A stretch of 64,000 nucleotides of DNA from Carallia brachiata. Lineage: Eukaryota > Streptophyta > Magnoliopsida > Malpighiales > Rhizophoraceae. The notes under the pieces are model-generated. The model was given only the letters and a program-made list of their open reading frames with translations. It was not told the origin of the DNA and did no database searches. The stretch spans positions 11,912,544-11,976,543 of the forward strand of contig JADCRB010000068.1 in assembly GCA_021464245.1 (NCBI GenBank), given 5' to 3'. Numbering within the stretch: the stretch's first letter is position 1; the number at the start of each line of letters is the position of its first letter. Shown piece by piece: positions 1 through 64,000 of this stretch. The position numbers and the translations under genes were made by a program.

Positions 1-44
1 GTCCACCATGGGAGTTCCCAGTTCGTGAGCTTGTGTGCACTTTC

Positions 45-75
<31 letters not shown>

Positions 76-1413
76 ATTTTAAGAATTCGTTGTGTGAACT
101 TTCTTATAGACACCAAAAAAGACTCAATAATATTCTAAGTCAATTAGTGCATATTTCTAAAAGAATCGACCAAAAATTCAACAATTCTACCTAAAAGTGC
201 ACGCACTTGGGACTCAATAATCTTTCTCCTGTTTGGATTTTGAAGATAAGCAATCCTTTTTATACAGCACTGACGCATTTAAAATAGGCGCCTGTCTGGT
301 GACGTTACCTATAAAGCAACAAGGGCTACTATATACAATCATATACATTTATGTTTTCGGAAGTGTTGGTGGATGTGTATTTAGTGAGATCAAAGTAAGA
401 ATAAATGATATAGTTGGTTGGATAGTTAAATTTATAAAATGAAAAAAATTAATAAATTGTTAGATGTTATTAAATAATTTGTATGACAATCTGTATCTTT
501 CTAAGCTACACCCACTTATTAGTGCTTTTATGTTTTTGAGTTCTTAGGTATAGAAGAACAAAAGATTGTTATTTGAATTAATTGGCAATCAATGTGTAGG
601 GACGGACCCTGATCACTTCCATTGAGTAGAAGAGACTTAATCATAGTTATTTCATAGAGTATTAGTATATAATTTCACTTAAGTGACATCAAAATAGTTA
701 AGATAATCACATCAGGTATTTAATATCATATTATTTTTTATATTCTTTTGAATTTAACTATTTAACTATTGATATTATTTTGAAATTAACTTTTCACGTG
801 GAGCTCCAATTTTTTTTTTATTCTAATAACTATAGAAAATTATTGAAAGCAACATTAATAATAGTTTTCTGGTGACATAATGACAAATTATGTAAGATTG
901 TACTTTGACTTAAATGGCAATCAATGTGTGGCCCTAATCACATCTATTGAAGACAAGAGATTTGATCTTTGTGGTATTTAATCACTACGTTAGTGATAAA
1001 ATGAAAAATTATGTAAGATATCAAGCTTACTAAAAAAAAAAATTCATTGAATTAATTTACCATAAAATTTAGTTCGGTTAACTACACTTTAGATTTAGTT
1101 CAGTTTTAATTAGTTGGTTAACTAATTATTTATTTATTTTTTCTCAATACCTCCATATAATTATGTAAAAAAGATGCAGGGAAATAGATATGAGCACCAA
1201 TACATATCTCAAGTGTTTTTTATTTAAACAATATGTCGATTGAAATTAAAATTGATATTTTTAAAATTAGACTGATAATTTTTAAAATACAAAAATAACA
1301 TGTATTTAAAAAATTATTAATTTTACTTTAAAGATATTAATTTTAATTTTAATTGAGACAATGCCCGAAACACTAACGCTCGAAATACTACGATTTTTTG
1401 AATAGACATATAC
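1..1413 (-). other. Intron 1 (part) of receptor-kinase copy A
   Basis: Non-coding AT-rich sequence that follows the exon 1 donor of copy A on the minus strand (GT at 1413-1412). It aligns by eye with intron 1 of copy B (about 42499-43747) and copy C (about 62085-63695), including the segment at 89-99 that is split by a SINE in copy C. The transmembrane and kinase exons of copy A must lie beyond the left edge. The short open frame at 233-442 is not conserved as a frame and is not a gene. Confidence 0.8.
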
Positions 1414-2728
1414 CGAATTCAGCTGCGTCGACGCGAACAAATAAGTCCTGCCCTACACTTGAATAACTCCTTGTGTCAACCAAATCCCCAAACCACATCA
1501 GGCATCCAATGCCTCTCTCGTCTGCAGAAGCGAAAGCCATGCAAGAGCAATTCCCCAAGCACTCCTGCTCACATTGCTTCAGGCTCAGACCCATGTCGGC
1601 ACGTCCCACCGACGTGTCGGGTACCTTCACACGTGCCAACATCACGAACCCTTCTCCACTTCGACACGTGGACGAACCGGCTTTCCTGATGCAACCTCCT
1701 GACCCATCCCTCATGTACCAATCGCGTGGTGACTTGGGCTCATATCCTGGTAGGCAATTGCAAAAAAATTCGCCAGGATCATTATACGGGTCACAGTTAC
1801 CATTCGCACCACATTCCCCGTAATTATCACAAAGCTCTTTTGGGGCGGACAAGTATGCGATCCACCGATGGTCGTGATCGTTCCACGTGGATCGTTGGAT
1901 GTACCCTGATTCATTTACGATCATTCTGGTGAAAATTGGACCAGCATTTGATGCATTACTTTTAATTCCGTCCCAAATTGATACCTCATCGACATTGTTC
2001 ACAAAAATAATACGAAAGATGTAGTAAGTATCTGTCATTTCGGGTACTCCGCTCCATCTCAGCCCGGTCCACGGCCCGCCACGCCACCGTGGGAGGGAAC
2101 CTTTGTAAAGAAACAACTGTGGATACCCAACTGGATCAATTCTTAAGGAAATGTCACCAATTCCAGGATCATATTCAGACTTCCATGAAGAAAGAAACCG
2201 GCTAAATCCGGTCCTACGGTCCAGCCCAAGTTTCATCAAAGGAATCAAAGTGTCTGTAGGATAATCGAAGCTCTGCCATAAGACCCTTTTGCTATCCTGT
2301 TGAACCAAGACCAGATTTCCTGTATCCAAGAGCTGAGCCATGGAATTATTGGTCACTGCTGAAGCCGAAACATTAGTAGACCAAACAGGGACACCACCAC
2401 TTTCGTTGTTCTCTAGGATTACAAGGTTGCCGTGTTGGTCGACAGAGAGTGTCCCGGAGGTACCATTTATAGGACTATTTCTGTTTGCCACCCACACAAC
2501 TGTCTGCTCTGGAACTTTGTAGAACCAAATTCCGAGGTAGCGGCGGGTGGTCGAATTGTCGGGGCTGAAGAACCCAAGTGCGAAGCTTTTTCCGCTGGAG
2601 ACCAAAACGTCGCCATCTCTGATGGATTGGCTTGGAGTTATGGTGTCGGTGGTGGGTGTGCAGAAGGGTAAAATGAGGAAGAGAAGAAGAAGCCACTTGG
2701 TAATTATAGACCCTTTTACAGATTTCAT
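1414..2728 (-). CDS. G-type lectin S-receptor-like Ser/Thr kinase, exon 1 (copy A, partial gene)
   Basis: Exon 1 encodes the whole extracellular part of a plasma-membrane receptor kinase. Seen in order: signal peptide (about residues 1-28, hydrophobic KWLLLLFLILPFC), bulb-type mannose-binding lectin domain (about 30-150, with ALGFFSP, YLGIWFYKV, VVWVANR and [10 protein letters not shown]), S-locus glycoprotein domain (about 200-310, RGGPWTG), a cysteine-rich EGF-like stretch (about 300-345) and a PAN/apple domain (about 365-435, LKQCEQECLGNCSC). The ATG at 2728 starts a good signal peptide. The frame runs on to 1388, but a donor at 1413-1412 matches the donors of copies B and C, so the exon ends at 1414. 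This is the only copy with a wholly intact exon 1 in view. Family members sense microbial or self ligands; the ligand here is unknown. Confidence 0.9.
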
Positions 2729-2900
2729 GGTGAGCTGATGACAATTGGCATAGGATCAGTGAAGTTTCACTTAGGACTACTAGATGATATCTAGTAGGCT
2801 GGGCAACAGGATTGTAGTTGGGGGGTTTTAATAAGTGGAGCCGCCCAATAACGTCAAGGTCCACTTTCGAACTCCCACGAAAAAGGATCAATGGCAGAGA
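2729..2900 (-). promoter_or_regulatory. Promoter-proximal region of receptor-kinase copy A
   Basis: Upstream of the ATG on the minus strand there is a weak TATA-like TTATTAAAA at about 2827-2836 and, further up (about 2850-2862), CTTGACGT, which contains a W-box core (TTGAC) overlapping a TGACGT (TGA-factor) core. The same block is kept upstream of copy B (about 45175-45190). W-boxes and TGACG motifs are common in defence-gene promoters; use here is inference. Confidence 0.4.
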
Positions 2901-3160
2901 AAAATGAATGCACGGGAAGGGACGAAAAACCATAACAATGCAGAAACAATAACAATATGTGACATGACATGCCTTCATTAATTGGGCCCTTGTGAGTTTG
3001 ACAGAATGTAGTATGTGTTCATAAATTATTCGAGAAAATCTTGGTTAGACAAAAGAAAAAAAAAAAAAAAGAAAATCTTGTTGGCAATACAGTCAAGAGG
3101 CACATGCTGAATACGCGTGATTTGAATCATTAGATTAAAAAAAGTAGATAAATTGTTAAA

Positions 3161-3660
3161 AAATTGACATTAGGGTCTTTCATATTTGAACTAGTCTCTC
3201 ATCCAGGACCACAATTTTCAGCCTGTTTTCTCTGTTTACTTTTCTTCTTGTGTCGGGATGGTAACAAGGATCTGTCATCCACCCACAATTAATTTTGTAA
3301 AATGACGTGGAAATATTTCTGATGACTGAAAACTGCAGGTGGAAATTATTTGGATGACTAGGATAGACCTGTGGAAATTAATTCAAGTATTTGATAGGGA
3401 CATTGCCGTGTATTAGGTTCTGTTATTTATTGAAAAAGATTGACGATAATCTTTTTGAAGTTTAGTGAAATCAATTTTGAAGTTCTAGTGGTTTTAGAAA
3501 GAAAAAAAACCTCATGGTGGCTTTCACGTCAGAAGATACTTGGAAATGTTGTTTACCAATCAATTGGAAGGAACATATCAAATTTACAGTCGAATGAGAA
3601 GATGTCTAAGGAGTAAGGAACGGAATTTTAAAAGGTCTGCAGTTGGACAAAGAAAAACTG
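3161..3660. repeat. Receptor-gene upstream repeat, copy 1
   Basis: A segment about 500 bp long beginning near 'ctagtctctcatccaggac' and including 'ggtaacaaggatctgtcatc' and 'ttggatgactaggatagac'. Related copies occur at about 3960-5440, 7130-7490, 45440-45850 and, inverted, at about 32270-32905. Two copies sit directly upstream of receptor-kinase copies A and B, so it probably originated as 5' flank of this gene family. Confidence 0.7.
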
Positions 3661-3959
3661 ATGAATCTACAATAGATCCCTTCCGCTGCGGTAAAAAGAG
3701 TAAATAACACATTGAATCGAAAAAAATCGTTCAATTTGATGAACTCAGATGGTTTGAACCGGCTAATTGTGCGGGTTGTTTCTAAAAAAAATTATTTCTT
3801 TTTTGGGAAAAAAATTCTATATGATTATTTCAGTTTAGTAAGAATACCATTACATATATGCTTTTTATTTTAAGTTTTTTAATATGATATAAAATTATCA
3901 ATAATTTTTTCCAAATAAAAGAATTGGATCCGATTATTAGTTAAACAGATAAGCCAGAA

Positions 3960-5440
3960 AAGTAGATCTTTATTCAAATCAAGGTTTGACACAATTGTTG
4001 TTTATCTTTGTGGGCCACTAATCAATAAATACTTAAATAGGGCTAGTTAATGAGAACCTTGAATGACTTATATAAAATAAAAATTAAACGTTTACAACTA
4101 ATTTAAACTTTTGAAACAATTTAAGGCTCTATTATAAAAATGACAAGCGTTTAGAAAATATATCATTTTCCGACTTTAATTTCTGCGTTGGTCTCTCACT
4201 CTACCCATTATATGGATTTACGACCCTTTTTTCTTTTCTTTTTTTTTTTTCCTTTTCTGTTTACTTTTCTTTCTATTTGTGACGGAATGGTAACAAGGAA
4301 CTAGACTACTACTCACAATTATTTTTGTAAAATGACATGTGAAAATAATTCTGATGATTACAAATGACTAATATAAATTATTTGGATGACTAGAAAAGAG
4401 ACCTTGGAAGTTATTAGATTCTGCCATTTTATTCAAATAAGTCAACAATAATCTCCTTGCAATTTTAGGGAAATCAATTTTGAAGTTCTAACTAAAATAA
4501 TCACTCCAATGTTTTTAGAAGGGAAAAAGAAATTTCAATGACTCTTCTATTGTGTGCCTTTTTGCGCTATCCTTCATCGAGAGGCTTTTGAGTTTCCGCC
4601 AGTCGTCGTCCCGTGCAGTTTTTCTTGGCCGCTGTGCCGCGGTGTGCTCCTAAGTGCGTTTTGGTTCCTGGTCGTCTTCTTGACTGATCTCGTGATTGCG
4701 TTTTCAGTGAGCTTTCTATGCGTGAGGTGCTGCTCGTCTGGTCTGGTTCTGAGCTTCTTTGAGGTGCCACCGCATCGTCTGCCCTTGGCTTTAGCTTCAG
4801 TTGAGCGTGGGAGTAGGGGACTTTCTCTCTTGTGACTCCAGCCGGCCTGTATAGACTCCATTGGATGCAGGAATGCCTTGCTCCAGTGTTGGGGGTAGAG
4901 ATGTCGCCGTCGAGCTTCCTATAGCCGTTGACTGGTGCGTCCAGTCTGGGCTTTTCACGGCCGCATTGAGGTGCTAGGGGCCAGTCAACTAGCTGCTGCC
5001 TTTCCAGTACATGTTTACTTCGTGTGTTGGAGCCTGTTTCCCTCGCCGATGTTCGTCCGGCACAGGGGCACCACTGCCTACGTTTGTGGGTGGTGGCCCT
5101 TCTCTTTTTGTGCTTGGTCTGGGCCTATGGGCCTATTTGGCTACTTCTTCTCAGAGCTCCCAGTTTGTTTGGTTATGAGGCTCCCTTGTTTGGGGATCTG
5201 TATGGGCCGGTTCAAGTTTACACTATGCAGGTCTTGTAGCTTTTCCTTCGATTAGAATAATTTGCCTTTATGTTAAAAAAAAAAAAATCGGTGTTTTTTT
5301 GACGTCAGATGATAGTTGGAAATGTTGCTTACCAATCAATTGGAAAGAATAAATCAAAATTTACAGTCCAACGAGAAGAAGCTTGAGGAGTAAGGACGGA
5401 CCATAATTTTAAAAACTCAATTGGCAAAATGAAGAGTTTA
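3960..5440. repeat. Receptor-gene upstream repeat, copy 2 (interrupted)
   Basis: Second copy of the upstream repeat in the same orientation as copy 1. It is split at about 4534-5287 by a GC-richer insertion with a poly(A) end. The inverted copy at 32270-32905 covers the same sequence without the insertion and so acts as an empty site. Confidence 0.65.
4534..5287 (+). mobile_element. Poly(A)-tailed insertion, probably a LINE 3' end
   Basis: A block of about 750 bp clearly richer in G+C than its flanks, ending in TTATGTT followed by 13 A (5274-5287). Comparison with the inverted repeat copy near 32340 shows sequence on both sides joined without it, so it is an insertion. T-, G- and C-rich text with a poly(A) end resembles the 3' UTR of plant L1-type LINEs. 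Open frames at 4554-4835 and 4935-5255 have no recognisable domain, and I do not call them genes. A target duplication, if any, is hidden by A-rich flanks. Confidence 0.5.
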
Positions 5441-7060
5441 GCTAATGATAATTACTGTTCACGTATTTATGAGAATGAAAACCCTACAAAATAACTCGGA
5501 GTCGTGTTATTAATGGATTGTGGTGTTTCTTAACATGTGACATTTAAATTGTGCAATTTGCTTCTAGTCCCAATATATATAGTGGCCTATAGCATATGAG
5601 ACCCTTGGGGACGAAAGATCAATGGAAATTTAAAGCTAAGTTTGTGTAGATAACTCTCTTGGTGCATCCGAGGAGACTAACAAAGGCTCAAAGTAGCAAA
5701 ACTTAATATGGAAGGACTCACACTTCAAAAGGAAATTTGAGCTAATCAAGTATTGAGTCTCACAGGAGAAAAAAGTAAAGGACAAAGAAAATATAAAGTA
5801 ATAAAGACTTATAATTTAATATCTTAAAATTTTGAGTAAAAAATTATATTCACCTCTATTGTTTTGTTGCTTGCTCTAGGCATTTGATGACAAGAAACCA
5901 ATTAACCAAAAGAATTAACTTACTTGCTCTATTGTTTTGTTGCTTGCTTCTTTACACGTCGCCTGTTTCATACGTAAATCGAATTAAAAGCATGCATACA
6001 GTGTAAACAGGCTCGTGATTCTAGTGAACCCATGTGACACTTCAGCTTCCCCAGAATTATTAGCAACTTGGAATATCAATACTTGTAAAAGTAAAGTAAG
6101 ATTATGTGGATATACTTAATGAAAAATATTGAAGATATGCAATTAATTTAACATCATCAAATAATTTATTATTTTCCTTTGTTTTTTTTTTAAATCTAAT
6201 ACATTTTTCTATAATTCAACATTTGAAGTACTGCATACCCATTACACGTCCACTTATAAGTTGCCATCAATATTTTTCCAACTTGTAAATTAAGGCATTA
6301 ATTATATGGATAAATGATTATGGCCTAAAAAATTCTGTCTGGAACACTGGCTGTAATGTAACAATTATAATACTTTGTGCAATAATAGTGATAATATGTG
6401 GAACAAAAAAATGCTGTTTTTTTCTTCTTGTTTTTGTTGCACATTTTGTAAATGTGATTCCAAAAAGTTTCTTATTTGTTGTATTATGGACAAATTGTCG
6501 GGCAAATCTCTTCTGTCATGTATGGGGCTATAATTATATACGAAAAAATAGGTGGTCGAAGGAAAAATGTCTGAAGAAGTGTCTGTATTGCAATTGATTG
6601 AATTCAGTGTGCAATCAACTGGATTCAATGTGTAAAGAAATAATAGTAATTTTTTTTTTTAGTTGTATTTATAATCAAGACAGTTGCATTCTAAACTTTT
6701 TCTCCAGTCATGTAATAATGCCCAATTATATGTATCTACTCATTAGGACATTATATAAAAAAAAAAAAAAACATTTCATCAAAATATGATAGCTTAACAT
6801 TGTTTCTCTGTTTTTTTTTTTTCATTTTTTCCCTAACTTTTAGAATTTAAAATAACAAAATAAAAATGTTACGTTATCATATTTTTGATAACGTTAATCT
6901 TATTAAAAGGTAATTTGATGACATGATGAGTAATTCAATGAATTTAATAATAAAATAATTTAAAAATATTAAAGTATTTTACATTAAAATATGAGGAATT
7001 GATTTTATTAAACGAAGCATTATATCTATTGGTGCTTTGCACGATAAGGGTGGTGGGTCC
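5441..7060. other. AT-rich intergenic stretch, no feature recognised
   Basis: No coding signal, RNA gene or clear element was seen. Short frames at 6365-6628 (minus) and 6388-6789 (plus) are low-complexity and lack recognisable motifs. Confidence 0.5.
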
Positions 7061-7129
7061 CCACTACTCTCAAAATGACCATTGCCCTCAGTCAGTGCTC
7101 GGTGTCTGAAAGCTGTCATTAGTATCTTT

Positions 7130-7490
7130 CATTCTTTTTAACTAGTCTCTCATCCAGACTTTTCTTCCCGGGCGGGGAGGGATGGTAACAAGGACTTGTC
7201 GTCCACCCACAATTAATTTTGTAAAATGACATATGGAAATATTTCTGATGACTACAAACTAAAGTAGAAATTATTTGAATGACTAGAATAGACCTGTGGA
7301 AATTAATTCAAGTATTTGATAGGGACATTGGCGTGGATTAGGTTCTGTTATTTTGATTCAAAAAGATTGACGATAATCTCTTTCCAATTTTAGTGGAATC
7401 AATTTTGAAGTTCCAGTGGATTTAGAAGGAAAAAGAACCTCATGGTGGCTTTCACGTTAGAAGATACTTGGAAAGAACATATCAAATTTA
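7130..7490. repeat. Receptor-gene upstream repeat, copy 3
   Basis: Third copy of the upstream repeat (contains 'ggtaacaaggacttgtcgtc' and 'gaatgactagaatagacctg'). It ends abruptly at about 7490 ('aaagaacatatcaaattta'), where an LRR receptor-like protein fragment begins. Confidence 0.65.
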
Positions 7491-8580
7491 AGCGCTTCGC
7501 TTGAGATATTGAATTTAGGTGGCATAATTTTCACCGTAAGATTCCTCCCGCGCATCCAAATGCCTGCGACTTAAAGGTTATTACGTTGAGTGGCAATTAA
7601 TTAGAAGGGTAGGAACCAGGATTGTTGGCAAATTGCACAAAGCTAGGGATTTTAGACTGACTTGAAAAACAACCAAATAAACGACGTTTTCCCCTCTTGG
7701 TTGGCAACACTTCAGCTATTAGATACTAATTTACGGTTTTTCCAATAGATTTCATGGCATGCTATACTTGGTATATTGAATCAAAATCTGGTTTTCCTCA
7801 GCTGCGCATAATTGACCTCTCGCAGACCAATTTTTCAGGTCAATTGCCAGCCCATTTTATATCAGTTGGAATGCGACAACGATAGTGGATGTAAGACAAT
7901 CGGTTACATGCACACGTCCATCGCGCTTCCATTGGGAAGCTCTGTTGGATTTTGGTACCAAATGTGGTTAAATAACAAAGGAAAGAAGCAACAATACGAT
8001 GTGATTGTTGAATTCTTTGTAGCCATGGATCTCTCGAGTAACAGATTTACAGGGGAAATTCCAACATTTATAAGGAACCTTTATGGGCTTCATATGCTGA
8101 ATTTTTCTAACAATGCTCTTAGTAGCAGCATTCTTACATTGTTAGGAAATCTTGTGTAGCTTGAGTCGTTAGACTTTTCTCGAAATAGACTCACAGGAGA
8201 TATTTCTCAACAATTAACTCAACTGAACTCTCTTGCTATCTTCGACGTGTCCGAAAACTTGTCAGGGCTCATATTACGAGGGAAGCAGTTTGACACATTC
8301 CAAAATAACTCGTAAGAGGAAAACGGGGGTGTTGGAACACTTTATCGAGGAGATGCAAAATTCAAAGGCTTTACCGCCATCAACTTTAAGACTTGAAGAA
8401 AATGAAGATACAAGAGCTTGATTTGAATTTGGTTGCAGACCAATTGTGATAGGATATGCCAGCGGGCTCTTGATCGAGTTGATGATTGGGCACGTCATGG
8501 TTATGTGAAGATACAAATGGTTTATGAATACTTTCAGGGTCATCCCACCAAGAAGGTTGAAGAATAGGAACAGGAGGAGC
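7490..8580 (+). pseudogene. LRR receptor-like protein (RLP) pseudogene, C-terminal part
   Basis: Three-frame reading gives an ordered series of plant RLP landmarks: leucine-rich repeats (SLEILNLGG, then an LxGN repeat and FPSWLATL), the RIIDLSQTNFSGQLPA repeat, a non-LRR island with FWYQMWLNNKGK, then MDLSSNRFTGEIPTFIRN and [12 protein letters not shown] repeats, a QFDTFQNNS cap, and remains of a transmembrane and short basic tail at 8430-8570. RLPs are kinase-less surface immune receptors. The frame is broken by at least five stops or shifts, and about two thirds of the N-terminal LRRs are missing. The longest open piece is 7812-8159. It abuts an upstream repeat from a different receptor family, so the junction is a rearrangement. 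Confidence 0.8.
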
Positions 8581-9090
8581 AGAAATTGAACTGGATCTTT
8601 ACGAGGCAAAAAGCCAAAAACTTTTTTGCATTTATTGCCATCCAAACGTTATTCAGATTGCATGGTTATAATTAATTGTACAAGCTTGAACTAAATTTAT
8701 AATTGTCTGGGGAAAACATATAAAAAAATTGTGATTGCATTTGCTTAAGAATAGATATTAGCTTTGCTCAAAAAAAAAAAAAAAAGAATAGATATTAGCT
8801 GGTTTTTCAATAAAAGCCAAGCAATCGACTAAGAACTTACATTTCTTAACCTATTAAAAGCAATTATATCAGCCATGCAATCAAAAATAAATGACCCCGA
8901 AAAAGGGGGGAAAAAAAACTAGAGCTTTATTCCAGATGCTTCCCGAGTCATATTAAACCCTTATGGTATTTTCATCATGTTTGCCAAATCATGCCCAAAT
9001 TCCCAATTAATCCAGACATTTTGGGCCTGGGATTATTCCTCAACCATACGACCTTTCTTGATCAATAAAATCCATCCACCTACTTACCAT
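8581..9090. other. AT-rich stretch, no feature recognised
   Basis: A short A-tract is followed by a direct duplication of 'agaatagatattagct' (about 8749-8800). Otherwise nothing was identified. Confidence 0.45.
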
Positions 9091-9240
9091 CGCGTGTTGT
9101 GGTGTAATGATAACGTGCTGTACATGCAGACCCTGAGGTCTAGGTTTGAGTGCACCGGGTGCGTGGTGGGGCTAAAATTAAGTGTCACCTGGTATGGCCT
9201 CTGTCGTAAATATTCAGACCGTTCATACTATGTGAAGGGA
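9091..9240 (+). mobile_element. Possible tRNA-derived SINE fragment
   Basis: A box-like TGGTGTAATGATAAC (about 9100-9114) and B box-like GGTCTAGGTTTGAGTGC (9137-9153) are spaced as in a Pol III promoter, and there is no foldable tRNA cloverleaf. A second B-box-like GGTTTCGAACC lies near 9600. No target duplication was found; this is a weak call. Confidence 0.3.
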
Positions 9241-9635
9241 GGCCAAATGCTCCTACAGAATGCTTCCTAACAAAATTGTCGGATTACCACCCCTGCTCTT
9301 TCATTTTAGGACCAAAAAAAAAATCCTTCCTCCCACCAATTGTTTTTGTTCAGGGCATAGCAGGCATCTCCAAATTTGCAAATCCATCCTCCCACGGAAA
9401 AAAATTAAATCTAAATCTAGAACTTAAAACTAGATGGATATTACTTTATAACTTAAAATGTCGATCTATATAGTATGCCCTAAAACAATTTTTTTTCCTA
9501 AAAATAATAGTTTTTACTTAAAATATCAAAGTGATTACATTTTCTTAATAAGGCGTTGCATTGAGATACATGGGCTCCCACCTTTAGCTCCCAAGTTAGG
9601 TTTCGAACCTTTTCTCAAAATCTTATCGCATAATT

Positions 9636-10055
9636 CAATACTATATTTGAGAAATAAAAAGAAAATTTTGTCTCAGTTTTTCTTTGTTTGTAACAAAACA
9701 TTAACAAGAAATAAAAATTTTATTATCATGAATGGTGATGAAAAAAAATAAGCGGATATAATTGAAAAAATTTTTATAAAATCTTGCACAATTAATCTGC
9801 TCATGTCATTTTTTCTTTAATATTTACGATTTTAACGATTAAATTAAAATATTACCATAAATATCTATATATAAATTGCCACTAAAATCTTGAAAATTAA
9901 ATACTTGAAAAGCTGAGAAAATTTTTTTTCCCTACTCCTTCTTATTCCTAGCAAAACATAAATGAGAAATAAAAATTATCATAAATGATAAAAAAATATA
10001 AATAGATATAATTGAATTGAATGCCATAAAATCTTATGAAAAATTATCATGCGAC
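9636..10055. repeat. Left arm of long inverted repeat
   Basis: About 420 bp that is nearly the reverse complement of about 12105-12520. Matching landmarks include CAATACTATATTTGAG at the outer edge (CAATAGTATATTTGAG in the other arm), 'gaaaattttgtctca', 'ttgcacaattaatctg', 'aaattgccactaaaatcttg' and 'agcaaaacataaatgag'. The arms are about 2 kb apart. Confidence 0.8.
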
Positions 10056-11550
10056 CTAAACGGCACTTGTTAATTTTATTCATTTTTATTGTGAATATAA
10101 CTTACTCAAAATTTATATCACACAAATTTATTTTTATTTATTTTTAGTAGATCTCACTCTTTATATAAAATAAATAATGAATAAATTAGATTTAAAAAAT
10201 CAAATTAAAAATTACGGTCACATTAACGGTCAAACGTGTTTTTAGCCACCCACATTGTCATATTCAAGGCCCAGATCCATTTTTTATAATAAAAAATTAG
10301 TACATATTTCACAATCGGACATGTATCTACTGCTCGCTCGTATCCAACGCAACATATAATGATATTCAGACGTGTTCATGCTACCCAGCACTTAGTTTTA
10401 TTTGGATTTTTTTGTTGGCAGTGAGTAAGATTTTAATCTAAATCTAAAATTAAATAGTTCAAAGAATTCTATTATTGAATTTATGACTAGCTAACTTTTG
10501 TTCAGACTTTAAATTATAGAAGTCGATTAGTTCCATAACACAAGCATAAACCGACGTTTGATACCTTCTTGTGGTCTCGCAATGTGATTGGAAGGGTCGT
10601 TTTTGTGACAACATATTTGGACATCGGAGTTGTTGCTTGGATCTCCAAACAAGATTAGGATAGGCATACCTCTTTGACTTGTAACTCCAAAAAGAGGACA
10701 GGATAGGCTCTGCTTGAAAATCTTGTCACGTGGGTTCACAGTTGACTGCAAAATTTTCTCCGCTTTTATTCTTTTTTTTAATTTCTTTCCTGGGTTATGG
10801 CTATTCGGGATCTAAATTGCAAAATCATGCTTCTTGATGGCAGGAGACATGAGGTTGAACAAACCTAGGCATAATATAAAAATTAGGATCCTATATGCAT
10901 ATATATATATATACACGTACACATACGCGCGCACACACATAGAGAATATATGCATGTTGAATAATATCAATATAATACAAAATTATTGCATTCTCATTTA
11001 TTAGCGAAATCTTGATTTTAAAAAATTATACTATATTTATAATCCAAACAATAATACAAATATGAAATGAACTTTAAAAAAAAAAACAAAATGGCAACTC
11101 ATTTTTTCTTGAGAAGATAATTTAAAATCTTAAACTCTAGAGTTAAATATCGAGAATAATAATTTGTTGGAAATTTAAAATGTTAGGAATGAATTACCAT
11201 GGAAATACAATTATGTTTTGGTGCTCGAGAAATAGTTTCTTTTTGAAACAACGTAAGCACGCCACAGGTCATCAGAAACTCCCTGCTGAGTTTGCTTCTC
11301 TTCTTGGCATGATACAAATCAACTTCAGTCACTCCACTTGCTCCATTTGTTTCGTGTAACAAATGCCTTTTAGTGGGAAGGGATGAGGGATAGAAGGTTA
11401 ACTGCATAGAGAGATTAGATATTGTTATGAAGTTTAGTTATCGAGGATGAATAAAGGACATAAACTTCTATGTGAGTTTGCATAAAGTCTTATGACATTT
11501 GATTTTTTAATACAATCTTTATGAATGGAATCTTTATAATCATAAATATT
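10056..11550. other. Spacer between inverted-repeat arms
   Basis: AT-rich sequence with an alternating purine-pyrimidine microsatellite (AT/AC/GC) at about 10885-10945. Two short minus-strand open frames (10527-10751 and 11183-11407) have no recognisable domain and no relative in the window. No transposase motif was seen. Confidence 0.5.
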
Positions 11551-11554
11551 AAGG

Positions 11555-12104
11555 ATGAAAAAGGAGGTGAACATGCTAATTGCCTAAGATTTTAGGGCAG
11601 TAAACTTAATTATATCCGCTAATCTTCTTTTATTACCACTTTATGATATATAATTTTTTCATCTGCTATTAATCTTTTACTATAGATAAGCAGAAGTTTC
11701 TCTCATCTTCCCAAATAAACTATTAAAATAAGATTTGTGGCATTTAACTCAATCGTTTTTATTTGTTTTTCCTTTTTATCATTTAGGATTTTTTATCATT
11801 TCTCATCCACGTTTTGCTACAAATGAGGTAAGCAGACAACAAAAATTTTCTCTCATCTTCCTAAACATTCAATTTTTAAGGTTTTTATGGAAATTTTTGT
11901 ACGGATATTTATAGTAATTTTTCAAAGTAATCTTTAAAATCATAAATATTGAGCAAGAAAGGATATGAGCAAACCCACTGCACAAGATTTTATGACATTT
12001 AACTCAATTACATCCAATTATTTTTTCTTAATAATTTATGATAATTTTTTCATTTCTCATCAATATTTTGCGACAAATAAGAAAAAGTTGAAAGAAAAAA
12101 AAAC
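11555..12104. repeat. Reiterated modules inside the inverted-repeat element
   Basis: Several diverged direct copies of a module of roughly 130-250 bp built around 'ttttatgacatttaactcaa', 'tttcatttctcat' and 'ttttgctacaaataag', at about 11580, 11730, 11980 and 12110. The last copy forms the right arm of the inverted repeat. Confidence 0.6.
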
Positions 12105-12520
12105 TATTGAATAATGACATAAGATTTTGTGGCATTTAACTCAATTATATCTATTTATATATTTTTTTATGATTTATGATAATTTTTAATTTCTCATTTA
12201 TGTTTTGCTATAAATAAGAAGGAATAAGGAAAAAAAAATTTCTCAGATTTTCAAACATTTAATTTTCAAGATTTTAGTGGCAATTTATATATAGATATAT
12301 GGTAATTTTTTAATTTAATCTTTAAAATCATAAATATTAAAAAAGAAATGACATGATCAGATTAATTGTGCAATATTTTATGACATTTTCCTCAATTATA
12401 TCCATGTGCAGTTTTTCATCACCATTTTTTATAATAATTTTTTAATTTTTATCAATTTTTTGTTACAAATAAAGAAAAATTGAGACAAAATTTTCTTTTT
12501 ACTTCTCAAATATACTATTG
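12105..12520. repeat. Right arm of long inverted repeat
   Basis: Reverse-complement partner of 9636-10055. It ends at 'tatactattg', 4 bp before a CTAG that I read as the 3' terminus of a minus-strand Helitron. Confidence 0.8.
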
Positions 12521-12523
12521 AAA

Positions 12524-14022
12524 CTAGGAATTAGCCGCACGATGTGGGGTTTTAGATAATTGGTTAAAAAATAAAGTCTCACAACTTGCATCGCAAGGTA
12601 AAATGTGTTAAAAAATATCATTAAGTTGTCCATAGAGAGTCAAAGATAAAATTTGTTTACTATTTTTACAAATAATTAATTTAATATCAATTACTTTTGA
12701 TGACATTGATAAATTAATAGGATATTTATTTTGGCTTCTCCATTTTAAAAATGCCCAATCTTACAAAACTAAATAATTTGTAATGTTATTCTAAATCGTC
12801 CAAAAATCATTGACCTTAATAATTTTGATGTCGCTAAGTGAAGAACATCACGGTTGTACCATATTGGTGACTAAACACCTAAGGAAAATTTTGAAGGTGA
12901 AAAACAAAAAATAAAAATAAAAAATCTAAACAATATATTACAGAAGACTACACTTTAAAGATGACATTGAGCCCTCAACAGAATATTTCCAACTTGTATA
13001 AGAGTAAGGAGTTTCCATGGTGTTCTAGTTCAATTTTCTTTAAAACTACAATCAACAACGGAGATTAGTCTATTTGTAAAACTGGCAACTAACCTCGCCA
13101 AATACTGAAACAAGTTTAGGAAAGTATTGATTGCTGGGGCCCAAAAGTTCAACATCTAACTTGTATTTGATGGTGAAGAGCGGGTTAGCCACGATTGACT
13201 AGTCATGGCATAGACTATTATGCCTAATGTTTTTTTTTTTTAAAAAAGAAAAAACTCGAGAAAACAATATAGAGCTTAACCCTTTCCTCTTCACCATAGA
13301 ACAAAGTTGTTCACAGACAACTTTGGCCTTAGTCAAATCACCTGTTATAGGCAAACAATTCAATCATGCAGGAACAACTTGCCACACATAACTAAATTTA
13401 CAACCACAAGAAACAACATGAAAATATTATAAGTATGAACATATTAGAAGACAAATTGAAAATATGAAAATTACCTAAATTGAATCAATATTGTCTTGAT
13501 ACTACCGCCAAGTTTTTGTCTTCACAAATTACAATATCAAGTCTCGCAACATTTAGTGATTAGTGAAGCTAGTAGAAGCACTTTGATGACTGCAAGAGTC
13601 ATGACACTTTGTATACAATAGATACATACACAATTACTTATTTTATATATAGTAGTGGTTTTGCATGAATGTTAGAAAATCAAAATTTATAATAATAATT
13701 TGTTATGGCAATAAATGTTAGAAAGGTTTCAAAATCCTTAATAATAATAATTTTATATTTAATAATTTATGTTAATAATTAGTAGAAAGGTTACAAAATC
13801 ATTCATATTAATTAGTCATAATTTGAAAAATCGCTTATGTTAATCATTAACTCTTTTGCATGGGCATTTATAGTCATTTTATAGTCATTTATAGTCATTT
13901 CAAAAAGTAGAAAACAAGTAAAAAAAAAAATTAAACATTTGTCCTGTGGCACTTACAAATAAGGGGAAGTTTTCTCTAAACTTCCCCTTTATACTAATTA
14001 ATTAATAAATAGATTATATAGA
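12524..14022 (-). mobile_element. Non-autonomous Helitron, copy 1
   Basis: Read on the minus strand, the 3' end is CTAG (12524-12527) preceded by an imperfect hairpin (about 12535-12549, CCGCAC/GTGGGG). The 5' end is TC followed about 25 bp later by a palindromic block pairing AAGGGGAAGTTT with AAACTTCCCC (about 13962-13988). TC can be placed at 14013 or 14022, and both give an A^T target. Arabidopsis-type Helitrons have TC...hairpin-CTRR ends. No Rep or helicase coding was seen. A related copy flanks the Tat element at 45877-46813. Confidence 0.6.
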
Positions 14023-14089
14023 TAAGAATAATATTTTTTATCATTAAAATTGTTAGAAAAATTACAAAATCATTTATTGTAATATTTTT

Positions 14090-14568
14090 TAATTTAATAA
14101 TATTTTATGACAATAATTGTTATAAAACCATTTATTGTTTCATTTAATAATTGTTAGGTTACATATAATTTATAGTAATTAATTATAAATTGATGTTACA
14201 TAGTTGGTCATAATTGATATTTTTTCATTAATCATTTTTTTTATCTTATTTGAATATTATTTTTTAGAATAATACATTTAATTTTGGGAGTGAAATAAGG
14301 GAAACTTCCTCTAAGCTACCCCTTTGTTTAAAAATATTTTATGACAATAATTGTTATAAAACCATTTATTGTTTCATTTAATAATTGTTAGGTTACATAT
14401 AATTTATAGTAATTAATTATAAATTGATGTTACATAGTTGGTCATAATTGATATTTTTCATTAATCATTTTTTTTATCTTATTTGAATATTTTTTAGAAT
14501 AATACATTTAATTTTGGGAGTGAAATAAGGGAAAACTTCCTCTAAGCTACTCCTTTATAACATTGTAA
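14090..14568 (-). repeat. Tandem duplication of a Helitron 5' region
   Basis: Two near-identical units of about 235 bp (about 14095-14331 and 14332-14566), each containing 'gacaataattgttataaaac' and ending in the 5' subterminal block 'aagggaaacttcctctaagc'. Differences are a few bases, so the duplication is recent compared with the surrounding repeats. Confidence 0.7.
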
Positions 14569-17500
14569 CTAGGAAAATGCCCGCGCGTTATGCGGGTTTC
14601 ATAATTTTATTTGTATATTGCATTAATAATTTGAATGGTATGAATTTTTTTTGGTGAACCATTTATGGAGACTTCCCCTTACGCATGAAAGATTTGCTTT
14701 CATTAAATGGAATCTTATTGTACTTGATAAATGTTTGGTGGCTGAATCATTGTTTATTCAATCTTGATACTTTTTGTTGTAAGCAAATTGGAATATTAGT
14801 TTACATAACCCAATTTTTATGAAGCATTTTGTACATTTGATTTCAAGTTCTCTCATAAATTCAATCTCGTAAGTAAGCTATTTTCCAGTGACGATTGCTT
14901 TCCTTTTGGTATAATAAGCTTTTTTCTACATGCATATGGTTAGGGTTGAACCCATGCTTTGCGCAGATTTAATATTTTCTTTTACATAATTTTAATTTAT
15001 TTTGTTTAATTTTTAAAATTTAATTTTGTAACTTGTTGAAATAACAAATATAGTAGCTCTTGAAAGTATCTAATAAGGAAGGAATTGGACATTCTGATAT
15101 AAAGTATTAAGCATATATTGGAAAGGATGAGTTTGTGATAAACAATAAACTATTCGCCCATAGAAAAACTTATTTTTCTGTTTTGGTGATTAGTCAACAT
15201 GGTATAAAGCTAACTAAATGATTAAAAAAATGCAAAAGCTTAGAATTTTTGAAATTATTTCAGCAATAAATCTTTGACGTCTGTAAATCATTGCAATAGC
15301 GATAAAAGTAAGACCCATATGGGTAAATTTGCAATTTTAAAGATTTTCCACCAATGTTTAGAAATACACAAGTACTAAAATTTTGCTGAAAATATACTTG
15401 GAAGATTTGGGACAATATTTATCTAACCCCTTTAAGAAAATTCTTGCATATCTTTTCCCAACACTTCCTATTTGGCTCAGTTACCTGCAATCCTAGCTTG
15501 GCATTCTCAGCGAAATCATTCTGCATATTGGTGGATTTACAAATCAAAGCAAGCCAAAAATCGATCAAATAAAAAAGGTGACAAAAACCAATAGATGAAA
15601 TGAGATGCATGCGGAAAATTGTTTTTTTTTCATAGCTACCTCTATGCAATTGCTGGTGAGGAGGCGATCAATCAGGTTTCAACATGAAAAATATTTAAGA
15701 GTTTCACAGTAAGATAAATAGAGAAGGCTTCCTCTATTTGCTTACATTTTACCTCCAAACCTTCATTGTGACTTTGATGGCTAATAATCATCACCTAAAA
15801 TCAAAGCCAAATACCACTTCTAAACACCAGCAACAGCAACCCAAGTTTAAAAAAAAAAAATTGCAGTTGGATTGTGAGGAAAAAAATGGGAAAAAAGTAA
15901 ATTGTGTAAGTGAAACTTGCCTGTTGTTTCTAATTTAATCATCATGGTGAAACTGTTCTAACAACATGTACTTTTCTGGTTAGCTTTAAATTGAAATAAC
16001 ATACAATCAAAGAATGAAAATTAAAAAGTCATTTTAAAAAAGGAACTTAAAAATATTCAGCATACCTGTATCTGTAGGAACATCATTTAGAAGAAGAAGA
16101 AATATAGAAGATTGGTACAAGCATTATCTATGTAAGTGAGGAAAGAAGACATTTAGGGAAGTTTTTTGGCGATAGGACTGGAGACATGGCCAATGTCTTG
16201 GCAATAAGTAGTGAAAATATGCGTTGAGAGAATTAATTTGTTATTAATGCTATTAAATTGAAAAATAATGGCGATTTCAATGGTTTATTAGAAAATGTTA
16301 CAACGCGAGCTTTTTTCACCTAAAATTTCAGAATAGATAACAGAAGAGTGTTGATTAATCTTAATCTTGATACTCATTAGAGAATGTTGCTATGTGAAAA
16401 TTAATGTTAATAACGGAAGATTATCGTCTTATTTAACCTAAAGTTTTAAAGCATTAGTTTTATTATCATATAAGGTAACAAATCATTCAATTGTCATGAA
16501 AATAACTAAATGGAAGGAAGTAAAGATTGGAAGGATTTAATTAAAATTGAAATCTGAAAATTGAGAGAATTAGAAGATTTAGATAATTAAAAGTAATTTA
16601 AAAATCAATATTCTAAAGAACAATTTTAGTCGAGAGTTATCTCAAGAATAAAGAATTATTTGGTCTTTTGAATAAAGAATTATTTACACCTTCCAAAATT
16701 ATAAATAATAATATATTTTCAATTACCTATAACATATATTTTCAATTTATGCACCTCAATTATGTAATCCTCCTCGCTTATTTCTTTTCCTCCCTAATAC
16801 CATCATTATTGCTTTTAATTTTTTTTCCTATTTAAATGCATTCAAAATCAATGTCAGAAATACCTAATCTAGCCAATTATGCTTCCTTTGTGTAACGTAA
16901 TCTAGCAGATTTTTTTTTTAAATTTCCAGTTCATGATCTAATTATAGCTCTCTCTCTAACATCAAAACTGTTGGGGCTTATTCGTTTTGATTTTCGCTTT
17001 TTTTTTTCCGTCGGAGAAATGCACTATAGGCAAAATTTGGTTGGTAAAATACTCTATAGATTATTAGTCCATAACGTGTGGCTGACTAATTTGTTCGGTA
17101 TGACGAACTAAATAAATACTCTATAGAAGATTAGGATGCTAAAATCAAGGAATTGAGTAGCAACATTGAATGGGAATGATATAGTGGCAAAAGTAATATC
17201 ATTCAAAAATTTTATGAGATTTTCAAATTACTTAATTGTCAAACTTCGTTATTTGCGTGAATCATGATTGCAAAATCATGACATACAAGTATAATTTTTA
17301 CAAAATTTTAGGTAAAATTTGGGTACTAAAGTACTCTATAGAATATTAGTCCGTGGCTGACTAATGGGTTTGTTGTGTCTATACTTGCAGATTTTTTTTT
17401 TTCAGTTCATGTTCCAATTAGAATTCTCTCTGTATTGGGGCTCTCTCTCTATCATTAAAACTGTTGAGGCTTGTTCGTTTTGTTTTGTTTCGATTTGTTC

Positions 17501-18275
17501 AAATTGTTGAGGTAATCATGTTTATTTTTTTCCATGATCCAATTAGAACTCTCTCGTGATCCAATTACGACTCTCTCTCTCTTGAAAGAGATTCGTTTTT
17601 TTTGTGTTACTTGATCTTTTTTTTTCGTGTTTTTTTTTTCTGTTCTAGGCAATTTAATAGTTTAATTAATGATTTATTACAAATAAGGAGAAGATCTCTA
17701 TAATATTAAATGTATGATACAGTTGGAGGGGAAGCTAAAAGTAAAGATTTTTTGTAATTAATTTTAATAAATGATTTATAATAAGGTTTCAATTTATAAT
17801 ATTGTAACATTATATAATAATAATTTTTTTTTGTAATAAGTTATGACAATTTGTTAAAAAAATTACAACATTTATGGTTTTTTTCTAATAAATTTTTTAG
17901 GGATCTGTTTTTCTCTAATTTCTAAGTTAAAACGAGTGGTTTAAAATTAATATTTGACTCCCGTACTTTTCTTGGTAGGAACCAACTTTAGAGGTAGTGC
18001 TCACCCCTTATGATGCTGATCTTTGTCCTTGATTTTGATAACCGTGTGATGCTGATTTCATGGATAAATGAATATTGTCTTTCTCTTAATTTTCTCTCAG
18101 TATTCTTTTGAGGAGTGAAATTTTTGTTTAGAATGGTAAATTTTTTTTTATATTAAATTTGAGGAGTGAAAAAAGGAAAGGCTTTCTCTCTCTTATTCTT
18201 TAAAAAGTGAAATAAGGAGAGAACTTCTCTTAACTACTCATTTATATTATTGTTATTAGATTAGATTAGATTAGA
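14569..18275 (-). mobile_element. Non-autonomous Helitron, copy 2 (about 3.7 kb)
   Basis: Minus-strand 3' end: CTAG at 14569-14572 preceded by a strong hairpin (CCCGC...GCGGG, 14580-14596). Minus-strand 5' end: TCTAATCTAATC repeats at about 18255-18276 followed by 'aggagagaacttctctta', the same subterminal palindrome type as copy 1. The interior has an internal direct duplication (16900-17110 against 17290-17500) and no Rep/helicase. The block at about 15419-15960 (short frames on both strands, more complex sequence) could be captured host sequence but was not identified. Confidence 0.6.
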
Positions 18276-18600
18276 TTCTGCGAAAAGATTTTATAGCATT
18301 TAATTTTTTACCATTTTTTTTCACTTTAAATATACTATTTTCCAGCTCCTTGTCTTCCCACATCCATGTCTCTTTCTTCCTTTTATATTTAGGAAAAAGG
18401 CACGATACAAGATTGTAGCATCCTTCTTCTGCTTAGGTATCTTGTTTCTTTGATGAATATTTTTTAGTTTGTTCCGTTTAGTGATTACACTTTAATCGGT
18501 TGCATGGTTCACTACCATTGAAATCTTCCCTGAAAGCTTGAATCTTAATTGGAATTCAGCATTAACACTCACAAAATAGCAGCTTCTTTCTTTTATTCTC

Positions 18601-18602
18601 TT

Positions 18603-18643
<41 letters not shown>
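18601..18643. repeat. (CT)n/(GT)n microsatellite
   Basis: An uninterrupted run of CT dinucleotides turning into GTGTGTG. It creates a spurious Arg-Glu frame on the minus strand. Confidence 0.95.
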
Positions 18644-18914
18644 TTTTGCATGTCCTTACCATTCTAGTTAACACTCTTAAGAGGGGCTTTATGGTTAGCC
18701 GCCATCCATTAAAGTTCTTTCTAAAAGCTTAGATCTTTGTTTCAGTGAATGTTCATATGATGAAATTGATGGGCAATAGTATACAATACATGTGTCTTGT
18801 CTACAATTCCTTCCAGATACTATTTCTGTTTTTTTTTTCCTTTTTTTATTTTACATAAGCTCAATTTCTGAGTATTTGAGTAGTATCTAATAGTAATAAT
18901 AAACAATTGTACCA

Positions 18915-18916
<2 letters not shown>

Positions 18917-18945
<29 letters not shown>

Positions 18946-18946
18946 C
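18917..18946. repeat. (TAA)n microsatellite
   Basis: About ten TAA/AAT repeats immediately upstream of the F-box pseudogene exon. Confidence 0.95.
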
Positions 18947-18959
18947 TGTTTGTGTTCGT

Positions 18960-19290
18960 GTAGGAGGATACGATCGAGTGGCAAAACGAGTAGCGAGGAC
19001 TTCCAAATTAGGATATTGCCAGATGAAATTCTTTGTTTGATTATATCCCACTTGACATTGGGGGTTGCTGCCAGAACACGCGTGTCATCACATAGACAGA
19101 GACATGTTCGACCATCCTATTCTAACCTCAACTTCGATTGGCCTAACATGTTCTTGATTGGTGAAAACCTCCAGTTCTTTGACAGTTCCCTGCAACCTTA
19201 TACTTGTGTAGAGTACAAAGAGAAGTTTGTAAGAGTTAGTCAAATCCTAGATTCTTATGATGATGAGGGAAAACAAAGCATCCAATCCTT
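18960..19290 (+). pseudogene. F-box/LRR protein pseudogene, 5' part
   Basis: After a plausible acceptor (TGTAG at about 18958-18963) the frame reads a degenerate F-box (RILPDEILCLIISHLTL, then a damaged RTRVSSHRQRHV helix) followed by a linker to FLL, where a copia LTR begins. F-box/LRR/FBD proteins are SCF ubiquitin-ligase adaptors. The motif has small deletions (about three residues missing after AARTRVSS). The rest of the gene resumes beyond the insertion at 22812. Confidence 0.75.
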
Positions 19291-19293
19291 TTT

Positions 19294-19380
19294 GTTGGTT
19301 ATTTAAAAAGAAAATAAGTAACCATTGTAAAAGCTTAAGCTTCTATAAAACCAGAAGAAAATAGAAAAGAGAGAAGCACA
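19294..19380 (-). repeat. Copia 3' LTR remnant
   Basis: 'tgttggttattta' and the following 80 bp match 22414-22495 by eye with a handful of differences. The match stops at 'gaagcac', where RT coding sequence begins. Confidence 0.8.
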
Positions 19381-20340
19381 TGCTCTTGGGGCTTGTTTCA
19401 AGCCATAGAGAGCTTTGCTTAACTTGTAGACTTAGCTTTCTGCTCCTTGCTACTTAAACCCTTGTAGTTGCTCCACATAGATTTCCTCTTCCAGGATTCT
19501 ATTTAGAAAAGCTGACTTGACATCAAGTTGGTAAACAATCTAGGATTTTTGAGCTGCATAAGCAAGCAGAAGCTTGATTGTATCAAACCTGGCAACAGGT
19601 GCAAAGGTTTCTGAGAAATCAACCCCAATCTGTTGTGTGTAGCCTTTAGCTACCAACCTTGTATTGAGTTTGTTAACTAAGCCACCTAAGTTTAGGTCAG
19701 TTCTATAAACCCACTTAAGCCAATCACATGCTTGTTTGCTGGCTTTTCAACAAGTTTCTAAGTTTGGTTTTTCTCAATTGCTACAACCTCTTCCTCTATA
19801 GCTTGCTGCCAGCTTAATGTTTGAGATGCTTCAGCAAAACTTCCAGGCTTTAGCACAACCACATTGCTTCCAGTATAAACATCAGTAAGTTGTCTAGTGC
19901 CTCTAACAGGGACACTCTCATCATCCTCATCATTATCTAGATCTTCAGAGTCATCAAAGTCACTTTCTATAGATGCAGGTACTAGTCTTGGAGTAACTTC
20001 TAGCTGTTGAGGTGTTGACTTTTCCTAATTCCGGGATTCATCCTCCATAAATTTCACATATCTACTAACAATTCTATTTGACTCCAAATCATAGATTCTG
20101 TATGCTTTGATATTGAACTATACCCTACAAACACTGCTGGTTTTGCCCTCTGGTCCAACTTGCTTTCTTTCTGCACTGGCACATGCATGTAGCACAAACA
20201 ACCAAATACTTTGAGATGTTGAATTGAAGGCTTGTAACCAAACTAGGCTTCAAAGGGCATTTTGCCTTTGACAACCTTAGTTGGAAGCTTGTTGATCAAG
20301 TACACTACTACGTTTACAGCTTCACCCCAAAAACTTCAAG
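19381..20340 (-). pseudogene. Copia reverse transcriptase, broken
   Basis: Minus-strand reading gives copia RT landmarks: [20 protein letters not shown], then [14 protein letters not shown], then YQLDVKSAFLN, interrupted by stops. The YVDD catalytic region would lie in the deleted part. The upstream variable region encodes the usual acidic linker. Confidence 0.8.
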
Positions 20341-20351
20341 GTACATTCTTT

Positions 20352-21023
20352 TCAGCTATCAAACACCTTAACATATCCATTATTGTCTTGTTCCTTCTCA
20401 CAGAGACTCCATTCTATTGAGGAATGTAGGGTGCTGTAAGCTGCTGCACAAGTTTGATTGAATGCATATGAGGTGTATTCAGTCTCATTATCTGTCCTAA
20501 GTGCCTTAATCTTACAACCTACTTGTGTCTTAACAAGAGCTTTAAAAGTCAAAAACTTTTCATGATTTTCTGATTTTTGTTTAGAAAAATATACCCAGCA
20601 GTATCTAGATAGATCATCAATGAACAAGATGAAATATTTGCTGTCATTCAAAGTTTTTGTCTTTATGAGACCACAAACATCACTATGAACCAGCTGCAAT
20701 CTCTCCTTTGCTCTCCAAGCATCAGCCACTGAAAATGGAAATCTGGACTGTTTGCCCAACTGACAAACACTACAAACACCACTGTCATGAGATATAATAG
20801 GAAGCTTATTCACTAACTGATTCCTTTGCAATAACTGCAATCCAGCATAGTGATAGTGACCTAATGTCTTGTGCCATAAGCTTGAATCATCAGCAATAGT
20901 AGGCAAGGCGCACTGATTTAATTGATCAAGCTCTAAGTGAAAGCTTTTACCCCTCATCTCAGCAGTGATCAATTCAGTTCTATCAGGATTCACAATTGTG
21001 CATGCTTTGATTTTAAACGACAA
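20352..21023 (-). pseudogene. Copia GAG-pre-integrase and integrase fragment
   Basis: An open stretch of 223 codons containing the HHCC zinc-binding region (LWHKTLGHYHYAGLQ ... CSVCQLGKQ) and the first part of the integrase core with the first two catalytic Asp contexts (LVHSDVCG and LRTDNETEY). The third catalytic residue is lost to a frame break after TSYAFNQ. Confidence 0.85.
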
Positions 21024-21538
21024 TGGGAACTCTTTTCTAACAATTGTCCCACGATCAACAAATTTTGATTGATTTCAGGAACTAATAACACATCAATGAT
21101 TAGTTTAATACCTGAAGATGCTTGAATGGCAACTGAACCTCTGCCTTTAATAGCAAGCAAGAATCCATTCACTAACATGTGATGCATGAGACTTGTCAAG
21201 AGCTTTAAACACTTTAGGATTAGGAGTCATATGGTGTGTACAGCTACAATCAATGAGCCATTTATCACTGCTTCTATAGCTTTCATTGATTGAAGCAACA
21301 AAAAGTTCCTCTTCCACTTGCTAGGAGCTACATTCAACAACTTGAGTCTGTTTCTTCAGCTGCCGCCTTTGTTGATTTCTTTTAGCTTTGAAAATGCAAT
21401 CAATATGACCCTTTTGATTGCAAAGGAGCATATTACATCTGGTTTCCTCTAGCAATCTTTAGGAAGATGTGTAGCTCTTTGACAATACTGACATGGATCA
21501 TAGACCCGCTTTCCTGTAGCTTTACTACCCTCTCTTCC

Positions 21539-21898
21539 TTACCCAATTTCTTGAGACATTTGAGGCTTTATGTGTGTGGATTTGCCTATGAATTGTACAA
21601 CAAGAGCATCTTCAGTGGCTCTTTTATTTGCTGCAGCCTTAACATTGGCTTTTCCATTCCTCATAATGCTTCTTTGTTCTAATGCTTGCAAACAACCAAT
21701 AAGCTCAATGACAATTACTTTAGTGAGATCTCTAGACTCTTCTATAACTATTATCTTTGATTCAAACTTCTCAAGCACACTTAATAGAAGTTGTTCAACA
21801 ATCCTCCTGTTTGGAAGCTCATCTCTAAGCAACCTAATTTGATTCACTATCTTTATCAATCTATCACTATATTCTTTTATAGTTTTAGTTTCCTTCAT
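21539..21898 (-). pseudogene. Copia gag fragment
   Basis: 119 open codons typical of the copia gag (UBN2-type) domain, with MKETKTIKEYSDRLIKIVNQ and LESRSI-like linker features. Upstream (about 22090-22260) lies the gag N-terminus with FKFSGENYVQW in another frame. Confidence 0.8.
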
Positions 21899-22390
21899 TT
21901 TAGCATTTGCAAATTCTCTTATGAGATTCAGTAGCTACATGCCTTTAGTCTTATTTGTTCCCACAAATTCATCTCTCAACTTTTCCCATGCTTCCTTAGC
22001 ACTTTCACATGCCATGATCCTATTTAAAATAGCTTCACTCACAGCAGTTTGAATGCATGACAAGGCTTTAAACTACTTAGCCACTTATTCACTGTGGTTC
22101 TTCAACTGAGTGACTGTTGGATTAGCTGGAAGTTCAGGTACTGTAGGTGCATTTTCAGTGACCTCCCATAGGCCATATGCCTTCAAATATGTCTTCATTA
22201 GCATTGTCCATTGAACATAGTTCTCACCTGAGAACTTAAATGATGGAAGTGATGTGAAGTTTTAAGATGCCACGACTTTCTGGATTAATGGCTGTAGTAA
22301 ACTCTCAAAAACGGGTCCTCTCAGATTTGGTATTTGCCTCAAACTCTCGTGTATCCCACACTCTCACAAGTTCCTTTAAGCACCTTAAAT

Positions 22391-22402
22391 GCTCTGATAC
22401 CA
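22391..22402 (-). promoter_or_regulatory. Copia primer-binding site
   Basis: TGGTATCAGAGC on the minus strand, complementary to the 3' end of initiator tRNA-Met, immediately after the 5' LTR. Confidence 0.9.
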
Positions 22403-22407
22403 CTCTT

Positions 22408-22806
22408 TGTTGGTTATTTAAGAAGAAACTAAGCAACAGTTGTAAAAGCTTAAATTTCTATAAAACCAAACAAAAATGAGAATAAAAGAAGAAGAAGTGC
22501 AGAGAACATGAGAATAGGGCATTAACAACTCCCATTGCTTGTAATTTGACTTATATATTATGTACATACAAGATTTTAGTACAATAAACCCATACTTGGG
22601 TACATTTGAACCATACTTAGACTAGTTGGAAACTTGACACTAAGTAAAACCAAAACCACAAGCAACAACCATACTTTTCTAAATTGGAATGATTGCTTGG
22701 TTACAAGGCAACAAAAACATTTACATTCTAACTTTGGACTTAAAGATCATTACAAAAGATCAAAATAAACTTTAAGAGTGTTAGAACATTAGCATTGAAC
22801 ACCAAC
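22408..22806 (-). repeat. Copia 5' LTR
   Basis: LTR of about 395 bp, bounded on the minus strand by a start near GTTGGTGTTCAATGC (22806) and an end ...CCAACA (about 22414). The first TG base seems lost. Confidence 0.65.
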
Positions 22807-22811
22807 TCCTT

Positions 22812-24260
22812 GCTGTAACAATAGAAACAGAATTTTGGATGCTTCTAACTACCTCCAGCAGAAACTTTAAATTCTTCTTCTACTTGAATCAGCTTGGAAC
22901 TCAAATGTTCAATGTCAATCTTCATCACTTTTCCCTTTCTTTCTGTGTGAAAAGTTTTTCGGGTGATGTTGATGGATGGGTCCGTTCTACCCTTAAAATG
23001 GGTGCTCAAACTTTGTCGCCCAGGGTCACCCGGCCTGGCTTCTTTCTTGAACCCCATCGGGGCAGGTTCTACTTTCGCCGTAAGCTTTTGGAAGGCGCAC
23101 AAGCCTATTTAAGGCATCTGCGCTTGAATGCTTGCAACTTAGGGCCAAATTTTGCCAACCAATTCAGCCCCTTGGAATCCCTCTGCTTGAAGTATGCAGC
23201 CCTATCAAAATACGACCTGCAGAGCTTGTTTTCTTCTTTGATGAAGCTTAAGGCTTTAACGTTCTTCTGCTGTAGCCTTCCTATGAGATTATGCCTTGGG
23301 CCGCTACTCTATCTAGAAAGCTTCAAGCTCAAAGCCTGTCATGAGTTAGCTAGACTTGAGTATTTAATGAGAATCTTTCTGAGTTTAAATATCTTGGTCC
23401 TGAGGGGGTCACACTAATTTTTAACGGAGTCCCTAACTTGTAGAAATTCACTTACTTTCTAAAGGATGATGATAAGTTCTGCTGCGTATTCGCTCTTCTT
23501 CCACAACAGCTTCCCAAGTTGAGGGAGTTATATATTAAGACTGAGGAAGATTATGTGTGCGAACAAACATTACCATTGATGTTTTTTCATTCATATTTTC
23601 TCTAGGCACATACGTTAACTGTATTGGCCTCTCTCTGTACGTGCAGGTTAGTATAATTCCACAAAGCATTGTAACGTTCACAACAGTTAAAAGATTGAGG
23701 TTGACTTTCTTTCAGCAAACGAAATTTGACTTGTTGAAGATGGTTTCAATTCTCAAAGCATTTCCTCTCCTTCGTCAACTTCATTTAATGGTGAGCGGAA
23801 CAAGTATTTTGGATCCATGTATTTGTAACCTATCTACTTCACAAGTTCTGCTTGAATTATGTCACTTAGCTTAACTACTTCAAGTTCTGCTTGAATTTTG
23901 CTATTTAGCTTAGCTACTTCACGTTCTGCTTGAATAATGTTACTTAGTACTTGACGTTGTAATTGCCGATGTGTTGTCAAGAAAACGGTGAACAAGGACA
24001 GCTTGACCGCAGTGGATATGCCCTTTAACATTTGGAAGAAGTTGAATTTTGTGGGTTTTGCATCTCCAGTCAGATCGAGTTTGTCATTTTCTTACTGAAA
24101 GTCTGAAACATGGAGCTATCCTTGGGCAGGTGGTCATCAGAGAACATGAATAGTACAATTCATATTGTTCCGAAAGATGTAAAGCAAAACATCAGTGGAA
24201 AGAGGGAGAACGTCAAAAAGTTATAGAACGACTTCAAGAATTCTCTGGAAATACTAACGT
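22812..24260 (+). pseudogene. F-box/LRR protein pseudogene, 3' part
   Basis: Continuation of the F-box gene after the copia insertion, read across frames: LRR-like segments (LRHLRLNACNLGPNF, SLCLKYAALS, LKALTFFCCSLP, LPKLRELYI), a later exon with KRLRLTFF and AFPLLRQLHLMV, and an FBD-like end (FVIFL..., VVIREHE, KVIERLQEFSGNT). At least eight breaks. An LRR core plus the closing ERLQEFS-type motif supports an F-box/LRR/FBD gene. Confidence 0.65.
23838..23950. repeat. 48-bp tandem repeat, about 2.5 units
   Basis: Units begin near 'ttctgcttgaat' and 'tagcttaactactt'. The minus strand is open across the units and encodes a heptad-like IIQAELEVVKL pattern, while the plus strand has stops. Confidence 0.7.
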
Positions 24261-24269
24261 GAGTTGTTT

Positions 24270-26640
24270 ATTTGAGGTCCTATCTAATATTTTGGGGAGA
24301 AAATGCTCAATTATTTATTAACGATGACTTTAGAGCCTTCAAAAATCTGGACGTGTTATTCTATTGATCTATCTAAACCAAATAATGAATTAATTTTGAT
24401 GTACCGTTTTGTTCTTTTGGTGTGGGTTCGCTCCACTCTATATTTTTTTGTCGTTCACGTTTAACAGACCAATGAAAAAAATGTCAGTCGTATAAGTAAT
24501 ATTTATCTGTGTCAAAAACTGCGCTCATATATATCAAAAAAGTGATTCTGCCAGAAACTATTTTATATGATGACATTAACAACGTCAAAGTTAGACCTTG
24601 GTCCACTTGTTTTAAACCTTGACATCTCCAAATTGCGATTTCAGTTTTTCATTGCTAGTTCCGTTTACAGACTGAACAAAGCAGACTTATGCTTGTTTTT
24701 AATTGGAAATCTTCAAGCTTGCACTGATACAACACAATGACACAGACATAACAAATATGAATACGGTGATATGTTATTCTTGAAAATATTATTATTTAAA
24801 ACATAATATAAATTATAACTTAAATTTTGAATTAAATTTGATTCTTATTGTTAAAATAATTTCGTAATATTTTTTAATATATATGAGATTTTATAAGATA
24901 TACTATGAGTACTAACATAAAAACTAACACAAGCGAGCCATAGAACTTTTAAAAAAAATTTCAATCTTCCCTCCCTGGAACCTTCTTTAAAAAAAAAAAA
25001 AAAATTTAAAAAGAAGAAGAGGATGGCCTGTCAGCCATCTGACAGACCATAGTTACTTTTCTATTTTTATAATTTTTAATTTATTTTTCAAAACCTGTTA
25101 TTTGCATGTCCGAAACATACTCTTAACGTGCCCAAGATGTGCCTAAACTGTGTCTAATTTAAAATTTTTTTTTTATGGATATGTTTTTTATGTGTCGAAT
25201 AGGTGTCTGTATTATGTTTGACACGTGCCTTTGGCCGACTCATATCCAACACGGATGTGTCCGTACATTCTTGGAAATCTTTCACTTGTCCTGTTGTGGT
25301 GAAGCCAATTGTTAGGCTCTTTTATGTTTGATTTGTTTCAACATGAATATTAGTTATCATAAATCAAAAGCAATTTTAGAGTATCTAAATCGTTACTTCT
25401 TAAACGAATGTAATGAAGTGACTTTACATTTCAGTTCCACTTGTCCTAGAAAATGTTACACAATGCAAATCCACAAAATTATCTTGGTGCACTATCATAG
25501 TGGTGGTAAATTTGTAGAAATTTAATGCGTTACCTCAATTGACGTTAAAGACATAAATTTGTAAAAATAGATAAAAAGCACTTGTACATAGATAATGAGT
25601 ATGTAATCTATTTGACAATATATAATAATTTATTCTTTTTAATTTTTTTAAAATTCTTCAACTTACCATTATCTAATTGATTTATATTACTTTAATCTCA
25701 TCTCAATCATAATTAACTTACAAACTACAATTAAGCAATTCCCTAAAAAAATATCCTTTCGGTTAAATTACTTAAAAAAAACATGAAAACAGGATGGGTT
25801 TTTCCTTAAAAAAAAAAAAACAAAGAAAAAAAGAAAACAAGATGGGTTCAAGGTACTATGAAGTCAAACAAGAAAGAATATAAAATAGGTATAATGCTGT
25901 TTTGGTCAAACACTAGAAAAGAGGAAAAAGAAAATTTGAAGATAATTTCACTTAAAACAATACGCACGTGTGCCATTTACTTAAGCTTCAGATATTCCTC
26001 TGAGTATTATACTCTCTCTCAAGCAACAATAGTAATTGCAGTCTCATACTGTAGAGAAAGGAACACTAAATAATTTAATGGTACAAGTTAAAGATTTTGA
26101 GAGAGGTGGTGCTGTTTTGATGGATATTGTCGGAGATATTATTATAATTTGAGATTTTTTTTATATTTACTTTAATTACAAGATTTTTTTATATTCATTG
26201 ATTGATTATGTAATTATTACAAAATTATGTAATTATTATAAATTATTTACTTATTTAGTTATATATAATCTTACAAATATGGTTCTCCTATAATAATTTC
26301 ACATTCTGAAATTCTCTTATTTCTTATATTATTTTTGTAAGAAATTGATGAGAAAGAAAGCTTTGAAGAAAAAAAGGTTGTTTGGATAAGATGAGAAATA
26401 AGCGAAAAAGAAAGTTACGAGAAAAATAAATTATTTGGATAAAAAAGAAATATGTGAAAAAATAATAAAAAATAACATGATAATGATATATATATATATT
26501 TGTTCATTCTAATATTTCCTACTATTTTCTCACACTCCAAACAAACTAGCATTTGTGTAAGTATTTGTAAATGAGACCCGTAAGTTTTGAGTCTCAAACA
26601 ATTAGACTCGAAAATACAGATACAAATTATAATGAAAATT
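24270..26640. other. AT-rich intergenic stretch, no gene recognised
   Basis: No homology-bearing frames were seen. It holds A-tracts (24990-25010, 25810-25835) and an imperfect palindrome CCTGTCAGCCATCTGACAG (about 25028-25046). Confidence 0.5.
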
Positions 26641-26744
26641 AAAAATTTATTTGACGTCGATCTCTGTATGATCCTCTGATTAATACTTCTTTTTTTATGT
26701 CGTCAAGAGCTGAATTTCCATAGCGTGATCTTGAACTGTAGGAA

Positions 26745-27010
26745 CTAATTCTACTGAGGGCCGAGACTTAATCTCAGGTGGACTAGTTAAATTTTTTGTG
26801 AGGGCCTTAGGAGGCTTGATTTCACTCAATTTGGATGGATTTTGGTGAGGGTCGTAGGAGACTTAATCCCACTGGGATTGGAAAGATTACAGTGAGGGCC
26901 GTAGGAGGCTCGATCCCACTCGGACTGGATGAACTCCGGTGAGGGCCGTAAGAAGCTTGATTCTACTGAGACTGGATGGACTCCGGTAAGAGTCGTATGA
27001 GACTTGATTC
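26745..27010. repeat. Tandem repeat, about 57-bp unit, five copies
   Basis: Repeated 'tgagggccgtaggaggcttg' followed by a 'attccactcggactggatgg' type half, at about 26752, 26798, 26850, 26895 and 26940-26990. Units have diverged by 10-20 percent. A further duplicated block ('gagaaagctaaaggtttaga') follows at 27020-27170. Confidence 0.75.
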
Positions 27011-27229
27011 CACTCGAATTAGAGAAGAGAATTTGGAGGACGCTAAAGCTTTGAGAGGTGATTTTGCTTTACTTCTTGGATCACGTTGTAAGGCTCTTTT
27101 TGGGGATGGTTTGGAGAAGATGATTTAGAGAAAGCTAAAGGTTTAGAGAATGATTTTACTTTGCTCCTTAGATGTGTTTTGGAAGGCTTGAGGGAGTGCT
27201 TATTTATAAGCCAAAGATTGCCATAACCT

Positions 27230-27440
27230 AATCATCTAATTCAAACAACATGCATGCCATTTAATTTTTTTCATCTAACTCCAACAACATGCATGCCATC
27301 TAATTTTTTCCACTTAACTTAACCAACATGCATGTACCAACCCAATGCGTACACCAACCACATAAAAGCATGCATATACCAACCAAATGCATACATCCAC
27401 CAAATGAAATCATGCATGTATCAACCAATGGCCACCAAAT
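27230..27440. repeat. Short direct repeats around ACATGCATG
   Basis: 'aacaacatgcatgccat' and 'accaaccaaatgcatacatc' type motifs repeat five to six times at irregular spacing. They create His/Pro-rich shadow frames on both strands that are not genes. Confidence 0.55.
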
Positions 27441-27625
27441 CTTGTATGGCACCAACTCCATCATGTGTTCACCATTCATACACATTATTATCAACCATGC
27501 ACATGATTGTTAGTTAAGCAATTCACAAAAAAAAAAAAATTTTGAATTTTTTGTGTGTTTACAGTATTAATTTTGTTTTTTATTTTTTAATTTTTACTGT
27601 CTCTCACACACATGCTCATTCTGTT

Positions 27626-28757
27626 ATGAATCCTCGTGATAATGGAGGTTATGACTCATATGATGATGATAATCCCATTTGCGGTGTCACTCCTCCCTAG
27701 AGTGACGTAGAAGATCTCGAAGAGGAGGAGGAGGAGCCCCACAATGGAATAATGATCAACTAACACAAGGCCTACTTTAAATAATTAATTATACTGTTTT
27801 TCAATTTTGCTCTTTAACGATGAGCACTTACTTCCTGTGGTTCAACTTCAATCATCAGGGTGGGTCCGTGGAGCCAGAGGTGAGAGACTTTGATGACGAT
27901 GACCACGAGGGTCTTTGGTTTTGTGTTTCAGAGCTGTTGTTGTTGTTGTTGTTGATCTAAAAAGTAAGAATAAGGGTATTTGGTTAAATTTTTTATCAGC
28001 TACTGATTACTGATAGATGGGTCTAAAAGCAACTAATAGAAAAAGTAAGTCTAAGTTACTTTTTATGTTCATTTATATTATAATTACTAAATTATCCCTC
28101 AGCAACATATGAGAGGCGCTCCGCAATAAATTCTTTCGAACTTCTCACTTTGTAAATGGTGCCGCACAAGATTAAAATATTTTTTTGAAATTTTTTCTTT
28201 TTTAAAAAGTAAAATAAATAATAAAATAATATTATTTTATATAAAAAATAGTCACCATATTATAAAAGTGTTGTTATTTTAATAGTCTTTTTTTTTTGTC
28301 TTTACTGGATAAACAGTAATTTATATAGTAAAAATAATATTCTTTTTCAAATTCATATTAGTAATTTGTATAGTTTCAATAATATTTGTAAAAATAATAA
28401 ATTTTATTATACATTAACGATCTTTAAGCTACACATTTAAAATTATTTTATTTATAAATAAATATATTTTTTAAATATTAGTTTATATTAACTAGAGTTT
28501 ACAAAATTATTTATTATAATAAAATAAAAACAGAATATCTAAAATAGTCATTTTATTTATTTAATTAATAACAGTTAGTGTTTATTTAATTAAATACTAT
28601 AATTCATTTCATTCATAAACAACAATAATAAATAACAGTTAATAAGTGATAATAATAATAACAATTAATAATTAATAACAGTAATTATTAATAATAAAAC
28701 TAAATACCCTTTAAGGCTATGACGGCGATGAAGGTTCCTCTGATGACGAAGACTAAC
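27626..28757 (+). pseudogene. Acidic-protein coding fragment split by an insertion
   Basis: Plus-strand pieces at 27626-27760 (Asp/Glu-rich, VEDLEEEEEEP), 27858-27910 (VRDFDDDDHEG) and 28712-28757 (GYDGDEGSSDDED then stop) look like consecutive parts of one acidic C-terminus. The gap is filled by an AT-rich block with inverted ends. I cannot name the gene; acidic tails are common in many families. Confidence 0.4.
27972..28710. mobile_element. MITE candidate (PIF/Harbinger Tourist-like)
   Basis: AT-rich block of about 740 bp with inverted ends AGGGTATTTGGTT (27973) and AACTAAATACCCT (ends about 28708), reminiscent of the Tourist terminus GGGTGTTTGGTT. A 3-bp TAA/TTA target duplication is possible but not certain. 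No coding capacity. Confidence 0.5.
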
Positions 28758-28759
28758 CG

Positions 28760-29260
28760 ACTGAAATGTTTCAAGCAGAAAAAGTCACATCTTACACTAC
28801 TTTATCTTTCTTCTTTCTAAGCAACAAGTACGCAAGTTTCTTATTGTTTTATTTATATTTTCCAACCTTTTTAACTTTACGGAGCCTTTGACCAATTTTT
28901 TTAGTTTTTTTTGTTGTTTTGTACATTCTTTATTCAAACAAGTCAACAAAAAAAGACAAACTGTTGATGTTACGAGAAAAAGGCGAACTATAGTATTATG
29001 GAAAAAAGAAAAACTATGGAACCGCATAAGTTAAGATGCGTTAAGGTCACAAAATTTTTGGTCAAACCCTTAAAATTTAAATAAATTATAAAAATTACTC
29101 ACAAAGATATAAATTTGGAAAATAAGAATCATTGAAAAATTTGGAGAAAATTTATCACTATTAAATCTGACGAGTAAATAATATATAAATAGAATAATTC
29201 AAAAAATTAATGATCAAATTAAAGTTAATTATAATAATAAAGTAAATTACAGAATTCCTA
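28760..29260. other. AT-rich stretch, no feature recognised
   Basis: No coding signal beyond short lysine-rich shadow frames. Confidence 0.4.
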
Positions 29261-29269
29261 AAACTCTAG

Positions 29270-30850
29270 TGAGAAGAGAATAGTTGTTAATAGATATTAG
29301 AAATTCTTTGGACAGCATTAAGAATATGAGAGTTGAATCACCTAGAAGGACTTGAATAAGCGTACTTAAATTATTAGAAGACCTAGTGGAAGAAGATGAT
29401 ATGAATATTACTTAGCATATTAAAGAAACTAGAAAAAAATTGAGAACGATAAATAAGAAATATATAATAGAAAAAATGATGATACAATTAGTACAGAATA
29501 CACTCCTGATCATTGTACTGAGTATGGTACAGCTTGTGAGAAGCAAGGTATTCAACTAGAGAAAAAAGAGTTCTAAAGTCTCTGATGAGTGTTCTCCTCT
29601 TTGTGAATTTCTTCAAAGTCTTTAGGATCTTTTGATCTGAAACCCCACTTGTAAAAATTCTTTATAAGAGTTGAAGGATTTAAGGAAAAGCTTTATTAGG
29701 TATGTTTGAGTAACTTACTCACTAGTTTATGAGGAGTAACAAGAACTAGTTATAGATATTATCTTGTCCTTCTTGCATGAATAGATTTATCTCTTGATAG
29801 GAGGTTATTTGTTGATGTCTTGCTTATGTTAATAAATCTTGTGTACGCCTAATGAAGGAAACAAAACTAGGTTCTAGTCACATGTGTTGAAGTGTTTGCT
29901 AGAACTCTAGAGGCATCTGTTAGTTATTAGGATCTTCATGAGATTAGGATAACATAAACAGATTGAAGGAGAGAAAGAGAATACCCAAAGACGAAGGTAT
30001 TTTCAAAATGAAAACTAGTTCGTTAAGAAATAACCAGCATATAATGGCTCAAAAGAAATTGGATTAATAAACATATAGGAAGCGCAATGGACCCATAACC
30101 TAGAAATAGGTTATTCTATAACTAGTCTGGTGAAACTCAAAAGTATATTAAAACTTGTCTAAGATCACGATATTAGATGTTCCCAAAACATTATAGAGAA
30201 GAAATAAAAGATTTAGTAGAATGGATAGAAGTTTGGAGAAATGAGATGAATGTTGAAGCAAGATGTATAAGAGAATTAGAAAAAGCAACAATAAAGCATC
30301 CTTCAAATGTATTGTGGGGAATAATATTTAATAAAAAAAAACTGTTAGAATTTTATCAAGGAAATTATCCACAAGCTAAGGTCAGAATTAGTGCAATTAT
30401 ATTATAAAGATAAGAAATTATTAAGTGCACAAAATGATATTCTATAACACACATTAACAAGAATATTTCTCTCCTTTTAACAAGACTACTTTTGAAGCTG
30501 TAAAACGTGAACTTGTTTGTTTAACTTGATAAACTTGAAAGAAAGTTTTGAATTTGGCTTGAAAGAAAGTTTTCAACACTTGATAAACTTGGAAAAAAAG
30601 AATTTGGCTTGAAATAAAGTTTTCAATTTGTTGTCAAATCCACAACGAAATTGAAAGAATTTTAATGTCATATCCAATTGGCTTAAGAGAATATATAGGA
30701 TATGTTAATAAACAATTAAGATGACATGAAAGATAAATTCAGAAAAGTGATAAAATAAAGGATTTTAATATAAGATATGAATTGAATGAAAAGCATATAA
30801 TACATAAATGGATGATAAGACATTATGAAAACTGTGTACATGGTTTACCC
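29270..30850 (+). pseudogene. Possible endogenous pararetrovirus fragments, plus strand
   Basis: Degenerate coding-like sequence in several frames. The clearest open piece is 30177-30407 (76 codons, with EIKDLVEWIEVWRNEM), and another lies at about 30660-30850 (PIGLREYIGYVNKQLR). Codon-like composition and proximity to a caulimovirid movement-protein relic suggest parts of the same virus in opposite orientation, but no diagnostic RT, protease or capsid motif was found. It could instead be another element. A 60-bp direct duplication ('gaatttggcttgaaagaaag') lies at 30520-30640. Confidence 0.35.
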
Positions 30851-30877
30851 TGAATAAGGTTAGTAAAATGACGTATC

Positions 30878-31270
30878 TTAATACAACATTAAAGTCTTAT
30901 TTTTATTTCTATCTACTAATGATATACTAAAATTAGGTTTAATTGTAAATTTTATTTTCTGATACATCAAATTTCCTTTAAATACTCCAATTAATAAATC
31001 TTTTAGAGAAGAGATTATTCTATCATCCATCAAATACAATTCAACAAGTGTATTAATTTCTTCTCTAAAATATCCTTTTACTATCAATTGTATGGCTCCA
31101 ATGTGCAAATGTGTAATTTTATTCTTCTGTATTTTAGATAATTTTTCTAATTCTTGTTTTATCATATCCTCATTTATCAAGGGTATTTTCATAGTTCCTT
31201 TACTTTGTTTAATATCTATTGCATGTGCTTGTTTATGTGCTACATATATGATAGTTTTTTCCTTTTCCAT
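30878..31270 (-). pseudogene. Endogenous pararetrovirus movement-protein fragment
   Basis: 130 open codons resembling the central core of Caulimoviridae (30K-type) movement proteins, with the motif region ITHLHIGAIQLIVKGYFREE and downstream MDDRII. In the virus this protein forms tubules for cell-to-cell transport through plasmodesmata. Here the N-terminal part lies in a different frame and no downstream polyprotein follows, so the copy is inactive. Related relics (petuvirus, florendovirus types) are known in many plant genomes; the genus is not assigned. Confidence 0.7.
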
Positions 31271-31470
31271 AAATGTAGTTTAAATACATCTTTTAATTCT
31301 ATATTTAAATCTTTTTTACTTATTTTATCATGTAATTTCTTATTAAATATCAGTCTTTCTCTGTCTCCTTCTAAATTTTCTTCTTCTTCATATGTTTCCA
31401 TCATATTTATTTCCTCAAAATCATATTCATCAGATTCTGATTCTTCACTACTTTCATCTTTTGTTAACAA
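31240..31470 (-). pseudogene. Endogenous pararetrovirus, N-terminal acidic region of the same ORF
   Basis: A Glu/Asp/Ser-rich stretch followed by KDVFKLHLWKRK, overlapping the previous fragment by about 30 bp in another frame. The natural reading is one ORF interrupted by a small indel in a T-run near 31255-31265. The 5' end of the ORF is not clear. Confidence 0.55.
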
Positions 31471-31559
31471 TTCATAAATTTCTTCTTCATTTTTGTTCTA
31501 AATATTCTAAAGGTTTAAATCCTTATTCTTCTAATTCTTCTGCCAATTATATTATTTAT

Positions 31560-31790
31560 TATGTAAAAAAAATGTTAAATAGTGAATTGAGATTTTATAG
31601 ACATTTAAAAAGTTTTATACAGAATATGTATATGATACACCTTGAAAGTAGAATTGTAAAGGTTGCAGCTAAAATTGTGAAAAGAATATAAAAGTTGGTC
31701 TTTCCTACAAATTGGGAAAGTTTTGCCATGCTGGCGTGTCAGGCAACGCATGGCATTTGTGCGTCTATTTCAAAATTTTATATGCTGGTG
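31560..31790. repeat. Direct repeat, copy 1 (about 215 bp)
   Basis: 'gttaaatagtgaattgagat' through 'ggcaacgcatggcatttgtg', matched at 32030-32235 with about 10 percent difference. Confidence 0.75.
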
Positions 31791-32029
31791 ATTAATAATT
31801 ATTTGATAATGATTTTTTATAAAATTATTACCTAATAATATATTTTTATTAGTATCATTAAACTGTATTAACATAGGTACTTTAAGTATATATTCTCCAA
31901 TTCTATCCCAAAGAAATTAGAGAAGATATGAGATATTGTGAGAAACAGTATAGGAGAAATCAGAGAAAAATAAGAAAGGCTTGAAAAAATTATTGAAGTA
32001 CCTATATTAATAAAAAATTCTTACGTAAA

Positions 32030-32235
32030 AAACTTGTTAAATAGTGAATTGAGACTCCATAAGCATTAAGAAAAGTTTTATACAAAATATATATATGGTA
32101 CACCTTGAAAGTAGAATTGTAAATGTTGTAGCTACAAATGTGAAAAGAATATAAAATTGGTTCTTCCTTGCAAATTGGAAAAGTTTTGCCATGTTAGTGC
32201 GTCAGGCAATGCATGGCATTTGTGCATCCATCTAA
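32030..32235. repeat. Direct repeat, copy 2 (about 205 bp)
   Basis: Second copy of the 31560-31790 unit. Between the two lies a small inverted pair, 'ataggtacttta' (31875) and 'gaagtacctata' (31998). The two units could be LTR-like ends or a segmental duplication. Confidence 0.7.
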
Positions 32236-32269
32236 TTAAACCCTGTGGAAAATACATAGGATAAGACAC

Positions 32270-32905
32270 TTCTCATTGGATTGTAAATTGTTCTTTCCAA
32301 TTAATTGGTAATAACAACATTTCCAATGATCGTCCGACGTGAAAAAACACCAAAAGGTTTTATTTTTCCCCTTTAAAAACATTGAAGTGATTATTTTAGT
32401 TAGAACTTCAAAGTTGATTTCACTAAAATTGCAAGGAGATTATTGTTGACTTATTTGAATAAAATAGCAGAACCTAATAAATGTCGATGTCTCTTTTAAT
32501 TTCTAGTCATCTAAATAATTTGGAACAGTCGTTTGTAGACAAACATCGAAAATATTTCCACATGTCATTTTACAGAAATAATTGTGGGTAGTAGTTTGGT
32601 TCCTTGTTACCATTGCATCCCAAATAGAAAGAAAAGTAAACAAAAAAGAAAAAAAAAAAAAGGGCCGAAAATCGTGGTCATGGGTGAGAGCGAGACACTA
32701 GTGCAAAAATTGAAGGTCCTAATGGCAATTTTCAGGGGATAAGAAATTTTCTAAAATTCTGCAATTTTTACAATTGAATCTAAAATTTTTTAAAATTTTT
32801 AAATTAATTCTAACTTTTAATTTTCATTTCATACTAGTCATTTTACATTCTCATTAACTAGCCCTATATACTGATTAGTGGCCGACAAAGAGAAAAATTA
32901 GCAAC
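32270..32905. repeat. Receptor-gene upstream repeat, copy 4, inverted
   Basis: Reverse complement of about 3990-5350 without the 4534-5287 insertion. Landmarks: 'ggttccttgttaccattgca', 'agtcatctaaataatttgg', and 'tctcattaactagccctata' at the far end. Confidence 0.75.
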
Positions 32906-32929
32906 ACTAACAAAAGCAACCTAATAGGT

Positions 32930-34228
32930 CCAATATTTGCATAGATATTATGTATAAATTTATATTTAGTTTGATATTTATTTATGCAAATATTGTGTTT
33001 ATCGGTAGATTGAACTTCTATTTGCTATTTTATGTTTTGTAGGTCAAATAGATGCAAAAAGAAGTCATTGGGACGGATTCGGGCAGATATTTTTAACCCA
33101 GCACACTGTTCGATTTTTCAACTATAACTTCCTCTACATAGAATTGGTTGATTCTTACGCTGAATGAAATCTAAGAGATAGATTACAATCTTTCTGTTTT
33201 GACCAAATTTAGATTCTATCTAAAAGATGGTCAAAATTTTGTCAGAATTCACATAGTCATAACTGTCCAGAATTTTAAAATCATTTTCATGCTGCAACTC
33301 GAATTTTTAGGTCTTCTAACTACATCCCTTTTTAGGGTATTTAAAGCCAACGCGGTAAAAAAAAAAGCGAGTTGGGAGGCTATTCTTTTAGACACAAGAG
33401 AGAGATATTGCAGGGAGGCAGAAGAAAAGAGTGGAAGGAAAGAACGCGAAAACGTTGGATATAAGTTTTGAATTTCTTTTCTTTTCTTTCTTTTTCTTTT
33501 GAACTCTATAATTTTTAATACTAGTTTTTCTTTAGTTTTTAGCATGAGTGGCTAAAACCTTGAACCAGGGCGAAAAGAACGTAGTCTAATTTAGGCTTGA
33601 GTTATTTGATTTTTATAGATGTTTAGGTGTTCTTTTTTTGTTGTTGCAATTATATGTTGAGAACTTGATTTAATTTATCTATTTTGATGTTAATTATGCT
33701 TTTGTGTTTAGCCATCATGAAAGTAGTCATAGGATTTGCGTTAAGATCAACAGATGAGACACAGTCATGCACTAATTAGGTAAACATATGAATTTTGAGT
33801 CAGACATGAAATGAGTTTATATAATATCGTTAGAAATTCTTTATTCTTAATGGGTTTAATCTACTTTGTGTGAGTTTGAGAGAAGATCACAAATAAATTT
33901 AATACAGTTAGAGTTGCTTGACAAAGAACACTAATTAAAATAAGAATTGACATTCAAATCATTAATGCCATAAACTTCCTCTAATTCATCCTGGTACATT
34001 CTACCTTGTGTTGAACTTTTAGTTAAGTTGCCTCTAGTTTTAATTAATTAAATTGTTTAATTTAATATAATAATTTTGCTTTTAATAATTTTCTCAAACA
34101 TCAAACTTTTGCTAAATAACTTGAATTACAATTAATTTTTTGTTCCCTTGGGTTCGACACGTAGAGTATTCACCATAATTTTATTACTACGATCGGCCAT
34201 ACATGTTTGTAATGTTTTGTCAGTCATA
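32930..34228 (+). repeat. Athila-like gypsy 5' LTR (left boundary uncertain)
   Basis: Sequence preceding a gypsy PBS and gag, ending ...GTCAGTCATATTT at about 34228. It includes LTR-typical text such as 'gttcccttgggttcgacacg'. The short frame at 33199-33471 within it is not a gene. The left edge is not defined because no second LTR is present. Confidence 0.55.
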
Positions 34229-34250
34229 TTTTTGGCGTCTTTGCTAGGGA
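34229..34250 (+). promoter_or_regulatory. Athila/Tat-like primer-binding site
   Basis: TTTTTGGCGTCTTTGCTAGG resembles the TTTTTGGCGCCGTTGCCGGG that follows 5' LTRs of Athila-group elements, with three substitutions. Confidence 0.6.
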
Positions 34251-34479
34251 ACAGAACATTGATTATGATTTTTGTTATGTTTTGTTTATTAGCTATTAGA
34301 TTTAGCTAAGTTTTAGTTTTATTTATTTATTTTAAGTTTTAAATTACTTGTTTAGATTTTTTTTTCGCGATTGCAGGTACTGCATGTAATTGTGAGCATC
34401 TAAGAGCACTAATCTTCTTCTTTTGAATCTTGAGATTGAAAGGACTTGTCATCAAACTAGGGCACATGAAAGAGCAAAG

Positions 34480-35095
34480 ATGGTTGATCAACAGGTAGTG
34501 AAAGTCAATCTGTTGGTGGTTAACAATAATAACGAGTACCGAGCAGCTGTAGTGGGTGCCAATGAGCAGGCCAAGGTGAACGTGAAGGATATTTAGAGGC
34601 TTATGATTGGTGCAAATCCTTATTGCATTCAGTTGAGTACGAGAGCGAGGAACTATAAATTGAAGATCATTCACTTCAACAGGCTGTCATCCTTTTATGG
34701 GTTGCCTAATAAAGACCTTTTAACCTTCACTAGTGAATTCTACAGCACGGTTCAGACTTTGCCTTTACAAGACTATTAGGAAGATGAGTTTAGAATACGG
34801 TGTTTTCCTTACGCCATGAAGGACATAACTAAAACTTGGCTCATCAATTTACCTGAGGGATCACTTAATACTAGAGAGCAAATTTATAATAAGTTCACGA
34901 ATAAGTTCTACTCTCCATAGAAGACTGCAGAGCTTAGGAACAAGACTTGTTCATTTTCTCAGTTGGAGAGAGAACCACTTCATGAAGCATGGGAAAGACA
35001 TAAGACATTGCTTATGCAGTGCCCATATCATCAGTTTACAAGGTTGTTACATATGCAATTTTTCTATGACGGGTTCAATACTACTTCCCAGTATG
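34480..35095 (+). pseudogene. Athila-like gypsy gag fragment
   Basis: Reads as plant gypsy capsid: FYGLPNKDLLTFTSEFYSTV, then LEGSL-type region TWLINLPEGSLNTREQIYNK, FTNKFYSP, and SQLEREPLHEAWERHKTLL followed by CPYHQF. Several stops. It breaks off at about 35095 where a minus-strand copia fragment starts; the rest of the element is missing. Confidence 0.8.
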
Positions 35096-36235
35096 TGATA
35101 TTTTCAAGCCTATACCATTGCCAATTACTATTTCATCAGTTTCGCCATATTCCAAATAAAGTGACAAATTGTTTGAGTTTGGCGTCACGTAATGTGAAGC
35201 ACTGGACTTTATCAGCCACAAACGATCCTTTGATGATGGGATTTCGGCTGTGTTTTCCATGGGTGGATCTTGGAAATATGTTTTCCCGTAGAAGCACATT
35301 CTTGCTATATGATCAAACCGCTCACATAGCTGGCAGATAGGTTGTTGTTGTCCAAAAAAATCACTAGGAAAATTTTGTGTGTTTGCTGTTATGAGAGTTT
35401 GAGGCCGTGGGGAGTAACTTCTGCGTCCTCTCATATTTCTTGTTCCTGGTCCTCTGCAACTTCCTCGATTATTTCTATGAAAATAAGGTCAACCTCTGCG
35501 TGCAATATTTGCATTGATTGGAAATGCATATGTCATGGTTTCCTCTTTTTTGGGATAAGTTTCAAAATCAACCAACTTCTCGTGTAGTTCTTCAAACGTG
35601 ATGGAGATTTTATGTGCTCGAATGGTCATTGTTGGCTCCTCGAATTGATTTCCAACACCATTCAATATGTGGACAATTAGATCTTCATCAGCAATTGGAC
35701 CATGAATAATAGATAATTCATCTGTTGTGAGCTTCATGGATCGAAGGTAATCTGCAACTAAGCTTTCACCCCGTGGTTGAAAGAGCCTTTCTGTTAAAGA
35801 CATAATTCTAGAACGTGAGCTACTTGCAAATATTTTTTACAATTTCTCCTATGCTTCTTGTGCAGTGTTTGCAGTGGCAACTAATGTGACTGATGATTCA
35901 GAGACTGATGAAATAATTGCATGCAAAAGCAATTGATCTTGACGGCACCACTTATCATAATCTTGGTTTGTAACGGTGGCTTCTCCTTGGTTGATAGTCT
36001 TGGCTAGTCATGGTAAGGAACTATCTAAATAACTTTCAAGCTTATAGCCAACGAGCAGTGACTTGAATTGAGCTCGTCAAGAATTGTTCTTTGATGAAGA
36101 AAGCTTTAACGGCAGCTGAGCTACAACATTAATGGTTGTTATGCCAATAGAGGTTTGGATGATAGCTCTGGAGAACTAGACGGTGGTTTTGTTGTTGGTG
36201 TAGAAGATTTAGAGGCCATAGTGTGCTATTAGGCT
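35081..36235 (-). pseudogene. Copia gag-protease fragment (second copia)
   Basis: Minus-strand gag: open pieces 35489-35803 (MSLTERLFQPRGESLVADYL) and 35081-35434, the latter with a CX2CX4HX4C zinc knuckle (CQLCERFDHIARMC) and the start of the protease region (WLIKSSASHYVTP; the usual DSGAS is changed to KSSAS). Integrase, RT and 3' LTR are absent. The gag N-terminus runs to about 36220 in another frame. Confidence 0.85.
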
Positions 36236-36239
36236 TTGT

Positions 36240-36252
36240 GGCTGTGATACCA
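36240..36252 (-). promoter_or_regulatory. Copia primer-binding site
   Basis: TGGTATCACAGCC on the minus strand, initiator tRNA-Met type with one substitution. Confidence 0.85.
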
Positions 36253-36253
36253 T

Positions 36254-36500
36254 GAACAAGTATTGAAACGGCGAAAACTCACTCGATTGATTACTAAACA
36301 ATTGTCCCCTTTAAGTAGGAGTTACAAGCACTGTACAAGATAAGGACAAAACAACAAATAAAACCTGATATGCTAGCTGATATGATCAGCAGCAACCAAA
36401 GTAACCAAGAGGATAAAATGATAGAATGAAGCAATTAACTACCAAAGGAATACAACAATGTAACTAATACATGAGGGTCATCTAATATTTGATTCCCTCC
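36254..36500 (-). repeat. Copia 5' LTR (solo side, right edge uncertain)
   Basis: AT-rich sequence between the PBS and the LINE fragment, in the position of the 5' LTR. No partner LTR is present to define it. Confidence 0.5.
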
Positions 36501-37591
36501 TATTGCCCACTAAGTGGGCTTGGGGCCTTTGTCCCTTGAGGGTTTAGTGCATCCCTATAGTGTCTATAGGCCATTCCACCACTTGCAAGTGGTGTTGGGA
36601 ATAATTCTGGTTGGTGGAAAGCGCTTCAAAAGCTTACGATCCCAGGTAAAGTACGTCATTTTTTTTGGCGAGCATCTGAGCTTGCCTACAAATGTCAATC
36701 TTAACCAAAGAGAGATTCCAGTGGATCAACTTTGCCAAAAATATGGAGATACTCAAGAAACAATAAGCCATTCCCTCCTCACATGTCCTTCGGTATCTGG
36801 AATATGGTTACTTAGCCCACTTGGTCTGCCAAACTCGTAAGTCTGTTAGTCTGTTAGGAGAAGATGTCTCCGGAGGTGCTTGAACAAGTAGCAATGCTGG
36901 CTTGGAGTCATTGGCGGGCCAAAATTTGATGATCATTGAACAAAAATATTTGGGGCCTTCAATGGTGACTGATATGAACTATGCTAGCATTGTAGAGAAT
37001 GAGAGCAATTCTTCACCTCAAAGATGGCAAGTGTTGGAAGTTGCAAGTGTGAGTTGCAAAGGTCACAGATGTGCTCACCACAAGGTGCACAATAAGAATA
37101 AGACCAATAAAGACTTTATTAGAAACCATTTTAGCTGCAGATCATAATGCTCCTAGAAAGGCATATTTCAGTGAAGTGCCATGTGAACCTACGTATTATG
37201 TATTCTACATGCGCTAAAATTATCAACAGTAAAGGCTGTCGTTGTTGATGCTAGTGGTGGTATTAGGTGTGTTTTTGGGATCATACGGTTTCTTCTCTGT
37301 TGGTTTCTCAATGAGAATGATGGGAGCTTTTCAAAGATTGTTTTGGAGATGCTAGCCATTCGGAAAGCGGTAGAGAATAGTACATTGGTTTGGAATCTCT
37401 TGCTGCTGTATATGTCAAGAGGCAACACAATGAAGCGGCACACCTTTAGCCAAAACAGCTCTAGTTCGTTCGAATGAGTGTTCTTGGAATCAACTAAGCC
37501 TCAGTTCAGTTTTTCCCATTCTTGACAATGATGTATGGCTTTTACAACATTTAATGAAAGCAATCGTATTTTGATTTCAAAAAAAAAAAAA
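36500..37591 (+). mobile_element. LINE (L1-type) 3' end, 5'-truncated
   Basis: Plus-strand frames carry the zf-RVT domain that follows plant LINE reverse transcriptase (WWKALQKL, IPGKVRHFFWRAS, then LCQKYGDTQETISHSLLTCP with the conserved Cys/His set) and downstream RNase H-like text (LAKTALVRSNECSWNQLSLS). It ends with a poly(A) run at 37579-37591. Internal stops; dead. 5' truncation is usual for LINE copies. Confidence 0.85.
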
Positions 37592-38212
37592 GACTTTATC
37601 TAAAATACATAATCTTCAACCAAACACTTTGAAGTGGTAAATTCGGGTTTAATGGCCCACTAAAGGATTTACTGTTACAGAGAATTGAATCGGTTATAAT
37701 CTTTGCCCTCAATTTTAACTCTTTCTATCCTTGAACCGTAGTATCATTAGCATGGAAGCAATCAATGCTGGTCTAAATAAGAGGAAGTTTTCATCAACTT
37801 TGGGGACAACATATGCAATAAAAGGATGCTTTTTTATACATAAATTTTACAATAACCCTTATAAATCTGTCTACTACAAAATATATATTCTCACTAATAA
37901 ATGAGTTCATTGGCTATATATAAAGAGGGTGACTAAATGATCTGTTTCACAAATTTGTCAATAAAAGGAACATTCATGGCTACAAGACAATCACTGCTAT
38001 AATTGTGTACAATGTCTAAAGGTAACTAAGTGTAGTCCCCATAGTTTTACTAAAAACAGCGTTCCCTATGCATAAAACTCCTATATTGTGAAGTCTAGGG
38101 AAAACTCAAATATACACAGCGTTATTTTTGTCTCACACAAAGAGGCTGTTTCTGCTATAACTATTCAAAAATTTTATTAGTAATTAGTGTACACAATGAT
38201 ATCAATATGCCT
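37592..38212 (-). other. 3' flank of receptor-kinase copy B
   Basis: Non-coding sequence that matches the 3' flank of copy C at about 57750-58410 (for example 'tttacaataacccttataaa' and 'aaatgagttcattggct'). It shows that the tandem duplication unit extends well beyond the stop codon. The LINE poly(A) marks where the similarity begins. Confidence 0.75.
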
Positions 38213-38514
38213 TTACCGAACTTCAAGCATAGTGATGGTCACGTCATTAACAGTGTTTGCACCTTCACTGGTTGATGGGTCTCCACTATTGTAACTTCCC
38301 TTCAGGATAAATGCAGGTTGTTTCGGAGATGGAAGAATGGTATCATTGCTTAGCATGAAAATGACAGTGGACATTGTGGCCGATCTACTGCAGCTTCTTG
38401 AACGCACAATAGCCCAATTTGGATGCACCTGAAGACCTCATGTTCGGGGTACGAGCCAGCCAGTGACAAGTCCACTGTCTCCATTGCCCTGCCTTCTCTC
38501 CATTTCTCCCATAC
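38213..38514 (-). pseudogene. Copy B exon 7, kinase C-terminus and tail
   Basis: Begins [10 protein letters not shown] after a CCAG acceptor and continues [17 protein letters not shown], then a frame break near CGGCCACAATG (one base lost in the DRPTMS motif), then [16 protein letters not shown] and the Ser/Thr-rich tail ending at the stop at 38213. Confidence 0.85.
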
Positions 38515-38613
38515 CTGGAGAAGTTTTGGATTGTCAAATGCCAGCTGAAGTAAATATAAAAATGGTTCAATATTTGTGAAAATTGAGGTGTTTGATATCT
38601 CATTTTCACTTAC

Positions 38614-38762
38614 ATAACCGACTAGATTTGAAGAGGTGCACTCCCCATAGAATATACTGTTTTGTGACCAGTAATGATTTCCAAGAGCAAGACCCCGAAG
38701 CTATATACGTCTGATTTACAGAAAATATGCCTTGCATTGCATACTCTGGTGACATATAACCA
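38614..38762 (-). pseudogene. Copy B exon 6, kinase C-lobe
   Basis: Starts GYMSPEYAMQGIFSV and then loses frame: one A is missing in the GTAAAATCAGA block expected from the family's VKSDVYSFG motif. Length 149 bp against the usual 151. The same missing base is found in copy C. Confidence 0.85.
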
Positions 38763-38867
38763 CTGCAGAAGCATAAAGCGAAGCGCTACACAGTTATGTG
38801 GCCATTTACCAAACTTGAAAAATGAAATGGAAATGTTGTGAAATGCTTGCCTCTGGAGGATACTTAC

Positions 38868-39102
38868 TATGTTCCAACAATGCGTCTTGTGTTTGCTCCA
38901 ATTTGGTCCCTCCGACTATTCTAGCCATGCCAAAAATCTGAAATTTTTGGTTCATCAAGGCATCAAGCAGAACATTGTGGCCTTGAGATCTCTATGAATG
39001 ATTCTCAATCTTGAGTCTTGATGAAGATAAAGAATCCCTCTAGCAATCCCGCAAATGACGTTGAATCGCATTGGCCAATCTAGTTGTGATCTTTTTTTTC
39101 AT
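38868..39102 (-). pseudogene. Copy B exon 5, catalytic loop
   Basis: Contains [19 protein letters not shown] and IIHRDLKA, so the HRD catalytic loop is present, but indels occur in the leading A-run (39090s), after DLKA, and in the DFG region (an extra T and a missing C). The donor after GTTGGAACATA is intact. Confidence 0.85.
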
Positions 39103-39191
39103 CTGGAATTAAGAATTACAAATACTCAAGTATCTTTTTATTATTGTGCATAATCATATACACAAATGACGAGTATAGTGTGATGACTTAC

Positions 39192-39402
39192 CAAAAATGA
39201 CAGAATCCAAGCTTTTATTTGGCAAATACTCATACACCAACATCTTCTCTTGGTTTTGGATGCAACAACCTAGAATCTTTACAAGATTCCTGTGTTGGAG
39301 TTTTGCAATCAAGGCGACTTCTGTCATGAACTCCTCAGTCCCTTGTCCAGAATTCTTGGACAGTCTTTTCACTGCTATTTCCTTCCCATCATTCAATATG
39401 CC
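39192..39402 (-). CDS. Copy B exon 4, kinase N-lobe (open)
   Basis: 211 bp, the family's usual length, with an open frame: [20 protein letters not shown] carries the ATP-binding lysine (AVKRL), then [17 protein letters not shown] and [13 protein letters not shown]. Acceptor TTTTTCAG and donor GTAAGT. Confidence 0.85.
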
Positions 39403-39491
39403 CTGAAAAATTGAAAAATTGAATGCAGCATTTTCAGGGAGAAAATAATTCTGAGGAATTAAGACCCTGTTCAAAGAATGCAGCTGGCTAC

Positions 39492-39676
39492 CTTATAGAC
39501 TGCTCCAAATCCACCTTCTCCAAGCTTATTAGCAGTAGAGAAATTGTTAGTGGCTACAACTATGGTACTCAGATCATATAATGGCAAATCTGTAGGTGAG
39601 CCAATTTCATAATGCTCGTTTCTCAATGGAGAGTGTCCCAAGTTTGCTGAATTTGAGAATATAGCTCCGTTTTCGG
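39492..39676 (-). CDS. Copy B exon 3, juxtamembrane and glycine loop (open)
   Basis: 185 bp and open. It ends [21 protein letters not shown], in which GEGGFG is the glycine-rich loop. The phase joins correctly to exons 2 and 4. Confidence 0.85.
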
Positions 39677-40608
39677 CTGTCATTCAAATTTGGTAACAAA
39701 TAGATTATGAATGATTGGCCGAACTATAATAAATTTATAATTTTTGTTTCTAGTTCTCTTCATTGATAATACACCACAAGGGATTCCAAATCTATCTAGA
39801 GAGTTATGTCAAAAAAAAAAAAATCTATCTAGAGAATGACTACAACAGAAAGTAATTTTGATTTTTTACTTCAGGTCATCAGGACAATAACAATGTAGTT
39901 AAATAAGCTATTATTCATGGAAAGTGTGGATACGAAAAGTTATACTAATTTCTTTTACTTGACACATTGGAAAACTAAGTATATTCAACCCCTAACCACA
40001 CGACGTATGGGGTCATCATGAATATTTGTTTTCTTTTTTAAAAAGTTTTTAAAATTTTTTAAAGTCAAAAAAATTGAAACCATAAAATTAAAAAATAATA
40101 AATTCTAAAAAATTTTCACAAAAGGAAAAATAATCAATATGAGTAACATAAAATTAAATCCTCATAATATTTAAACTTTATATAATTTTTATGTTTAAAT
40201 AGAAATGTTAAAATTAATAAATTTTAATAGAAAATCTCAATTGTCAAAATTAAAAATTACATGAGTCTTACTGAGAAAATTACACAAAGAGTTAAACTTC
40301 AAAAGAAATAAACTGTAAAAAGTTTAAATGCATTTAACCCAAACAAAAAAGTAGATGAATCACCACACTTTTAGTTAAAAAGCCTTGATAAAATACTAAT
40401 ATCCCTTGCATTATTTTTTTAAGTGATTAGATCTTAATCTTTATTAACTAATATGAATAGATGGGAAGTTTCTTCTCTGCGCACCAGCGGAATAAAAAGC
40501 AACAAAAGCAAGATTTCTGCATAGTAATGTACCAAAAAGGAGAAAAAAAAAATAAAAAAGAGGAACAATTGCGTGGATAAAAACAGTGAAAAAAAAAAAA
40601 TTTCTTAC

Positions 40609-40737
40609 CTTTTCTCTTCCTTTTTACCAACCAATATGCGAGGAAGAGAATGAAAAACGAAGTCATAGCAATGGACACTACGAGAATTGCTTGGATTCCC
40701 CGCTTGGCAAGGGGACCTTTTGATTTTTGATATTTAG
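40609..40737 (-). CDS. Copy B exon 2, transmembrane segment (open)
   Basis: 129 bp: basic KYQKSKGPLAKRGI, then a hydrophobic helix (ILVVSIAMTSFFILFLAYWL) and a stop-transfer KRKRK. Acceptor TGTCAG; the exon 1 final G plus CT makes the joining Ala codon. Confidence 0.85.
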
Positions 40738-41158
40738 CTGACAAGTAGAAAGTTTAGCCAATATGATGGCGTCAGCATGAAAAACTCAGCCATTAATTCG
40801 AAAAGTAAATTGAGACTACAGATATCAAAATTGCAATAACTAAAAGCTTAGACATTTATTTTAAACATTTTAAGTTCAAAATTTGTGGAAGAGCAATGCG
40901 ACATTCATGTAAAAAAAATATATATATAACGGAGAAATATTATCCTTTAATTCTTCTTGTGTAGCTTACCAGCTTCATAATTTCTAAAAAGTTAGATGGC
41001 CAAAAAAACTCATGCCTATATCATCTATACTCAATACAAAAATTTACGATACTTCGTTAACAAAAAAGCTTAAAAAAAAAATCAAAAATCAAGAGTTAGG
41101 GTAAACTAAGTACATTTAGGTTTTTTTTGTTAAAAAAAAAGGAGTATAGATGGTATAG

Positions 41159-41868
41159 AGTCCAAGGTTGTCAGAATCGAACCGGTCATTGAACCAGATA
41201 TATTAGTGGGTCAATGTTCAAATGGTTGAAACGGTATTTAATAATATATATACATCAGTAAATATAGGTGGACGGGAAAATGAGGATACGGAACAGATGG
41301 AAAATTTTTTTTGTGCAACCAGGTGAGTTTTTTGTGCAACAAAATATTGAATTATTGCAATAAAATTTTGAAGTAATTTTTTATTTATTTTTAGTTACAA
41401 AAATTAAGCGTATTGTTGTATAAATAAGTCAATTGGTTACAAAAAAAATTTTCTCGTCTTCTCCATGTCTTCTTTTCAGCATCCACGTAACCGGACTCTA
41501 TATATATTTATGAAAAGTAATTGAAAAAAAAATATTTATTCATAATGATTAATTATTAATTTTTTTAGTGTTAAGAATTAAAGTGAAAGTTTTCATCAAA
41601 TTTGGAACTCAATTGAAATTTTTAGTTATAATTAAAACTTAAATTGTAATTTTAAATAATATTTTAGATTAAATTATAATGTAAAATTTTTTTGCTTGAC
41701 TTGAACCGGTATAATTGATTTGATTTTTTACCTGTTTTAACCGATTTTAATTAGTTTTGACCGGTCTGATTACCCACTCATGTTTAGGTTCAGATCGGAC
41801 AGGATTTAAAATCAGCCACTAATCCAACCGATTAAATCGACCAATCTAATCCGGTTTTGTTAACATTG
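41159..41868. mobile_element. Insertion of about 710 bp in intron 1 of copy B
   Basis: Copy C reads straight through (near 61380: 'gatggtatagagccatgcc'), while copy B has about 710 bp between 'gatggtatagag' and 'gatggagccatgcc'. The ends are AAGGTTGTCAGAATCGAACCGG and, inverted, AATGTTAACAAAACCGG. The same end type occurs near 57335-57370. It may be a MULE-like or unclassified short element. Confidence 0.55.
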
Positions 41869-43747
41869 ATGGAGCCATGCCATCTAACATTACTCTTCCC
41901 TAAAATTCCAAAAATATAAACAGTATTATAGACTTGACTAGAGAAGAAGAAAAATATGATATCAAATGAAATGCCGTACGTAATTGTAACATGAAATGTG
42001 TGCTGCGACTTTTGATATTGTAAACGAAATCACAAAAGCCCCAAACTTTGCAATACCCCCGTCCGGGACTCTCAAATATTTTTAAAAAATTTACTGTGGA
42101 GTATTGCCCCTGCTTATCAATTTTTACTCACAAAAAACATTACTGTGTTTTCTTTATTAAATTTTCTTTGCATCCCTAACTATCTTATAAATTGAGTCCA
42201 TTCAATTTATGTTTTTAATTGAAATTGGAACTAAAGCAAATAGATTCTATTATCTATGGAGTTACCATTCCTAAGGGTGGCTACGTAGCTTGTTTTAATT
42301 AATTTTTCTTTTTTTTTTTTCTGTTTGTGTATATATATATATAGTTGGCTCATTGTTTCCTTAGTTACATTGCAAATTTTAATCTAGTCTAAGAATTACC
42401 AGTAAGATATTCAAACTAATAGACTTTCTGCATTTTGTTGATGACAAAATCCTGACCAAATTGTTGTCTCATAAAAATTGCAATCTCATGAAAGAAAGTC
42501 CACCATGGGAGTTCCCAGTTCTTGAGCTTGTGTGCACTTCTTTCTTCTATTTTTTTTAAAAAAGAATTCGTTGTGTGAACTTTCTTATAGACACCAAAAA
42601 AAGACTCAATAATATTCTAAGTCAGTTAGTGCATATTTTCTAAAAGAATCGACCAAAATTCAACATTCTACCCAAAACTCCACGCACATGGGACTCATAA
42701 TATTTCTCCTGTTTGGATTTTGGAGATGAGCAATTCTTTTTGTATCTTGAAAAGCACTGACGCATTTAAAATAGGCGCCTGTCCGGAGACTTTACCTATA
42801 AAACGACGAGGGGTACTATATAAAATCATATTCATTTATGTTTTGGGAAATGTTGGTGGATGTGTATTTAGTGAGATCAAAGCAACAATAAATGATATAT
42901 CTTATTAGATAGTTAAATTTTAAAAAATAAATAAATAAATAAATTATTAAATATTATTAAATAATTTATATGACAATCTATATCTTTTTAAGGTACATCC
43001 ACTTATTGGTGCTTTTATGTTTTTTAGTTCTTAGGTATGGAAGAACAAAAGATTGTTATTTGAATTAATTGGCAATCAATGTGTAGGGACGGACCCTGAT
43101 CACTTCTATTAAGTACAAGAGACCTACCTGATCATAGTTATTTCATTGAGTATTAGTACGTAGGTTCTCTTAAGTGATATTAAAATAATAAGATAATCAC
43201 ATTAAATAATATTTAACATTATATTATTTTTTTTATTTTTTTAAATTTAATTATTTAATAATTTATATTATTTTAAAATTAATTTTTCAAAGTGGAATTC
43301 AAATTTTCTTTTTAATCTAATCACTATGAAAAATTATTGAAAGCAACATTAATAATAGTTTCTGGTGACAGAATGACAAATTTTGTAAGATTGTACTTTG
43401 ACTTAAATGGCAACCAATGTGTGGAGATTGACCCTAATACATCTATTGAAGACAAGGGATTTGATCTTAGTGATATTTAATCACTATGGAAAATTATTGA
43501 AAGGTACACCAATAAAATTGTTCTTTTCTGGTGTGTGTATATATATATAGTGATAAACGAAAATTATGTAAGATATCGCCTACAAAAAAAAAAACATTCA
43601 TTGAATTGATTTACTAGAAAATTTAATTCGATTAACTACACTTTCGATTTAGTTCAATTTGAATTAGTTGGTTAACCAAATTATTTATTTTTTTCTCAAT
43701 GCTCCATATAATTATGTGAAGGAAGATGCAGGGAAATAGAGATATAC

Positions 43748-45054
43748 CTGATTCAGCTGCATCGACACGGACATATAAGTCCTGCCCTGCACTTGAATAA
43801 CTCCTTGTGTCAACCAACAATCCCCAAACCACATCAGGCATCCAAAACCTCTCTCGTCTGCTGAAGCGAAAGCCGTGCAAGAGCAATTCTCCAAGCACTC
43901 CTGCTCACATTGCTTCAGGCTCAGACCCATGTCGGCACGTGCCACCGACGTGTCAGGTACCTTCACACGTGCCAACATCACGAACCCTTCTCCACTTTCG
44001 ACACGTGGACGAACCGGCTTTCCTGATGCAACCTCCTGACCCATCCCTCATGTACCAATCGCGTGGTGACTTGGGTCATATCCTGGTAGGCAATTGCAAA
44101 AAATTCGCCAGGATCATTATACGGGTCACAGTTACCATTCACCACATTCCCCGTAATTATCACAAAGCTCTTTTGGGGCGGACAAGTATGCGATCCACCG
44201 ATGTCGTGATCGTTCCACGTGGATCGTTGGATGTACCCTGATTCATTTACGATCATTCTGGTGAAATTGGACCAGCATTTGATGCATTTACTTTTAATTC
44301 CGTCCCAAATTGATACCTCATCTACGTTGTTCACAAAAATAATACGAAAGATGTAGTAAAGTATCTGTCTTTCGGGTACTCCGCTCCATCTCAGACCGGT
44401 CCACGGCCCGCCACGCCACCGTGGGAGGGAACCTTTGTAAGAAACAATTGTGGATACCCAATGGATCAATTCTTAAGGAAATGTCACCAATTCCAGGATC
44501 ATATTCAGACTTCCATGAAGAAAGAAACCGGCTAAATCCGGTCCTACGGTCCCCCAAGTTTCATCAAAGGAATCAAAGTGTCTGTAGGATAATCGAAGCT
44601 CTGCCATAAGACCCTTTTGCTATCCTGTTGAACCAAGACCAGATTTCCTGTATCCAAGAGCTGAGCCATGGAATTTTGGTCACTGCGAAGCCGAAACATT
44701 AGTAGACCAAACGGGACACCACCACTTTCGTTGTTCTCTAGGATGACAAGATTGCCGTGTTTGTCGACAGAGAGTGTCGGTCCGGGTACCATTTATAGGA
44801 CTATCTCTATTTGCCACCCACACAACTGTCTGCTCTGGAACTTTGTAGAACCAAATTCCGAGGTAGCGGCGGGTGGTCGAATTGTCGGGGCTGAAGAACC
44901 CAAGTGCGAAGCTGTGTCCACTGGAGACCAAAACGTTGCCATCTCTGATGGGCTGGCTTGGAGTTATGGTGTCGGTGGTGGATGTGCAGAGGGGTAAAAT
45001 AAGGAAGAGAAGAAGCAGCCACTCGGTAATTATAGACCCTTCTACAGATTTCAT
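43748..45054 (-). pseudogene. Copy B exon 1, ectodomain, multiply frameshifted
   Basis: Same order of domains as copy A (signal peptide LLLLFLILPLC, lectin, S-locus glycoprotein, EGF-like, PAN), but read only by switching among three frames: pieces 44680-45054, 44544-44792, 44318-44557, 43978-44469, 43712-44044 and 43632-43898. The donor at 43747-43746 is intact. Confidence 0.9.
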
Positions 45055-45230
45055 GGTGAGCTGATGACAATTGGCATTGGATCAGTGAAGTTTCATTTTG
45101 GACTACTAGATGATATCTTGTAGGCTGGGCGACAGGATTGTAGTTGGGGGATTTTAATAAGTGGGACCGCCCAATAACGTCAAGGTCCACTTTCGAACTC
45201 CCACGAAAAAGGGTCAATGGCAGAGAAAAT
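45055..45230 (-). promoter_or_regulatory. Promoter-proximal region of copy B
   Basis: Aligns with 2729-2900 of copy A, including the TTGACGT motif and the TTATTAAAA TATA-like element. Confidence 0.4.
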
Positions 45231-45439
45231 GAATGTACAGGAAGTGACGAAAAAACATAACAATACAGAAACAATAACATTATGTGAGATGACATGCCTT
45301 CATTAGTTGGGCCGTTGTGAGTTTGAGAGGATGTAGTATGTGCTCATATATTATTTGAAAAAATCTTATTAGTAACGTAATTGAAAGACATGTGTGAACT
45401 AATTTGAATTATTAAATTAAAAAATATATAAATTATTAA

Positions 45440-45850
45440 AAAATTATTGTAACGAGCTTTCATTGTTGAACTGGTCTGTCATTTAGGACCACAATTTTCA
45501 GCTTTTTTTTTTTTTTTTTTCTCTGTTTACTTTTCTTCCTGTGTGGGACGGGATGGCAACAAGGATCTGTCATCCACCCACAATTAATTTTGTAAAATGA
45601 CGTGGAAATTTTTCTGATGACTAAAAACTACAGACGGAAATTATTTGGATGACTAGAATAGACATGTGGAAATTAATTCAAGTATTTGATAAACAAATCA
45701 AATTTACAGTCCAATGAGAATATGCGTAAGGATAAGGAACGAAATTTTGAAAGGCCTGCAGTTGGACAAAGAAAAACTGATTAATCTACAATAGGTCCCG
45801 TCCGATTCGGTAACAAAAGTAAATAAGACATTGAATCGAAAAAAAATTGT
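45440..45850. repeat. Receptor-gene upstream repeat, copy 5
   Basis: Counterpart of 3161-3700 upstream of copy A, with a deletion of about 150 bp near 45690. It ends at about 45877 where Helitron-like sequence begins. Confidence 0.7.
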
Positions 45851-45876
45851 TCAATTTCATCGACTCAGATTTTTAT

Positions 45877-46813
45877 CTTCACAAATTACAATATCTAGTC
45901 TTGCAACTTTTAGTGATTAGTGAAGCTAGTAGAAATACTTTCACGATTGCAAGAGTCACGACGCTTTGTATACAATAAATACATACACAATTACTTATTT
46001 GATATATAGTAGTGGTTTTGCATGAATGTTAGAAAATTAAAATTTATGATAATAATTTGTTATGGCAATAAATGTTAGAAAGGTTTCAAAATCATTAATG
46101 GTAATAATTTTATATTTAATAATTTATGTTAATAATAATAGAAAGGTTACAAAATCATTCATATTAATTAGTCATAATTTGAAAAATCCTTAATGTTAAT
46201 CATTCACTCTTTTGCATGGGCATTTATAGTCATTTTATGAAATTAATTGTTGAAACTTAATTATTTTTTGTCAAATTTTGTTGATATTTTAAGTATTAGT
46301 ATCATTATTTTTTTTTTTGTTACAAATAAGGGAAGTATAGTAGTAGTTTCGTATGAATGTTAGAAAAACATAATTTATGGTAATATTTGTTTATAGTAAT
46401 AATTCATAGAAAGGTTACAAAATCATTTATGTTAATTAGATATAATTTGAAGTTTTGTTATTAATCATTAATTGATTTATATATATCATTGTTTTTGCAT
46501 GAGAATTTATAGTCATTTTATTAATTAATTGTTGAAACACAAGTATTGTAGTTAATTTTTTAATATTTGAAGCATTAGTATCATTATTTTTTGCTAAAGA
46601 AGTATAGTAATGGTTTTGCATAAATGTTAGAAAAAAAAAAATTTATGGTAATAATTGACAGATGGCTACAAAATCATTACTAGTCATAGTTTTTTACTTA
46701 ATTATATTTAGAAAATTAAATTTGTTAATATTTTAAGCATCAATATCATTATTTTTTTTTCTAGGGAAGTATATTAGTGGATTTGCATGAATGTTAGAAA
46801 AACAAAATATATG
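45877..46813 (-). mobile_element. Helitron-like fragment (left part), host of the Tat insertion
   Basis: 45885-46240 matches 13510-13880 of Helitron copy 1 closely ('gattagtgaagctagtagaa', 'ttttgcatgggcatttatag'). It continues as AT-rich reiterated text and resumes after the Tat element at 56757. The terminal CTAG hairpin is missing here. Confidence 0.6.
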
Positions 46814-46818
46814 ATAAT
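46814..46818. repeat. Tat target-site duplication, left
   Basis: ATAAT directly before the 5' LTR, identical to 56752-56756. Confidence 0.85.
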
Positions 46819-47436
46819 TGTAAACAAATAAATTTAAAAAAAAAAAATTAATATGGTTGGCAGCTGCCAACCTAATTAAATGCCACCAACCATTTGGTTG
46901 GTGGCAGGCAGGCATGGGGGAGGCCTATAAATTGGCCTCCCCAATTGAATGAAATTCAGAAAAAAAGTCAGCAGCGAAGCAAGCGCAAAGGAAAAAAAAA
47001 AAAGAAAACGGGCAAAAAAAAAAAAAAAGAGAGATAGTAAAAAAAAAAAAAATCAAAATATTACAAATCCGGTTGGGATTAAGTCTCATACGGCCCTCAG
47101 CAAAATCCAGGCAGCTCTTCCGAGAACAAGTCCATTCGACCCTCGGTGAAATTAAGTCAGATCAGCTCAGATCAAATCTCTATGGTTCCTAAACGTAGTC
47201 AAAACGTCCAAATCAGATACAGTTTCAGTATATCCAGTTCAAGAAAAAGCGGTGGAAATTATTTCTGTCAAGATCAAGCTCGTGCAGCCCTTGACGGAGT
47301 CAAAAAAGGAACACTAATCGGAGGATCTACGGAGATCGACCCCACGTAAATTTTCTTTTCTTTTACAATTTTTATTTGTAATTTATTTTTGTATTTTCGA
47401 GTTTAATTGTTTTAGGCTCGAAATTTACGCTTTACA
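46819..47436 (+). repeat. Tat 5' LTR
   Basis: Begins TGTAAAC and ends GCTTTACA (terminal inverted TGTAAA/TTTACA). It contains an 18-bp perfect palindrome GGTTGGCAGCTGCCAACC, an inverted pair ACCAACC/GGTTGGT, and a TATA box CCTATAAATTGG (about 46924-46935), so transcription should start near 46960. The frame at 47146-47349 is not a gene. Confidence 0.9.
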
Positions 47437-47637
47437 AATTTTTCACGCTCGGTGGGACAACTTCACCTCCCATCTCTTGTTCCTAAAAAAAAAAAAGAGG
47501 TAAAAGGGGAGCCGAGAGAAAAAAAAAGTAAAAGTAAAAAAAGTAAAAAAGTAAAAAAAAAAAGTAAAAAGTAAAAAGTAAAAAAAAAGTAAAAAAAAGT
47601 AAAAAAAAAAAAAATTTACAGGTGTTCAGCACATCAA
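47437..47637 (+). other. Tat untranslated leader
   Basis: Starts AATTTTTCACGCTCGGTGGG; the PBS should lie here, but I could not assign the tRNA. An A-rich (AAAGT)n tract from 47485 to 47615 precedes gag. Its poly-Phe/Leu frame on the minus strand is an artefact. Confidence 0.7.
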
Positions 47638-49290
47638 ATGGCACCGAAAAGGAGTACAACTGCTGCCACAAAAAAAGGCAACGGCTCCATTGCCTGCATC
47701 AACTACCCTACCTGGGTACGCAGGTCCAGAAACCCGGGGACGGACACAATTTCTTGCCGTCCAAACCCGACAAAATGTCGAAATGGAGAGTCCACAGCTC
47801 GCACAACAGGATCTCTCCCCTGACTCTCTTGCCGCATGGAGGAGTCGATCACCCACCCCGATCGAAGTCGGGGCAACACGACGAAACCTGCTCAACAAAT
47901 CCAACTCACACACAGAGAATCAGAAGAGTTTTCTCCCCCAGTCTTTCCCGGAGCCTCATCTGTTGCCGTCATGATGACCAACACAACCAGCACAGAGAAA
48001 GGATTTCAGAATTGGAGAACAAAATTTTCAGCTGATCAGAGTCGTGGAGGAAAAAGATCAACAGATCGCAGCTCTCAAAGGAAAAGCCCCGATCCAAGTT
48101 GATCCCGAAATCCGCGAGGAGCAACCATATCCACCCGGTTTCACTCCAGAAGCCACACCAGCCGACGTCTTCCCTGCAGAAAAGCGACCAGGTAGTTCTA
48201 CACAGCTGCCACCCTCAAATTCTGTAGCTTCGCTATCTGTTCAACAATTGCAGGAAATGATAGCCAATACGATCCGACTGCAACAAGCTACATCCTTCCA
48301 AGGATCGCAGATGTACGTCAAACCGTACACCAGACGGATCGAAAGTCTCAACATGCCTCTGGGCTACCAGCCGCCCAAATTTCAACAATTCGACGGACGA
48401 GGCGATCCCAAACAGCACATCGCCCACTTCGTTGAAACCTGCAACAACGCAGGGACTTATGGAGATCTCTTGGTGAAGCAGTTTGTTCGTTCACTCAGGG
48501 AGACCGCTTTCACCTGGTTCATAAATCTTGAACCAGAATCGATCGACAGTTGGGAACAGCTACAACGAGAGTTCCTCAACAGATTTTTCAGCACTCGAAG
48601 GACGGTAAGTATGATGGAGCTTACCAGCACCAAACAAAGGAAAGGAGAGCCCGTTGTCGAATACATCAACAGATGGCGTGCCCTCAGCTTGGACTGCAAA
48701 GATCGCCTGACGGAGACTTCTGCCGTAGAGATGTGCATCCAGGGAATGCATTGGGAGCTGTTATACATCCTGCAGGGTGTCAAACCCCGAACTTTCGAAG
48801 AACTGGCGACCCGCGCACATGATATGGAGATAAGCATCCAGACTTCCGGAGGCACGGTTCCCATCCAGTTGGACCAGCAAGGGGGCAGAAGGGAGATTAA
48901 GAAACCCAACAGCTCCGGAAAAGGAAAGAAGTGATGACTGTTGAAGCCGCACCAGTAAAAGTGGGCGCCAAAGCTAAGGTAAATCCTCCGACCCAAATAA
49001 CTCAGCCAAAACAACAGGAAAGGCGGAAGGTGACATTGCGAGAGCTGGAGCAGAAGCAGTATCCATTCCCCGACTCAGACGTCCCCGACATCTTGAACAA
49101 CTCTGGAGGCGAAGCTGATCGAACTCCCAGAGTGCAAGCGGCCGAATGAAAAGGATCGAGTCAGCGATCCGAGATTCTGCAAATATCACCGGATAGTAAG
49201 TCATCCAACCGAGAATGTTTCGTCCTGAAGGAGCTAATCATGAAGCTCAAAAGCCAGAATAAAATCATTCTGGACCAGGAAGGCGTAACC
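47638..49290 (+). pseudogene. Tat gag polyprotein, frameshifted
   Basis: Start ATG at 47638 (MAPKRSTTAATKKG). The N-terminus then runs through frames at 47690 and 47836. The main capsid piece is 48044-48934, with the gypsy capsid signature (MPLGYQPPKFQQFDGRGDPK, HFVETCNNAGTYGDLLVKQF, FTWFINLEPESIDSWEQL, FLNRFFSTRRTVSMMEL). After a shift come a basic linker (48931-49149) and a Tat-type zinc knuckle at about 49177-49230 (CKYHRIVSHPTEN, C F), itself missing one base. Capsid packages element RNA in virus-like particles in the cytoplasm. Confidence 0.9.
48044..48934 (+). CDS. Tat gag, main open capsid segment
   Basis: 296 open codons covering the retrotransposon gag domain (about residues 100-260). 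The true N-terminus lies upstream in other frames; the Met at 48044 is internal. Confidence 0.85.
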   Translation: MEEKDQQIAALKGKAPIQVDPEIREEQPYPPGFTPEATPADVFPAEKRPGSSTQLPPSNSVASLSVQQLQEMIANTIRLQQATSFQGSQMYVKPYTRRIESLNMPLGYQPPKFQQFDGRGDPKQHIAHFVETCNNAGTYGDLLVKQFVRSLRETAFTWFINLEPESIDSWEQLQREFLNRFFSTRRTVSMMELTSTKQRKGEPVVEYINRWRALSLDCKDRLTETSAVEMCIQGMHWELLYILQGVKPRTFEELATRAHDMEISIQTSGGTVPIQLDQQGGRREIKKPNSSGKGKK

Positions 49291-49559
49291 TCGCAAACCA
49301 GACCACCATCACTTCAAAACCATCAGAAGAGTGACACACCGTAAGGAGGAGCCGCTCGACAACAAAAAGTCGACAACGGAGAAGGTATATGAAGCTCTCC
49401 AAACCCTTCTCGCTAACCCTCAGCTGTTTATAGCTTTGCAATCAACAGAAGTGTGGCAAAATCAAGTCAGCAATACTCTCCAGACCTCAGCTGAATCCAG
49501 CCATCAAGAATTCAGCTCGCGGAGCAACAGGCGGACCAAAATCACGTCGGATGTTACTC

Positions 49560-50150
49560 TGCTATCTCATTTTCAGATGAGGATCTCCTGCTGGGGTCCA
49601 AACCCCACAATCGGCCGCTGTATGTATCAGGCTATGTGAAGAACAGAAGGTCGACGTATTCTGATCGACGATGGCTCAGCAGTCAATATTATCCCAAAAT
49701 CCACCATAAAGGAGCTCGGCATCGGTTGATGAATTATCAGACAGCCGCTTGATGATTCATGGCTTTAATCAAGGAGGACAGAAAGCAATTGGGATGATTC
49801 GCTTGGAGCTAACTATCGGTAATCTCACTTCTAGCACTCTTTCACGTGATTGATGCACGTACCACATATAAGATGTTGCTAGGACGACCGTGGATTCATG
49901 GAAATGGAGTTGTGCTCTCAAGCCTGCATCAGTGCTTCAAGTACTACAATGGTGGCGTTCAAAAGGTCAATGCTGACTTAAAGCCGTTCGATGATGCTGA
50001 ATCACATTTGGCGGATGCAGTCTTCTACACTGACAGACAGACAATCCGGAGATCATTCCGTCAAAAGCTACTTGGACTGGGGGCATCCACAAAAAGGGAA
50101 AAGCTGTCGAAGAACCTGCCAATGCCAACCCCAGGCTCCAACAAATGAAA
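49560..50150 (+). pseudogene. Tat aspartic protease, frameshifted
   Basis: Active-site motif LIDDGSAVNIIP at about 49659-49695, the Tat-type form (D-G-S in place of D-T/S-G), followed after a shift by the second hallmark region (VIDARTTYKMLLGRPWIH, 49846 on). It cleaves the Gag-Pol polyprotein. A one-base loss separates the active site from both neighbours. Confidence 0.85.
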
Positions 50151-50770
50151 AGCTGCCACAGCCTGCTGAACTTCGTCCGAAGGATGTTGCATCTTCAAGC
50201 TCCACTCCAGTCCTACGCTATGTGCCAAGTCACGACGCTCAGAAGGTCAACCCCCTTTCTCTTATTGTATTGATCTAAACAGGAGCAAGGATAGCCAACC
50301 CAAAACAAAGGAGCTGCACAACCTGAAGGAGACTTACACTCTGCCGATACCAAAGATTGAGCCGGTTTTGTCTTCAAAACCATTAAAAGGCTTCGTCAAA
50401 CCACACACGGGGCAGTCGAAGGCGGCTCACTTCCAGAAAGAAGAACACATGAAGGATTTGATCCTAATGCATACAAGCTTTTGGCAAAGGCGGGCTATGA
50501 CTTCTCAAACCCGAGCACAATGGGTACGCTGCCGTCCACACATGGCGCCGCTTCTCAAACATCACAGTCCCGACCTGGCTTAGGCTATCAGGAGAAGTCA
50601 CCTGTGCGGATCACGCTAAAGAGCCGAAGCCGAGCAGCTGATGCACGTGCCATCACACCACCACCAAACAAGACAGGCTTATCCAGTCAAACAAAGAAGG
50701 TGAAGTCAGAGGTTCTGCATTTCATGTCACAATTAGCGAGGAGGCTGATTCCGACTCATCAGATGGTGAA

Positions 50771-51244
50771 GTGAAGGAGGCTCCCCCGGAACTTGAAGAT
50801 GGTGGCCAAGCAACTGTTGATGAACTCAAGGAGGTCAATCTTGGCTCTCCGGAAGATCCTCGACCTACATTTGTAAGTGCTTTACTTACTGCAGAAGAAG
50901 AGCAAGAATATGTTCAGGTATTAAGTCAATACAGGGACGTGTTCGCATGGAGTTACAAAGAAATGCCTGGACTTGACCCAAAAATTGCGGTGCATCGTCT
51001 AGCAGTAAAGAAGGGTGTTCGTTCTGTCAAGCAGCCACAACGACGGTTCCGCCCGGAACTCATTCCACAAATCGAGGAGGAGGTGAACAAGCTGATCAAT
51101 GCTGGCTTCATCCGAGAGGTCACCTACCCAACGTGGATTGCCAACATTGTCCCGGTAAGAAAGAAGAATGGACAGTTGAGGGTATGTGTTGATTTTCGAG
51201 ATCTTAACAGGCCTGCCCGAAAGATGACTTTCCGTTGCCCATAA
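50771..51244 (+). pseudogene. Tat reverse transcriptase, N-terminal part
   Basis: Open 157 codons: the pre-RT linker, then FRPELIPQIEEEVNKLINAG, FIREVTYPTWIANIVPVRKK and VCVDFRDLN (fingers domain, with catalytic Asp of block A in VDFRDLN). Ends in a frameshift; the next RT block (DATTGHEAL, then MDGSSGYNQI) lies at 51255-51330 in other frames with a one-base loss. Confidence 0.9.
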
Positions 51245-51387
51245 CGGAGATCACAGTCGATGCAACAACGGGTCACGAAGCATTGTCTTCATGGATGGTT
51301 CTTCAGGCTATAACCAAATCAGAATGGCACCAGAAGACGAGGAGTTGACAGCATTCCGCACCCCAAAAGGTATATACTGCTAAAGTT

Positions 51388-52641
51388 ATGCCGTTTGGAT
51401 TGAAAAATGCTGGCGCCACTTATCAACGTGCTATGCAAAAAATTTTTGATGACATGCTGCACAAGATTGTAGAATGTTATGTTGATGACTTAGTTGTAAA
51501 GACTAAGAAGCGCAAAGACCACCTCGAGGATCTCAAGACAGTGTTCGAAAGACTTCGGAGGCATCAGCTCAAAATGAACCCTCTCAAGTGCGCATTCGGT
51601 GTCACATCAGGAAAGTTTCTTGGGTTCGTGGTGCGCCATCGTGGAATCGAAGTTGATCAGTCAAAGGTTGAGGCAATTCAAAAGATGCCTGAACCTAAAA
51701 ACCTGCACGAGCTGCGAAGTCTACAAGGAAAGCTGGCCTACATTCGCCGTTTCATCTCCAATTTAGCTGGGAGATGTCAACCTTTCCATCGGTTGATGAA
51801 GAAGGATGTCAACTTCGAGTGGGACGAAGCTTGCAGCAAAGCCTTTGAGAGCATAAAGAAGTACCTTTCCAATCCACCGGTCCTAGGTGCTCCAATTCAA
51901 GGAAAGTCGTTGATTCTCTACATTGCAGCGCAGGAAAGATCTTTGGGAGCCTTGCTTGCACAGGAAAACGAGCAGGGAAAGGAAGTTGCCCTGTACTACT
52001 TGAGCAGAACACTAAACGGTCCGGAGCTGAGTTATTCGCCCATTGAAAAGACATGTCTAGCACTGTTCTTTGCCATTGACAAGCTGAGGCACTACATGCA
52101 AGCTCACACGGTACGTCTCATTGCCAGAGCTGATCCTGTCAAATATATCTTATCTAGACCAATCTTGTCAGGACGACTTGCCAAGTGGGCAGTAATCCTA
52201 CAAAGCTACGACATTGTCTACGTGCCTCAAAAAGCAGTCAAAGGACAAGCTCTAGCAGACTTCCTTGCAGATCACCCTGTTCCGTCAGATTGGGAGTTCA
52301 CAGATGATCTTCCAGATGAAGAGGTCTTTTACATTGAGACACTGCCACCATGGACGATGTTCTTTGATGGTGCAGCAAGGCGTGATGGTGCTGGTGCCGG
52401 CATAGTGTTTGTCACTCCTCAACGACAAATACTACCATATGCTATCATTCTCGGTGAGTTATGTTCAAATAATGTTGCTGAATACCAGGCTTTGATCATT
52501 GGTCTTCAAATGGCTGTCGATATGAAGATTCCAACTATAGAAGTCCATGGAGATTCCCAGCTCGTCATCAACCAACTTACAGGATTGTATGATGTAAGAA
52601 AGAGGACCTTGCGCCTTACCATCAACGTGCTCGACAGCTAA
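51388..52641 (+). CDS. Tat reverse transcriptase, RNase H and archaeal-type RNase H
   Basis: 417 open codons, the best preserved part of pol. MPFGLKNAGATYQRAMQ opens the palm block; YVDD (catalytic, 51478-51489) lies at residues 31-34. Then the thumb, a retroviral-type RNase H (FEWDEACSKAF, LYIAAQERSLGALL, YYLSRTLNGPE), a tether (VKGQALADFLADHPVPSDWE) and a second RNase H of archaeal type (WTMFFDGAARRDGAGAGIVF, NNVAEYQALIIGL, EVHGDSQLVINQL) with its DEDD-type acidic residues. The double RNase H defines Tat elements. The frame shifts at 52641 before integrase. Confidence 0.95.
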   Translation: MPFGLKNAGATYQRAMQKIFDDMLHKIVECYVDDLVVKTKKRKDHLEDLKTVFERLRRHQLKMNPLKCAFGVTSGKFLGFVVRHRGIEVDQSKVEAIQKMPEPKNLHELRSLQGKLAYIRRFISNLAGRCQPFHRLMKKDVNFEWDEACSKAFESIKKYLSNPPVLGAPIQGKSLILYIAAQERSLGALLAQENEQGKEVALYYLSRTLNGPELSYSPIEKTCLALFFAIDKLRHYMQAHTVRLIARADPVKYILSRPILSGRLAKWAVILQSYDIVYVPQKAVKGQALADFLADHPVPSDWEFTDDLPDEEVFYIETLPPWTMFFDGAARRDGAGAGIVFVTPQRQILPYAIILGELCSNNVAEYQALIIGLQMAVDMKIPTIEVHGDSQLVINQLTGLYDVRKRTLRLTINVLDS

Positions 52642-54088
52642 TGGATGAATTTGAAAGCATCACCTTGGAGCATGTGCCTCGACGAGAAAACACTCAGGCA
52701 GACGCGTTGGCTAACCTGGCCACTTCTCTTGCAAAGTCAGAAATCCAGGCTACAGTTGTTGCCGTATGCCAGAAATGGATAGTGCCACAAAGGATGATGA
52801 AGAAACTACAGCAGCCAACGCTGTATCTGTACGTCTCGCGGAGGACGAAGATTGGCGCCAACCAATCATTGACTATCTACAGCACGGGCTGCCCGAAGAT
52901 CGTCGTCATAAGACAGAAATTCAACGACGAGCTCCCCGCTTCATATATCTCAAGGATGCTCTGTATCGAAGGTCTTTTGATGGAGTTTTACTTCGCTGCC
53001 TAGCAATGAAGAGGCAAAACAGGCTCTCACTGAAGCACATTCTGGTGTTTGTGGCGGACATCAATCGGGGCCTAAGTTGCACTTCCAACTCAGAAGGATG
53101 GGATACTACTGGCCAACCATGGTACGTGATTCAATTGAGTTTGCTAAAACTTGTCAAGCTTGTCAATTTCATGCGAATTACATACATCAACCACCGGAGC
53201 CACTGCATCCAACTGTCTCATCCTGGCCCTTTGAAGCTTGGGGTCTCGACTTAGTGGGGCCCTTGCCAAAGTCATCCCTGGGTCACCTGTACATCCTCGC
53301 AGCAACCGACTACTTCTCAAAATGGGCTGAAGCCATTCCACTTAGAGAGGTAAAGAAGGAGCATGTTGCCAATTTCATCCGGACTCAGCTGATCTATCGC
53401 TATGGAGTCCCTCGATTCATCATCACTGATAATGGTAAGCAGTTCTACAACAGCTTAATCGACAAGCTCTGCGAGAAGTTCAAGTTCAAGCAGGTCATCC
53501 ATGTACAATGCCCCAGCAAATGGCTTGGCCGAAGCATTCAACAAGACCTTATGCAACCTGTTGCGGAAGGTAGTCTCTAAATCCAAAAGAGATTGGCATG
53601 ACAGAATTCCGGAGGCATTATGGGCGTATCGTACAACTTACCGGACTCCAACACAGGCGACGCCATACTCACTTGTCTACGGTGTCGAAGCAATACTGCC
53701 GTTGGAAACACAGATTCCATCCCTGCGCATGGCTGTTCTGGAAGGACTCACACAGGAGGAGAATGCTCGCCTACGTCTGGATGAGTTAGAAGCCCTCGAT
53801 GAAAGGAGGCTCGAAGCACAACAGCAACTTGAGTGCTACCAAGCCCGGCTCACCAACACGTTCAACCGCAGGGTCCGCCCTCGATCTTTTCAAGTTGGAG
53901 ACCTTGTTCTTGCAGTGCGACGGCCCATCAACATGAAGCATCGGCCTGGTGACAAGCTTACTTCCAAATGGGACGGGCCATACTTAGTGCAGGAGGCCTA
54001 CACTCACAACGCTTACATGCTGTCAGACCAAGAAGGCGTCCGAATCGGCCCAATCAATGGTAAATTTCTGAAACAGTATTATGTGTAA
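52641..54088 (+). pseudogene. Tat integrase, frameshifted
   Basis: After the end of the second RNase H (LEHVPRRENTQADALANLAT) come the HHCC zinc-binding domain (about 53030-53165, with CQACQFHANY), the DDE core in frame 53077-53580 (WGLDLVGPLPKSSLGHLYIL, then FIITDNGKQF) and, shifted at 53501, its third-residue region (NGLAEAFNKTL) and C-terminal domain (FQVGDLVLAVRRP, WDGPYLVQEAY). Stop at 54088. There is no chromodomain, as expected for Tat. The frame 53501-54088 is open for 195 codons. Confidence 0.92.
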
Positions 54089-54089
54089 A

Positions 54090-54152
54090 TATGTTTAAAA
54101 AAAAAAAAAAAAAAAAAAAAAATCAAAAAAAAAAAAAAAAAAAAAAAAAAAT

Positions 54153-54198
<46 letters not shown>
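54090..54198. repeat. Poly(A) tracts after integrase
   Basis: Three long A-runs separated by TC, about 105 bp. They give spurious poly-Phe frames on the minus strand and mark the junction between pol and the captured region. Confidence 0.95.
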
Positions 54199-54199
<1 letters not shown>

Positions 54200-54201
<2 letters not shown>

Positions 54202-54440
54202 GCGAAGTCCCGATCTGAAAGACCAAGCGAAAATCCAAACCCAAACACTTGAGCCCAATTCAGAGTCCAACCCAAAACCTGAAAACCAAATCCAAAAATC
54301 CAATCACCCAAACACTCGACCCAATCCAAAAATCCAAGTCAAACCAAACACTCGACCCAAATCCAATCCAAAGCCCAAAACCCAAAAATTCCAAGTTCCA
54401 GACACAGTCCAGAACCCAAGTTCAAAATCCAATCCAACTC
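54200..54440 (+). repeat. CCAAAT/CCCAAA-rich low-complexity sequence
   Basis: Irregular repeats such as 'aacactcgacccaa' and 'ccaaatccaatcc', giving Asn/Pro/Lys-rich frames on the plus strand (54200-54466). Probably non-coding leader or promoter sequence of the homeobox unit. Confidence 0.6.
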
Positions 54441-54468
54441 CTGGCCCGCATGAGTATAAACTGTGAAC

Positions 54469-54486
54469 GGCCCAAAAATATAAAAG
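54469..54486 (+). promoter_or_regulatory. TATA box and GGCCCA motif of the WUSCHEL-like unit
   Basis: TATAAAAG at 54479-54486, a consensus plant TATA box, with GGCCCA (site II-type) at 54469-54474 and a second TATAAA at 54455-54460. The ATG of the homeobox ORF is 96 bp downstream, so a start near 54510 would leave a leader of about 65 nt. Confidence 0.55.
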
Positions 54487-54574
54487 CAACGGAGGGTTTG
54501 AGTCTGAAACTCAGCATCAGTCTCAACCGATCTTCACCACATACCAAGACCTTTGCTCCTCTGCCACAAGAAAG

Positions 54575-55179
54575 ATGGAACCAGTTGCAGAACCTCAAGA
54601 CAAGGGAGAAGAAAGGTCACCCGCACAAGGTGGCAACCGACCATGGCACAACTGCAAATTTTGGAGGAAGTCTTCCACAACAATGGAGGTATTATTCCTA
54701 TGCATCTCAAATTTACCAACTTGTCTCACGATTGCCCCGTCGGGGCAATCGAAGGAAAAAATGTGTTTTATTGGTTCCAGAATCGGAGAAGCAGGAAGAA
54801 ACCAGCACTGAGAACTGCTTTTCCAAAGAACAGTCTGTCGTTCCGATAGTAAATCCCACTGGTACAGCTTCCCTCAAATGAAGCAGGTCCGAGTTCTTCC
54901 ACTGCAATGGTCTCTCCACGGTATGTTCATCAAAGCCGTAGCCCATGGGAGCATGCATGCTGGTCCTGGTGGTCTTACGGAGTCAGCCAAGGGTTCATCC
55001 CTCCTAGGTACTTAAGTCTAGGAGGAATTTTTCTAGCAGAAAGGAGTTATTCCGGCGAAACTTTGCCTCTCTTTCCAGAATATTCCGGCAGCATCAACCA
55101 GCCGGAAAGCGACGTCAACATCATCGGCCCACCAGACGAGGTCGAGCTTGACTTGGAGTTGCACCTCGGGCCCCGCTAG
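54575..55179 (+). pseudogene. WUSCHEL-type homeodomain protein captured by the retrotransposon (WOX, WUS clade), frame-damaged
   Basis: ATG at 54575 (AAGATGGAACC) opens MEPVAEPQDKGEE; after a one-base shift near 54610-54640 the frame reads a WOX homeodomain (about 54622-54816): TRWQPTMAQLQILEEVF (helix 1), a diverged helix 2 (HLKFTNLSHDC) and IEGKNVFYWFQNRRSR (recognition helix with invariant W, F, N, R). The same frame holds stops TAG TAA at 54847-54852, beyond which it reads on to FIPPRYLSLGG, a WUS-box TLPLFP (55060-55077) and EAR-like LDLELHL (55147-55167), ending at TAG 55177-55179. WUS-box and EAR motifs recruit TOPLESS-type co-repressors in WUS proteins. No intron is present. Length about 200 codons against about 290 for WUS. 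Homeodomain identity is firm; the closest paralogue is not (the RRSR helix end resembles WOX8/9/11/12, the C-terminal motifs resemble WUS). Confidence 0.85.
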
Positions 55180-55196
55180 GACGGCCGACAAGATAA

Positions 55197-55278
55197 GGTG
55201 CAACGACTTTGGCAGCACACGGTAACGACTTCTGCAGCACACGGCAACGACTTCTGCAACACACGGTAACGACTTTCG
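55197..55278. repeat. Minisatellite, about 25-bp unit, four copies
   Basis: 'caacgacttctgcagcacac' type units at about 55200, 55226, 55248 and 55268, just 20 bp after the homeobox stop codon. Confidence 0.85.
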
Positions 55279-55394
55279 TGACACGCGTCAGCCGCTGCCT
55301 CTTTTGTCTCTTATGCAGGAAAGGGACGTGGATGACCCTACTCGATTCTGCGTACCTTCTTTTTGACTTTTCAAAAAAAAAAAAAACTTTATCG

Positions 55395-55411
55395 TATGTA
55401 TATATATATCT
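55395..55411 (+). promoter_or_regulatory. TATA-like element before second extra ORF
   Basis: GTATGTATATATATATC, 50 bp upstream of the ATG at 55462, with a pyrimidine-rich leader (CTCAGCTCTTCTTTCTC) between them. Confidence 0.35.
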
Positions 55412-55461
55412 GCATTCCCGAGTTGTAATACTCACCCCTCAGCTCTTCTTTCTCAAAAGAA

Positions 55462-55994
55462 ATGGCTAGTCTCTGCACTTGTCTCAGGAAGTTCTTCGAT
55501 CAAGAAGTTGGAGGCGCACGAGCTAAGAAAAAAGGAGTAGTCTTCCTCGAGGGATCCCTAAAAGCCCTCGAAACTCAGTCTAACGCCATCGGTGTCATGG
55601 AGTTCCAACTACTCTCCTTAGTTCACATCTACCACAGAGGGATGAGAAGCTGCAATATCCTAATCTTCCTTTGGATGCGGCGACGTACAGGGAAGTTCCA
55701 ACTACTCTCCTTACGTCGAAGCAGACTTGGAATCATCACTACAGTCAGTCTCTCTGTGCGGTCTTGAAGTTCCAAGGTGCTGGGCCTTCCTCTTGGGGAG
55801 GTTCAAGTTCTTTGCCTACCGGATCATCCTCACCAGAGTTTGGAACTTCAAAGAACCTTTGCCAGCCTTTTGCTATGGAAGCTCGAATGCACCTGGAGCT
55901 AGAATGTCAATTTTATATTGGCTGGGCTGCTAACTTTCTCAAGATCGTATCGGATTCCTATTGCGATCCAACAACAGCGCATGGTCAAAGATAG
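55462..55994 (+). CDS. Unrecognised extra ORF(s) in the Tat 3' region
   Basis: ATG at 55462 in good context (AAAGAAATGGCT) opens 101 codons to 55767 (MASLCTCLRKFFDQEVGG...). An overlapping frame, 55671-55994, is open for 107 codons (MDAATYREVPTTLL...). The 25-bp duplication GTTCCAACTACTCTCCTTA at about 55603 and 55695 suggests that the two frames could be one coding sequence with an indel. I recognise no domain. It may be a further captured host fragment or lineage-specific 3' sequence. Confidence 0.35.
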
Positions 55995-56093
55995 AAGACT
56001 CCAAGATTCAATGTTCATCAGGACTTTCCAAATTTCAAACTGGACTTCAAGACTCGGTTCGAATATCTCTGTAAAATCTTCTTACCGACCCTT

Positions 56094-56105
56094 GAAATGG
56101 GGGCA
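56094..56105 (+). promoter_or_regulatory. Polypurine tract
   Basis: GAAATGGGGGCA directly before the 3' LTR, the expected plus-strand priming site. Confidence 0.75.
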
Positions 56106-56107
56106 TT

Positions 56108-56751
56108 TGAATAAATAATTAAAAAAAAAATTAATATGGTTGGCAGCCGCCAACCTTGAAGGTTGGCAGCTGCCAACCTAATTAAATGCCACCAACCATT
56201 TGGTTGGTGGCAGGCAGGCATGGGGGAGGCCTATAAATTGGCTTCCCCAGTTGAATGAAATTCAGAAAAAAAGCCAGCAGCGAAGCAAGCACAAAGAAAA
56301 AAAAAAAAAAAGAAACAGGCGAAAAAAAAAAAAGAAAAAAAAAAAGAGAGATAGTAAAAAAAAAAAATCAAAATATTACAAATCCGGCTGGGATTAAGTC
56401 TCATACGGCCCTCAGCAAAATCCAGGCAGCTCTTCCGAGAACAAGTCCATTCGACCCTCGGTGAAATTAAGCCAGATCGGCTCAGATCAAATCTCTACGG
56501 TTCCTAAACGTAGTCAAAACGTCCAAATCAGATACAGTTTCAGTATATCCAGTTCAAGAAAAAGCGGTGGAAATTATTTCTGTCAAAATCAAGCTCGTGC
56601 AGCCCTTGACGGAGTCAAAAAAGGAACACTAATCGGAGGATCTACGGAGATCGACCCCACGTAAATTTTCTTTTCTTTTACAATTTTTATTTGTAATTTA
56701 TTTTTGTATTTTCGAGTTTAATTGTTTTAGGCTCGAAATTTACGCTTTACA
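56108..56751 (+). repeat. Tat 3' LTR
   Basis: Begins TGAATAAATAATT (the 5' LTR has TGTAAACAAATAAAT) and ends GCTTTACA. It differs from the 5' LTR by an extra palindromic unit of about 23 bp (GGTTGGCAGCCGCCAACC added before GGTTGGCAGCTGCCAACC), A-tract length, and about nine substitutions, all transitions as far as I can see. Confidence 0.9.
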
Positions 56752-56756
56752 ATAAT
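56752..56756. repeat. Tat target-site duplication, right
   Basis: ATAAT, identical to 46814-46818. Confidence 0.85.
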
Positions 56757-56950
56757 ATTTTTTATGGTTACAATTGACAAATCGTTACAAAATCATTAAT
56801 AATGATAATTTCTTATTTAATTACAATTAGAAAGGTTACAAATTTGTTTATGGCAATTTTTCACAATTTGAAATATTGTTATTAATATCCCATGTGAATT
56901 TTTTTAACGTTTAGGAGCAGCTGAGATTGGGAAAAAAAATTCAAAGGAAG
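56757..56950 (-). mobile_element. Helitron-like fragment, continuation after Tat
   Basis: Same AT-rich reiterated text ('aaggttacaaatttg', 'tcgttacaaaatcatt') as on the left of the Tat element. The 5' terminal palindrome was not found. Confidence 0.5.
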
Positions 56951-57749
56951 TAGAATGTCATTTCAGTGATCAAATTGAAGAGGAGATCAAAGTAGAGGAG
57001 GATTGAGGAATTGTTGCCATGCAGAAGTGAATATGGACTCAAGCTGCGCCGCCAAGACATCAAATTGTGATAGGGTCACATTCTCCTGCATGTATTTCTT
57101 GGCTAATGCAGAACTCACGATTCTTCATTCGATAAGAAAGAAACGACCGTTACCATTATAGTTTTGGCCTTATATATCTAAATTGGAGGTTTGGCCTATT
57201 ATTAGGTTTGACCTTTTTTTAATATATAAATGTCCAAGCTTGATTTTGATTTGTTTGTGTGGTATGGCCTTATATATATGTTTGTAAAACGTTGTCATAC
57301 AACAGAGACTCTTTGACCTTGAACTACTAAATATTTCGGTTCAATGACTGGATAACCGGTCCGGTTTTTACAACATTGCTTCAAACTAAAGTTTGTCTTT
57401 GTATGCCTCTATTTTTTCCCTTATGATTTCCTCGTCCTCTCTTTTAGGTTATCTTTTAAGGGTTACAGTTAAATTTTCACCCCATTTTTTAGATTTTTTT
57501 TTCCACGTTGAGATTATGTTATTGTTTTTGGGGCTACCAACTGCATGAATTGGTCATACTATTGAGCACAAACTAAAAATAAAAGAAATATATTGACTTT
57601 GATTTTATTACAAAGACATATTAGACCTAATATTCGGAAGAAGTAAATTTGAATTTAACACCAATAAACTATAAATCAATTGATAATAAGTTGTCTTCAG
57701 GACAAAAGATCTGGAATCTGAGTCTTAATCTGAACCAATTTACGTAAAA
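56951..57749. other. Intergenic stretch without recognised gene
   Basis: Contains at 57335-57370 a 'caatgactggataaccggtc' end resembling the insertion in copy B intron 1. Nothing else was identified. Confidence 0.5.
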
Positions 57750-58410
57750 AAAATTCAAATTTAACGGCTCACAAAAGAGTTTACTATTATAGAGAAGATC
57801 CATACACCATACACAACACAACACGCCAGCAGCAATAGATATTTACATTGGAATTAAATCTGATATAACTTTGTCCTGAATTTAAACTCTTTTTATCCTT
57901 GAATTGGAGCCCTATTAGCATAGATGCAATAAGTACTTTCCAATGCTGCTCTAAAATATGGAAGTGTTCAAACACGTTGAGAGCAGCATATGCAACAAAA
58001 AATGCTTTATCTAACATAATTTTTACAATAACCCTTATAAATCTATGTTCTACTACTAATAAATATTCTCATGTAACAAATGAGTTCATTGGCTTTATAT
58101 ATAGAAGGTGACTAATGATCTGTTTCTAAAAACTTGTCAGTAACTGCTTCCCATAGCGGTAGAATATCATCGCTGTTGTAATTGCGTACAACATCTAGAG
58201 GTAACCAAGTGTAGTTCCCATTGTTTTACAAAAAACTGCATTCCTTATCACAAAACTACCACGTGGTCGGGTCTGAGAGATAATCAAATATACACAGCCT
58301 TGCCTTTGCTTCACAACAAGGCTGTTTCTGCTAACTACTGTTCCTAAGTCGCAGACTAATCTTCCTAAATTGTATTGGTAATCAGTGTACGGATTGATAT
58401 CAATATGCCT
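57750..58410 (-). other. 3' flank of receptor-kinase copy C
   Basis: Matches 37620-38212 downstream of copy B. Together they place the left edge of the duplicated unit close to 57750 and 37600. Confidence 0.7.
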
Positions 58411-58713
58411 TTACCGAGCTTGAGGCATAGTAAGAGTCACGTCATTAATAGTGTTTGCACCTTCACTGGTTGACGGATCTCCGTTGTTGTAACTTCCCTT
58501 CAGGATAAACGCAGGCTGTTTCGGAGATGGAAGAATGGTATCATTGCCTAGCATGAAAATGACAGTGGACATTGTTGGCCTATCAAATGCAGCTTCTTGA
58601 ACACACAATAGGCCAATTTGGATGCACCTGAAGACCTCATGTTCAGGGTATGAGCCAGCCATTGACAAATCCACTATCTTAATTGCTCTGCCTTCTTGCC
58701 ATTGCTCCCATAC
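58411..58713 (-). CDS. Copy C exon 7, kinase C-terminus (open)
   Basis: VWEQWQEGRAIKIVDLSMAG, then [20 protein letters not shown] and [19 protein letters not shown], tail ending MPQAR at the stop. Fully open, unlike copy B. Confidence 0.85.
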   Translation of the reverse strand, partial: VWEQWQEGRAIKIVDLSMAGSYPEHEVFRCIQIGLLCVQEAAFDRPTMSTVIFMLGNDTILPSPKQPAFILKGSYNNGDPSTSEGANTINDVTLTMPQAR

Positions 58714-58787
58714 TTGAAGCAGCAAAAATAAGAAAGTGTCCAACATTGGTGAAGAATTGAATGTGGTTGGAGTCTCATTTCACTTAC

Positions 58788-58935
58788 ATCATACCGACCA
58801 GATTTGAAGAGGTGCTTTCCTCATAAAGTACTGTTTTTTGACCAGTGATGATCTCTAAGAGCAAGACCCGAAGCTATATACATCTGATTTACAGAAAATA
58901 GGCCTTGCATTGCGTATTCTGGTGACATATAACCA
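58788..58935 (-). pseudogene. Copy C exon 6, kinase C-lobe
   Basis: Shares with copy B the missing A in the VKSDVYS block and has a further missing G in the following TTCGGGG. Length 148 bp. Confidence 0.8.
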
Positions 58936-59043
58936 CTGCATAAGCACAACAAGAGCGGAGCCACATAGTTATGTGACCATTTACCACAACTTGAAAAAGG
59001 AAAAATTGTAGTTTGTTTGTTACATGCATGACTCTAGACGTAC

Positions 59044-59277
59044 TTATGTTCCAACAATGCGTTTTGTGTTTGCTTCGATTTGGTCCACTCCAACTATTCT
59101 AGCCATGCCAAAATCTGAATTTTTGGGTTCATTGAGGATCGAGCAGAACATTGTTGGCCTTGAGATCTCTATGGATGATTCTCAATCTCGATCTTGATGA
59201 AGATAAAGAATCCCTCGAGCATCCCGCAAATGAGTTGAATCGCATTGGCCAATCTAATTGTGATCTTTTGATTTCAT
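59044..59277 (-). pseudogene. Copy C exon 5, catalytic loop
   Basis: [10 protein letters not shown], then a one-base loss, [14 protein letters not shown] and further small losses around DFGMAR. The donor reads ACATAAGTACG instead of ACATAGTAAGT. Confidence 0.8.
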
Positions 59278-59364
59278 CTGGAATTAAGAATTACAACTAC
59301 TCAAATATGTTTTTATTATTCGCACAATCATATATACAATGCTGAGTACAGAGTGATGACATAC

Positions 59365-59575
59365 CGAAAATGACAGAATCCAAGCTTTTATTTTGGCAAA
59401 TACTCATACACCAACATCTTCTCTTGTTTTTTGATGCAACACCTAGAATCCTTACAAGATTTCTGTGCTGGAGTTTTGCGATCAACGCGACTTCAGTCAT
59501 GAACTCCTCAGTCCCTTGTCCAGAATTCTTGGACAGTCTTTTCACTGCTATTTCCTTCCCATCCTGCAGTATGCC
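59365..59575 (-). pseudogene. Copy C exon 4, kinase N-lobe
   Basis: 211 bp, [20 protein letters not shown] (catalytic Lys present). The LGCC-to-YLPN segment is read out of frame between two compensating indels and the frame is restored at NKSLDSVIF. Confidence 0.85.
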
Positions 59576-59664
59576 CTGAAAAATTGGAAAATCGTATGCA
59601 ACATTTTTAGAGGCAAAATAATTCTGAGGAATTAAAACCATCTTCCAGGAATGCAGTTGGCTAC

Positions 59665-59853
59665 CTTATAGACTACTCCAAATCCACCTTCTCCAAGCTT
59701 ATTAGCCAGTAGAGAAATTGTTAGTGGCTTGCAGTTTATGGTAACTCAGATCATATATGGTAAATCTGTAGGTGAGCCACTTTTCATAATGCCCTTTTCC
59801 CTCCGGGAGTGTTCCCAAGTTTGCTGAATTTGAGAATATAACTCCGTTTTTGG
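59665..59853 (-). pseudogene. Copy C exon 3, juxtamembrane and glycine loop
   Basis: 189 bp against 185 in copy B, with at least four separate indels; the GEGGFG loop region is intact in sequence. Confidence 0.8.
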
Positions 59854-60827
59854 CTGTCATACAAAGTTTGGTAACAAATAGATTATGAATTATTGGCCTA
59901 ACTATAATAAATTCATAATTTTTGCATGTAGTTTCTCTTCATTAATAATACACCACAATGGGATTCCAATTATCTTGAGAATGACTACAACAGAAAATAA
60001 TTTTGATTTTTTACTTCAAGTCCTCAGGACAATCAATGATATCTCCAGTGGACAAGACTCTCTGACAGTTTTATTTTTTTTCCAGAAGAACTTGAGATGC
60101 AATAACAAGTGTGTGTTGAATAAACTATTATTTGAGGAAAGTGGGATACTAAAATTATACTAATTTCTTTTACTTGACACATTGGAAAACTAAGTATATT
60201 CAATCTTTGACCACACGACCTATATCGTGAATATTTTTTTTTTCGTTTTTAGAAAATTTTTAAAATTTTGTTAAATTCAAAAAAAATGAAACCATAAAAT
60301 TAAAAAATAATAAATTCTAAAAAATTCTCAAAAAAGGAAAAGTAATCATTATGAGTCACATAAAATTAAATCCCATAATATTTAAACTTCATATAATTTT
60401 TATGTTTAAAAAGAAATGTCAAAATTAATAAATTTTAACTGAGGATCTCAATTATCAAAATTAGAAATTACTTGGGTCTTACCGAGAAAATTACACAGAA
60501 AGTAAACTTCAAAAGAAATAAACTATAAAGAGTTTAAATGCATTTAATCCAAACAAAAAAAGTAGATGAATCACCACACTTTTAGTAAAAAAGCCTTATA
60601 AAATACTAATATCCCTTGCATTACGCTAATTATTTTATTTTTTTTAACTGATTAGATCTCAATCTTTATTAACAAATATGAATAGATGGGAAGTTATCTT
60701 CTCTGCTCACCAGCGGAAGAAAAAGCAACAAAAGCAAGATTTCTGCACGGTAATATGCCAAAAAGGAAAAAAAAAAAAAAAAAAAAACAATTGCATGGAT
60801 AAAAACAGTGAAAAAAAAAATCTCTAC

Positions 60828-60956
60828 CTTTTCTCTTCCTTTTTACCAACCAATATACGAGGAAGAGAATGAGAAACGAAGTCATAGCAATGGACACTAC
60901 GAGAATTGCTTGAATTCCCCGCTTGGCAAGAGGACCTTTTGATTTTTGATATTTAG
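60828..60956 (-). CDS. Copy C exon 2, transmembrane segment (open)
   Basis: 129 bp, AKYQKSKGPLAKRGIQAIL, then a hydrophobic helix and KRKRK, with intact splice sites. Confidence 0.85.
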
Positions 60957-62164
60957 CTGACAAGTAGAAATTAGCCAATATGATGGCGTCAGGATGAAAA
61001 ACTCAGTCATTAACTCGAAAAGTAAATTGAGACTATGGACATCAATATTGCAATAAATAAAAGCTTAGACATTATTTAAACATTTTAAGTTCAAAATTTG
61101 TGGAAGAGCAATGCGAGATTCATGTAAAAAAAAAAATAATAATAACAGAGAGTTATTACCCTTTAATCTTTCTCGTGTAGCTTACGAACTTTATACTTCT
61201 TAAAAAGTAAAGTTAGGTGGCCAAACAAACTCATCCCTACGTCATCTATACTCAATACAAAAATTTATGATGCTTCATTGACAAAAAAACTTGAAAAAAA
61301 AAATCTTAAATCAAAATTTAGGGTAAATTATGTACATATAAGGTTTAATTTTTTTAACGAAAAGAAGGAATATAGATGGTATAGAGCCATGCCATGTAAC
61401 ATCACTCTTCCCTAAAATTCCAAAAATATAAACATATTATAGACTTGACTAAGAGAAGAAAAATATGATATCCAATGAAATGCCATAATTGTAACATGAA
61501 ATGTGTGCAGCGACTTTTGATTTGTAATGAAATCACAAAAGGCCCAAACTTTGCAAACCCCGTCCGGGACTCTCAAATATTTTAAAAATTTTACTATGGA
61601 GTACTATACCTATTCATCGATTTTTACTGACAAAAAACATTACATGTTTTGTTTTTTTTTTTTTTTAAGACCACCCGTATCTAGTCAAATTTTAATTAAT
61701 TCGGACTGATCTGAATAAGATCACGTATACGATAAAAGTTCCCAACAGATATTTAAATTGAGTCCATTCAATTTATTTTTTTAATTGAAATTGGAATTAA
61801 AGCAAAGAGCTTCTATTACTGTTGACAGGCAGGCGGATATCTACAGCGTTGCCATTCCTAAGAGTGGCTACGTAGCTTGTTTTAATTAATTTTTGTTTGT
61901 ATTTCTCCTCATTGTAATATATATAAATAGTTTGCTCATTGTTTCCTTAGCTACATTGCAAATATTAATCTAGTCTAAGAATTATCAATACGATATTCAA
62001 TTACTAGACTTTCTGTATTTTGTTGATGACAAAATCCTAAACCAAATTGTTGTCTCATAAAAATTGCAGTCTCATGAAAAAAGTCCACCATGGGAGTTAC
62101 TAGTTCGTGAGCTTGCGTGCACTTTCTTTCTTTTTAAAAAAAAAAAAAAAATCGTTGTGTGAAC

Positions 62165-62500
62165 ATATTTTTTAACAATTAAAAAATACATGTCGATTAT
62201 CAGATCTCTAGACCCAATCTAGAGGAAACTTCTATTTGAACAGCTCATTTAACAACTTTCAAATGAGTTAGACCCATCACGCGAGCACTAACAGGGTTAA
62301 CGAGGTTTTACCACTGGTGTTTCGGTAGACAAGTCTAATTTCAAATACGATCCACAGACTTTTGCTACATTTGTGGCCAGCTAGGACATAGAACAGAAAA
62401 GGGCATACTGCACTGGGAGTCAAACTCGGGACACCGAGCGTGGAAACACACTGACTTGTCACTAAATTATCGACTCATTATTGAACTACGGACTAGTGCA
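62165..62500 (-). mobile_element. SINE insertion in intron 1 of copy C
   Basis: Copies A (at 89-99) and B (at 42570-42580) have an uninterrupted GTTGTGTGAAC followed by TTTCTTAT. In copy C, 336 bp separate GTTGTGTGAAC (62154-62164) from GTTGTTTAAAC (62501-62511), an 11-bp target duplication with two differences. On the minus strand the insert begins with tRNA-like text (A-box-like TAGTTCAATAATGAG, B-box-like GAGTTTGACTCCC) and ends in an A-rich tail (AAAAAATAT). Confidence 0.75.
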
Positions 62501-63695
62501 GTTGTTTAAACTTTCTTATAAACACCAAAAAAGACTCAATAATATTCCAAGTCAATTAACGCATATTTCTAAAAAAATCGACCAAAAATTCAACAATACT
62601 ATCTAAGATTCCGCGCTGAGGGGCTCAATAATATTTCTTCTGTTTGGATTTTGGAGATATGCAATCTCTTTTTATATCTTGAAAAGCGCTGAAGCATTTT
62701 AAATAGGCGCCAGTCTGGAGACGTTACCTATAAAACGACAAGGGCTACTATCTAAAATCATATCCATTTTTGTTTTGGCAAATGTTAGTGGACGTGTATT
62801 TGGTGAGGTTAAAGTGGGAATAAATGATATAACTTGTTAAATAATTAAATTTTAAAAAATATAAAATTATTAAATTATTAAATATTATTAAATAAATTAT
62901 AAAATAATCTGTAACTTTTCAAGTTATATTTATTTATCAGTGCTTTTATGTTTTTCAGTTCTTGGGTATGGAAGAACGGAAGATTGTTATTTGCATTAAT
63001 TGGCAAATCAATGTGTAGGGACGGGCCCTAGCCACTTCCATTAAGTACAAGAGACTTTGTCATATTTGTATCATAGAGCATAAGGATGTAGTTTTACTTA
63101 AGTGATATTAGAATAGTAAAATAATTAGGTCAAATAGTATTTAATAGTATATTATTTTTTTATTTTTTTAAATTTAATTATTAATAATTTATATTATTTT
63201 AAAATTAACTTCTTACATGAGCTCAAATTTTTTTTAATCTAATCACTATAGAAAATTATTGAAAGTAACATTAATAATAATTTTCAGGTGACAGAATGAC
63301 AAATTATGTAAGATTGTACTTTGCCTTAAATGGCAATCAATGTGTGGAGATTGACCCTAATCACATCTATAGAAGACGATATTTGATCTTATTGATATTT
63401 AATCACTACGGAAAATTATTGAAAGGGACACTAATATAATTGTTCTTTTCTGGTGTGCGTGTGCGCGTATACAATTGTTTTTTAGTGCTAAAATGAAAAA
63501 TTATGTAAGATATCAAGCCTACTCAAAAAAAAAAAAAAAAAAAATTTATTGAATTAATTTATTATAAAATTTAGTTCGATTAACTACTCTTTTAATTTAG
63601 TTCAATTTCAAGTAGTTGGTTAACCAAATTATTTAATTTTTTCTCAATACCTCCGTATAATTATGTAAAAAAGATGCAGGGAGATAAACATATAC

Positions 63696-64000
63696 CTAAT
63701 TCAGCTGCATCGACACGGACAAATAAGTCCTGGCCCGCACTTGAAAAACTCCTTGTGTCAACCAAATCCCCAAACCACATCAGGCATCCAAAACCTCTCT
63801 CGTCTGCAGAAGCGAAAGCCGTGCAAGAGCAATTCTCCAAGCACTCCTGCTCACATTGCTTCAGGCTCAGACCCATGTTGGCACGTGCCACAGACGTGTC
63901 AGGTACCTTCACATGTGCCAACTTCACGAACCCTTCTCCTCTTCGACACGTGGACGAACTGGCTTTCCTGACGCAACCCCCTGATCCATCTCTCAAGTAC
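63696..64000 (-). CDS. Copy C exon 1, 3' part (open, runs off the window)
   Basis: Open frame for the PAN domain (LKQCEQECLENCSCTAFASA) and DLFVRVDAAEL, ending at donor GT 63695-63694. No indel compared with copy A over 300 bp. Confidence 0.9.

Follow-up and report, generated by a model that had tools for sequence, protein, structure and literature searches.

Extra open reading frames (ORFs) are common in plant LTR retrotransposons, and most of them are of unknown origin. A survey of 121 genomes describes 15 extra domains in plant gypsy elements, including a B3 domain and, in Citrus, a LONELY GUY-type domain (PMC9289625). No homeobox is named among these extra domains in the main text of that paper. 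For the Retand elements, a survey of 617 assemblies analysed clusters of sense ORFs located 3' of pol and 5' of the downstream LTR, and its excerpted text reports no known domain among them (PMC11963269). Here and below, statements about published work refer to excerpts of the cited papers unless the main text is named.

The terms homeo, WUS and WOX are absent from the main text of PMC7264820, PMC13317346, PMC12786077 and PMC11728184, and the WOX family papers PMC6482515 and PMC5501002 deal, in their excerpts, with elements near WOX genes. Searches of open-licence PMC papers brought up no report of a homeobox or WUS/WOX gene inside a plant LTR retrotransposon. That plant gypsy elements can have extra ORFs is already known; what appears to be new here is a host-derived WUSCHEL (WUS)-type homeobox gene.

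The element in the window and its WUSCHEL-type gene

The window, a stretch of 64,000 nucleotides from Carallia brachiata (host contig coordinates C132:11912544-11976543; genome searched, 337.5 Mb), contains a Ty3/gypsy LTR retrotransposon at 46819-56751. With a total length of 9,933 bp, and gag, reverse transcriptase (RT) and integrase identified by Pfam, it corresponds to the 9.9 kb element of the initial annotation. The boundaries given there also hold: pol ends at 54088, the 3' LTR starts at 56108, and the target duplication ATAAT lies on both sides. The features of the element are as follows.

46814-46818, no strand: 5' target-site duplication ATAAT; the identical 5 bp recur at 56752-56756
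46819-47436, plus strand: 5' LTR (TGTAAA...TTTACA), from comparison of the LTR pair
48044-48934, plus strand: gag (Pfam Retrotrans_gag, 2.1e-15)
50771-51244, plus strand: pol open frame ahead of the RT match, with no Pfam match of its own
51388-52641, plus strand: pol, reverse transcriptase, RNase H and second RNase H (RVT_3) (Pfam RVT_1, 4e-18; RT_RNaseH, 2.8e-23; RVT_3, 5.3e-12)
53077-54088, plus strand: pol, integrase, split over two overlapping open frames in the window copy (Pfam rve, 6.6e-11; Integrase_H2C2, 2.1e-5, under its cut-off)
54097-54198, plus strand: A-rich spacer from pol to the WUS-type gene, with A runs of 26, 27 and 45, read from the sequence
54479-54486, plus strand: TATA-like motif TATAAAAG, a putative internal promoter; TATAAAA is conserved in 29 of 31 aligned copies (eye count)
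54575-55179, plus strand: WUSCHEL-type gene, frame-shifted in the window copy and a 207-codon ORF elsewhere (ORFs, Pfam and other copies)
54622-54801, plus strand: homeodomain (Pfam Homeodomain, residues 24-83 of window:54553-54849)
55057-55077, plus strand: WUS-box ETLPLFP (sequence, and alignment with WUS proteins)
55147-55167, plus strand: EAR-type LxLxL motif LDLELHL (sequence; Pfam EAR, E 0.0086, under its cut-off)
56094-56107, plus strand: polypurine-tract region ahead of the 3' LTR (sequence; similar AGTGGGGGCATT in copies L009 and L011)
56108-56751, plus strand: 3' LTR, from comparison of the LTR pair
56752-56756, no strand: 3' target-site duplication ATAAT, read from the sequence

The gene order in pol is RT-RNaseH-INT, gag is present and the target duplication is 5 bp long. 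The two LTRs of 618 and 644 bp have TG...CA ends and differ by a K2P distance of 0.023 (580 gap-free columns), compared with 0.009-0.016 in three other copies. Copy L009 has a different target duplication, GTGGG; a matching duplication was looked for in copy L011 and none was seen, and in copy L014 the LTR start could not be placed. Pfam finds two RNase H domains in window:51388-52641, RT_RNaseH at 173-274 and RVT_3 at 326-410. A dual RNase H is a feature of the Tat lineage (PMC9289625), and the Tat assignment made in the initial annotation agrees with it; we call the element Tat-like. Its region between pol and the 3' LTR (54089-56107) measures 2,019 bp, which is below the Retand range of 2,933-6,566 bp (PMC11963269). 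The antisense TRP28 ORF that characterises Retand was not found in this region of the one copy checked, L010, where the sole antisense ORF of at least 90 aa encodes 109 aa and is without Pfam match.

Some observations concern the surroundings of these features. The spacer with long A runs at 54097-54198 aligns among copies with shifts and repeats, and a 22-bp repeat with roughly four units lies directly 3' of the WUS-type gene (55200-55287). Outside the element, stretches identified by eye as portions of S-domain (G-type lectin) receptor-like kinase genes are located at 1391-2755, 43712-45295 and 58411-59641, all on the minus strand. Direct repeats at 42.0-42.4 kb and 61.5-62.0 kb have a spacing of ~19.5 kb, suggesting a tandem duplication with the element in between.

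The WUS-type gene is in sense orientation to the element and is sited 3' of pol and 5' of the downstream LTR, with its ATG at 54575 and the end of its stop codon at 55179. The Pfam Homeodomain profile matches window:54553-54849 with an E value of 9.9e-12, and the structures matched by sequence are WUSCHEL (6ry3, E 1.2e-12) and STENOFOLIA (6wig, 2e-10). Matches of this strength mean that the homeobox in the window is not a chance resemblance, and its reported place, in sense between integrase and polypurine tract, is borne out. The related statement that this gene encodes a WOX homeodomain stands as far as the significant homeodomain match is concerned, but the window copy is frame-shifted while other copies are intact. 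Its translation from the ATG halts after 78 codons, whereas WUS-box and EAR motif are read in a different frame (ORF 54907-55179). The TATA-like motif lies ~95 nt 5' of the ATG and a pyrimidine-rich stretch with AG immediately 5' of it, so that transcription from an internal promoter and splicing to a subgenomic mRNA are both possible.

Copies of the gene in the host genome

We searched the host genome with the Pfam homeodomain profile and scored 150 of 1,348 candidates, among which a block of near-identical scores (~49.5 bits) was conspicuous. Seventeen loci were picked from this block for a 229-codon open frame, and all 17 encode a 207-aa protein with an EAR-like end. Twenty further homeodomain matches comprised 14 element copies and six host WOX genes. 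A search with the whole protein yielded 2,317 candidates. The best 150 were scored, and every one matched with E ≤ 1.2e-115 and is 85% or more identical across no fewer than 186 of the 207 residues. By eye count, stop codons are absent in 115 and present in 35 of these best 150 of 2,317, and one identical 207-aa protein, 100% equal to the query, comes from 23 of the loci. Copies of the WUS-type gene are thus present at no fewer than 150 places in the host genome; copy counts are lower bounds and are skewed to well-kept copies.

The arrangement seen in the window recurs at these places. In 31 long loci, the reference L009 included, an LTR lies downstream of the gene in all 31 and integrase lies upstream on the same strand in 29, the integrase match being absent in L032 and L037. 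A host WOX gene struck by a retrotransposon at one locus would explain the window taken singly, and nothing else speaks for such a nested arrangement. It is refuted by the constant association of gene and LTR in the long loci and by the spread of the 150 scored matches (best 150 of 2,317) over many contigs, and we give it practically no weight. The recurrence of this gene in one position, flanked by pol and LTRs, in multiple copies supports a stable gene-carrying lineage. The observation made in the initial annotation is confirmed, and its interpretation as an element family carrying a WUS-type gene is supported.

For closer comparison we used a sample of 48 loci (seventeen short slices included), which together with the window makes 49 copies. 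By ORF intactness criteria, 25 of the 49 are intact and 24 are not. L018 has a compensated frame shift in its C-terminal part that replaces the WUS-box and keeps the length and the EAR end. In L039 and L048 the ORF is open through the EAR end and the start codon reads I, not M. At G000:C17:80703-81323 and 90918-91538 the same protein is encoded twice on the same strand, ~10.2 kb apart, perhaps by a tandem or LTR-sharing pair.

A second gene 3' of the WUS-type gene, for which there are frames of ~190-257 codons in some copies, was considered and rejected, the region having pN/pS values of 0.78, 1.02 and 0.95 in three frames; Pfam searches with the L010 ORFs from this region gave no match. A search for relatives in viral contigs returned six pattern-matching stretches, none of which was confirmed.

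The protein, its origin and the selection acting on it

The 207-aa protein is most similar to WUS. Its top matches in a database of 5.77 billion protein sequences are WUS proteins from a wide range of flowering plants (E 2.9e-18), and the closest structures by sequence are WUS homeodomains (2.7e-18); together with the match of the window gene to 6ry3 (1.2e-12), these establish the significant WUS similarity on which the initial annotation depended. The matches are 29-53% identical (120 listed of 419), and no near-identical protein is among those listed. The C-terminal half (residues 86-207), compared with proteins separately, gave 18 candidates, none with E ≤ 10. AlphaFold predicts a confident three-helix homeodomain (pLDDT block means of 90-94 for residues 21-70) and a disordered remainder (mean pLDDT 59). 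Foldseek returned 11 matches under 0.001, every one a WUS or STENOFOLIA homeodomain.

An alignment with 60 WUS proteins (A1) shows the domain order of the element protein: an MEP start, which is common to many of the 60, the homeodomain, the WUS-box ETLPLFP and a terminal LxLxL EAR motif. Within the homeodomain, 25 of the 37 positions that are invariant in WUS are kept, versus seven of the 27 other positions (hypergeometric p 0.001), and all six invariant positions outside the homeodomain are kept (M1, T165, L166, L168, F169, P170). Features of the WUS clade are present, namely WUS-type homeodomain residues, a WUS-box TLxLFP and a C-terminal LxLxL. The exact WUS-box ETLPLFP occurs in 31 of the 49 copies, the other 18 having variants, some of which break the motif. 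LxLxL is found in 48 of 49, with the Pfam EAR model scoring under its cut-off. WUS repression acts through the WUS-box and the EAR motif. Both also have roles in nuclear retention and export (PMC10610496).

In Arabidopsis WUS, residues R38, W39, Q89, N90 and R94 make base contacts with DNA or serve to anchor the arm, F101 is a homodimer residue, and T35 and S36 tune specificity (PMC7203112). The equivalents of the five contact residues are all kept in the element protein, and 46 of the 49 copies have all five. The dimer residue F101, a property of WUS that does not define the family, is replaced by A, and the specificity residues are changed from T35 to P and from S36 to R. Conserved DNA contacts would suit a protein that binds its own or related element sequences and so tunes transcription; the DNA-binding extra ORFs of Retand have been proposed to be such transcription regulators (PMC11963269). 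However, the sole site tested, TGAATGAA, occurs in the window LTR and is missing from all 17 other fully covered 3' LTR regions, and we judge self-regulation of this kind unlikely. Another possibility is a dominant-negative WUS, a decoy occupying WUS targets or partners and thereby weakening host stem-cell control or WUS-linked defence. A protein with its contact residues, WUS-box and EAR motif kept while F101A, T35P and S36R differ could act in this way, but the near-universal LxLxL motif suggests an active repressor, not an empty competitor, and a decoy function seems to us quite improbable.

The site TGAATGAA, a WUS-preferred repeat, is located at 46946-46953 and 56252-56259 in the window LTRs, just 3' of the LTR TATA box. 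It was rejected as a conserved LTR signal for self-regulation, being found in 0 of 17 other copies; L013 has TGAATGAA outside the LTR.

In a homeodomain tree, the element is placed tentatively on the WUS side relative to host genes that we take to be WOX13 and WOX11/12 (support 85/80); its branch is long, at 1.19 changes per site, and carries a long-branch warning. There are two host WUS genes, L035 and L036, one of which groups with Erythroxylum WUS in this tree. The nearest named relative of host WUS is likewise Erythroxylum WUS (74% over 71%), and Erythroxylum belongs to the order Malpighiales.

In the genomic sequence of L035 and L036 alike, the frame of the homeodomain meets a stop, and the WUS-box follows ~1.1-1.2 kb beyond the homeodomain; in the element, homeodomain and WUS-box are ~100 codons apart in one ORF. 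Since the two parts are joined in the element and split in the host genes, the gene was probably captured from spliced mRNA of a host WUS gene. A single capture event is likely. The gene has the features of a transduced gene, occupying one position throughout many copies and being apparently intron-free compared with the donor. The homeodomain of the element is identical to that of host L035 at 32 of 60 positions (53%).

We examined selection by pairwise counts and by counts of shared variants, using no ancestral reconstruction. The pN/pS set consisted of 30 copies, L018 being excluded for its compensated frame shift. Present-day constraint on integrase is clear, with a pN/pS of 0.17 (28 of the 30 copies). 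The whole WUS-type ORF gives 0.62, a value that alone is no proof of constraint, as it barely differs from the lowest value of the non-coding controls (1.00, 0.64 and 1.26 in three frames 5' of the gene; 0.78, 1.02 and 0.95 in three frames 3' of it). The homeodomain has 0.31 (its other two frames give 1.38 and 1.67), which is biased downward because the copies were found by homeodomain score and is suggestive of present-day constraint on this domain. For the ORF outside the homeodomain the value is 0.81 (0.79 and 1.26 in the other frames). In 14 more divergent copies the ORF has 0.74 and integrase, covered in 12 of them, 0.24. Over 48 copies, shared variants have an N:S of 96:55, where neutrality would give a ratio of 2.85 (p 0.003); within the homeodomain the counts are 19:16 (p 0.009). 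The N:S of shared variants is not significantly different from that of single ones (Fisher p 0.19), a result that goes against our preferred reading. The picture of short-term selection on the gene as a whole is mixed.

These values bear on the view that a piece of a host gene was captured by chance, was amplified with the element and is now decaying as a useless passenger. Broken copies are common in our sample (24 of 49 not intact), and the pN/pS of the whole ORF is near the lowest of the non-coding values, which span 0.64-1.26; outside the homeodomain it is 0.81. However, stop codons would be expected on divergence to about half identity, and they are missing from 115 of the best 150 of 2,317 matches. 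When neutral drift of the 207-codon ORF to 48% identity was simulated, only two of 1,500 runs remained stop-free. The homeodomain alone remained stop-free in 18% of runs, and its openness by itself is therefore not decisive. The preferential retention of WUS-invariant residues (p 0.001) is a further point against decay. A homeodomain that is 53% identical to host WUS and yet open argues for long-term constraint, in which WUS-invariant residues were apparently kept by preference, and we regard the passenger as an unlikely explanation, if a serious one.

Possible role and comparison with known systems

The reading that we prefer builds on what the copies display: a gene in a constant position and in sense orientation, a high copy number, intact 207-aa ORFs, the domain order of WUS and conserved DNA-contact residues. 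A divergent WUS gene, probably acquired in a single capture of spliced mRNA, is carried by a Tat-like Ty3/gypsy family between pol and 3' LTR, and the predicted protein would be a WUS-type repressor that favours stem-cell identity where it is transcribed and so raises the germline share of insertions. We hold this combined reading tentatively and with somewhat less than even confidence. The ORF would be expressed from the internal TATA-like promoter or through splicing of the LTR transcript. The protein is predicted to bind WUS-like DNA sites and to repress via its WUS-box and EAR motif. A stem-cell state might then be favoured in the cells that transcribe the element, and new insertions might reach the germline in greater share; such an advantage in stem-cell transmission has the weakest support of all the steps.

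Germ cells of Arabidopsis descend from the stem cells of the shoot, where LTR elements show raised expression during the vegetative phase (PMC7560203). The stem-cell reading has points against it, namely the substitutions F101A, T35P and S36R, the proportion of copies that are not intact, and a pN/pS outside the homeodomain similar to that of the 3' non-coding region. No conserved WUS-type repeat site was found in the LTR among the 17 other copies that include the complete 3' part. In its boldest form, the proposal is that a retrotransposon lineage has made a master stem-cell regulator its own gene, the plant counterpart of a viral oncogene. With its own WUSCHEL it would hold cells in, or bring them into, the stem-cell state that gives rise to the germline, and so control its own transmission. 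We consider this possible but doubtful.

Whatever its role, the gene places many intact WUS-like coding sequences in the mobile DNA of one plant genome. The origin of the extra ORF is clear here, and the gene is among the best studied switches of plant development. The long-standing question whether retrotransposons steer host cell state in order to reach the germline is thereby made testable. As the database matches listed are at most 53% identical (120 of 419), gene-family annotation, studies of meristems and regeneration, and the masking of transposable elements are all affected.

Maize Bs1 is a low-copy element. It resembles the present family in being an LTR element with captured host gene sequence (named in PMC7264820 and PMC13317346), but what it holds is a fragment of a housekeeping ATPase gene, as opposed to a full-length regulator at 150 or more places. 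The host WUS genes L035 and L036 and Arabidopsis WUS (6ry3) share with the element protein the order of MEP/MDP start, homeodomain, WUS-box and EAR motif; unlike the element, the host genes have homeodomain and WUS-box on separate stretches, and the homeodomains are only 53% identical. Gypsy_Pa_2799 of Phalaenopsis is, like the element described here, a Tat-type gypsy element with dual RNase H and a host-captured extra ORF kept in many copies (PMC9289625). That element is ~25 kb long, and its ORF encodes an AlkB m6A demethylase, not a developmental transcription factor. The gypsy elements of Citrus that contain a YgdH (LONELY GUY-type) domain are similar in that their extra ORF is related to a regulator of cytokinin and meristems (PMC9289625); compared by description only, they differ in having an enzyme-type domain and no homeobox repressor. 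The Retand ORF TRP28 likewise lies between pol and the 3' LTR and possibly binds DNA (PMC11963269). TRP28 is antisense and, in the excerpted text, without known similarity outside transposable elements, whereas the ORF of the present element is in sense orientation and clearly derived from the host.
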